From: an uncultured Lachnospira sp.
GTDB lineage: Bacteria > Bacillota > Clostridia > Lachnospirales > Lachnospiraceae
Length of the DNA: 39,452 bases
NCBI GenBank assembly: GCA_934343805.1
Contig: CAKRIN010000026.1
Span: 1 to 39,452 of the forward strand
Direction of reading: 5' to 3'
Part shown: positions 1 to 39,452 of the stretch, one piece after another
Layout of the letters: each line of letters opens with the position of its first letter
Numbering within the stretch: position 1 is the stretch's first letter
The notes under the pieces: model-generated
The model's input: only the letters and a program-made list of their open reading frames with translations
Databases searched by the model: none
What the model was told of the DNA's origin: nothing
Position numbers and translations under genes: made by a program

Positions 1-194
1 TGTAGTTCAGGCACGCTTTCGCTGCTTTCGCCTCGCAACGGATACTAAATTCGTGCTTTGCACTCATTAAGTACCGGCGGGCTCAAAGCACCTGAAACCA
101 CATAACTTATATATCGTCTCGTTTAGTTTATAAGGGCACCGCAACCTACATTTCATAATGCGAACAGAATAAGTACGGATAAAAGCACATGTAT
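1..194. other. Intergenic segment, GC-richer repeat-like patch
   Basis: I find no gene here: every frame is broken by stops. The first ~95 bases are GC-richer than the rest of the window. They carry the short motif GCTTTCGC more than once and a GTGC-TTT-GCAC hairpin near 53-63. The remaining ~100 bases are plain AT-rich spacer. The composition suggests a dispersed intergenic repeat of the host genome, but that is an inference from recall, not a match I could test. Confidence 0.3.
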
Positions 195-241
195 AAAAAG
201 TGAGCACCGCACTAATTTCTTAGTGCGGCGCCCACTTTTTT
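195..241. terminator. Bidirectional intrinsic terminator
   Basis: A hairpin pairs CCGCACTAA (207-215) with TTAGTGCGG (220-228) around a TTTC loop. It continues outward through G204-C231 and C205-G230 into AAAAAGTG/CACTTTTT. It has an A-tract on one side and a T-tract on the other, so it can work in both directions. It lies 27 bases past the stop of the minus-strand kinase-fold gene and should end the adhE transcript. Confidence 0.85.
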
Positions 242-267
242 GGATTATATATGGCAAGTATCTGATA

Positions 268-1035
268 TTACTGGAAGTCTACAACATTGATCCATTGTTC
301 AAGAAGTTCTTTTTCTTCTTCTTTATTCTTGGTAAGTCTTGCTGCAGCAACTAAAGGAAGCCATTCATTAACATATGAACGTCTGGTGTTAGTCATTTCA
401 CAGAAGGCATCTATGTATTTATCAGGAATATCACTATTATTACCAAATTGTAATTTAAGAAGTAAAAATGTATTGGCAATATCTGCTGATGCATTACCCT
501 GTGTTGCATGAACCCAGTCAACTGCTGTGATTTCTTTTATGTTGCCCTTGGCATCAGCAGTTACAATAATATTATCCGGACAATAATCTCCGTGGCACAG
601 CTTGGTATGATTCTTCATGGAATTAAGTCTTGTAAGAAGCTCATACTTAACACTGTTATCTAGTTCCTCAATAGAGTTAATCTGACGATTCATCTTATCC
701 TTTAATACAAGAAGGAGTGGATTGGATTTCTTCTGGAAAGATACCTGGTATTCAACCATTTTCTTAATGTATTCATCTGTCTTGTCAGGATATTTTTCAA
801 TTAACTGTGTAAGAGTAGGTCCTTCAATATATTCGCTTGTAATAGACCATCTGCCTTCGGTTACGGATACCTCTAAAAGCTTTGGAATATTAACACCGGC
901 GTCTTCTACTCTTGCTGTGTTCAGGGCTTCATATAAAACATCTGACTTGTTGTAGTTCTTGGCAAAGATCTTAGTAGCTTTGCCGTCTTCTACATAAACT
1001 GATTTTAATTTAGATTTTGCTAAATATTTTTTCAT
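268..1035 (-). CDS. APH-family (kinase-fold) phosphotransferase
   Basis: The 255-residue protein has a small protein-kinase-like fold of the aminoglycoside/choline phosphotransferase (APH) superfamily. Visible motifs are a catalytic-loop HGD at 148-150 with N155 (CHGDYCPDN) and a DW at 173-174 that matches the metal-binding DxD/DFG-like position. An N-terminal lysine (about K22) and a glutamate (about E36) could form the ATP-binding pair. The substrate cannot be read from sequence: choline, sugars and aminoglycosides are all used by relatives. It starts 32 bases after the adhE stop with a weak AAGGA ribosome site, so it is probably the second gene of the adhE transcript. A role in resistance should not be assumed. 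Confidence 0.75.
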   Translation of the reverse strand: MKKYLAKSKLKSVYVEDGKATKIFAKNYNKSDVLYEALNTARVEDAGVNIPKLLEVSVTEGRWSITSEYIEGPTLTQLIEKYPDKTDEYIKKMVEYQVSFQKKSNPLLLVLKDKMNRQINSIEELDNSVKYELLTRLNSMKNHTKLCHGDYCPDNIIVTADAKGNIKEITAVDWVHATQGNASADIANTFLLLKLQFGNNSDIPDKYIDAFCEMTNTRRSYVNEWLPLVAAARLTKNKEEEKELLEQWINVVDFQ

Positions 1036-1067
1036 AGGACATGTTTCCTTTCTTAATATAATGATGA

Positions 1068-3683
1068 TTATTTACCATAATAAGCCTTTAAGTACATAGC
1101 TTTCATTTCACTCATAAGAGGATATCTTGGGTTAGCACCAGTACACTGGTCATCGAATGCGGCTTCTGTCATCTCATCAAGAGTTGCAAGGAAGTCTTCC
1201 TCTTTAACACCATAATCAGCAATAGTCTTTTTGATTCCTACTTTAGCTTTTAATTCTTCAATAGCCTTGATGAAGTTCTCGAATTTCTCATCATCATCTT
1301 TACCCTGAATACCAAGGAAATTAGCGCACTCAACATAACGGGCCTTGCAATGTGGATACTGATACTGTGAAAATGTTCCCATCTTGGTTGGAACTTCTGC
1401 AGCATTGAATCTCATTACATCAGTGATAAGAAGAGCATTAGCAATTCCGTGTGGAAGGTGGTGATATGCACCAAGCTTATGTGCAAGTGAGTGGCATACT
1501 CCAAGGAAGGCATTAGCAAAAGCCATACCAGCCATAGTAGATGCTGTTGCCATCTTTTCTCTTGCAACTGCGTCATGTGCACCTAATTCATAAGCTGCTG
1601 GAAGATACTCAAATATATTCTTCATAGCCTGTAATGCAAGACCATCAGTATATTCTGTTGCCATGATAGATGCGTATGCTTCAAGTGCGTGTGTAAGTGC
1701 ATCAATACCAGAAGCTGCTGTAAGTCCCTTTGGCTGATCCATGTGCATATCAGCATCAATAATAGCCATCTTAGGAAGTAACTCATAATCAGCAAGTGGA
1801 TATTTCTGTCCTGTTGTCTCATCAGTAATAACTGCAAATGGAGTAACTTCTGAGCCAGTTCCTGAAGAAGTAGAGATAGCGACAAAGTAGGCTTTCTCAC
1901 CCATCTTAGGGAATGTGTATATTCTCTTTCTGATATCCATGAAACGCATAGCCATGTCAAGGAAGTCAGCTTCAGGGTGTTCATACATAACCCACATAAT
2001 CTTGGCAGCATCCATTGCAGAACCACCGCCGATAGCAATGATTACATCTGGTTCAAAAAGTTTCATTGCTGCTGTACCTTCTTTAGCACATGCAAGTGTT
2101 GGATCAGGTGCTACATTATAGAATGTTGTATGCATGATTCCCATTGAATCTAATTTATCTGTGACACATTTGGTATAACCATTCTTATAAAGGAACTGGT
2201 CAGTAACAATAAATGCTTTCTTCTTACCCATTACAGTACCAAGTTCATCAAGGGCAACAGGTAAGCAGCCCTTCTTAAAGTAAACCTTCTCAGGTGCTCT
2301 AAACCAAAGCATATTCTCTCTCCTCTCAGCTACAGTCTTTACATTAAGCAGATGCTTTACTCCAACATTCTCAGATACTGAGTTGCCGCCCCATGAGCCA
2401 CATCCAAGTGTAAGAGAAGGAGCCATCTTGAAATTGTAGAGGTCACCAATACCACCATGAGATGAAGGTGTATTAATAAGGCAACGGCAAGTTTTCATTC
2501 TCTCAGAGAATTCTGTAATCTTGTCTGCCTGGGTTTCAACATTAATATAAAGAGAAGATGTATGACCGAAACCGCCATCAGCAATAAGATGTTCAGCCTT
2601 TGAAAGTGCATCTTCAAAATCTTCTGCCTTGTACATAGCAAGAACAGGTGATAATTTTTCATGTGCAAATTCTTCTGAAAGGTCTACAGAGGTTACTTCA
2701 CCGATAAGAATCTTAGTTTCTTCAGGAACAGTAACTCCAGCCAGGGCAGCAATTGTATGGGCTTTCTGGCCTACAATTTTCGCATTAAGTGCGCCATTGA
2801 TTATAATTGTCTTTCTTACTTTCTCGGTTTCGTTCTTATTAAGGAAGTAGCATCCTCTGTATGCAAATTCTTCTTTAACAGCCTTGTATACTTTCTTATC
2901 AACAATTACAGACTGTTCAGAAGCACAGATCATACCATTGTCAAATGTCTTAGAATGAATAATTGAGTTAACTGCAAGTATTACATCTGCTGATTCATCA
3001 ATGATAGCAGGAGTATTACCGGCACCTACACCAAGAGCTGGTTTACCAGAAGAGTAAGCAGCTTTAACCATTCCTGGACCACCCGTAGCCAGGATAATAT
3101 CAGCTTCCTTCATAAGAGTATCAGTAAGTTCAAGGGAAGGAATATCTATCCAGCCAATAATTCCTTCAGGTGCGCCTGCTGCAACGGCAGCTTCAAGAAC
3201 AACCTTAGCTGCTGCTATTGTTGATTTCTTGGCACGAGGATGTGGGCTTATGATGATACCATTTCTTGTCTTAAGTGATATAAGAGTTTTGAAAATAGCA
3301 GTTGAAGTAGGATTAGTTGTTGGAATTACTGCTGCAACAACACCTATAGGCTCAGCAACTTTCTTGATACCATATGACTTATCTTCTTCAATAACACCAC
3401 AGGTCTTAGTATCTCTGTAAGCATTATAAATGTATTCGGAAGCATAATGATTCTTGATAACCTTATCTTCTACAATTCCCATACCAGTTTCTTCAACTGC
3501 AAGCTTGGCAAGTGGAATTCTTGCTTTATTAGCAGCAAGTGCAGCAGCGGTAAATATTTTATCTACCTGTTCCTGTGTGTAAGTTGCGAAGATGCGTTGT
3601 GCCTCACGAACACCAGCAAGCCTTTCTTCAAGGGCTTCAACTGTGTCAACAATTGGGTAATTCTCAGTAAGATTCTTTGACAT
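1068..3683 (-). CDS. adhE: Bifunctional acetaldehyde-CoA/alcohol dehydrogenase AdhE
   Basis: AdhE reduces acetyl-CoA to acetaldehyde and then ethanol, regenerating two NAD+ during fermentation. The 871-residue protein has the full fusion. An N-terminal aldehyde dehydrogenase domain (about 1-440) carries the catalytic cysteine C253 in NGMICASEQ. The C-terminal iron-dependent alcohol dehydrogenase has GGGSAMD (552-558) for NAD binding and probable iron ligands D661, H665, H731 and H745. The frame is open 29 codons further upstream, but the start at 3683 is chosen because GGAGG sits 7 bases before it and the extra codons do not resemble AdhE. Length and all key residues are normal. Expression is likely redox-controlled through the Rex-like site at 3720-3737. 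Confidence 0.97.
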   Translation of the reverse strand: MSKNLTENYPIVDTVEALEERLAGVREAQRIFATYTQEQVDKIFTAAALAANKARIPLAKLAVEETGMGIVEDKVIKNHYASEYIYNAYRDTKTCGVIEEDKSYGIKKVAEPIGVVAAVIPTTNPTSTAIFKTLISLKTRNGIIISPHPRAKKSTIAAAKVVLEAAVAAGAPEGIIGWIDIPSLELTDTLMKEADIILATGGPGMVKAAYSSGKPALGVGAGNTPAIIDESADVILAVNSIIHSKTFDNGMICASEQSVIVDKKVYKAVKEEFAYRGCYFLNKNETEKVRKTIIINGALNAKIVGQKAHTIAALAGVTVPEETKILIGEVTSVDLSEEFAHEKLSPVLAMYKAEDFEDALSKAEHLIADGGFGHTSSLYINVETQADKITEFSERMKTCRCLINTPSSHGGIGDLYNFKMAPSLTLGCGSWGGNSVSENVGVKHLLNVKTVAERRENMLWFRAPEKVYFKKGCLPVALDELGTVMGKKKAFIVTDQFLYKNGYTKCVTDKLDSMGIMHTTFYNVAPDPTLACAKEGTAAMKLFEPDVIIAIGGGSAMDAAKIMWVMYEHPEADFLDMAMRFMDIRKRIYTFPKMGEKAYFVAISTSSGTGSEVTPFAVITDETTGQKYPLADYELLPKMAIIDADMHMDQPKGLTAASGIDALTHALEAYASIMATEYTDGLALQAMKNIFEYLPAAYELGAHDAVAREKMATASTMAGMAFANAFLGVCHSLAHKLGAYHHLPHGIANALLITDVMRFNAAEVPTKMGTFSQYQYPHCKARYVECANFLGIQGKDDDEKFENFIKAIEELKAKVGIKKTIADYGVKEEDFLATLDEMTEAAFDDQCTGANPRYPLMSEMKAMYLKAYYGK

Positions 3684-3714
3684 AACATTTCCTCCATAAA
3701 TTAATACGTGTAAT

Positions 3715-3743
3715 AATGATTGATAATATTTTAACAATGTCAA
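3715..3743 (-). promoter_or_regulatory. adhE promoter
   Basis: On the minus strand a consensus -35 box TTGACA (complement of 3738-3743) is followed, after 17 bases, by ATCATT (complement of 3715-3720), a moderate -10 box. The start point would fall about 25 bases before the ribosome site of adhE. The Rex-like operator fills the spacer, which is the geometry expected for repression. Confidence 0.5.
3720..3737. promoter_or_regulatory. Rex-like redox operator
   Basis: The sequence is TTGATAATATTTTAACAA. The known Rex consensus in Firmicutes is TTGTTAA-N4-TTAACAA, so this differs at one of 14 fixed bases. Rex is known to repress adhE in clostridia and to release DNA when NADH rises. The site overlaps the adhE promoter spacer and lies in the divergent region shared with the HD-GYP gene. 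The Rex gene itself is not in the window. Confidence 0.7.
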
Positions 3744-3809
3744 TATAACACTATTATTATTATAAGTCAACAGGATATAATAATATGAATGTTAAAATTT
3801 TTCATTTCA

Positions 3810-3838
3810 TTGTAAATTTAATGAAAATATGCTATCTT
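3810..3838 (+). promoter_or_regulatory. Candidate promoter of the HD-GYP gene
   Basis: A -35 box TTGTAA (3810-3815), a 17-base spacer and a -10 box TATCTT (3833-3838) lie about 50 bases before the chosen start at 3891. Each box matches four of six consensus positions. A short palindrome, AACAATTGTT, follows in the leader at about 3860. Confidence 0.4.
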
Positions 3839-3890
3839 TTAGCTATGAACCAGAGGGTTAACAATTGTTTTATTTAGAATGGAGCAGAGT

Positions 3891-4979
3891 ATGAAACAGG
3901 TTAGCGTTGATAATTTAAAAGAAAATGATATCCTGGCTCTTCCTATATTATCGCAAGGGGATGCGGTTCTTATTCATGCTGACGTTACATTAACAGATGA
4001 GCTTATCAGGAGAGTAAGAAATCTTGGGACGAAGACTGTTTATATAAAGGATGAGAAAGAGGGAGTCATTACAGATAATAAGGATGTAACGGCTGATGCA
4101 GATGAATATCCTTATAAGGTTGAGCAGACAGCTTATAATTCCAGACAGGTTGTTAAAAGGATTCTTGAGAAACATATTTATAAGCACAATGAAGAGTTAA
4201 AGGTTATAGTTGAAGAAGCACAGAGAATACTTGACTCTGTTTTGTCTGAACCAGAGGTAATTAATAATATTACTGAAATCAGAAATGTAAGTACGGATAT
4301 GTATACTCATTGTATTAATGTGTGCGCGTTGTCTACTATAATGGCACTCAGACTGAAGATGAGTGATAAGCAGGTACATAATGTGGCAATGGGAGCTATA
4401 TTGCACGATATTGGATTAAGATATATTAATGTGCAGTATATCAATATTAATGAAGACAAAATGTCAGCTAAGGATGCTATAGAATATAAGAAACACACTA
4501 TATTTGGATATAGTTCTCTTCAGGATGAGACATGGCTTCCTGATGTGGCGAAGGAGATAGTATTATTCCACCATGAAAGAGTTGATGGTTCGGGATATCC
4601 TTTCCAGCATAAGGGCGACAGACTTAAGGCAGAGGTGAAGCTCGTTTCAATATGTGATGACTTTGACAGCCTTATAAGTGGCATAGGCAATGAGAAAATG
4701 AAGATATATGAGGCTATTGAATACATAAAGGTACATGCCGGGATAAAGTATGACCCTACAATTACAGCCAGGTTCCTTGAATCGGTTGCAGCATATCCGG
4801 TAGGATGTGTTGTATATACTAATTCAGGAGATAAGGGAGTTGTTGTAAGACAGAATAAGGAGTCAGTAGACAGGCCGGTTATAAGAATGACGGAACATGC
4901 AGACGGAACGCCTTATAAAGAGAATGTAGAATATAATCTTTTAAAGCAGCTTACTATGTTTATAGTAGATACAGAATAA
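3891..4979 (+). CDS. HD-GYP domain protein, probable c-di-GMP phosphodiesterase
   Basis: HD-GYP proteins hydrolyse cyclic di-GMP. The 362-residue protein has an HD pair at about 172-173 (LHDIG) and the HHE...GYP signature at 227-237 (HHERVDGSGYP), with a further metal aspartate in CDDFDS. The first ~60 residues form a small N-terminal domain common in such proteins, and the last ~60 a beta-rich tail. There is no membrane segment, so it should be cytoplasmic. An upstream ATG at 3879 exists, but GGAG at 3881-3884 lies inside that extension and correctly spaced from 3891, which decides the start. The following DUF3881 gene starts 15 bases later, so the two are probably co-transcribed. Confidence 0.9.
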   Translation: MKQVSVDNLKENDILALPILSQGDAVLIHADVTLTDELIRRVRNLGTKTVYIKDEKEGVITDNKDVTADADEYPYKVEQTAYNSRQVVKRILEKHIYKHNEELKVIVEEAQRILDSVLSEPEVINNITEIRNVSTDMYTHCINVCALSTIMALRLKMSDKQVHNVAMGAILHDIGLRYINVQYININEDKMSAKDAIEYKKHTIFGYSSLQDETWLPDVAKEIVLFHHERVDGSGYPFQHKGDRLKAEVKLVSICDDFDSLISGIGNEKMKIYEAIEYIKVHAGIKYDPTITARFLESVAAYPVGCVVYTNSGDKGVVVRQNKESVDRPVIRMTEHADGTPYKENVEYNLLKQLTMFIVDTE

Positions 4980-4994
4980 TTACCGGAGCAGCTT

Positions 4995-5912
4995 ATGAAT
5001 TTATATGTAAGAGCACTTGGATTTGATAGTTTCACATCTGAGGCTGAAGAAAGTTTTATACAGACAGGAATAAAAGAAAGCATAAAAGAAGGATTTGTAA
5101 TACGCCACGAGAAGCTGAATCGTGGCGTTATTATCTTGCGCTTAAGTAATTCAACCGGACTTTATGTTTATGGCAGATTCCATGAGGATGAATTTATATA
5201 TGAATATTATTTTCCATTTGTTATCGGGAAAACATTAAGTGATAATGAAGAGATGACGATTGAAAGGCATCTGGATAAGGAATCGTATGCGGTTATATGT
5301 GATGAGTTAAAGACGGGAGTGACTCTTATATTTTATCTGCAGAACGTTATGGATTATCTTGAATATCTGTATAGCGGAAGAGATTTTCCTGTACATGAAT
5401 ATAATCCGGATATTAAAAATGAAGTGAACACAAAGCCAATAAAGAATAAAAAGGTTTCGTTAACAGCATTGTCATTAGGCGGAATAATTATGTTCCCAAT
5501 TAAGAAAGAGAAGACGAAGAAGTCCAGGGAGGATGATATAACAAGACAGAAGCTTATACAGGCTGCCAAGAATGGTGATGAGGATGCAATAGAGAGTCTT
5601 ACTATAGAAGATATTGATACATATAACGAACTATCCCAGAGAATTATGAAGGAAGATGTATTTACAATAGTAGATTCTACATTTATGCCTTGCGGAGTGG
5701 AATGTGACCAGTATTCGGTTATTGGTGAAATACTGGAACTTCATGAAGAAGAGAATATATATACCGGCGAAAAAATATATATAATGGTTGTGGAATGTAA
5801 CAGTCTTGTAATAACACTTGCTATTAATAAGCTTCATCTTATGGGAGAACCTGCTGTAGGAAGGCGGTTCAAGGGACAGATATGGCTGCAGGGGAATGTA
5901 AGATTCACATAA
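4995..5912 (+). CDS. DUF3881-like protein
   Basis: The 305-residue protein of unknown function fits what I recall of DUF3881, a family found in Lachnospiraceae. The N-terminal ~135 residues are a mixed alpha/beta domain beginning MNLYVRALGF. A lysine-rich linker with a short hydrophobic stretch (about 152-166) follows, then an acidic C-terminal domain. No catalytic motif or clear membrane anchor is visible. A GGAG site lies 7 bases before the start. The 15-base gap to the HD-GYP gene suggests a shared transcript and perhaps a related task in c-di-GMP signalling, but nothing in the sequence shows that directly. Confidence 0.7.
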   Translation: MNLYVRALGFDSFTSEAEESFIQTGIKESIKEGFVIRHEKLNRGVIILRLSNSTGLYVYGRFHEDEFIYEYYFPFVIGKTLSDNEEMTIERHLDKESYAVICDELKTGVTLIFYLQNVMDYLEYLYSGRDFPVHEYNPDIKNEVNTKPIKNKKVSLTALSLGGIIMFPIKKEKTKKSREDDITRQKLIQAAKNGDEDAIESLTIEDIDTYNELSQRIMKEDVFTIVDSTFMPCGVECDQYSVIGEILELHEEENIYTGEKIYIMVVECNSLVITLAINKLHLMGEPAVGRRFKGQIWLQGNVRFT

Positions 5913-5944
5913 TAATGTAAGTATACACCTGCATATGTGTATAT

Positions 5945-5975
5945 TTGTGCAATGTGTCAGAAGATTGTTTATAAT
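5945..5975 (+). promoter_or_regulatory. Weak candidate promoter of the chemoreceptor gene
   Basis: TTGTGC (5945-5950) and TATAAT (5970-5975) are separated by 19 bases, or by 17 if TTTATA at 5968 is used. A small TATACAC/GTGTATA hairpin just before it (5922-5943) may end the previous transcript but has no good T-run. I found no sigma-D pattern here, unlike at the flagellin gene. Confidence 0.3.
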
Positions 5976-6074
5976 ATAGAAATTTACATATTATGACATA
6001 TGTGATAATATATCAATAAGACATATCGTGAACAGAGAAATGTCAATTAAATATTAACAGCAGGAGGGTTAGCT

Positions 6075-8147
6075 ATGAAATTTTTCCGGAAATTAGGCTT
6101 TCAGCTCGTTTTATTTTTCATTGTTGCTATTACAATTCCGATTGTACTGCTTATGGTAAGTTCAATCACTACGACTACATCTTCAATGGAAAAAAATATG
6201 AATGTAACGAGTGAACAGACTTTGAATGAGGCACAGAAGCAATTTACGACATACTTAAAGACTTTGGCACAGCCCGTAGATTTGCTTACAAGAAAGAATG
6301 AGGTTAAGCATCTTGAGGATCAGGGAACATTAGATGATAATGTTAAGGCAGTAAAGGATTCGCTTATTGCATCTGTCAAGGTAACTAATGGAGCAGAAAG
6401 AGCATTTTTCGTTACTAATACTAAACTCGAAATCACAGGATGGGCAGAGCCTAATCCTGACACAGGAAAGACTACAAGTAAGGGTGGTCTTACTAATGGT
6501 GTAGATAAAACAAAAGAAGTGTGGTATTCAGGATGTCAGGGACTTAAGGCAAGAAACAGCATTTATTCATATTTTTCTAAGCCATATTACAGCAAGGATT
6601 TTGACACGACAATAATAACTGTAGCACAGGAAATCAAGCATTCAGATGGTACTAATTACGGAACTGTTGGTATGCATATTGATTTCTCTGAGATTACGGA
6701 TTTTGTGCAGAGTATAGGACTTCTTAATACTGGATTTGTTATTCTTGTTGATGAGGATGGTAACATTCTTGTAGATAATGATAACAACAAGTATGTAACA
6801 GATTCTGTTTCTAATCTTAAGTTCTGGAACAATATTAATGAACTTTCAGAAGAGGATTATGATAAGGCATTTTCGTTTGATGAGAACATTAATGGAGAGA
6901 ATGTACATATTGTATCATCAAAGGATGCTGTTACAGGATGGACTTTAGTTGGTTTTATAAGCTCTAAAGAAACATCTTCAACTGTTAATAAGATGATTAA
7001 TAATACTGTCATATTCAGTATAGCTGCATTTGTCATTGGTATTGCAATAGCTCTTATAGTAACAGGTTCCATGACTAAAGAAATCAAGAAGGTTTCTGGA
7101 GTTATGAAGGCTGTTGCAGGGGGAGATCTTACAGACAGAATTGAAGTTAAGAAGAAAAATGAATTTGGAGATCTCGAGAATAACTTCAATGACATGGTTG
7201 AAAATATTTCAGTACTGATTAAGGGTGTTGAGGAAAAGAGTGGAATTATTGTTGGTTCATCTGCCAAGATTGCTGGCGTTTCTAAGTCAACAACAGAGAC
7301 AGTTGGACAGGTTTCAGAGGCTATACAGAGTGTGGCTGTTGGTGCATCAGGACAGGCTGACAGTACCCAGACAGCAACTGCAGAGGTTGAGAATCTGGCT
7401 GACAGATTAAAGGAAACCAAGGCATATGTAGCAGATATAAGTGATATGTCTGTCGAGACGCAGAAGCTTAGCAATAAGGGTCTTGCGATTGTTGATGAGC
7501 TTATAACTAAGGGACAGCGTTCAATTGATAATTCTAAGACTTCTAAGACTGTTGTATCTGAGATGGTAAGCAGTATTGAGAAGATTAATTTTATATCAGA
7601 TGCTATTACAGAAATTACAGAACAGACTAACCTGTTATCACTTAATGCATCAATTGAGGCAGCAAGAGCAGGTGAAAGCGGTAAGGGATTTGCAGTAGTT
7701 GCTGATGAAATCAGAAAGCTTGCAGAGCAGTCACAGCAGTCAACTGATGAGATTAAGCAGATTGTTAATGAAATCAGTGTTAAGTCAGCACAGGTTGAGC
7801 AGACAATGGATGAATCTGTCGAGATTATAGAGGAACAGAATGTATCTATTAAGGATGCCAAGGAATTGTTCAACACAATATCTGATTCTGTTAATGCTCT
7901 TAAGGAAGGTCTTGATAACATTACTGAACTTAATGAGGCAATGGATACTAACAGAAATAATGTTGTAAGTAAGATGGAAGATGTTGCAGCAGTAGCTACT
8001 GAGACAGCAGCGGCATCAGAAGAGGTTACAGCATCAGCAGTAGATGTTGAGCAGACAATGCATGATCTTAATCAGTTCACAGTTGAGCTTGACGAAATTG
8101 CAGCTGCACTTAAAGAGGCAATTAATAAGTTTAAGCTTAATAAATAA
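6075..8147 (+). CDS. Methyl-accepting chemotaxis protein (Cache sensor)
   Basis: This transmembrane chemoreceptor would signal to CheA/CheW. The 690 residues run in the classic order: membrane segment at about 7-30, a ~275-residue extracellular sensor that looks like a double Cache domain, a second membrane segment at about 310-332, a HAMP linker (about 333-385) and a long coiled-coil signalling domain. The conserved hairpin tip is at about 515-555 ([19 protein letters not shown], then [16 protein letters not shown]). The ligand is unknown; Cache sensors often bind amino acids or other small metabolites. AGGAGGG precedes the start. The gene stands alone between an HD-GYP unit and a tRNA and ends at a strong terminator. 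Confidence 0.95.
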
Positions 8148-8166
8148 TAATGTAATATGTGTTTTT

Positions 8167-8203
8167 ATCCGGGAGCCAGTTTGCATCTGTCTCCCGGATT
8201 TTT
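8167..8203 (+). terminator. Intrinsic terminator of the chemoreceptor gene
   Basis: ATCCGGGAG (8167-8175) pairs with CTCCCGGAT (8191-8199), followed by a T-run. It lies 20 bases past the stop codon. Confidence 0.9.
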
Positions 8204-8240
8204 GGTATGTGTCCGGATGCGTAAGAATGACTGCTTGTCA

Positions 8241-8269
8241 TTGACCTTGTGCGTTATTTGTGGTAGAAT
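8241..8269 (+). promoter_or_regulatory. tRNA-Arg promoter
   Basis: TTGACC (8241-8246), a 17-base spacer and TAGAAT (8264-8269) lie 24 bases before the tRNA. The tRNA-Lys promoter at 23795 uses the same -10 hexamer. Confidence 0.8.
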
Positions 8270-8292
8270 CTTTGATGGTATTTAACCAGTCT

Positions 8293-8364
8293 GTTCTCAT
8301 AGTTAAGTGGATATAACGGGGACCTCCTAAGTCTCAATCCCCAGTTCGACTCTGGGTGGGAACA
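8293..8364 (+). tRNA. tRNA-Arg (anticodon CCT)
   Basis: The cloverleaf folds fully. The acceptor GTTCTCA pairs with TGGGAAC (one G-T). The D stem GTTA/TAAC encloses a loop with the GG pair. The anticodon stem GGGAC/GTCTC holds the loop CTCCTAA, giving CCT at 34-36. The T arm is CCCAG-TTCGACT-CTGGG. The discriminator base is A at 8364 and CCA is not encoded. It reads AGG codons. The gene has its own promoter and terminator. Confidence 0.93.
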
Positions 8365-8383
8365 TTTATATTAAGAAGTGATA

Positions 8384-8416
8384 AGCAGTGGCGATGAGAA
8401 TCGTTGCTGCTTTTTT
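8384..8416 (+). terminator. Terminator of the tRNA-Arg unit
   Basis: A 12-bp stem with G-T pairs (AGCAGTGGCGAT with ATCGTTGCTGCT) and a GAGA loop is followed by six Ts, 19 bases after the tRNA. Confidence 0.9.
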
Positions 8417-8429
8417 AATACAGAATTTT

Positions 8430-8840
8430 ATTAAAGTTGCGGTTGAATTTCAAACTTCCAACTCTACGAGGAGGTTATTGTTACCTATATACGGATATGT
8501 TAATACATATGAAAATAGAAGGATGATTGGAAGAATTTTGTAAGATATCATCTTTAGATGAAATTATTGCTTTGAATAACATTTGATATGCATTTAAAAG
8601 CACTTTTTTACCCTAAAGTAATGTTTATTGAAAACGCTTTAAAAAGTTATGTTATTGAATCAACTTTGAAAAACGCAAAATCGGAGAATTTGGTACTTTT
8701 TTGCATGTGCAAATTCTGATGTTAAGTTATGTACATCAGCAACATTACATCTTCCCAACAATCTTGATTCAGATGGAAAAATAACAGAGTATATTATATA
8801 CTCGTTGAAGGATCTTAGAAATTTTATTGCTTAAAGACAT
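8430..8840 (+). pseudogene. Decayed Abi_2-like (abortive infection) gene
   Basis: The ~490 bases between the tRNA-Arg terminator and the cyclase gene hold no open frame, but successive frames give pieces that read like one damaged protein. Around 8537-8600 one frame encodes SSLDEIIALNNI, a stop, then YAFKS. The next frame (about 8600-8705) gives YPKVMFIENALKSYVIEST. A third (about 8700-8834) ends ITEYIIYSLKDLRNFIA and a stop. This order resembles Abi_2/AbiD/AbiF-type HEPN proteins: a start helix of the xLDxIIxLxxFD kind, an IExxLKS helix and a final LRNxxAH motif. The relic stops at the RN..(A)H position. At least two frameshifts and two stops are needed. The family call is from recalled motifs, so it is tentative; that the stretch is a dead coding region is better supported. 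Confidence 0.5.
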
Positions 8841-8909
8841 CAATATATGGAAAAAAATCATTGTACATGATAAAATTAAATAATAGAGATATAGAGTAAG
8901 GGGTATAAC

Positions 8910-10484
8910 ATGAAAAGGGAACAGGGGATATTAATTGGAACAGTAATATCTGTGATTATCATGATGTTTTTATGTAGTGTTTTCACATTTAGTGATGCAG
9001 TTTCTGAAAAAGCGTTGACAACTTGCATTCCGGAATCAGTAAGTATAACAGAGGATGGAAAAACACAATATGATTTTAATTTACAGTCATATGGACAGGA
9101 TATAGGTTCAATAGTATTTTATTCTTCACATCAGAGAATAAATGTATATGCACAAGGAGAAGAAATTTACAGACTTAGTAATAAACGAAGTATATGGGGA
9201 AATACCCCGGGATGGACGTGGAATTTTGTAAAGCTCCCATCCGGTGCGGACAGACTTCAAATAGAGTTTTCACCGTGCTATAAGGAGGTTGAAGGTCAGA
9301 AACAGGAATTCTATATCGGTGGAGGCAATGATATATATATGAGATTGCTTCGAAAAGCTATGCCAGCATTTATTATAAGCGTAGTTATTTTATTGGTAGG
9401 ATTATATATTACTTTATATTGGACAATTGTACATAAGGGGAGTCAGATAGACGGAACATTGTTATATCTGGGAATATTTTCGATTCTTCTTGGATTATGG
9501 TCAGCAAATGAAACTGATGTATCTGCACTTATATTTGCAAACAGACAAGCCGGGTCATACATTGCTTTTGTTACACTTATGATTATGCCAATGGCATTTA
9601 TTATGTTTGTAAAGAGCTTTTTGGAAATAAATGATAATCTGTTTTGGAAATTAATCTGTTATTTTAATGTAACAATTATTCTTTTAGAACACATACTTAA
9701 TGCTACAGGAATATATTATTTTAGACAGACATTGTGGATGACTCATATTGTAATTATCTTAATGCTGATATATTTATTTGTTGTAATTGCAATTGAGATT
9801 ATTAGAAGACAGTTGGACACCAGGTATAAATACTGTATATTAGCGTTGATTTTAGTGTTTTTGTCGACAATCATAGATATGGCAGGATATTATAAGAATG
9901 GTAATAATTCAGGAGTATTTGGAAGAATAGCATTTCTTATATTTATTCTTGTACTTGGATTAGAGGCTTCAAGACAGACCGTTGCGAGACTAAAAAAGGG
10001 GAGAAGGATAGAGGAGCTAGAGCAGTTTGCTTTAAATGATTCCATGACAGGTATGTATAATAGAAATGCATATGATTATTATATTAGTAATGAAAAATGC
10101 TTTGATGATTGTATGGTTGTAACATTTGATTTAAACAATCTCAAAAGTTGTAATGATAACTACGGACATAGAGCGGGAGATGCTTATATTATTAATGCAG
10201 CACGGATAATAGAAAATACATTTGAGCGTTATGGTAAGTGTTACCGCATTGGCGGCGATGAGTTTTGTTGTATAATACCAAAGGGAAAGAGTGTAGACAT
10301 AGAGCGAGTAATAAGAAAGCTTTATCATGATGTAGATGTTTTGAACAACAAGAGAATTATTCCAACAGAAGTGGGAATTGCCTGTGGTTATGCTGTTTTT
10401 ACAGTTGATGATATGGAACTGGAAAGAGTCCGAGAGCGTGCAGATGAGGAGATGTATCAGCGAAAAAAGGAAATGAAAATGTGA
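8910..10484 (+). CDS. Membrane diguanylate cyclase (7TM sensor, GGDEF)
   Basis: The enzyme would make cyclic di-GMP from GTP. The 524 residues comprise an N-terminal signal anchor (about 8-28), an extracytoplasmic ~110-residue beta-rich domain, seven membrane segments (about 153-352) in the style of 7TMR-DISM sensors, and a GGDEF domain. The active site is intact: GGDEF at 448-452 and the metal aspartate D407 in FDLNN. The RxxD inhibitory site expected five residues before GGDEF is absent (RYGK at 440-443), so feedback inhibition through that site is unlikely. AAGGGG lies 6 bases before the start. It is one of two c-di-GMP genes in the window, opposing the HD-GYP protein at 3891. Confidence 0.9.
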   Translation: MKREQGILIGTVISVIIMMFLCSVFTFSDAVSEKALTTCIPESVSITEDGKTQYDFNLQSYGQDIGSIVFYSSHQRINVYAQGEEIYRLSNKRSIWGNTPGWTWNFVKLPSGADRLQIEFSPCYKEVEGQKQEFYIGGGNDIYMRLLRKAMPAFIISVVILLVGLYITLYWTIVHKGSQIDGTLLYLGIFSILLGLWSANETDVSALIFANRQAGSYIAFVTLMIMPMAFIMFVKSFLEINDNLFWKLICYFNVTIILLEHILNATGIYYFRQTLWMTHIVIILMLIYLFVVIAIEIIRRQLDTRYKYCILALILVFLSTIIDMAGYYKNGNNSGVFGRIAFLIFILVLGLEASRQTVARLKKGRRIEELEQFALNDSMTGMYNRNAYDYYISNEKCFDDCMVVTFDLNNLKSCNDNYGHRAGDAYIINAARIIENTFERYGKCYRIGGDEFCCIIPKGKSVDIERVIRKLYHDVDVLNNKRIIPTEVGIACGYAVFTVDDMELERVRERADEEMYQRKKEMKM

Positions 10485-10520
10485 TTAATAACTCAAAAAT
10501 TAATATCTTATAAATTATTA

Positions 10521-10549
10521 TCGACATACGCCCGCATACACGATATAAT
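10521..10549 (+). promoter_or_regulatory. Promoter of the exonuclease gene
   Basis: TCGACA (10521-10526), a 17-base spacer and a perfect TATAAT (10544-10549) lie about 27 bases before the start codon. Confidence 0.8.
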
Positions 10550-10575
10550 GAGCGTTAGCGAGGGGGAACATGTTT

Positions 10576-11544
10576 ATGAATTATATTGTTATGGATCTTG
10601 AGTGGAATCAAAGTGCCAGGGGAAAACAATTTTCTGAGGAACATTTTCCTTTTGAGATTATACAGATAGGCGCGGCGAAGGTTAATGAGAAGCTTGATAT
10701 TGTAGATGAGTGGCAGTGTACCATTAAGCCACAGGTGTATACAAAGCTGCAGAATACAGTCAAGAAGATACTAGGGATAACAGAAAATGACCTTGCTAAC
10801 GGAACTGATTTTGTATCGGGTGTAACTGAATTTCTTGAATGGTGCGGTGAGGATTATACATTTGTCACATGGGGAAGCATGGATATTACTGAATTAAGAA
10901 GGAATATGAAGTTCTATGATGTTCCGGAGAATTTCCCAAAACCGCTTCTGTATCTAGATCTTCAGAAACTTTACAGTATTAATTTTTCAGATGGCAAGAC
11001 ACGCATGAATCTTAAATCTGCAATCGATGAGCAGGGAATCAAGGGTGATGAGCATTATCATTCAGCAATGAGTGATGCAAGATACACAGCCAAGATAATG
11101 AAGAAGCTGGATTTCGACAGAGTTAAGAAGTTCTGCAGTATAGACACATTTACAATTCCAGAGTCAAGAAAGGACGAGGTATATCTTAACTTTGGAACTT
11201 ATGAAAAGTATATTTCAAAGGGATTTGCTACAAGGGACAAGGCTGCAAGCGACAGAACGGTACGTTCCTGCAAATGTTTTTTATGTGGCAGGACTATGAC
11301 AAGAACAGTTAAGTGGTTTGCCACTAATTCGAAATGCTATTACGGCTTGTTTACATGTGATGAACATGGACTAATAAAGGGGCGTTTCAGAGTTAAACAG
11401 ACTGAAGAAGGTAGATATTATGCAGTCAGAATTATGAAGCACACGGATGAAAAGGGCGCACTTAAGATATATGAAAAGCAGATAAAAGAGAGAGAACACA
11501 GACGCAGGCGGCGTCAGGCAGAGAAACTCTCAGAACAGAAATAA
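10576..11544 (+). CDS. 3'-5' exonuclease of the DEDDh (DnaQ/KapD-like) family
   Basis: The N-terminal ~185 residues are a DEDDh exonuclease fold. The first acidic pair is in VMDLEWN (DxE), the second aspartate region is WGSMDITEL (about 100), and HSAMSDA (about 160) holds the histidine and last aspartate. Such enzymes trim 3' ends of DNA or RNA; the substrate here is unknown. After residue 185 comes an extra ~135-residue region with a CxCFLC motif, a later histidine/cysteine cluster and a very basic tail (EHRRRRR), which suggests a zinc-binding, nucleic-acid-binding extension. Two ATGs are possible; 10576 is preferred because GGGGG lies 9 bases before it and only 3 bases before 10570. It has its own promoter and terminator. 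Confidence 0.85.
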   Translation: MNYIVMDLEWNQSARGKQFSEEHFPFEIIQIGAAKVNEKLDIVDEWQCTIKPQVYTKLQNTVKKILGITENDLANGTDFVSGVTEFLEWCGEDYTFVTWGSMDITELRRNMKFYDVPENFPKPLLYLDLQKLYSINFSDGKTRMNLKSAIDEQGIKGDEHYHSAMSDARYTAKIMKKLDFDRVKKFCSIDTFTIPESRKDEVYLNFGTYEKYISKGFATRDKAASDRTVRSCKCFLCGRTMTRTVKWFATNSKCYYGLFTCDEHGLIKGRFRVKQTEEGRYYAVRIMKHTDEKGALKIYEKQIKEREHRRRRRQAEKLSEQK

Positions 11545-11575
11545 TGGCATGTCAGAAATCCTGACATGCCATTTT
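11543..11575. terminator. Bidirectional terminator between convergent genes
   Basis: AATGGCATGTCAG (11543-11555) pairs perfectly with CTGACATGCCATT (11561-11573) around a 5-base loop. T-runs leave on both strands. It serves the exonuclease gene and the MraY-type gene, which ends at 11589. Confidence 0.85.
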
Positions 11576-11588
11576 AATGTATTTAATA

Positions 11589-12554
11589 TCAGAACATTAA
11601 TCCGTATATAACTGCAAGACCAATGATAATCTGGACAATTGTAAATCTGAAGACAACCTGTGTATCAGACCAGTCTTTGTTCTTTCTCATATGATCATGT
11701 ATAGGTGTACGAAGATTCTTCATGAGGTTAATATGAAGAAATCTCATGAATGAAACTTTAATAAGACCAAGACCGCCATCAAGTATGAGAATTAGTGCCA
11801 TTGGGATATAAAGCAGTGGGGCATGCAGTTTAAGGAATGTAAATGCTATAAATATTCCAATAGCTCTTGAACCGGCATCTCCCATAAGTAACTTACTAGG
11901 TGATGCATTAAACCACAGATAACCAAGTATACATACAATCATAATAAGTACAGTATGTCTGTAGGATGGTTCAATATCAAATGTTCTGAATAATACATAA
12001 ACAGTTGACAGAGTTACAACTGAAAGTGTTCCACACAATCCGTCTACTCCGTCCGAACAGTTAGTAACATTAATGCTCACCCATATAAGTATGACAATCA
12101 GAATGGCATATATTATCGGATTAAGGGTAACAGTCTTACCAAAGAAGGCAAGATCAAATGTATTAGGATTATAATGCAGGTATGTTACAGCAGCCATAAC
12201 TGAAATGGCTAAATCAATAAGGCCCTTCTTTAGGTTGCCCCAGGGAGAAGAAGCACTGTCATCCAGATAACCGCTTAACATGGCAGCGAGAATGAGGATA
12301 AGGTAAATAATAAGTTCGGCACTCAGGTTAACAAACAAAGCACATGTTAGAGTGAATGTAAGGATGAATATCATACCGGCACCACGAGGTTTGCCGACAG
12401 ATTTACTTCCGTTGATTGCATAAGCACGGCCGGCATCGCGGGGAAGAATATTCTTTCCAAAGCAGATTGCTGCAACAGTAAAGGCGAATGCAAACAGTAT
12501 ACTTACAAATGTAATAATGTTGGTATAACTTGTGTTAGCAATATAGTATATCAT
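11589..12554 (-). CDS. mraY: MraY-type phospho-sugar transferase
   Basis: The 321-residue polytopic membrane protein (about ten helices) belongs to the PNPT family, which moves a phospho-sugar onto undecaprenyl phosphate. Motifs in order are the DD pair at 98-99 (GYLDDS), NCSDGVDG at 165-172, MGDAGS at 224-229 and PIHDHM at 284-289, followed by WSDTQVVFRF. The last region matches MraY (PIHHHFE...WSE.KVV.RF) better than WecA, so lipid I synthesis for peptidoglycan is the best guess. It lies alone rather than among murein genes and has HDH instead of HHH, so a variant or second copy is possible. An AGGAG site lies about 11 bases before the start, a rather long gap. Confidence 0.75.
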   Translation of the reverse strand: MIYYIANTSYTNIITFVSILFAFAFTVAAICFGKNILPRDAGRAYAINGSKSVGKPRGAGMIFILTFTLTCALFVNLSAELIIYLILILAAMLSGYLDDSASSPWGNLKKGLIDLAISVMAAVTYLHYNPNTFDLAFFGKTVTLNPIIYAILIVILIWVSINVTNCSDGVDGLCGTLSVVTLSTVYVLFRTFDIEPSYRHTVLIMIVCILGYLWFNASPSKLLMGDAGSRAIGIFIAFTFLKLHAPLLYIPMALILILDGGLGLIKVSFMRFLHINLMKNLRTPIHDHMRKNKDWSDTQVVFRFTIVQIIIGLAVIYGLMF

Positions 12555-12667
12555 AAGAAACAGACTCTCCTTTTCATCTTTCTATTAATCTTTCAAAGCC
12601 GGATTACAGTATAACACAATATATGATGAATGAACATTTTTTTTGCAAAGGAAATGTAGTAATTAAA

Positions 12668-12696
12668 TTGCTATTGTGGTAATATACTATTATATT
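12668..12696 (+). promoter_or_regulatory. glgB promoter
   Basis: TTGCTA (12668-12673), a 17-base spacer and TATATT (12691-12696) precede glgB. A short inverted repeat, GGGATGTCCC (12711-12720), lies in the leader. Confidence 0.65.
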
Positions 12697-12767
12697 GATG
12701 GGATAAAAGAGGGATGTCCCACAGATTCGTGTAATGATGACAGTATAATAATATAATGGAGGATTTT

Positions 12768-14699
12768 ATGAAGAATATGCAAAAGTACGAGCAGGTTGCA
12801 ATAACAGAATTAGATGCATATCTTTTTGGACAGGGAACTCATTATGAGATATATAATAAAATGGGGGCGCATGTTGTAGAAAAGGATGGAACAGAAGGGG
12901 TATATTTTGCAGTCTGGGCACCTGCAGCAAGAGAAGTATATGTTATAGGAGAATTCAATAACTGGAATGCTTATGGCTATGATATGAAGAAGATATCAGA
13001 TGGAGGAATATACGAATTATTTATTCCGGGAGCTAAGGCTGGTGATATGTATAAGTATCTTATTATATCGCAAAGCGCAGATGCACTTTATAAGGCTGAT
13101 CCATATGCTAATGCAGCACAGTTAAGACCGGAGACAGCGTCAGTTGTTGCAGATTTGTCTGGATACAGTTGGAAAGATTCCAAATGGGTCGAGAAGAAGA
13201 AAAAGGAAGATCATCTTAAGGCTCCTTTATCAATATATGAATGTCATCTTGGATCATGGAAGAAAAAGGATGATGGGACAGAGGATGGATTTTATAATTA
13301 CAGGGAGATAGCTCCAGAGCTTGCAGAGTATGTAACAGATATGGGATATACTCATATTGAGCTTATGGGAATTGCTGAATATCCATTTGATGGTTCGTGG
13401 GGATATCAGGTAACAGGTTATTATGCGCCAACAGCAAGATATGGAACACCACAGGACTTCATGTATTTTGTTGATTATATGCATGAAAAGGGTATAGGAG
13501 TAATACTTGACTGGGTTCCGGCTCATTTTCCAAAGGATGCACATGGACTTGCCAACTTTGATGGAAGCTGTGTATATGAGTATGCTGATCCAAGAAAAGG
13601 TGAGCATCCTGACTGGGGAACGAAGGTATTTGATTATTCTAAGAATGAAGTATCCAATTTCCTTATAGCTAACGGAATGTACTGGGTAGATAAGTTCCAT
13701 ATTGATGGATTAAGAGTTGATGCAGTTGCTTCAATGCTTTATCTTGATTATGGAAGAAGTGACGGCAACTGGGTTCCTAACCAGTATGGTGGTAATGGTA
13801 ATCTTGAAGCTATGAGCTTTTTGAAGCATTTTAACAGTATGTTAAAGAAAAGATTTCCACAGGCCATAACGATTGCAGAGGAGTCTACAGCATGGCCTAT
13901 GGTAAGTGGAGATCCTGATAATGGAGATTGTCTCGGGTTCACATTTAAGTGGAATATGGGATGGATGCATGATTTTCTTGAATATATGAAGCTTGATCCA
14001 TATTTTAGAAAGTTCAATCATGGCAAGATGACATTTTCATTAATGTATGCTTACAGCGAGAATTTCATACTTGTACTTTCACATGATGAGGTGGTTCATC
14101 TTAAGTGTTCAATGCTTGGAAAGATGCCGGGAGACAGGGAAGATAAGTTTAAGAATCTTAAGCTTGCATATGCATATATGTGTGGACATCCAGGTAAGAA
14201 GCTTTTGTTCATGGGACAGGAATTCGGACAGTGGAATGAATGGAGTGAGAAGAGAGCACTTGACTGGTATCTTCTGGAGGATGAAAGCCACAGTGAGTTA
14301 AAGGATTTTACGAAGAAGTGTCTGCATCTTAATAAAGAATATCCTTGTCTGTATGCTACAGATTATACAAGTGATGGATTCAGATGGATTAATGCTAATG
14401 ATAAGGATAACAGTGTATTCTCATTTATAAGGATTAGTCCTGACGGAAAGAAGAATCTGCTCTTTGTTCTTAATTTCACACCAGTGGAAAGGGACAGCTT
14501 CAGAGTAGGTGTACCATTCAAGACTAAATATAAGCTTGTTCTTGGTGATGATGAAGCTAATCAGAAGAAGACACTTACGGCTGTTGATGGAGATTGTGAT
14601 GGATATACACAGTCATTGCTCGTAGATCTTCACAAGTATGGAATAGCTGTATATGAGTTTAACGGAGACGTGTCTAAGGTTGAGGCATGGGAGATATAA
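12768..14699 (+). CDS. glgB: 1,4-alpha-glucan branching enzyme GlgB
   Basis: GlgB adds alpha-1,6 branches to glycogen. The 643-residue protein has an N-terminal CBM48 domain (about 30-115, FAVWAPAAREVYVIGEFNNW) and a GH13 barrel. The nucleophile is D318 (GLRVDAV), the acid/base E371 (TIAEES) and the transition-state aspartate D440 (LSHDEV). A C-terminal all-beta domain closes it. Length is usual for the short Gram-positive type. An ATG exists at 12756, but GGAGG (12758-12762) overlaps it and is 5 bases before 12768, so 12768 is the start. No other glycogen gene is adjacent; the gene has its own promoter and terminator. Confidence 0.96.
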   Translation: MKNMQKYEQVAITELDAYLFGQGTHYEIYNKMGAHVVEKDGTEGVYFAVWAPAAREVYVIGEFNNWNAYGYDMKKISDGGIYELFIPGAKAGDMYKYLIISQSADALYKADPYANAAQLRPETASVVADLSGYSWKDSKWVEKKKKEDHLKAPLSIYECHLGSWKKKDDGTEDGFYNYREIAPELAEYVTDMGYTHIELMGIAEYPFDGSWGYQVTGYYAPTARYGTPQDFMYFVDYMHEKGIGVILDWVPAHFPKDAHGLANFDGSCVYEYADPRKGEHPDWGTKVFDYSKNEVSNFLIANGMYWVDKFHIDGLRVDAVASMLYLDYGRSDGNWVPNQYGGNGNLEAMSFLKHFNSMLKKRFPQAITIAEESTAWPMVSGDPDNGDCLGFTFKWNMGWMHDFLEYMKLDPYFRKFNHGKMTFSLMYAYSENFILVLSHDEVVHLKCSMLGKMPGDREDKFKNLKLAYAYMCGHPGKKLLFMGQEFGQWNEWSEKRALDWYLLEDESHSELKDFTKKCLHLNKEYPCLYATDYTSDGFRWINANDKDNSVFSFIRISPDGKKNLLFVLNFTPVERDSFRVGVPFKTKYKLVLGDDEANQKKTLTAVDGDCDGYTQSLLVDLHKYGIAVYEFNGDVSKVEAWEI

Positions 14700-14716
14700 T
14701 ATAATACATAATAAGC

Positions 14717-14760
14717 AGGGGTTGGCGAACTAAGAAAATAGTGCGTCAGCCCCTTTTCTT
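14717..14760 (+). terminator. glgB terminator
   Basis: GGGGTTGGCG pairs with CGTCAGCCCC over ten base pairs (two G-T), then TTTTCTTT. It isolates glgB from the flagellar block. Confidence 0.85.
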
Positions 14761-14785
14761 TATGAGGGCATTGTAAAAGTCTGGT

Positions 14786-14812
14786 TAATTATTAAGAAAA
14801 ATTTGCCGAAAT
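14786..14812 (+). promoter_or_regulatory. Sigma-D (flagellar) promoter
   Basis: TAAT (14786-14789), exactly 15 bases, then GCCGAAAT (14805-14812). The Bacillus/clostridial sigma-D consensus is TAAA-N15-GCCGATAT, so 10 of 12 positions match. It lies ~40 bases before the start at 14854 and overlaps the TTG at 14803, arguing against that longer start. Confidence 0.8.
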
Positions 14813-14853
14813 ATTTAATACATGATAGTGAAAGTGATATAAAGGAGCTTGAT

Positions 14854-17784
14854 ATGACATATACAGTTTCAGGTGCTAACTTTAACCAGCAGGATAATGC
14901 CGTTAAAGGAACATCAATTAATTATAAAGAGAATAAAACTACAGAAAGCAAAACGGGTACAGTTGAAAATGCTTTTGCAGGTGTTGTAATGTCGGCGGGT
15001 GGGAAGCCTGTAGATAATACATATGAAAGTCTGTTAAAAGAAGCAGATGACGTGAAGAACCAGATTATGAATAGTGCATCAGGAGCAAAGCTTGGATTGA
15101 AAGCTCTCATGATGAAGCTGTCAGGTGCAGATGCAGTTAAGATAGATGAGGATGGATTCAACCTGACAGATGCCACAGATGACGACATGGTTAATATTGT
15201 TGAAAAAATAAAAATAGAACTTGCTATGCATAGTGATGACTATGTATCTTATGGTACATCTGTATCCAGAGATAAGATTGAAAGTGTCGCAGGTAATGCT
15301 GGTGCTGCAAACAGGATAGAACAGAAGATGTCCGGGGCAGATATTGCAGTTAATGATGATTCTATAAGAGAAGTAAGCAATGCAGTTGATATGGCACAGA
15401 ATTTAAAACCAATGAGTGAAGACACTAAGGCTTATATGGTCGCCAACAATATTGTGCCTACAATTGCCGGAATATATCAGGCACAGTCAGCCACCATATC
15501 TGGATATGGCATGGGTGCCGCAACAGATGAGGCAATATCTGATGAGGATTTTGAAAAGCTCAGACAAGGAATAGAAAAAATAATTAATGATGCAGGGCTT
15601 GAGGTTAACGAAGATAATATTAATAATGCAAGAATGTTTATTGATAAACAGATTCCTGTAACTGCAGATAATCTGAGTTATAAAGCGAAATTAGACAGTC
15701 TGGATATTGAAGAGACAGTTAATGATACGGATGCTGTTCTTGATAAAATATTTGAATATATGAAGCTTGGTAAAAGAGCAGAGGATACTGATATTACGGG
15801 TTCTGATATGGATGATATTATTACAGCATTTAATACTCTTGAAAATGCAACATATGAGGACGTCGCTAATGTATTATCAAAGGGAAATGTGTTTACAATT
15901 GCAAGCCTGAAGCTGGAATTAGATGCAAGAGTATTTAACCCGGATTACAGCAATGTACAAGAGATGACTGTTGACAAAGAAGCAGTAGATAAAGAAAACA
16001 TTGATGAGGCATATGATACATTTATTGAGACAAGAGTTCTTATGAGTACTGGTGCAGCTGCATATCTTGTCAATAATAATATATCTGTTCTTACAACTCC
16101 AATGGAAGAGCTTAATGATATCATAAAAGATTATGAGAAGAGCTCATATGCATATGGAATGTCATATGAAGAGGTACTTGATATAAGGAAAATGTTTGAC
16201 CAGACAATGCGTAATCCGGCAAGGGTATTCTCTATGATGTATGAAAAGGCAGCAGATACATATGAAGCTGTTGGAACACAGGTAAGGGCTGATCTTGGGG
16301 ATTCACTTAAGAAAGCAGTAGACAGAAGTGCAGATGATATTATTGATGAGCTTGGACTTGAAGGTACGAAAAACGACAGAAGGGCAATAAATGTACTTGC
16401 AGCCAATGGAATGGAGATTACACCAGATAATATTGAAAAGATTAAAACAGTTAATGCTGTTATAGACAATCTTGTAAAGAATATGAAACCAGAGACTGTC
16501 CTTAATATGATAAAAGACGGCATTAATCCTATGAAAGCGGATATTGATGATGTTAATGAATATCTTACTACTATGAATCAGAATGCAACAAAGGATAATG
16601 AGGAGAAGTTTTCTAAGTTTTTGTACAAGCTTGATCGTACTGATGGCATAACAAAAGAGCAGAGAAAACAGTTCATAGGAATATATCAGATGATGAACAT
16701 ATTCACAAAGGATGCCGGTGTAGCAGCAGGAGCACTTGTGAAACAGGGGACAGAAGTAACGATGAGCAATCTTATAAGTGCTTATAACTCCAGAAAACAT
16801 TATGACATGGATGTAACTATAGATGATAATACCGGACTGGCACAGGTACGGGGAACAGCCAATTATTACATGGCATTGTTTTCAACAAATGGTGCATTAA
16901 TAACACCTAATACTCTTAAAAATGTTGATAACAATACCGGAATAGGCAGCCAGTCTGTGGAAAACTTTCTTGATCAGATTGAGGAATATTATGACGCCCG
17001 TGAAGAAGCCAGATATTATGAAGAGTATATCGATGTACAGGTGGCAGCAGCCGAGGCTGATGCTAATATACTGCGGGAGATAAGAAAGTCAGATATGGAT
17101 GTTAATACCGGAAACATACAGGCCGTAAAAGAATTTATGGAGTCAGGACAATTCCCTTATATAAAAGGCAAAAAAACATTAAAAGATTATGCAGAGAATT
17201 CCATTGAAAAAATCGGACATAAAGAAAAATTGTCATTAATGTATGATGAGATGAAAGATGAAGTCGAAGAAGAGCTTCAGGAGGCAGTATCCAGATCAGG
17301 AGATCTCGATACACAGATAGATATTAATTATGAGGAGTTTCTGGATCTTCGCTTAAAAGACAGAACTATTGGATATATAAAGAATCTTGCTGCAAAACAT
17401 GATTACAGAATTCCATATGCAACAGACAATGGAGATGTTGGAATGATCAGACTTACGCTTGTTCAGGACAGTGATAATGCAGGAAGAATATCTGTAAATA
17501 TGTCTAACAGTCTGTTAGGAAATGTGAGTCTGGAAGCTAAGACTGATGCGAACAGTATGAAGATACTGGTTGTTACTGACAAGGAGCTTACTTCTGAGGC
17601 GTCTGATTTAATTGATGAAATGGGAAAGCAACTCAGCACACAGTTTGAAATAGATAATATTGATATATACACAGGTAAATCAGATGATGTAAGGTATATT
17701 ACTTATGACGATGTCAGTGAAAATATTGCAACAGATAAGCTGTATCAGATGGCAGGAGTAATAGTAAAAGCACTGGCTGACTAA
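14854..17784 (+). CDS. Large flagellar-regulon repeat protein with FliK-like C-terminus
   Basis: The 976-residue, mostly helical, acidic protein has no signal peptide or membrane segment. I recall relatives named DUF6240 near flagellar genes, but the family name is uncertain. Residues ~185-770 hold at least eight degenerate units of the form (G/N)xx(V/I)TxDNIxxh, for example EVNEDNI, PVTADNL, EITPDNI, LITPNTL and DVNTGNI. Residues ~852-945 (GMIRLTL, then GRISVNM, LGNVSLEA, MKILVV) alternate beta strands and a helix, much like the C-terminal domain of the hook-length protein FliK. It starts at 14854 because AAAGGAG lies 6 bases before and the sigma-D promoter overlaps any longer start. Flagellin follows 74 bases later. 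Confidence 0.75.
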   Translation: MTYTVSGANFNQQDNAVKGTSINYKENKTTESKTGTVENAFAGVVMSAGGKPVDNTYESLLKEADDVKNQIMNSASGAKLGLKALMMKLSGADAVKIDEDGFNLTDATDDDMVNIVEKIKIELAMHSDDYVSYGTSVSRDKIESVAGNAGAANRIEQKMSGADIAVNDDSIREVSNAVDMAQNLKPMSEDTKAYMVANNIVPTIAGIYQAQSATISGYGMGAATDEAISDEDFEKLRQGIEKIINDAGLEVNEDNINNARMFIDKQIPVTADNLSYKAKLDSLDIEETVNDTDAVLDKIFEYMKLGKRAEDTDITGSDMDDIITAFNTLENATYEDVANVLSKGNVFTIASLKLELDARVFNPDYSNVQEMTVDKEAVDKENIDEAYDTFIETRVLMSTGAAAYLVNNNISVLTTPMEELNDIIKDYEKSSYAYGMSYEEVLDIRKMFDQTMRNPARVFSMMYEKAADTYEAVGTQVRADLGDSLKKAVDRSADDIIDELGLEGTKNDRRAINVLAANGMEITPDNIEKIKTVNAVIDNLVKNMKPETVLNMIKDGINPMKADIDDVNEYLTTMNQNATKDNEEKFSKFLYKLDRTDGITKEQRKQFIGIYQMMNIFTKDAGVAAGALVKQGTEVTMSNLISAYNSRKHYDMDVTIDDNTGLAQVRGTANYYMALFSTNGALITPNTLKNVDNNTGIGSQSVENFLDQIEEYYDAREEARYYEEYIDVQVAAAEADANILREIRKSDMDVNTGNIQAVKEFMESGQFPYIKGKKTLKDYAENSIEKIGHKEKLSLMYDEMKDEVEEELQEAVSRSGDLDTQIDINYEEFLDLRLKDRTIGYIKNLAAKHDYRIPYATDNGDVGMIRLTLVQDSDNAGRISVNMSNSLLGNVSLEAKTDANSMKILVVTDKELTSEASDLIDEMGKQLSTQFEIDNIDIYTGKSDDVRYITYDDVSENIATDKLYQMAGVIVKALAD

Positions 17785-17808
17785 AGATTTGTGATATATT
17801 TCCGATAT
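17782..17808 (+). promoter_or_regulatory. Sigma-D promoter of flagellin
   Basis: TAAA (17782-17785), exactly 15 bases, then TCCGATAT (17801-17808), 11 of 12 consensus positions. The TAAA box contains the TAA stop of the preceding gene. The start point would be about 40 bases before the flagellin ribosome site. Confidence 0.88.
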
Positions 17809-17858
17809 ATTATGTATGAACTAAGAGATAATTAAGGTTAATATAGAAAGGCATATAT

Positions 17859-19406
17859 ATGAGAATAGGAACAAATGTTGCTGCGATTGTAGCTAATAAT
17901 TCATTACAAAAGTCACAGAATAATCTTTCAACATCAATAGAGAGATTATCATCTGGTTATAAGATTAATGGGTCAAAGGATGATCCTGCCGGATGTGCAA
18001 TTTCTGAAAAAATGCGTATGCAGATAAGGGGACTTGGTCAGGCACAGAATAATACAGCAGATGGAGTATCAGTAATAAGTACAGCAGAAGGTGCTATTAA
18101 TGAGATCCAGAGTATGCTTACAAGATTAAAGGAGCTTAGTGTACAGGCTGCCAATGATGTTAATTCGGATGAAGAGCGTGAAGCTGTACAGAAGGAGATT
18201 GATCAGATTAATAAAGAGATAGACAGAATATCTGATGAGACAGAATTTAATACGCAGTCGCTTATTAATGGTAATCTTTCAAGAAGAGTATATTCTGATC
18301 TTCAGGGAGTTAACCAGTTATCTGTTTCGGATAATTACACTGCCGGAATATATTCGGTTACAGTTACAGAAGATGCAAGACAGGCAATTGCAACCGGTTC
18401 AGGTGCGATTACAATGTCGGATACTGCAAAGATAACAGATGATCAGGCAGGAGCAATAAGCATTAATGGCTATAAAATTGAAATAAAAGAGGGAGATACT
18501 CTTGATATAGTAATGGGTAAGATTATTGATGGAGTTAATATGACAGGTGGATCTGCATTTACAGTCAAGAATCTTAATAATGATACAGCTGTTAATGGTA
18601 CAGAGTATGCAGGTTATGTTCCAACTGGAAGTTATGCCGGAGCAACACTTGTAATGATGACTAATCAGTATGGCAGTGACCAGAAAATGAATATTACATG
18701 CAGCAATGAGAAACTTGCTAATCTGCTTGGAATTCCTGACGCAGCAAAGGATTCAGGAATTATAGTTGAAGGAAGTGATGTTAAGGCAGAAATAGCAAGG
18801 GATGCTAAAGGTGAAAGAGTTGGATTTGCGGAATCAGCAGTTCTTTCTTCTAAAGGAACAGTGATTACAGTAACAGATGTTAATAATAAGGAATTCTCAT
18901 TAGATGTTCCTGGTAATACAGCAGGTACAGTATTTGATGATAGTAATAATAATGGTAAATCAACAGCAGGAGCTGGAACAGCAAAGACTATTAATCAGGA
19001 AGTAACAGATGTTGGTACTATGAGTATTCATGTTGGTGCTAACCAGGATCAGGTTATCATTATTGATATTCCAGAGATTACTACATATTCCCTTGGAACA
19101 GAAAATCTTAATGTTATGACACAGTATACGGCATCACAGGCAATAGCAACAGTAGATGAAGCTATTAATAAAACTAATGAAATCCGTTCAAGACTTGGCG
19201 CTTATGAAAACAGACTTGATCATACTGCAAATAATCTCCAGGTATCCGACGAGAATCTTACAAAGTCTTTGTCAGCAATGGTTGATACTGATATGGCAGA
19301 AGAGATGACAACGTATACATCAGAGACTGTTCTTACACAGGCAGCTACCTCTATATTATCACAGGCAAATGAAAGACCATCGCAGGTATTGCAGCTGTTA
19401 CAGTAA
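17859..19406 (+). CDS. hag: Flagellin
   Basis: This is the main subunit of the flagellar filament, exported by the flagellar type III system. In 515 residues both conserved ends are present: the N-terminal D0/D1 helices (MRIGTNVAAIVANNSLQKSQ, then SSGYKINGSKDDPAG and LKELSVQAAND) and the C-terminal D1/D0 helices (GAYENRLDHTANNL ... SQANERPSQVLQLLQ). The middle (about 150-410) is a beta-rich, threonine/asparagine-rich variable domain, larger than in minimal flagellins, which should form the exposed surface. The D1 segment keeps the RLKELSVQAAN pattern typical of TLR5-recognised flagellins. AGAAAGG precedes the start. It has a sigma-D promoter and is followed by its chaperone gene fliS. Confidence 0.97.
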   Translation: MRIGTNVAAIVANNSLQKSQNNLSTSIERLSSGYKINGSKDDPAGCAISEKMRMQIRGLGQAQNNTADGVSVISTAEGAINEIQSMLTRLKELSVQAANDVNSDEEREAVQKEIDQINKEIDRISDETEFNTQSLINGNLSRRVYSDLQGVNQLSVSDNYTAGIYSVTVTEDARQAIATGSGAITMSDTAKITDDQAGAISINGYKIEIKEGDTLDIVMGKIIDGVNMTGGSAFTVKNLNNDTAVNGTEYAGYVPTGSYAGATLVMMTNQYGSDQKMNITCSNEKLANLLGIPDAAKDSGIIVEGSDVKAEIARDAKGERVGFAESAVLSSKGTVITVTDVNNKEFSLDVPGNTAGTVFDDSNNNGKSTAGAGTAKTINQEVTDVGTMSIHVGANQDQVIIIDIPEITTYSLGTENLNVMTQYTASQAIATVDEAINKTNEIRSRLGAYENRLDHTANNLQVSDENLTKSLSAMVDTDMAEEMTTYTSETVLTQAATSILSQANERPSQVLQLLQ

Positions 19407-19449
19407 TTGTAACCACAAGTGATCTGGAAAGGGCAGGAATGGAGATTTT

Positions 19450-19920
19450 ATGACAAAAGAATCTATAAGGACATACCAGTACAGAATAACGCAGGCAACA
19501 GCATCACAGCTTGTAGTTATCCTATATGATATGGGAATAGAATATCTGAAAGATGCGTGTGACAGTGAAGATGATGTGCAGATAAGAAATAATATATATA
19601 TGGCGCAAAGGGTAGTAGACCAGTTGATAGTTGGTCTGGATATGCAGTATGAATTATCTTATAATTTATTTGTCATATATAATCATATTAAGAGAACTCT
19701 TATATCTGCGGCAGTAAGTAAAGATAAGTCAGAGTTAAACAGAGTATCAGGACTTATGGCTAAGCTTAGAAAGTCGTTTTATGAAGTGAGCAGACAGGAT
19801 ACATCTCAGCCATTAATGAAAAATACACAGACGATATATGCAGGACTTACCTATTCCAAAGGAGGGATGGGAAACGAAACACAGACAGATACAATGATAA
19901 ACAGGGGATTCAAGGCATAG
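19450..19920 (+). CDS. fliS: Flagellin export chaperone FliS
   Basis: FliS binds the disordered C-terminus of flagellin in the cytoplasm and keeps it from polymerising before export. The 156 residues include the typical FliS helical core (about 1-118, YRITQATASQLVVILYDMGI) and a C-terminal extension containing QTIYAGLTYSKGGMGNE. The family core is ~125 residues, so this is slightly long. GGAG lies 5 bases before the start and the flagellin stop is 43 bases upstream, which fits one sigma-D transcript. Its last codons form the left arm of a strong hairpin. Confidence 0.93.
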   Translation: MTKESIRTYQYRITQATASQLVVILYDMGIEYLKDACDSEDDVQIRNNIYMAQRVVDQLIVGLDMQYELSYNLFVIYNHIKRTLISAAVSKDKSELNRVSGLMAKLRKSFYEVSRQDTSQPLMKNTQTIYAGLTYSKGGMGNETQTDTMINRGFKA

Positions 19921-19934
19921 GCCTTGAATCCCCT
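19903..19934. terminator. Hairpin overlapping the fliS stop codon
   Basis: AGGGGATTCAAGGC (19903-19916) and GCCTTGAATCCCCT (19921-19934) pair perfectly over 14 bp around ATAG. The left arm encodes the last FliS residues and the loop holds the stop. Neither strand has a strong T-run after it, so it may be a weak terminator or mainly a 3'-end stabiliser between convergent genes. Confidence 0.65.
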
Positions 19935-19943
19935 TAAATATAC

Positions 19944-21341
19944 TTAAAAATGTCTTCTTCTGCGGTTGTAATGTCTTCTCTGGCGTTTTCTTCTGGCACG
20001 CTCATCTATTATATAAATAATAAAGAGAATAACAACTCCGATACCAACGATAATCCATATATTAATACGGATACACTGCTTAGGTTTGTAGGTCGATGCT
20101 GTGCTGGCCTGTACATAAGGAAGGAGACTTCCGGTATCTGTTCCGGCAGCAGATATATTAAGTGTTGTTGTTCCTACTGTGTTGTTATTATATAGGAATT
20201 TCAGGTGCGTAGTCATGACACCATTCTCATTGGTCATATCATAATTATCATCGACAGTCATGGTTACATCTGATAAGGAACTTTTATTAGGTATTGTGAT
20301 AAATGAGGCATTGAGTCCAAAATCAAGTGCAAGGTTAGAAAAAACTGATGAATTATAATAGTTGTCATTAGAGAACATTGCACCAAGCTGACTGCCTGTT
20401 GTTGTTGATTTCTGGAAGTTGGCAAATCCCCAGTCGAAAAGAGTTCTTGTATCAACGTAACGGATTTCATCATCAGGCTCTTTGAATACGACACATATAA
20501 GTCTCATGCCGTCCTTTTCTGCAAATGTTACAAGAGTATTCTGGGATTCATCAGTAAATCCTGTTTTTCCACCCTTACAATATTCATAGTAATATGCACG
20601 TCCCTTTAACATTTTGTGTCTGTGGCGGATAGTGCGCTGGGTAGGAGTCATATTGGTTGGTGGTATGACATATGCATCTGCCATGGAATCAATACTTACA
20701 AATGAAGCATTGTTATAACATCCTCTTGCTATCATTGCCATGTCATATGCTGTAGTGTAATGATTGGCGTTGAACAGTCCGCTGGGATTGGCAAAATGTG
20801 TATCGAGAGCGCCAAGCTCCTTAGCTTTGGCATTCATCATATCAATAAAAGCATCCATAGATCCGGCAACATGCTCGCCCAGAGCATAAGCAATTTCATT
20901 GGCAGAGTAAAGCAAAAGTCCATGAAGAGCCTGATCTACCGTATATTGTTCACCAGCTTTAGAGCCAAGATTAGCATCTTCTGTGACATTAATAGAATTA
21001 GCGGCAGCCTGTGAAAATGTGATAACATCATCAAGGTTACAGTTCTCAATTGTAAGAAGTCCTGTAAGAATCTTGGTAGTACTGGCAGGATAGCACTTTT
21101 CGTGCGAATTTCTCTCGAAAAGTATAGAACCGGTGTCAGCGTCTATAAGGATACAACTGCTTGAGTTAACTTCCGGTGCTTCAGGCCATACAATGGTATC
21201 TGCCTGGGAAGAGCTGGAAGTTGTATCGTTGTAAATTGTTGCAGCGGATGTATCCACAGTCAGAGATGAACATAATATGGCTGCAGAACAGGCAACGCTG
21301 GTTATCTTTATAAGTAATCCTTTTAGAAAGTGTTTTTTCAT
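19944..21341 (-). CDS. D-alanyl-D-alanine carboxypeptidase (PBP5-like)
   Basis: The enzyme trims the terminal D-Ala from peptidoglycan stem peptides outside the membrane. The 465 residues include a signal sequence (about 1-33), the serine hydrolase motifs S87-x-x-K90 (STTK), SAN at 146-148 and KTG at 259-261, then a beta-rich C-terminal domain. Instead of the usual amphipathic anchor, the protein ends in a clear membrane helix (about 424-446) and a strongly basic tail (RARRKRQRRHYNRRRRHF), so it should be held by a true transmembrane segment with the tail in the cytoplasm. GGAGG lies 11 bases before the start and forms a small GGAG-GAT-CTCC inverted repeat. Confidence 0.92.
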   Translation of the reverse strand: MKKHFLKGLLIKITSVACSAAILCSSLTVDTSAATIYNDTTSSSSQADTIVWPEAPEVNSSSCILIDADTGSILFERNSHEKCYPASTTKILTGLLTIENCNLDDVITFSQAAANSINVTEDANLGSKAGEQYTVDQALHGLLLYSANEIAYALGEHVAGSMDAFIDMMNAKAKELGALDTHFANPSGLFNANHYTTAYDMAMIARGCYNNASFVSIDSMADAYVIPPTNMTPTQRTIRHRHKMLKGRAYYYEYCKGGKTGFTDESQNTLVTFAEKDGMRLICVVFKEPDDEIRYVDTRTLFDWGFANFQKSTTTGSQLGAMFSNDNYYNSSVFSNLALDFGLNASFITIPNKSSLSDVTMTVDDNYDMTNENGVMTTHLKFLYNNNTVGTTTLNISAAGTDTGSLLPYVQASTASTYKPKQCIRINIWIIVGIGVVILFIIYIIDERARRKRQRRHYNRRRRHF

Positions 21342-21412
21342 TATATGGAGATCCTCCGATTAAAATAATACTATAACATTTTAGCCCAGCAAGGTTGATA
21401 AGTAAACCCCGC

Positions 21413-21441
21413 TTGGCAAAAAGAAATATTTATGGTAAATA
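21413..21441 (+). promoter_or_regulatory. trmB promoter
   Basis: TTGGCA (21413-21418), 17 bases, then TAAATA (21436-21441). The -10 box lies inside a possible upstream extension of trmB, which supports the start at 21483. Confidence 0.55.
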
Positions 21442-21482
21442 TACATAAGAAATATTTTTATAGGAATGGAGAAATATATAAT

Positions 21483-22127
21483 ATGAGACTTAGAAATGTA
21501 CCTGGAGCAAGGGAAGTAATGATAGAGAATAAATATGTGTTTACAGAACCGGAAGGAATGAAAGGAACATGGGCACAGGTATTCGGAAATAACAACCCGG
21601 TAAGGATTGAGATAGGAATGGGAAAAGGGACATTTATAACAACTCTTGCAGCTAATAATCCAGATATTAACTATGTAGGAATTGAAAAATATTCAAGTGT
21701 ACTTTTAAGAGCAGTTGAGAAGCAGGATGAACTTGAACTTCCTAACCTTAGATTTATAAGAATGGATGCAGAGGCTATATGTGAAGTGTTCGGAGAAAAT
21801 GAGGTTGACAGAATATATCTTAATTTCTCAGATCCATGGCCAAAGGACAGACATGCCAAAAGAAGGCTTACGTCAAGACAGTTCATGGCAAGATATGATG
21901 TTATATTAAAAAAGAATGGACAGGTTGAGTTTAAGACTGACAATAAGGACTTGTTTGATTTTTCATTGGAAGAGATTAAAGAAGCAGGATGGGAACTGCC
22001 AGTAGTAACATTTGATCTTCATAATGATCCTGTACTCAGTGAGGGAAATGTTATGACTGAATATGAAACGAGATTTTCACAGATGGGCAATCCGATATGT
22101 AAGCTTATAGCAACAAGAAACAGCTAA
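21483..22127 (+). CDS. trmB: tRNA (guanine-N7)-methyltransferase TrmB
   Basis: TrmB methylates G46 in the variable loop of tRNAs, using S-adenosylmethionine. The 214-residue protein has the SAM-binding motif EIGMGKG (43-49), an acidic residue in GIEKY (67-71), and the family signature FSDPWPKDRHAKRR (115-128). It ends with the usual TEYETRF segment. An in-frame ATG at 21432 would add 17 residues, but MRLRNVPGARE is the standard N-terminus and the promoter overlaps the longer start. GGAG lies ~11 bases before the chosen ATG, a rather long spacing. Confidence 0.95.
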   Translation: MRLRNVPGAREVMIENKYVFTEPEGMKGTWAQVFGNNNPVRIEIGMGKGTFITTLAANNPDINYVGIEKYSSVLLRAVEKQDELELPNLRFIRMDAEAICEVFGENEVDRIYLNFSDPWPKDRHAKRRLTSRQFMARYDVILKKNGQVEFKTDNKDLFDFSLEEIKEAGWELPVVTFDLHNDPVLSEGNVMTEYETRFSQMGNPICKLIATRNS

Positions 22128-22174
22128 TTAAAAATGTGCATATATTAATATATATAAGGTATTGGAGATGTAAT

Positions 22175-22303
22175 GTGAGAAATAAAGCATTTGTCAGAAA
22201 GATATCAGAGATTATGTATGTGCACAAAGGTGCGAATTTCAGAATAGTAAGGTTTAAGAATTCCCTCGACGATGTCGTGAGAATTCTTAATGCCAAAAAG
22301 TAA
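22175..22303 (+). CDS. Possible 42-residue basic protein (GTG start)
   Basis: A GTG-started frame gives MRNKAFVRKISEIMYVHKGA and 22 more residues ending RILNAKK. GGAG at 22164-22167 is 7 bases before the GTG, a good ribosome site. The product is basic with alternating hydrophobic residues and resembles nothing I recognise. It lies 47 bases after trmB and nearly abuts the stop of the convergent permease gene. An imperfect GAATTC...GAATTC hairpin lies near its 3' end. It could be a real small gene or a chance frame. Confidence 0.35.
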   Translation: MRNKAFVRKISEIMYVHKGANFRIVRFKNSLDDVVRILNAKK

Positions 22304-22304
22304 T

Positions 22305-23603
22305 CTACAAGTCATCATGCGAGTCATAAGGCTGCACGGTGACTTTTCTTTTATCCAGAAAATGCTGGACTGTTATGTTGAGCAGATAGCTGAGTACTGC
22401 AAATACAGGAACGCCAAGAAACATTCCAAGAACACCGAATAAAGCTCCACCTACAGTTATTGAGAATACAACCCACACCGGCTTGAGACCTGTGGTGCCG
22501 CCGATTATACGGGGACCGATCAGAAGGCCATCAACCTGTTGGATGCATATAATCATTATTACGAAAATAATAAGCTTTATAGGACTTACAATAACAATTA
22601 TTATGCCGCCGATAACGCCACCTATATAAGGACCAAAGTAAGGAATCATGTTGGTTACGCCAACTATAACACTGATAAGTACAGCATATGGAAGCTTAAG
22701 GATGAACATAATAATCAGGCAGACAATCATAACAATAAGAGAGTCAAATGATTTGCCTATAATGTAATTGATAAATATGCTTGCACAATTCTTGCAGATA
22801 ATGCGGGTGTTGTCTGCAGTCTTTTTTGGAAGGACTGCATAAAGAAATCTTTTAAAATGGAAAAAGATGTTCTTATTATCTGAAATCATATATACAGATA
22901 CAATTATTGCAATTACGAAGTTCAAAATACCGGAAACAATAGCCATTGATGTATTAAGAATATAAGGGACAATGTTTCCGAGTGCAACTGTAAAATAATC
23001 AAAGAGCTTAGGCAGCGCATCCTCGATCTTCTTATTAATAAAATCATAATTAATGGAAGAACCGGAATGTCTGCTTTCAAATTCAGCAATCCAGTCGCGT
23101 ATATTCTCGTACCATACAGGGGCCTGATTAGCGATTTCACCAATACTTTTATATATCTGTGGGACAATAAAGCCAGCAAGCACGCATAATGCACCGACAG
23201 CTATAATATAAGCAACAAGTATAGAAAGAACTTTTGCGAGTCTGCGTGATTTAATATGGCATACTTTCAAGAAGAACTTATTGTATAATGTTTTAATAAA
23301 AGGATACAATATAAGAGCTATCATAGCACCAATAAGAAATGGTGATAAAATACTAAAGATATTCTTAAAAGCTTTAACAGTAGAATTCCAGTTACCAATG
23401 AACTTATATATAAGTATGGAACCCAGTACAAACAGAAGAGCATAAACAACTATTGTAAAGTACTTGCTGTTAGGCTGGAAAATGTTTCGCGCAATAGGTT
23501 TATCAGGCTTTGGCGGAAGAGAATCTTCTGAATTAAGATTAACTGCCTCTATAGGAATGTTATCAACATGTTTGGCTGAGGGTTCAAATTTTTTTAACTT
23601 CAT
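22305..23603 (-). CDS. AI-2E family transporter (PerM-like permease)
   Basis: The 432-residue membrane protein of the AI-2E/PerM superfamily has about eight membrane segments after a ~50-residue hydrophilic N-terminus. Family signatures are visible: GVTNMIPYFGPYIGGVIG in the middle and QQVDGLLIGPRIIG followed by GGALFGVLGMFLGVPVFAVL near the end. Members have been linked to autoinducer-2 export, sodium/proton antiport or other efflux, so the substrate is open. GAGG lies 6 bases before the start. It is convergent with the trmB unit and separated from it by almost nothing. Confidence 0.9.
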   Translation of the reverse strand: MKLKKFEPSAKHVDNIPIEAVNLNSEDSLPPKPDKPIARNIFQPNSKYFTIVVYALLFVLGSILIYKFIGNWNSTVKAFKNIFSILSPFLIGAMIALILYPFIKTLYNKFFLKVCHIKSRRLAKVLSILVAYIIAVGALCVLAGFIVPQIYKSIGEIANQAPVWYENIRDWIAEFESRHSGSSINYDFINKKIEDALPKLFDYFTVALGNIVPYILNTSMAIVSGILNFVIAIIVSVYMISDNKNIFFHFKRFLYAVLPKKTADNTRIICKNCASIFINYIIGKSFDSLIVMIVCLIIMFILKLPYAVLISVIVGVTNMIPYFGPYIGGVIGGIIIVIVSPIKLIIFVIMIICIQQVDGLLIGPRIIGGTTGLKPVWVVFSITVGGALFGVLGMFLGVPVFAVLSYLLNITVQHFLDKRKVTVQPYDSHDDL

Positions 23604-23794
23604 GTCGTTCCTCGTTTCTTAAAATGTATATTAAAGATGAAAATTATGTTATAAAATCGTAATTTCAATAAAATTATAATGATTTTGAAAGCGCATATCA
23701 ATATAAAAAGGGTGGTAAAATCAAGAAATATCAAGAAAAAAGAAGAAAAATGTAAAAAAAATAAGATTGTATTAAAATAAAAACAAAAAAATGC

Positions 23795-23823
23795 TTGCTT
23801 TTTGTTAAATCATAATATAGAAT
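23795..23823 (+). promoter_or_regulatory. tRNA-Lys promoter
   Basis: TTGCTT (23795-23800), 17 bases, TAGAAT (23818-23823), 46 bases before the tRNA. The ~190 bases upstream, back to the permease gene, are very AT-rich and show no gene. Confidence 0.6.
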
Positions 23824-23869
23824 ATCACTTGTGCTTGAGACAACACAAAAGCACAGAACAAAATACTTT

Positions 23870-23942
23870 GCACCGCTAGCTCAGTTGGTAGAGCACCTGA
23901 CTCTTAATCAGGGTGTCCAGGGTTCGAACCCCTGGCGGTGCA
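23870..23942 (+). tRNA. tRNA-Lys (anticodon CTT)
   Basis: This is a standard 73-base cloverleaf. The acceptor GCACCGC pairs with GCGGTGC, the D stem is GCTC/GAGC, the anticodon stem CCTGA/TCAGG has loop CTCTTAA (CTT), and the T arm is CAGGG-TTCGAAC-CCCTG. The discriminator is A and CCA is not encoded. It reads AAG codons. Confidence 0.97.
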
Positions 23943-23946
23943 CTGG

Positions 23947-23990
23947 AAGGTCTTATGGTTTAGGGAATCCTAGGTTGTAAGGCTTTTATT
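23947..23990 (+). terminator. Terminator of tRNA-Lys
   Basis: AAGGTCTTA pairs with TAAGGCTTT, enclosing a second small stem TAGG/CCTA, and runs into TTTTATTTTTT. It starts five bases after the tRNA. Confidence 0.6.
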
Positions 23991-23999
23991 TTTTATATG

Positions 24000-24059
24000 A
24001 AAAGGGATATACATTATATTATGAATGAGAATGTTCAGGTATAATGTATATCCCTTTTT
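24000..24059. terminator. Long hairpin terminator
   Basis: AAAAGGGATATACATTATA (24000-24018) pairs with its exact complement at 24041-24059, flanked by an A-run and a T-run. It can end transcription from either side and insulates the SPFH promoter. Confidence 0.75.
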
Positions 24060-24111
24060 GACATATGAGACTAAATCTTGGATACGTATCATAATTATGA
24101 TTGATATTATA

Positions 24112-24140
24112 TTGACAATGTGATATCAAAATGATATCAT
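24112..24140 (+). promoter_or_regulatory. Promoter of the SPFH/Arc-like operon
   Basis: TTGACA (24112-24117), exactly 17 bases, then TATCAT (24135-24140). The spacer and -10 box contain the doubled palindrome described separately. Confidence 0.75.
24121..24139. promoter_or_regulatory. Doubled TGATATCA palindrome, probable operator
   Basis: Two copies of the perfect 8-bp palindrome TGATATCA (24121-24128 and 24132-24139) are separated by AAA, so their centres are 11 bp apart, one helical turn. They cover the spacer and -10 box. Ribbon-helix-helix repressors bind such tandem short palindromes, and an Arc-like protein is the second gene of this operon, so autoregulation is likely. Another palindrome, GATACGTATC, lies upstream at 24081-24090. 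Confidence 0.6.
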
Positions 24141-24154
24141 ACAAATATCAATAG

Positions 24155-24181
24155 GAGCTGATTAATAATCAGGGGGTCCAG
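24155..24181 (+). repeat. tRNA-Lys anticodon-arm-like sequence in the SPFH leader
   Basis: TAATCAGGGGGTCCAG (24166-24181) matches 15 of 16 bases of the tRNA-Lys gene at 23905-23920. Including GAGC upstream, the piece can fold as CTGA-TTAATAA-TCAG, a stem with a 7-base loop like an anticodon arm. It lies in the predicted 5' leader, just before the ribosome site. It may be a partial duplication of the tRNA 250 bases upstream or a coincidence. Confidence 0.4.
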
Positions 24182-24195
24182 AAAAGAGGTTTTAT

Positions 24196-25245
24196 ATGGA
24201 AGAAAAAGTTTTGAAGAAGAATAAGAATGGTATGGCTATGCTTATGTTATTTATTGCACTCTATGCAGCTGCAGTAGCAGTTACTATTGTCGGGGCAGTG
24301 ATGACAGAATCGAAAGGAGCTTCTGCACCATGGATAGCACTCATAGTAATTGGAAGTGTATATGCAGTGACAGGATGGGTGTTCTTCCTTGGACTTAAAG
24401 TGTTAAAGCCACAGGAAGCGCTTGTATTAACACTTTTCGGAAAATACGTTGGAACTATTAAAGAAGCAGGATTTTATTATGTCAATCCATTTTGCACAGC
24501 TGTCAATCCGGCAGCAACAACACGCCTTAATCAGAGCGGGGATGTAGCTGGAGAAGGAAAGAAGCTTGATATAGCAAGCGTAGCTGGTATAGCAATGGCA
24601 GGAGCTGCTAATTCGTCAAGCCAGGCAGTTAATAAGAAAGTATCCCTTAAGATAATGACACTTAATAACAGCAGACAGAAGATAAATGATTGCCTTGGTA
24701 ATCCGGTTGAGATTGGAATTGCAGTTATGTGGAAAGTAACAGACACTGCCAAAGCAGTATTCAATGTTGATAATTATAAGGAATATCTTTCTCTTCAGTG
24801 TGATAGTGCTTTGCGTAACATAGTGCGCATGTATCCATATGATGTTGCAGAAAATGTAGATACTACTGGAGACGGAATAGCAGATGAAGGAAGTCTTCGA
24901 GGTTCAAGTGAAGTTGTTGCTGAAAGAATAAGAAAAGAAATCCAGAGCAAAGTAACGGATGCAGGACTTGAGATAATAGAAGCAAGAATAACATATCTTG
25001 CATATGCACCAGAGATAGCAGCAGTAATGCTGCAGCGTCAGCAGGCATCAGCAATTATAGATGCCAGAAAAATGATTGTTGACGGCGCAGTAGGAATGGT
25101 AGAGATGGCACTTGACAGATTGTCAGAAAAGCAGGTTGTGGATCTTGATGAAGAGAGAAAAGCAGCAATGGTGTCTAACCTGCTGGTTGTGCTTTGCGGA
25201 AATAAAGATGCCCAGCCGATAGTTAATTCAGGAAGTCTTTATTAA
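24196..25245 (+). CDS. SPFH domain (stomatin/prohibitin-like) membrane protein
   Basis: SPFH proteins form large ring or cage assemblies on membranes and organise microdomains. The 349-residue protein has two membrane segments (about 13-36 and 46-67), then an SPFH domain (about 68-285) with the usual [17 protein letters not shown] entry and [20 protein letters not shown] near the end. An aspartate-rich loop [12 protein letters not shown] (222-233) interrupts the domain; it resembles a calcium-binding loop but may only be a variable insertion. AGAGG precedes the start. The stop codon overlaps the ATG of the Arc-like gene by one base (TAATG), so the two are translationally coupled. Confidence 0.9.
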
Positions 25246-25448
25246 TGGGTGATACAGGAAAGAAACAGGTTCCACTACGTTTATCAGGTAAACTCTATGA
25301 TGCCATTGCAGCGTGGGCAGAGGATGATTTTAGATCTGTTAATGGACAGATAGAATACCTGCTGACAGAGTGCGTACGACAGAGAAAGAAGAATGGGGTA
25401 CCAGTTCCGCATGAACTTGATGTGCCACCTGAATTAGATATTAAATAA
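25245..25448 (+). CDS. Arc-like ribbon-helix-helix DNA-binding protein
   Basis: The 67-residue protein has a near-textbook Arc fold: a beta strand (KQVPLRL), helix A ([16 protein letters not shown]), the turn RSVNGQ and helix B ([12 protein letters not shown]), followed by a short proline-rich tail. Arc itself reads RSVNSEI at the turn. Such proteins act as dimers that insert the strand into the major groove. It is coupled by a one-base overlap to the SPFH gene. No toxin-like partner is obvious unless the SPFH protein or the micro-ORF at 25541 plays that role. It probably represses its own operon at the doubled TGATATCA site. Confidence 0.85.
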
Positions 25449-25490
25449 TATTTACATGATATATACAGTTGTGTGGTGACTGAATTTACA

Positions 25491-25536
25491 AAACCTCCAT
25501 ATACTAAAGCAAGAAAGCTTTAATATATGGAGGTTT
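25491..25536. terminator. Long hairpin holding a ribosome site in its right arm
   Basis: AAACCTCCATATA (25491-25503) pairs with TATATGGAGGTTT (25524-25536). After one mismatch, TAAAGC pairs with GCTTTA around a six-base loop. With the TTTT that follows, it reads as a terminator for the SPFH/Arc operon and, on the other strand, for the FliD-like gene. The right arm contains GGAGG, 7 bases before an ATG, so it could also mask translation of the 27-codon ORF. Confidence 0.7.
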
Positions 25537-25540
25537 TATT

Positions 25541-25624
25541 ATGACAGAATTAATAATAGTAATATTTGGTATAGGAATGATTATATTTAAAGGATTTGAT
25601 TTCAAGAGAAAATATATAATCTAA
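25541..25624 (+). CDS. Possible 27-residue membrane micro-protein
   Basis: The frame gives a single hydrophobic helix (MTELIIVIFGIGMIIFKG) and a basic end (FDFKRKYII). GGAGG lies 7 bases before the ATG but is fully paired in the preceding hairpin. The stop overlaps the stop of the convergent FliD-like gene by four bases. The helix-plus-basic-tail plan and the sequestered ribosome site recall small hydrophobic toxins of type I systems and other small membrane regulators. It may equally be a chance frame after a terminator, since GGAGG is explained by the stem. Confidence 0.35.
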   Translation: MTELIIVIFGIGMIIFKGFDFKRKYII

Positions 25625-26316
25625 CCTATGGAATCAAACTTACTTGCCATCAATGAATACAGATCATCTGAAGAATTGGAAGCAGCACCTGATGAAGTAT
25701 ATGAATTGGTAACATAACTGATATTGGCTTTGGCAAGAGAAGAAATATTAGTTCCAATAATGCCAAGTCTTTTAGCAAACTCTGAAGATGTTCCAAATAC
25801 TTTCTTTAATGTTTCTGTATCTGCGGCTGCAAGCTTTTTTTCATCAAGATTCAAAGTACCATCTTCTTTCAGAGTGATACCAACTGATGCCAGTGCCTCA
25901 GAATTTTCTTTGGCAGCTTCTTTTAACATGTCCTGACATATTGTATTTACTGAACTTGATGTTTTTTCAAGAGTGTTATAAAGATTATTATAAGAGTTAA
26001 CTAAAGATTTTATATCTGAATAAACACCAGAGTAATCACCAGTCTTTTCTGCACTATCAAAGAGTTTTGAATTAGTGTCTGTAAATTTGCCTGAGCTCTT
26101 AGAAAGAGAATCGGCATTTTCCTTAATATCCTCATATGCGTTTTTTTGCAGCTTTTTAGTTAAAGATGATGTAGAAGCGTCTGTCTTGCTGGTCAGAAGA
26201 CTTGTAAGGCTGTCATTGTCATCGTTCTTAATATAATCCAGTAATGTTTTGGATGATGATGGGTCAATTCCTGCACTAAGCTGGTTAGTGGCTAACATTT
26301 GAGATGTAACACGCAT
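25621..26316 (-). CDS. FliD-like small protein of the flagellar regulon
   Basis: The 231-residue serine-rich, helical protein has no signal peptide. It begins MRVTSQMLA, like the start of the hook-filament protein FlgL. Residues ~101-185 read like the C-terminal part of the filament cap FliD: VNSYNNLYNTL, then ALASVGITLKEDGTLNLDEK, KKVFG and EFAKRL. It lacks the large middle domains of a normal FliD (~450-900 residues), so it is at most a mini-homologue, perhaps a secreted filament-associated or type III substrate protein. AAAGGAGGG lies 6 bases before the start, and a sigma-D promoter lies upstream, which supports a flagellar role. Confidence 0.75.
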   Translation of the reverse strand: MRVTSQMLATNQLSAGIDPSSSKTLLDYIKNDDNDSLTSLLTSKTDASTSSLTKKLQKNAYEDIKENADSLSKSSGKFTDTNSKLFDSAEKTGDYSGVYSDIKSLVNSYNNLYNTLEKTSSSVNTICQDMLKEAAKENSEALASVGITLKEDGTLNLDEKKLAAADTETLKKVFGTSSEFAKRLGIIGTNISSLAKANISYVTNSYTSSGAASNSSDDLYSLMASKFDSIG

Positions 26317-26349
26317 GAATATCCCTCCTTTAATATCTACTTATATTAT

Positions 26350-26376
26350 TTATCGGATAAAATTATTTGAAACTTA
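26350..26376 (-). promoter_or_regulatory. Sigma-D promoter of the FliD-like gene
   Basis: On the minus strand TAAG (complement of 26373-26376), exactly 15 bases, then TCCGATAA (complement of 26350-26357). The pattern equals that at flagellin (TAAA-N15-TCCGATAT) except for one base in each box. It is ~35 bases before the start codon. Confidence 0.85.
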
Positions 26377-26406
26377 ACATAATATATCTGAAAGGAGGTG
26401 GCTGAT

Positions 26407-26616
26407 ATGTTTCCAACATTTGACTACGACCATGAAAGAGACGGGTATAAGAACCAGCAGGATGAAAATACTGGCACAAATGGTTATGATGATGGGGAAG
26501 ATGAATTTGCAGGTAACTTGGATGAGAGTGAAGTAATGCGTCCAGTCAACTCATTGGATGATTACACAAGTTTTCTTATCTGGGGAACGGATTTTGACGA
26601 CAAGAATAATATCTAA
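26407..26616 (+). CDS. Small acidic protein of unknown function
   Basis: The 69-residue protein is very rich in Asp, Glu, Asn and Gly (MFPTFDYDHERDGYKNQQDE... ends TDFDDKNNI), with no helix-forming hydrophobic core and no signal, so it is probably flexible. A strong AAAGGAGG lies 8 bases before the ATG at 26407, which is preferred over a GTG at 26398 that overlaps the ribosome site. It is divergent from the FliD-like gene and lies 91 bases before DUF5685. I do not recognise its family. Confidence 0.6.
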   Translation: MFPTFDYDHERDGYKNQQDENTGTNGYDDGEDEFAGNLDESEVMRPVNSLDDYTSFLIWGTDFDDKNNI

Positions 26617-26654
26617 AAATAATATTAAAGATTTATTAATCTTTGAAAGGCTGA

Positions 26655-26683
26655 TTGACTGAATATTTTCTATGTTATATTAT
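26655..26683 (+). promoter_or_regulatory. Promoter of the DUF5685/J-domain operon
   Basis: TTGACT (26655-26660), 17 bases, TATTAT (26678-26683). It overlaps an alternative upstream start of the DUF5685 gene at 26672, ruling that start out. Confidence 0.75.
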
Positions 26684-26707
26684 AAGCGAAAATGGAGGTT
26701 TGAATAT

Positions 26708-27544
26708 ATGTACGGATATATAGTTATTAATCAGCCGGAACTAAAGTTCAAAGAATTTGATATATATCGTTCGTACTATTGTGGACTGTGTGATGCATTG
26801 AAAGCAGAGTATGGTTTTAAGGGTCAGATTTCCATTAGCTATGATATGACATTTCTAGTGATGCTTCTTAGCGGGCTATATGAGCCAGAGACTGAGTATT
26901 CAGAAGAACGCTGCATTGCGCATCCGGGTAGGAAACATCCGGTAAGGCGTAATGCAGTTACTGATTATGTTGCTGATATGAATGTTTTAATGGCGTATTA
27001 CAAGTGCCTGGATGACTGGAATGATGAGCATAACATTGCCAAAGGAACATTCGCAAAGGTGCTTAAAGGCAAGGTCAAGAAGCTGGAAGTTAAATATAAG
27101 CCGAAAGCTGCAATTATTAAGGAAAAGATAATTCAGCTTTCAGAACTGGAAAAAAGTAATGAAACTAATATAGATAAGCCTGCAGCTATATTTGGAGAGA
27201 TTCTTTCACAGATTATGGTTATGAAAGAGGATGAATGGGCAGGGGAACTAAGTTGTTTAGGAGATAATCTTGGTCGTTTCATATATCTTCTTGATGCATA
27301 TGATGACCTTGAGAAAGATGAGAAAAAGGGCAGTTATAATGTCCTTAAGTTTCATAAGGATCAGAAGGATTTTGACGATTTTTGCGAGAATGTATTAAAG
27401 TCATATATGGCTTTATGTGCAAGACAGTTTGAGAGACTGCCAATTATAGATAATGCAGACATACTTAGAAATATAATATATTCCGGCGTGTGGACAAAGT
27501 TTGATGCCGCAAGGGCAAAGAGAAATAAAGCTGTGGAAAAATAA
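26708..27544 (+). CDS. DUF5685-like protein
   Basis: The 278-residue, soluble, mostly helical protein fits what I recall of DUF5685. It begins [18 protein letters not shown], has a CGLCDAL cysteine pair near residue 30 and a later cysteine/histidine (CIAHPGRKH), and a conserved acidic motif [18 protein letters not shown] around 200, which looks like a metal-binding DxxDxxxD helix of the kind seen in isoprenoid synthase folds. Whether it is an enzyme is not known. GGAGG lies 9 bases before the start. The J-domain gene follows 16 bases later, so they probably share a transcript. Confidence 0.7.
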
Positions 27545-27560
27545 CAGTTGGAGGATCATA

Positions 27561-28331
27561 ATGACAGACCCATATAAAGTGTTAGGAGTATCTTCGGATG
27601 CTTCTGATGAAGAAGTAAAAAAGGCATACAGAACTCTTAGCAGAAAGTATCATCCTGATGCTAATATTAATAATCCTCATAAAGAGCAGGCAGAAGAGAT
27701 GTTTAAGACTGTTCAGCAGGCGTATAACCAGATTATGAGAGAACGCGAAGGTGGATACAGCAGTCAGTCATATAGTCAGACGCGTTATGGAACAGGTCGT
27801 TCAGATCGTTATGGATATGATGGAGATTATCAGAACCAGACTCGTGGAGATTACGGAGATTTTGGGGGGTTCTGGGGATTTGGACCATTTGGATTTGGTG
27901 GATATACAGGGAATTTTTCAGGAAATGGAAGTTCCGGACCAGATATGGAAGGTAATGATCCGGCAACAATGCGCCTGAGGGCAGCGGCTAACTACATTAA
28001 TAATGCCAGCTATGATGAAGCTATTAATGTGCTTAACAGCATAGATGATAAGGATTCCAGATGGTATTACTATAGCGCACTTGCTCATTCTGCAAAAGGA
28101 GAAGAGGCAACTGCAATTGAACATGCAAAGCGTGCAGTTGAACTGGAACCTGATAATATGCAGTATAAGCTGTTGTATCAGAGAATTGCCAGTGGAGGCA
28201 GCTGGTATGCCGGAAGAAGAACCCAGTATGAGGGACCATCATCAACAACATATTGTACAGGCTGTGCTCCGTATGTTTCACTTTGTCTATGCTCCAATAT
28301 GTGCTTTAATATGCCAATATTATGCTGTTAG
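27561..28331 (+). CDS. J-domain protein with TPR-like repeats and Cys-rich tail
   Basis: The N-terminal J domain (1-62, HPD at 31-33) should stimulate DnaK. Then comes a Gly/Tyr/Phe-rich linker (about 65-130), a TPR-like helical pair (about 137-206, with [15 protein letters not shown]) and a 25-residue tail with seven cysteines at 232, 235, 242, 244, 248, 255 and 256. It lacks the zinc-finger and substrate domains of DnaJ, so it is a specialised co-chaperone rather than DnaJ itself. The tail could bind metal, be lipidated or anchor the protein. The start at 27561 is set by GGAGG 6 bases before it and by the J-domain beginning [10 protein letters not shown]. Confidence 0.85.
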
Positions 28332-28351
28332 CAGCATGATATTGGCATATT
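28308..28351. terminator. 20-bp hairpin overlapping the J-domain gene stop
   Basis: The arms 28308-28327 and 28332-28351 pair over all 20 positions (one G-T) with TTAG as loop. The left arm encodes the last seven residues and the stop begins in the loop. Neither strand has a proper T-run. The convergent DUF885 gene ends seven bases further on. Confidence 0.6.
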
Positions 28352-28357
28352 ATCTTA

Positions 28358-30184
28358 TCAGAATGTCTTATTCTTTTCTTTTTCAATCCAGGTTTCTAAA
28401 TTATCAAATAATATATCAAACTGAATAGGTCCCATGTCAAGGACATACTGGTGGAAATCTTTTAATATAAAGGAGTTTCCCAGTTCATTCTGGGCACGAG
28501 CTTTGAGCTGTTCAAAACCAAGCATGCCAAGGACATATTTGCAATAATTGCCAGGATCTGATACGAATGCATAATACATATCATGGGCTATTGATTTGTC
28601 GTCGAATCCATACTGGCTGATGTATTTGTATACATCATTCTCTGTCCACCCATTGTGGTTGACACCAATATCTCCTTTGGCATATATACAAAGTATAGTT
28701 GCATAATTGGCTGCATACATTGCGTTAAGATTTTTGTTTCCAGTCTGTGCATAATTATATGAAAGAACTTCGACATATGAAGCCCACCCTTCTACATAAC
28801 CGCCAGGAGCAAGAATATATCTTATCCAGTCCGGATTACTTGAAGCAAAGTATTGTGTCTGGTACAGATGACCAGGATATCCTTCGTGGGCAAGTGTTGG
28901 ATATAATTCATCGTCTGATGTTGCAGAAGAATTAATGTATATTGAATTAACATCAAGATTATCAAGCTGAGGTATAAAATACATAGCAGGACTTGTGTAG
29001 TCCTCAAGAGCTTTGGAAACATATTTTATATCGTAAGGAACATCTTTAATTTCAGGGAAATCATCAGTAATTTGTTTCTTCAGGTCTGTAAGTATACCTG
29101 CCGGGTCAGTCATGTTAAATGAAAATGTATCAAACTTGTCATAGATGCCGGGATCTTTTAAGGCAAGACTCTGCATCGCAAGCATTTTTTTCTGGATGTA
29201 AGCATCCAGAAGCTTATCAAATTCATCTACAGATTTATTCCATCCAAGGGTAGAAGAAAGGATATATTGAAAATATCTGTCGCCATCAGGATAATTGCAC
29301 AGACCACCAGAATATTTATTAGTTCCTTTGAGTGCTGTAAGTCCTGATACAAGTTTCTGGTAGCCGGGAATTACATGGTTATTTACAGCATTTGTATTGC
29401 TGGTCTTGTATGCTGTAATATCTTCATTGCTAAGTCCAGGAACGTTAATGATTCTTTCATTGAAGGTTGATATCATAACACCATCGTCTGATGCAGCGGA
29501 TTCAAGGAATGAATTGCAGCTGTCAATAATTTCATCGACAAGAGTGTCTTCCATAAAGTAACCTTTTTCTGAGCGCAGTTTTTCAAAGTTCACAAGATTT
29601 TCCATATATCCATCTACGTCGTTAAGAAGCTCAATGTATTCGTCGACATCTTTTTTCTCAGAAAATGTATATTCAGCAAAAAGAAGTGGAAGCTGTACAT
29701 GGATGCCTGTTGTTGTCTGCAGCTGGGTGTTAAACATATAAAGGTCACTATATTCAAGCTCATTTTCCATATATTTAAGAACCTGGTCGTATGTTAACTG
29801 CTGTTTGGCAGACAGCGAACTTCTGTCAAATGATTTCAGGGTAGTTATAACATCGGTGTATAATGCAGTGTCATCAGGATTGTCAAGATCGTAACGTCCA
29901 AGGGTCACATCATAGTCATCAATTCCATAATCGGAAGGATGTTCAACATATGCATGCAGTGAAACAGTATCGGAAGAGAGAATGTCTCCAAACAATTGAT
30001 TGATATATTCGGAAAAATCCTGGTTGTCTTCTTTGGCAGCAGCAGTCTGGGTATTTTTCGTAACGGATGATATGGCATGTGTAAGCTGGCATCCGGAAAG
30101 TCCTGCTGTCATCGACAGAATAAGAATCAGGCACAGCAGATGTGTGATGAATGATTTTTTGAAATAAATAATATGTTTGTTCAT
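28358..30184 (-). CDS. DUF885 family lipoprotein, probable metallopeptidase
   Basis: The 608-residue protein is anchored outside the membrane by a lipoprotein signal (LSGC, Cys32). The body is helical and carries the DUF885 hallmark HEGYPGH (433-439) followed by E465 in EGWASYVE, an arrangement like the HExxH...E zinc site of M32/M3-type carboxypeptidases, with the motif widened to HExxPGH. A zinc peptidase acting on peptides at the cell surface is therefore the best guess, not proven. AAGGAG lies 5 bases before the start. It stands alone, with an extended -10 element upstream, divergent from metG. Confidence 0.88.
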   Translation of the reverse strand: MNKHIIYFKKSFITHLLCLILILSMTAGLSGCQLTHAISSVTKNTQTAAAKEDNQDFSEYINQLFGDILSSDTVSLHAYVEHPSDYGIDDYDVTLGRYDLDNPDDTALYTDVITTLKSFDRSSLSAKQQLTYDQVLKYMENELEYSDLYMFNTQLQTTTGIHVQLPLLFAEYTFSEKKDVDEYIELLNDVDGYMENLVNFEKLRSEKGYFMEDTLVDEIIDSCNSFLESAASDDGVMISTFNERIINVPGLSNEDITAYKTSNTNAVNNHVIPGYQKLVSGLTALKGTNKYSGGLCNYPDGDRYFQYILSSTLGWNKSVDEFDKLLDAYIQKKMLAMQSLALKDPGIYDKFDTFSFNMTDPAGILTDLKKQITDDFPEIKDVPYDIKYVSKALEDYTSPAMYFIPQLDNLDVNSIYINSSATSDDELYPTLAHEGYPGHLYQTQYFASSNPDWIRYILAPGGYVEGWASYVEVLSYNYAQTGNKNLNAMYAANYATILCIYAKGDIGVNHNGWTENDVYKYISQYGFDDKSIAHDMYYAFVSDPGNYCKYVLGMLGFEQLKARAQNELGNSFILKDFHQYVLDMGPIQFDILFDNLETWIEKEKNKTF

Positions 30185-30221
30185 GTATTCTCCTTAATAA
30201 GCACAAGTTTGTTTAATAATT

Positions 30222-30230
30222 ATTATAGCA
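30222..30230 (-). promoter_or_regulatory. Extended -10 element of the DUF885 gene
   Basis: On the minus strand the sequence is TGCTATAAT, i.e. TGn followed by a perfect TATAAT, about 38 bases before the start codon. No good -35 box is present, as is common for extended -10 promoters. Confidence 0.45.
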
Positions 30231-30275
30231 AATAATACTTTATTATTCACATATTGTATCATACTTAATACAGAC

Positions 30276-30304
30276 TTGACACTTATTGTAAATTTTTCTA
30301 TGAT
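30276..30304 (+). promoter_or_regulatory. metG promoter
   Basis: A perfect TTGACA (30276-30281), 17 bases and TATGAT (30299-30304). The leader to metG is only ~70 bases, too short for a T-box riboswitch, and none is visible. Confidence 0.85.
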
Positions 30305-30382
30305 AAAGTTTACGGATAAATGATTCACACTACATTTGCGTTATAGCGATGAATTAGAATAATAGATTATGGAGGAATTGAT

Positions 30383-32356
30383 ATGCCACAGAGTAAAGGT
30401 CCATTTTATATGACAACAGCTATTGCCTATACATCAGGCAAGCCACATATTGGTAATACTTATGAAATCGTTCTTGCAGACAGTATTGCAAGATTCAGAA
30501 GACAGGAAGGATATGATGTATTTTTCCAGACAGGAACTGATGAACATGGTCAGAAGATTGAGCTTAAGGCTGAGGAAGCTGGAATTACACCTAAGGAATT
30601 CGTTGATAATGTTTCAACAGAAATCAAGAGAATCTGGGATCTTATGAATACTTCATATGATAAGTTCATCAGAACAACAGATGATTACCATGAGAAGCAG
30701 GTTCAGAAGATTTTCAAGAAACTCTATGATCAGGGAGACATTTATAAGGGTTCATATGAAGGTATGTACTGTACTCCATGTGAGTCTTTCTGGACAGAGA
30801 GCCAGCTTGTTGATGGAAAGTGCCCTGACTGTGGACGTGAAGTTAAACCGGCTAAGGAGGAAGCTTATTTCTTTAAGATGAGCAAATATGCTAACAAGCT
30901 TATTGAGCATATCAATACACATCCGGAATTTATCCAGCCAGTTTCAAGAAAGAATGAGATGATGAACAACTTCCTTCTCCCAGGACTTCAGGATTTATGT
31001 GTATCAAGAACATCTTTCAAATGGGGTATCCCGGTTGACTTTGATGACAAACATGTAGTTTATGTATGGCTTGATGCTCTTACTAACTATATTACAGGTA
31101 TTGGATATGATGCTGACGGCAACTCTTCAGAGCAGTACAAGAAGTTCTGGCCGGCAGACCTTCACCTTATCGGTAAGGATATCATCAGATTCCATACAAT
31201 TTACTGGCCAATATTCCTTATGGCACTTGGTGAACCACTTCCTAAGCAGGTATTTGGACATCCTTGGTTGTTACAGAATGATGGTAAGATGAGTAAGTCT
31301 AAGGGAAATGTTATCTATGCGGATGACCTTGTAGATCTCTTCGGAGTTGATGCTGTACGTTACTTTGTACTTCATGAGATGCCATTTGAGAATGATGGTG
31401 TTATCTCATGGGAGCTTATGGTTGAGCGTATGAATTCAGATCTTGCCAATACACTTGGTAACCTTGTAAACAGAACAATTGCAATGTCTAACAAATATTT
31501 TGGTGGTGTTGTCAATAAGACTGGTGTTGAGGATGCTGCAATTGACGGCGACCTTAAGGCAGTTGTAACAGCAACAAGAGATAAGGTTCAGGCAAAGATG
31601 GCTACACTTCATGTGGCAGATGCTATTACAGAGGTATTCACACTCTTTAAGAGATGTAACAAATATATCGATGAGACAATGCCTTGGGCGCTTGCAAAGG
31701 ATGAGGCACAGCATGACAGATTGGAAGAGGTTCTCTACAATCTTGTTGAGAGTATTACAATCGGCGCTAATCTTCTTAAGTCATTCATGCCAGAGACAAC
31801 GGACAAGATTCTTGCACAGCTTTATCCAGCTAACCCAGAGGCAGGAGTAAGAGACTTTGATGATCTTGCTGCATTTGGCTTAAGAGAAACAGGACTTAAG
31901 GTTACTGAGACTCCGGAGATTCTTTTCGCAAGACTTGACTTCGAGAAGGACCTTAAGGAAAAGGTTGAGGCTATTCAGGAAGCACAGAAGAAGGCAAATG
32001 GAGTTACAGAATATCCACAGGTTGAAGTTAAACCTGAGATTACATTTGACGATTTTGAAAAGGTTCAGTTCAGAGTTGCCAAGGTTCTTACATGTGAGGC
32101 TGTCAAGAAGACAAAGCTTCTTAAGTTCGAGCTTCAGATTGGTGATGAGAAGAGAACTATCGTTTCCGGTATCCAGAAGTACTACAAGCCAGAGGAACTT
32201 ATTGGCAAGAAGTTAGTTGTATGTACTAACTTAAAGCCAAGAAAGATCTGCGGCATTGAGTCACAGGGAATGATTATCTCAGCATGGGACGATAAGGATA
32301 ACTTATCAGTTCTTACACTTGAGAAGGATATTATTGAAGGCGCAGAGATTGGCTGA
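30383..32356 (+). CDS. metG: Methionyl-tRNA synthetase
   Basis: MetG charges initiator and elongator tRNA-Met. The 657-residue protein has the class I HIGH motif (HIGN at 22-25), a zinc knuckle with C130, C133, C147 and C150, the KMSKS loop at 302-306, an anticodon-binding helical domain and a C-terminal OB-fold tRNA-binding domain (about 550-657), as in dimeric bacterial MetG. Length is usual. GGAGG lies 7 bases before the start. tatD follows five bases after the stop, a pairing common in Firmicutes. Confidence 0.98.
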   Translation: MPQSKGPFYMTTAIAYTSGKPHIGNTYEIVLADSIARFRRQEGYDVFFQTGTDEHGQKIELKAEEAGITPKEFVDNVSTEIKRIWDLMNTSYDKFIRTTDDYHEKQVQKIFKKLYDQGDIYKGSYEGMYCTPCESFWTESQLVDGKCPDCGREVKPAKEEAYFFKMSKYANKLIEHINTHPEFIQPVSRKNEMMNNFLLPGLQDLCVSRTSFKWGIPVDFDDKHVVYVWLDALTNYITGIGYDADGNSSEQYKKFWPADLHLIGKDIIRFHTIYWPIFLMALGEPLPKQVFGHPWLLQNDGKMSKSKGNVIYADDLVDLFGVDAVRYFVLHEMPFENDGVISWELMVERMNSDLANTLGNLVNRTIAMSNKYFGGVVNKTGVEDAAIDGDLKAVVTATRDKVQAKMATLHVADAITEVFTLFKRCNKYIDETMPWALAKDEAQHDRLEEVLYNLVESITIGANLLKSFMPETTDKILAQLYPANPEAGVRDFDDLAAFGLRETGLKVTETPEILFARLDFEKDLKEKVEAIQEAQKKANGVTEYPQVEVKPEITFDDFEKVQFRVAKVLTCEAVKKTKLLKFELQIGDEKRTIVSGIQKYYKPEELIGKKLVVCTNLKPRKICGIESQGMIISAWDDKDNLSVLTLEKDIIEGAEIG

Positions 32357-32361
32357 TAGAT

Positions 32362-33168
32362 ATGAAGATATTTGAAACTCATGCTCATTATGATGATGAA
32401 AGATTTGATGAGGACAGAGATGAACTTATAGGCAGCATGCTTAGTGATACAGGGGATCTTGATTACATTGTTAATGTAGGTGCAAGCCGTCAGGGCTGTG
32501 AGGCTTCCCTTGCACTTGCTGCACAATATGAAAAGGTATATGCAGCGATTGGTTTCCACCCGGAGGATATTGTGCGATTGAAAGAATCGGACATTGAATG
32601 GCTGGGAAATATGTTAAATGAAGCTAAGACAAGAAAGATTGTTGCACTTGGAGAAATCGGACTTGATTACTACTATGTGTCAGATGATACGGACGTTGCG
32701 GCGGCTGAAAAGAAGCAGCAGCGTGAATGGTTTGCAGCACAGATGAATGTAGCTTACCGCACACATATGCCGGTAATGATTCATTCAAGAGACGCATGCC
32801 AGGATACAATCGACATTTTAAAGAGCAATCATGGACAGGATACAGGCGGAATAATCCACTGTTATTCATATAGTAAGGAAGCAGCAAGAGAGTTTCTTAA
32901 CATGGGATTCTCTATAGGAATTGGTGGTGTGCTTACATTTAAGAATGCCAAGAAGCTTGTGGAGGCAGCCGCATATATACCAATGGATAGAATTGTTCTT
33001 GAAACAGACAGTCCATATATGGCACCTGAGCCTAACCGTGGTAAAAGAAACAACAGCCGCAATATAAAATATGTTGCAGAAAAGCTGGCGCAGATTAAAG
33101 GGCTTGATACGCAGGAGGTTATTGATATTACTAACCAGAATGCGCGAAGGCTGCTTTTCGGGGAGTAA
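32362..33168 (+). CDS. tatD: TatD family metal-dependent DNase
   Basis: TatD proteins are metal-dependent nucleases of the amidohydrolase fold, linked to DNA repair and 3'-5' DNA or RNA processing. The 268 residues hold the metal ligands in order: HAH at 7-9, the glutamate of LGEIGLDYYY, HSRDA, a second histidine in IHCYS and ETDSPYMAPE near the end. Length is normal. It starts five bases after metG with only a weak ribosome site, so it probably depends on coupling with metG translation. A long hairpin ends the transcript. Confidence 0.94.
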   Translation: MKIFETHAHYDDERFDEDRDELIGSMLSDTGDLDYIVNVGASRQGCEASLALAAQYEKVYAAIGFHPEDIVRLKESDIEWLGNMLNEAKTRKIVALGEIGLDYYYVSDDTDVAAAEKKQQREWFAAQMNVAYRTHMPVMIHSRDACQDTIDILKSNHGQDTGGIIHCYSYSKEAAREFLNMGFSIGIGGVLTFKNAKKLVEAAAYIPMDRIVLETDSPYMAPEPNRGKRNNSRNIKYVAEKLAQIKGLDTQEVIDITNQNARRLLFGE

Positions 33169-33200
33169 GGTTTTGAAACCTGAAACCTATAAATTATAAT

Positions 33201-33277
33201 AAAACGGCTATTTAGTAGGTATTTTAACAAGGTTTTTATTGTTAAAGTCATGAAAATACCTACTAAATAGCCGTTTT
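33201..33277. terminator. Terminator-like 25-bp perfect inverted repeat
   Basis: The arms at 33201-33225 and 33253-33277 are perfect complements over 25 bases (AAAACGGCTATTTAGTAGGT... on the left). The 27-base loop holds another small AACAA/TTGTT stem. The ends are A-rich and T-rich, so it can stop transcription from tatD and from rsmA (stop at 33314). The arms are longer than needed for a terminator, and a small mobile repeat is an alternative. Confidence 0.75.
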
Positions 33278-33313
33278 TTGTTGTTATATAGGTCTTTAGT
33301 GTAGAAATAACCT

Positions 33314-34195
33314 TTAGCCCAGCAGGTTGCTAAGTTCTGCAAACTGTTCAAGCGTAAGAGCTTCACCGCGGATAGTAAGCGGAAGTCCCATAGTTTCTAA
33401 TGCACTGGTAAGAGCTTCTTTAGTGATGCCGATGCCGGAATTGCCAACACTGTTAAGCATAGTCTTGCGGCGCTGGTTAAATGATGCTCGTATTATCTTG
33501 AACATAAGATGCTCATTCTTTACATCAACGGGTGGGGTCTTGAAGCGTTCAAGACGGATAACTGCTGAATCAACATTAGGGCGAGGCATAAAGCAGCTTG
33601 CAGGAACATTAAGCACAACCTTGGGCTTGGCATAGAATTGTACAGCAAGCGAAAGTGCTCCATAGTCTTTAGTTCCCGGACCACACTGCATGCGGTCAGC
33701 TACTTCCTTCTGAACCATTATAGTTATACTGTCTAATGGTACATGGCTCTCAAAAAGCCCCATAATAATAGGCGTGGTTATATAGTATGGAAGGTTGGCA
33801 ACGACTTTTATAGGTCTGCCTTCATTCTTCTCATCAGCAAGCTTCTTGATATCAAGCTTTAAGATATCTTCGTTTATTACGGTTACGTTGTCATAATAAG
33901 AAAGAGTATCTTCTGTAAGAATAGGAATCAGCTTCTTATCAATTTCGACAGCAACAACCTCCCTGGCATTCTCGCACAGAATCTGAGTCATTGTTCCGAT
34001 TCCAGGACCGACTTCAACAACGAAATCATCCTTAGTAACGCCTGCTTCACGGACAATTTTTTCAACAACATTTTCATCTATAAGAAAGTTCTGACCGAAC
34101 TTTTTCTTGAAATCAAAACCATATCTGTTAAGCACTGCAATTGTGTTGGTTGGGTTGCCAAGGTGCATAATATTATTATAATTATTACTGTTCAT
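33314..34195 (-). CDS. rsmA: 16S rRNA dimethyladenosine transferase RsmA (KsgA)
   Basis: RsmA dimethylates two adjacent adenines at the 3' end of 16S rRNA late in 30S assembly. In 293 residues the motifs are KKFGQNFL (31-38), the SAM site EVGPGIG (61-67), AVEID (81-85) and the catalytic NLPYY (134-138), then a helical C-terminal domain. GAGG lies 4 bases before the chosen ATG; a second ATG nine codons in is possible. It is convergent with metG-tatD, a neighbourhood often seen in Firmicutes. Confidence 0.96.
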   Translation of the reverse strand: MNSNNYNNIMHLGNPTNTIAVLNRYGFDFKKKFGQNFLIDENVVEKIVREAGVTKDDFVVEVGPGIGTMTQILCENAREVVAVEIDKKLIPILTEDTLSYYDNVTVINEDILKLDIKKLADEKNEGRPIKVVANLPYYITTPIIMGLFESHVPLDSITIMVQKEVADRMQCGPGTKDYGALSLAVQFYAKPKVVLNVPASCFMPRPNVDSAVIRLERFKTPPVDVKNEHLMFKIIRASFNQRRKTMLNSVGNSGIGITKEALTSALETMGLPLTIRGEALTLEQFAELSNLLG

Positions 34196-34237
34196 AATAC
34201 CTCATTTCTGTCTGAATATAATTATATGTTATTTAAT

Positions 34238-34266
34238 ATGTTATTGGAGTAAATAAGAAAAGTCAA
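34238..34266 (-). promoter_or_regulatory. Candidate rsmA promoter
   Basis: On the minus strand TTGACT (complement of 34261-34266), 17 bases, then TAACAT (complement of 34238-34243). It lies ~43 bases before the start. Confidence 0.45.
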
Positions 34267-34346
34267 GCTTAGTGGTGCTGATAAGAATATTTAATGAGGA
34301 GCCAGCATAAGTTGCATAAGAGAAACGAATATCAGGGAGGTATATT

Positions 34347-35315
34347 GTGGATTATCAACGACTGGTTTCATACATATATTCATATCCGGAGGGAGTAAAA
34401 GCTGATAATGTTGGATTTGCCAAGGCACTTGTGTATCAGGGGCAGTTTAAATTAAATATAAGCCTGAGAGGGATAAAGACAGAGAACCCCGAAGTATTTG
34501 GCGTATATATAATGGTTAATGATGGAGGATACAGACTTATAAAGCTTGGGGAAGCTTATATAAAAGCAGGACAGATGGAATACTCAGGTGTGTACAATCC
34601 GGATAATATTGAGCAGTCGGGTTATGCATTTAAGGATATATGTGGTCTGGCAGTTGCGAGAGAAGATGCAAGATATGACTGTATGCTTTCAATGTGGAAA
34701 GATGAGGATGTGACGCCGGATATGCTTGTGTTTGCCGGAATGGATTCCAGAAAGCAGATTGAAGCCGGAATTATCATAGAGGAAAAAATGAGGCAGAAAG
34801 AGCAGCAGGAAACAGGCAGGATTGAAGCAGACAGACAGGTTGTTAATACTGAACAGGAACAGACAGCAGTTCAGAATGATGATACGGAAATCTGTTGTGA
34901 TAATGATGGAGAAACTGTGGAGGTTGTCAGTCAGAGTTCTGCCTGTAATGTACAGACACAGCCTGACAATATAGAAAAGCTTTTTATGAGAGCTGATTAT
35001 ATAGATGCATTTGACGATGATTATTTCTATGACTGCATGGAAGTTTCACCGGAGAGACTTAAAGATTTACAATTAAAAGAAATATCGGTAATGGATAACA
35101 GCTTTCTGCTGCATGGATATTATAATTTCAGGCATATATTATTTGGACGGGTCAGAGACAATCTTGACAATACAAGATATTTTATAGGTGTGCCGGGAAT
35201 GTATTGCAACAGGGAGCGATATATGGCGTCAATGTTTGGATTTAATAACTTTAAGAAGAGCCATAGAAGCGATTATGCCAATCCATATTTTGGATACTGG
35301 TATCAGGAGATATAG
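34347..35315 (+). CDS. DUF6128-like protein
   Basis: The 322-residue protein of unknown function is soluble and starts with GTG behind GGGAGG. The N-terminal ~140 residues form a beta-rich domain (about residues 30-80: GQFKLNISLRGI, FGVYIMVNDGGY). A Gln/Glu-rich low-complexity linker (about 150-205) follows, then a C-terminal domain with GVPGMYCNRERYMASMFGFN and the ending NPYFGYWYQEI, which I associate with DUF6128 of Lachnospiraceae. No enzymatic motif is seen. Its last 13 bases overlap the convergent GNAT gene. Confidence 0.65.
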   Translation: MDYQRLVSYIYSYPEGVKADNVGFAKALVYQGQFKLNISLRGIKTENPEVFGVYIMVNDGGYRLIKLGEAYIKAGQMEYSGVYNPDNIEQSGYAFKDICGLAVAREDARYDCMLSMWKDEDVTPDMLVFAGMDSRKQIEAGIIIEEKMRQKEQQETGRIEADRQVVNTEQEQTAVQNDDTEICCDNDGETVEVVSQSSACNVQTQPDNIEKLFMRADYIDAFDDDYFYDCMEVSPERLKDLQLKEISVMDNSFLLHGYYNFRHILFGRVRDNLDNTRYFIGVPGMYCNRERYMASMFGFNNFKKSHRSDYANPYFGYWYQEI

Positions 35316-35842
35316 ACAAATCGAAGATGGTCTTCCCATTTTCCATTAAGGCGAGCATACGAATAAGCTGTTCCTTCAGGGATAAAGCCAAGTTTATTAA
35401 CAATTGCTATTGAGGAGATGTTATCAGGATGAATGTAAGCTTCTATTCTGTGCATCTCCTTTTCACGTGTGAGGATATCAATCAGATGTTTTGTCGCCGT
35501 TGTTCCGAGTCCGATTCTGCGGTATTTATGATCTATTTTGTAGCCAATACGGCATGAATGGTTTACTGGGGATACGCCTGAAAAGGAGACAGTTCCAAGT
35601 ATCTGTCCAGGAATATCATCTGATAACACAAAGAAACGACCAAATTCACCTTTTAATAATGCGGAATATTCTGCTTTAAGAGTTGCACATATATATTCGG
35701 GAGTATAGAAATTAGCCGGCTTGTCAGTTTCATATCTGTCAAAATCCTCACGATTGTCTTTATAAAATTTAAGTACCTGAAGGGCATATGTCTCATCAAG
35801 AACTTTTAATCTGATTCCATCAAATGCGTATTCAAACTTCAT
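35303..35842 (-). CDS. GNAT family N-acetyltransferase (RimJ/RimL-like)
   Basis: The 179-residue acetyltransferase has the acetyl-CoA loop RRIGLGT in motif A (GYKIDHKYRRIGLGTTATKH) and the following RIEAYIHPDNISSIAIVNKLGF, typical of RimJ/RimL enzymes that acetylate protein N-termini or small amines. The substrate is unknown. Its ATG overlaps the TGA of tadA (ATGA, four bases), so the two are translationally coupled. Its 3' end overlaps the convergent DUF6128-like gene. Confidence 0.9.
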   Translation of the reverse strand: MKFEYAFDGIRLKVLDETYALQVLKFYKDNREDFDRYETDKPANFYTPEYICATLKAEYSALLKGEFGRFFVLSDDIPGQILGTVSFSGVSPVNHSCRIGYKIDHKYRRIGLGTTATKHLIDILTREKEMHRIEAYIHPDNISSIAIVNKLGFIPEGTAYSYARLNGKWEDHLRFVYIS

Positions 35843-36333
35843 GACTGTTGGATGATCCTTTCTTTTTTCTTGGATTCACGCAATTCCTTAAAAAATGTGG
35901 TCAGCATATCTGAACATTCATTTTCACATACACCTTTTGTTATTTCACACTGGTGGTTAAATGATGGCATCTGCAGAATGTTGAGGATAGAGCCGGCGCA
36001 GCCAGCTTTGGGGTTCATAGAACCTATGACAACACGAGGGATTCTTGCCTGGACAATTGCTCCGGCACACATCTGACATGGTTCAAGAGTTACATATAAT
36101 GTACAGTCTTCAAGCCGCCAGTCACCCATGTAGCGGCTTGCTTTTTTAATGGCTGTGATTTCGGCGTGCCCAAGAGATGTCTTGTCTGTATTGCGGCGGT
36201 TATAACCGCGTCCAATTACTTTTCCATTATAAACAATGACACAGCCGATTGGCACTTCATTAAGCTTGTAAGCTTTTTTTGCCTGTGTTATTGCCTGCTT
36301 CATATATTTAATATCATTCTTATCCAATATCAC
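35839..36333 (-). CDS. tadA: tRNA-specific adenosine deaminase TadA
   Basis: TadA converts A34 to inosine in tRNA-Arg(ACG), allowing it to read CGN codons. The 164-residue protein has the zinc site H56-A-E58 and P85-C86-x-x-C89 (PCQMC) and the usual VPIGCVIV and RNTDKTSLGHAE segments. It starts with GTG, 8 bases after GGAGG. It heads a two-gene unit with the GNAT gene. Confidence 0.95.
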   Translation of the reverse strand: MILDKNDIKYMKQAITQAKKAYKLNEVPIGCVIVYNGKVIGRGYNRRNTDKTSLGHAEITAIKKASRYMGDWRLEDCTLYVTLEPCQMCAGAIVQARIPRVVIGSMNPKAGCAGSILNILQMPSFNHQCEITKGVCENECSDMLTTFFKELRESKKKERIIQQS

Positions 36334-36434
36334 GTAAAGTTCCTCCAGTTAATAAGTTCCAGTTATACATAAGCTGTGCTTGGGCAGATGTTATAAAAAT
36401 TGTAACTTTTAAGGGAAAAAGCGTCAACTCAATA

Positions 36435-36463
36435 GAGACATTTTTCGTATAAATAATTATAAT
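36435..36463 (+). promoter_or_regulatory. Promoter of the lipoprotein gene
   Basis: GAGACA (36435-36440), 17 bases, perfect TATAAT (36458-36463), about 21 bases before the start codon. Confidence 0.65.
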
Positions 36464-36483
36464 AAATGTTCAGGGGGTAGCTT

Positions 36484-37203
36484 ATGAAAAGAATATCATT
36501 ATTATGTGCATTGGGGATATGTGCGATATTGGCAGCAGGCTGCAGTAGTAAGACTAAAGAAAATGAAACAGAAAGTATTCCGGAAATAACTGATACATCA
36601 ACACAGGAGTATAATTATACATTATCTGATGTTGAAGAATTTGAATCAGATGGTGTTAAATATGAACAGGGAAAGGCAGAGAAACTCCAGTTTATTTATC
36701 CTGTGACGGAAGATGTTACGGATGCCAATGCACTTGTAGGTACATATAATACAAGTATTTATTCCAATTGGCCTAATATTGATGAAACAGACACATCATA
36801 TATGATTTCAAGTTTTGTCACATGGCCGGATCTATATGATAATCAGAATGTTGAAAGTATTGAGTATACAGTGTATAACAGTACTTGTTATTTTGTTGAT
36901 GACTCAGCTGATCTTAAGACATGCAGCAACAAAAAGAAATTCTCATCTCAAAGTATGAAACTGACTGCTGCAGATAACAAAAAGTTTAAAATGTTTATGG
37001 TTGTAGAACTTCCTACATCCAAGGATGCATGGAATGGTTATAAACAGCAGGGAAAAGTAGAGAATAAGGCAAAAAAGGATGTTCTCGAAAATGCATTGAT
37101 TAAAGCACAGGTTTTATATACGGATGGCACGGAACAGACTGATTATTACAAAATAAAAATACAGGGTTCAATGACATCTATTGATATATATAAGGTTAAT
37201 TGA
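36484..37203 (+). CDS. Predicted lipoprotein of unknown function
   Basis: The 239-residue protein has a clean lipoprotein signal (MKRISLLCALGICAILAAGC, Cys20), an acidic Thr/Ser/Glu-rich linker (about 21-60) and a ~170-residue beta-rich domain containing DLYDNQNVESIEYTVYN and FKMFMVVELPTS, which looks like an immunoglobulin- or DUF5067-like sandwich. No catalytic motif is visible. GGGGG lies before the start. It should be attached to the outer face of the membrane; the role is unknown. Confidence 0.75.
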   Translation: MKRISLLCALGICAILAAGCSSKTKENETESIPEITDTSTQEYNYTLSDVEEFESDGVKYEQGKAEKLQFIYPVTEDVTDANALVGTYNTSIYSNWPNIDETDTSYMISSFVTWPDLYDNQNVESIEYTVYNSTCYFVDDSADLKTCSNKKKFSSQSMKLTAADNKKFKMFMVVELPTSKDAWNGYKQQGKVENKAKKDVLENALIKAQVLYTDGTEQTDYYKIKIQGSMTSIDIYKVN

Positions 37204-37244
37204 TGCATTGAATAGAAAAATGCATTAAAACATGGGAGGATACA

Positions 37245-37787
37245 ATGGAACTTATTAAAGGAAGACCTGATAATACTGAGGGGCGATTAGAAAAAGAAAT
37301 AAGGGTATATGATTTGCTTGATAAGCTTGGAATGGAGTATTACAGAACAGACCATGAGCCTGCTACGACAATGGAAGTGTGTAATGATATAGATAAGATA
37401 CTTGATACGCTTATATGTAAGAATCTTTTCTTGTGCAACAGACAGAAAACCAGGTTCTATATGCTTATGATGCCAGGGGATAAACCTTTTAAGACAAAGG
37501 ATCTCAGTAGTCAGATTAATTCTGCAAGGCTTTCATTTGCAGATGAATCATATATGGAAGAGTTCCTTGATATAACTCCGGGCTCTGTATCAATAATGGG
37601 ACTTATGAATGATTCAGACAATAATGTACAATTGTTGATGGATAAGGAAGTTCTTGAAGGCGAGACGCTTGGCTGTCATCCATGCATTAATACATCAAGC
37701 CTTAAGTTAAAGACAAAAGAAGTAATGGAAAAGTTTCTTCCGGCAGTTCATCATGAGGCAATAATAGTTGAACTTCCAAGGTATTAG
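37245..37787 (+). CDS. YbaK/ProX-like aminoacyl-tRNA deacylase
   Basis: The 180-residue protein of the YbaK/INS editing family most resembles the free-standing ProX/PrdX (ProXp-ala type) enzymes that remove alanine mischarged on tRNA-Pro. Visible features are the catalytic-region lysine K59 in CKNLFLCN, the GxHP-like GCHPCINTSSL (143-153) and an RTDHEPA segment near 34-40. It starts 41 bases after the lipoprotein gene, with GGGAGG 5 bases before the ATG. Confidence 0.88.
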   Translation: MELIKGRPDNTEGRLEKEIRVYDLLDKLGMEYYRTDHEPATTMEVCNDIDKILDTLICKNLFLCNRQKTRFYMLMMPGDKPFKTKDLSSQINSARLSFADESYMEEFLDITPGSVSIMGLMNDSDNNVQLLMDKEVLEGETLGCHPCINTSSLKLKTKEVMEKFLPAVHHEAIIVELPRY

Positions 37788-38177
37788 GAGGTTAACGGAA
37801 ATTAATTATATGTATTTTTTATATTATAAGTTTATTTTTATCTGAATGTATATTGACACATAATAATATATAATGTTAGTATATGAAAGAGATATATCTT
37901 CTAATGCGACTAATGTTAATAGTTATATTAATTCATGAGTTGCTTATCAAGGCTGTATATTCGTATAAGAACGGAGTTATCTAACAGCGAATGTTTACGG
38001 ATAATCAATCAGCGAAACCCATTAAACGTAATTAAATAATGCAGGCTTGTTTTAGATATCTGCAGATGCTAATATGTAGCTATACAGAGCCATATATTCT
38101 GGTGGATGGCTCTGGTTGTGATAATAATGGTATATGTGCGTGGATATCAGCCTGTGTAAGAGACGAGGAGGATATCT
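37788..38177 (+). other. 390-base leader or spacer before the Rpn gene
   Basis: No convincing gene is present. TTGACA (37853-37858) with TAGTAT 18 bases later (37877-37882) is a possible promoter and would give a leader of ~290 bases. A 9-bp perfect hairpin, CAGAGCCAT/ATGGCTCTG (38085-38114), lies in that leader without a T-run. A 33-codon hydrophobic frame at 37883 has no ribosome site. No riboswitch class that I know fits. Confidence 0.4.
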
Positions 38178-39152
38178 ATGGAAGATAAGAAAGACAATGT
38201 AATATCTAAATTTAAGGATAATGTATTTTGTATGTTATACAGGGATAAGAGAAATCTTTTAGAACTGTATAATGCGCTTAATAATTCGGATTACACGAAT
38301 GTGGACGATTTGCAGGTTACGACATTAAATGGTGGATCGTATATGAAGTATAAGAATGATGCTTCATTTTTACTATGCATGAGCTTGTATATGTTTGAAC
38401 AGCAGTCGAGCAGGAATCCGAACATGCCGTTAAGATTTTTGCACTATGTGTCAGATGTATTCAGGGAACTGTTCAGTAATGCCATGCTTCACAGAAGAAG
38501 CATGATAAAGATACCTGTACCACATTTTGTTACATTCTATAATGGCTTGGAAAAATGGGTTGATAAAGAGGGCGAGCTTAAGCTGTCGGATATGTATGAG
38601 ATACCAGTTGATGATCCAGAGCTGGAGCTTAAAGTGCGTGTTATCGATATCAATAAAGATGTACATATCCTTAATAAGTGTAAAACTTTGCGTGATTACA
38701 TGACATTTGTTAAGAAGGTAAGATTCAAGATGGGTGTTGAAGGAGACAATGTCAGGATTGCAGTAACAGAGGCAATGAATGAATGTATAGATGAAGATAT
38801 ACTTGTCGATTTCTTTGAGCAGCACAGGGAGGAGGTTGTTGACGTGAGTATATATGATTATGATGAGGAAGAAGTCAGGAGAGTGTTAGCTGAGGAGTAT
38901 GCGCAGGAAGTTGCACAGGGAATGGCACAGGAATTAGTAGAGAAAGCTTCTGAGAAAGCATTTGCTGAGGGAGAACAATTAAGTGTAATTAATCTGATTA
39001 TAAAGAAAGTAAAGAAATCAAAAACACTTGCAACAATAGCTTCAGAACTTGAGGAAGAAGTAGCAGATATTAAGCCGGTATACGATGCTGTAATTGCGGC
39101 TGCACCTGATTATGATGTTGAAGTGATTAAAGATAAACTGGGAATTAATTGA
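38178..39152 (+). CDS. Rpn family recombination-promoting nuclease
   Basis: Rpn proteins are PD-(D/E)XK endonucleases, often labelled putative transposases, that promote RecA-independent recombination. The 324-residue protein has the conserved core NDASFLLCMSLYMFEQQSSRN (60-80): D61 and the ExQ pair E74/Q76 match the catalytic set, followed by NPNMPLRFLHYV and HFVTFYNG. The C-terminal ~90 residues are acidic coiled coil, then a basic helix (VKKSKTLATIA) and a tail. The family usually has EHQS; here it is EQQS. GGAGG lies 6 bases before the start. It has a long leader and no terminal repeats, so it is not a transposon in itself. Confidence 0.85.
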   Translation: MEDKKDNVISKFKDNVFCMLYRDKRNLLELYNALNNSDYTNVDDLQVTTLNGGSYMKYKNDASFLLCMSLYMFEQQSSRNPNMPLRFLHYVSDVFRELFSNAMLHRRSMIKIPVPHFVTFYNGLEKWVDKEGELKLSDMYEIPVDDPELELKVRVIDINKDVHILNKCKTLRDYMTFVKKVRFKMGVEGDNVRIAVTEAMNECIDEDILVDFFEQHREEVVDVSIYDYDEEEVRRVLAEEYAQEVAQGMAQELVEKASEKAFAEGEQLSVINLIIKKVKKSKTLATIASELEEEVADIKPVYDAVIAAAPDYDVEVIKDKLGIN

Positions 39153-39194
39153 AATTCTGGCATGTGAACTGCTCGCGATTCGCTGGTTCGTACC

Positions 39195-39224
39195 TTGACA
39201 ACAAGTATATATAACAAGTATAAT
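39195..39224 (+). promoter_or_regulatory. SRP RNA promoter
   Basis: Perfect TTGACA (39195-39200) and perfect TATAAT (39219-39224) with an 18-base spacer, the strongest promoter in the window. The start point would be about 39231, where the SRP RNA begins. Confidence 0.9.
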
Positions 39225-39230
39225 TAAAAG

Positions 39231-39452
39231 ACCGTGCAGCCGGGGTAGTAGCGGCACCTTGAACCTGCAATCCGCTATAGCAGGGGTGATGTTCGGCAGA
39301 GGGCTGATGTTTATGGAGCAGCCCGGTGTAAGTGGTGTTGACATTTGGGTCTTTCACGACGGAAATCCACGAACCATGTCAGGTCAGGAATGAAGCAGCA
39401 TTAAGTGGAATCTTCCGGGTGTTGAAAGGGTGCCTGGATCGAGCTAACTGCA
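39231..39452 (+). ncRNA. ffs: Signal recognition particle RNA, large bacterial type (3' end cut off)
   Basis: This RNA pairs with Ffh to target nascent membrane proteins. The 5' part (CCGTGCAGCC...GTAGCGGCACC...CCTGCAATCCGCT) matches the Alu domain of the large Bacillus-type SRP RNA. The Ffh-binding apex is seen at about 39379-39402 as CAGGTCAGGAATGAAGCAGC, with a GGAA tetraloop closed by A-U where many bacteria have C-G. The window ends after 222 bases, ~40 short of the usual length. Confidence 0.92.

Follow-up and report, generated by a model that had tools for sequence, protein, structure and literature searches.

The DUF6240 family, flagellin-linked proteins with a FliK-type C-terminal domain, and its possible role in the filament phase of flagellar export

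FliK is the protein that signals a change of cargo to the flagellar export machine, and the textbook example of a gate switched once, at an early stage. In the window (the whole stretch of 39,452 nucleotides analysed, contig CAKRIN010000026.1 of an uncultured Lachnospira sp.), a long gene lies directly before a flagellin gene, and an initial annotation from the letters alone had read its product as a second, late FliK-like protein. The locus raises the question of what such a protein might do so late in flagellar assembly.

The gene and its locus

The gene (14854..17784, + strand) starts with an ATG at 14854, preceded by AAAGGAG at 14841-14847, and its stop codon ends at 17784, as read from the sequence. 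It encodes 976 residues, none of them cysteine. Pfam profiles placed the protein in DUF6240 (PF19753) with 295.9 bits, far above the curated cut-off of 26.6, in two stretches, the best being residues 392-640. Pfam gives no function for PF19753, whose model spans the helical module and excludes the FliK-type end. A search of the open-access literature returned no paper on DUF6240, and among open-access titles and beginnings of abstracts on a second FliK, FliK-like proteins, FliK and Lachnospiraceae, or filament-length rulers, none concerned this DUF6240 protein.

The gene order in the window is glgB, the DUF6240 gene, flagellin and fliS. The flagellin (17859..19406, +; 515 aa, beginning MRIGTN; PF00669, E = 6e-39; PF00700, E = 1e-22) falls in trees into a DUF6240-linked group described below, and FliS, the flagellin chaperone, follows (19450..19920, +; 156 aa; PF02561, E = 1.9e-16). 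A hairpin with a T-rich stretch 3′ of glgB (14717..14754, +) is a probable terminator judging from the RNA fold: the region 14710-14768 folds at −23.4 kcal/mol (z = −4.24), and 0 of 200 shuffles were equally stable. It is missing from the terminator pattern scan, in which the loop limit was 8. The hairpin would separate glgB from the DUF6240 gene and supports separate transcription of the two. Another hairpin at the fliS end (19903..19934, no strand assigned; −26.5 kcal/mol, z = −6.57) is a possible terminator, which the pattern scan found on the minus strand only.

The gene had been assigned its own sigma-D promoter. The candidate, TTAA-N16-GCCGAAAT (14785..14812, +), matches 10 of the 12 positions of a sigma-D consensus; as 6% of 200 resampled sequences scored as well, it is not significant alone. 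Scored against the 11-position consensus of the group (PMC3720852), the best window candidate reached 9/11, but this site is another one and is itself doubtful. Taken across the family, the signal was significant: the upstream regions of 31 DUF6240 genes averaged 9.39 of 11, against 8.37 for 142 other ORFs (P = 5e-9), with means of 9.66 for flagellin, 8.40 for glgB and 7.95 for fliS. The promoter claim has support across the family, while the window site does not carry it by itself. The flagellin has a sigma-28 promoter, TAAA-N16-CCGATAT (17782..17808, +; 11/11 matches), whose −35 element shares nucleotides with the stop codon of the DUF6240 gene.

Helical array and FliK-type C-terminal domain

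Eight V/I-T/N-xx-N-I/L units (15349..17118, +) were found at residues 166, 251, 269, 347, 522, 635, 683 and 750. With the relaxed core pattern [VILMF][TN]xx[NST][ILVM] the shuffle mean was 1.9 and 0 of 2000 shuffles reached 8, in agreement with the degenerate repeats first described; a stricter pattern occurred twice, which is not significant (P = 0.12). The 89 aligned family members had on average 7.0 units (range 3-12) vs 1.9 expected. AlphaFold2 predicted an all-helical region over residues 57-847 (15022..17394, +) composed of two tandem DUF6240 modules, as also indicated by hhalign of the family's N-terminal part against its middle (98.6%, E = 7e-16). Such a folded helical array differs from a classical ruler, a point against the export-switch reading favoured below. 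With the full-length model as query, no solved-structure relative of the array stood out.

No structure was predicted for the N-terminal tail (residues 1-56; 14854..15021, +), and pLDDT was below 50 across residues 1-80. The alignment revealed a SINYKEN-type motif in the tail that is conserved among close relatives, and FAGVV at residues 41-45 (14974..14988, +), the F of which is retained in 15 of 16 close relatives. Gate-recognition motifs take the form F-xxx-hydrophobic, and FAGVV might, speculatively, be a motif of this type, as in rod/hook substrates that the FlhB gate recognises. As a family trait the motif was rejected, since at most 39 of 89 members have one at residues 30-110. The export-signal layout of rod and hook substrates, which the N-termini of close relatives resemble, is described in PMC8983047.

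At the C-terminus, family profiles and the AlphaFold2 model delimit a FliK/SctP-type core at residues 850-942 (17401..17679, +). Predicted strands (850-856, 862-870, 878-885, 889-897, 901-908 and 935-942) and helices (914-931 and 960-975) agree with the strand-helix pattern noted at the outset for the last ~95 residues. When the C-termini of 25 family members were compared with Flg_hook (PF02120), 16 matched with E no higher than 0.1, the lowest value being 3e-10, and every other Pfam family listed for them was matched by one member each. In a search of 41 genomes, 15 long DUF6240 ORFs matched PF02120 at E up to 0.1, four of them over the cut-off. The top PDB match of the family profile was the C-domain of Salmonella FliK (2rrl; E = 8e-4 and 1e-3); with a broader, gappier alignment (the window protein, 68 of 240 listed proteins and 20 of 21 further loci) it weakened to E = 0.019 and ranked immediately below a designed helical bundle. 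By hhalign the DUF6240 C-domain matched canonical FliK at 90.7% and a YlqG-like family at 97.1%, against 0.1-0.2% for three controls.

The window protein alone matched PF02120 with E = 0.09 (0.092), below the cut-off. Its single sequence gave no FliK match by hmmscan, NCBIfam or phmmer against the PDB, where phmmer matched no solved chain at all; the relationship appears with profiles only. The best Pfam match of the isolated C-domain, SpoIVB peptidase S55 (E = 5e-4), was dropped as being below the cut-off and present in 1 of 25 members, and weak NarP-like and DUF2209 matches were dropped as below the cut-off. In Foldseek neither predicted model had a match at E 0.001 or better, and in the structure search with the isolated C-domain the VIA ranks, including that of the SctP-type match 5cuk (PscP), were tied with unrelated folds. 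As judged from sequence profiles, the DUF6240 C-terminal domain is homologous to the FliK core at the family level. The initial annotation was therefore right in what it described (reading frame, repeat units and C-terminal pattern); its FliK interpretation, to be examined by comparison with Flg_hook, holds for the family, whereas the window sequence alone stays below the cut-off and the structure search was not decisive.

In Salmonella FliK, FlhB is contacted by Val-302 and Ile-304, according to PMC6972891. In the alignment the equivalent strand is LGNVSL, residues 888-893 (17515..17532, +), with V891 and L893 at the two positions. Both are mostly hydrophobic in the family (V or I in 21/25 at the first, V, I, L or M in 20/25 at the second), and G889 is invariant in 27 sequences.

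Features common to DUF6240 proteins and FliK are the C-terminal core, as recognised by family profile, the contact strand LG-x-V/I-x-hydrophobic and cysteine poverty. They differ in length (976 aa here vs 393-546 aa for canonical-type FliK open frames in relatives), in having a helical repeat array instead of the ruler region, and in being encoded at a flagellin locus alongside canonical FliK, which lies in the hook operon. SctP injectisome rulers (YscP, PscP; switch domain 5cuk) differ from them by setting, that of DUF6240 being flagellar. Closer is the YlqG-like FliK-C family, with V-T-x-N-I helical units (hhalign of the helical part 93.0% over 97 columns) and a FliK-type C-domain. The N-terminal beta domain of that family also occurs in 15 of 89 DUF6240 sequences (93.9%; picked by pattern), whereas the window protein lacks it and has a predicted unstructured N-terminus. 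The DUF6240 protein is about twice as long, its helical module is duplicated, and its neighbours are flagellin and FliS. Profile comparison establishes the two families as paralogues of common descent over three modules, the N-terminal one being present only in some members and absent from the window protein. YlqG, RbgA and YlqH, the last for the FlhB-C paralogue paired with YlqG, are names from Bacillus subtilis. In one paper YlqG appears as an entry in a mutation list. Next to separate YlqG-like genes, FlhB-C partner ORFs were found at 12 of 16 loci, confirmed as PF01312 in one, that of genome G001, where the YlqG-like gene also lies near an RbgA-type GTPase. No FlhB-C partner adjoins the window gene, whose neighbours are glgB, flagellin and fliS.

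Distribution and association with one flagellin group

We detected the DUF6240 gene in 118 of the 196 genomes sampled from the order. A flagellin match was present in 117 of these carriers, and the remaining one has FlhA; it is the only carrier among the 59 genomes without a flagellin match. The gene consequently occurs only in genomes with flagellar genes, in line with the expectation that non-flagellated relatives lack it. We read 40 neighbourhoods, not a random sample (in one batch 7 of 20 were picked for absence of a listed neighbouring flagellin), and in 35 of them a flagellin ORF lay no more than about 5 kb away; FliS was present in 33. Of 49 DUF6240-flagellin pairs on the same contig, 42 lay within 6 kb, among the best-scoring flagellin matches listed.

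In a flagellin tree, all 33 DUF6240-adjacent flagellins and three others grouped apart from the 42 other rows (branch 87/98); the three come one each from genomes in which the two genes are unlinked. The same split was obtained in another tree (96/98) and with a smaller set (90/98; bootstrap 87-96% overall). The smaller set comprised all 22 loci of one set and 18/30 of a second; the 96/98 tree included 15/29 loci of a third set and omitted five FlgL-like rows and two duplicates; the 87/98 tree added six more loci and omitted two very long rows of one genome (G066). The trees cover 8 of the 20 DUF6240-negative genomes found, and 20 flagellin loci (duplicates, short or weak) are in no tree. One genome without DUF6240 (G189) has a divergent flagellin, a full frame that falls outside the linked group on a very long branch; no DUF6240 remnant was found beside it.

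The association could reflect vertical inheritance of a linked cluster. The protein might merely have been carried along in an ancient flagellin cluster, with a FliK-like end inactive on export and an association due to linkage only, and the divergence of the C-domain, below the Pfam cut-off in the window protein, fits this. Retention of the gene in 118/196 genomes, the invariant G889 with the hydrophobic contact positions, and the preservation of both genes in three genomes although unlinked speak against it, and we consider it distinctly improbable.

Canonical fliK is present in the hook operon of G001, the nearest relative among the genomes examined, which makes the DUF6240 protein an extra, late FliK-type protein, as had been supposed. 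Among the carriers in the 41-genome set, 31 of 33 have a strong canonical-type FliK match (E = 1.5e-14 or better). An early position in the hook operon is a trait of FliK proper; the DUF6240 gene lies at the flagellin-FliS locus with a late-type promoter signal over the family. Late promoter and position, like the canonical genes, make it very unlikely that the protein is a redundant or replacement hook-length controller acting during hook assembly in spite of where its gene lies and backed up by canonical FliK, even though the FliK-type core and the rod/hook-like N-terminal layout of close relatives would suit that function.

Features of export and a possible role

Cysteine content resembles that of exported flagellar proteins, with 2.7 Cys per 1000 residues in the DUF6240 family (5.7 in the last 110 residues), 3.1 in flagellin-type proteins and 1.0 in FliK, vs 12.0 in GlgB and 9.9 in FliS. 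Such poverty is not specific, as a chemoreceptor in the window has 1 Cys in 690 residues. A cysteine-poor, long, helical protein encoded beside flagellin may also be a secreted structural part, for example a junction or channel component whose FliK-like domain is a relic export or docking signal. This is improbable in our view: the FlhB-contact positions have kept the hydrophobic character expected of a functional FliK core, and Pfam, searched to a limit of E = 1, shows no domain of the flagellin, hook or cap type.

The flagellar chaperones described so far are small proteins. This, the unstructured N-terminus, and a cysteine content like that of exported axial proteins and unlike that of FliS or GlgB, render it rather unlikely that the protein is a never-secreted cytoplasmic export pilot or chaperone, the array of which would hold flagellin or FliS-flagellin while the FliK-like end docks on FlhB. 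The size of the predicted array, the gene's proximity to flagellin and FliS (in one genome, G216, to FliS alone) and the association with one flagellin group would accord with such a pilot.

The reading we favour, tentatively and at somewhat less than even likelihood, is that of a secreted FliK/SctP-type export-switch protein of the filament phase, the switching itself being conjectural. The protein would be produced together with its flagellin under sigma-D and enter the export channel N-terminus first; its C-domain would then contact the cytoplasmic portion of FlhB or its counterpart in an FlhB-C paralogue, and this contact would set which cargo the gate accepts during export of the linked flagellin. 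The hook-to-filament switch would stay with canonical FliK, and the DUF6240 protein would make or hold a later one. A general switch between flagellins was weakened as an idea: genome G024 has a single flagellin match, the linked one, so flagellin-to-flagellin switching cannot be the general role.

A more specific version, which seems improbable to us, is a second ruler-and-switch step within the filament phase, in which the secreted helical protein would serve as a gauge or timer for export of one flagellin lineage and then re-set FlhB, giving a proximal piece of that flagellin and then other flagellins or an altered export rate. A helix rises 0.15 nm per residue, and the 791 residues of the helical part, if they crossed the channel as a helix, would reach about 119 nm. 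Salmonella rod plus hook measure about 90 nm (35 + 55 nm; PMC6972891).

An additional FliK-type protein is present in over half of the genomes sampled from this order of gut bacteria. It is late, has about double the length, is built on a helical array and occurs with one flagellin group, and its family has no assigned function. The company that DUF6240 keeps with one type of flagellin suggests that flagellar assembly may include another control step. If the DUF6240 protein indeed acts on FlhB, the export gate would be set more than once, an idea that is testable in motile gut commensals.

Locus and domain architecture of the DUF6240 protein

The 976-residue ORF (14854-17784, forward strand) lies between its neighbour glgB (12756-14699) and a flagellin gene (17859-19406), which is followed by fliS (19450-19920). 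One stable hairpin was found on the glgB side of the ORF and another at the fliS end. The protein was assigned to the Pfam family DUF6240 (295.9 bits), and its closest relative among the matches listed was 98% identical. Profile comparison matched the N-terminal part to the middle part of the protein (98.6%, E = 7e-16), and the helical region is therefore a tandem duplication. The initial annotation had described at least eight degenerate xxVTxDNI-type repeats; we indeed counted eight V/I-T/N-xx-N-I/L units against 1.9 expected, while a stricter pattern yielded only two, which is not significant. An AlphaFold2 model built on 89 sequences (mean pLDDT 69.7, pTM 0.44) predicted no structure for residues 1-56, helices for 57-847 and an alpha/beta fold for 850-975; because of the low pTM, the arrangement of the helices is not to be trusted. 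In three genomes of genus g53 (G061, G092, G101), DUF6240 ORFs are enlarged to 1418-1532 aa, with five or six DUF6240 matches per genome, which suggests further duplication of the module.

The flagellin promoter (TAAA-N16-CCGATAT) overlaps the stop codon of the DUF6240 ORF with its -35 element. For the DUF6240 gene, a candidate promoter, TTAA-N16-GCCGAAAT, was located at 14785-14812; its score was equalled by 6% of 200 resampled sequences, and taken alone it is only suggestive. Using the consensus given for these bacteria in the accessible text of PMC3720852, the upstream regions of 31 DUF6240 genes reached on average 9.39 of 11 matches, compared to 8.37 for 142 other ORFs (P = 5e-9, an optimistic value because the species are related) and 9.66 for 32 flagellins. 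The sigma-D promoter initially assigned to the gene is thus significant as a signal across the family, but not at the window site by itself. A chemoreceptor (6075-8147; Cache, HAMP and MCP signal domains) is encoded in the region of the flagellin cluster as well. A stand-alone 231-aa ORF (25621-26316, reverse strand) has matches to the C-terminal domain of FliD (4.5e-8) and the helical domain of FlgK, and looks short for a cap protein.

Three classes of FliK-C protein

A canonical-type FliK match, for which the initial annotation had advised a search, was found in 31 of the 33 DUF6240 carriers in a 41-genome set (E = 1.5e-14 or better; open frames of 438-546 aa), and in G001 it lies among FliG, FliI, FlgD, an FlgE-type protein and MotA. 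A second FliK-C class, which we take to be YlqG-like, was examined at 16 loci (434-651 aa) and combines helical units with a FliK-C end as in DUF6240. By a simple pattern, 12 of these loci have an adjoining FlhB-C-like ORF; in G001 the partner matches PF01312 (2e-20), with an RbgA-type GTPase nearby. The FlhB-C-like ORFs (beside L051-L059, L063, L064 and L070) are small, with frames of 86-128 aa.

DUF6240 forms the third class. An N-terminal beta domain, found in 15 of 89 DUF6240 sequences (picked by pattern), matches that of the YlqG-like proteins (93.9%), and the two classes therefore have three modules in common, in conserved order. DUF6240 is most readily interpreted as a paralogue of the YlqG-like class that was duplicated and enlarged. 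Among eight flagellated genomes negative for DUF6240, G189 had two FliK-C matches and seven (G041, G069, G107, G111, G114, G128, G186) a single one, so that in these seven the second class may be absent along with DUF6240.

Distribution of DUF6240 and its linked flagellins

Among 196 genomes of the order with completeness of 90% or more, 118 contained DUF6240 and 137 flagellin, with both in 117, DUF6240 only in one and neither in 58, assuming that both draws represent one genome set (handles agree). Presence in non-flagellated relatives had been named as evidence against a FliK-like role; the sole carrier lacking a flagellin match, G053 (220 contigs), contains FlhA. Flagellin without DUF6240 occurred in 20 genomes, 16 of them in family f17 and one (G077) with a marginal match. 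Phylum-wide, four of 249 genomes scored above the DUF6240 cut-off, all from the window's own family; matches below it sit in shorter ORFs.

A flagellin ORF lies within about 5 kb of DUF6240 in 35 of 40 neighbourhoods (19/20 and 16/20; 4.5 kb in G192) and a FliS ORF in 33 (16 and 17), while gene order and orientation vary. Flagellin was missing from the neighbourhoods of G030, where the contig ends, of G216, with FliS only, and of three f11 genomes. At the f11 loci L159, L160 and L162, DUF6240 stands without nearby flagellin or FliS, in genomes holding five to eight flagellin-type matches. Seven DUF6240 neighbours scanned in G066 and G183 comprised five members of non-flagellar families and two without a match.

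In a tree of 78 flagellins (root arbitrary, as in the other trees), one group (87/98) contained all 33 DUF6240-adjacent flagellins, a single flagellin from each of three genomes with an unlinked DUF6240 gene (G216, G066 and G183), and nothing else. The flagellins outside it comprised 22 others from carriers, 9 from the carriers with an unlinked gene and 11 from eight DUF6240-negative genomes; smaller trees gave the same split (90/98, 41 rows; 96/98, 74 rows). Linked inheritance explains much of this grouping, and the unlinked genomes argue for more than linkage. The full-frame flagellin of G189, which lacks DUF6240, also fell outside, although its very long branch makes the placement unsure; neither DUF6240 nor FliS was found near it. 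This very divergent, short flagellin (G189:C4:179823-180185; L143, L193) has a 270-aa frame, and congeners of G189 carry DUF6240.

The accessible text of PMC3720852 describes a clade (a) of MRIN/MKIN-type flagellins, one per genome where present and assigned to sigma-28; the band purified from E. rectale A1-86 was of the MVVQHN type, not its clade (a) protein. From N-terminal sequences, we infer that this clade corresponds to the DUF6240-linked flagellins. The same text gives three flagellins for E. eligens ATCC 27750; G003 (loci L106, L100, L094 and L101) has flagellins of 497, 270 and ~270-284 aa, similar in size to that list, and a further one of 515 aa at its DUF6240 locus.

A possible late switch protein

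No cysteine occurs in the 976 residues of the window protein, where the Cys content of 17 other proteins of the window would predict 13.2 (Poisson 2e-6). With 2.7 Cys per 1,000 residues (5.7 in the last 110 residues; 14 of 89 members without any), the DUF6240 family is Cys-poor like canonical FliK (1.0), YlqG-like proteins (1.6) and flagellin-type proteins (3.1), unlike GlgB (12.0) and FliS (9.9). Such poverty fits passage through the flagellar channel, though it is also seen in the window chemoreceptor (one Cys in 690 residues). In close relatives, the N-terminus begins with small non-polar residues and, beyond residue 30, carries an F-xx-VV motif, resembling the signal layout of rod/hook substrates in the available part of PMC8983047; the motif is not conserved across the family.

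We tentatively propose, with somewhat less than even confidence, that DUF6240 is a secreted FliK/SctP-type switch protein, which would be produced together with its linked flagellin and whose C-domain would act on FlhB-C during filament growth. Three steps are inferred here: FlhB binding from the C-domain, secretion from the Cys poverty, and service to one flagellin from the flagellin grouping. The main rival, a cytoplasmic pilot for the linked flagellin, appears rather unlikely to us; the first reading predicts extracellular protein, the second does not. The second, late FliK-like protein suggested by the initial annotation holds as a late paralogue, by gene position and the family promoter signal, whereas its role as a switch is a matter of interpretation. 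At least one member (P0139) is automatically named flagellar hook-length protein, so annotation pipelines have already picked up the domain; no paper on the family was found in the open-access literature searched. The C-domain itself is of a known kind, and the novelty is a late, flagellin-linked, helical-array paralogue beside canonical FliK.
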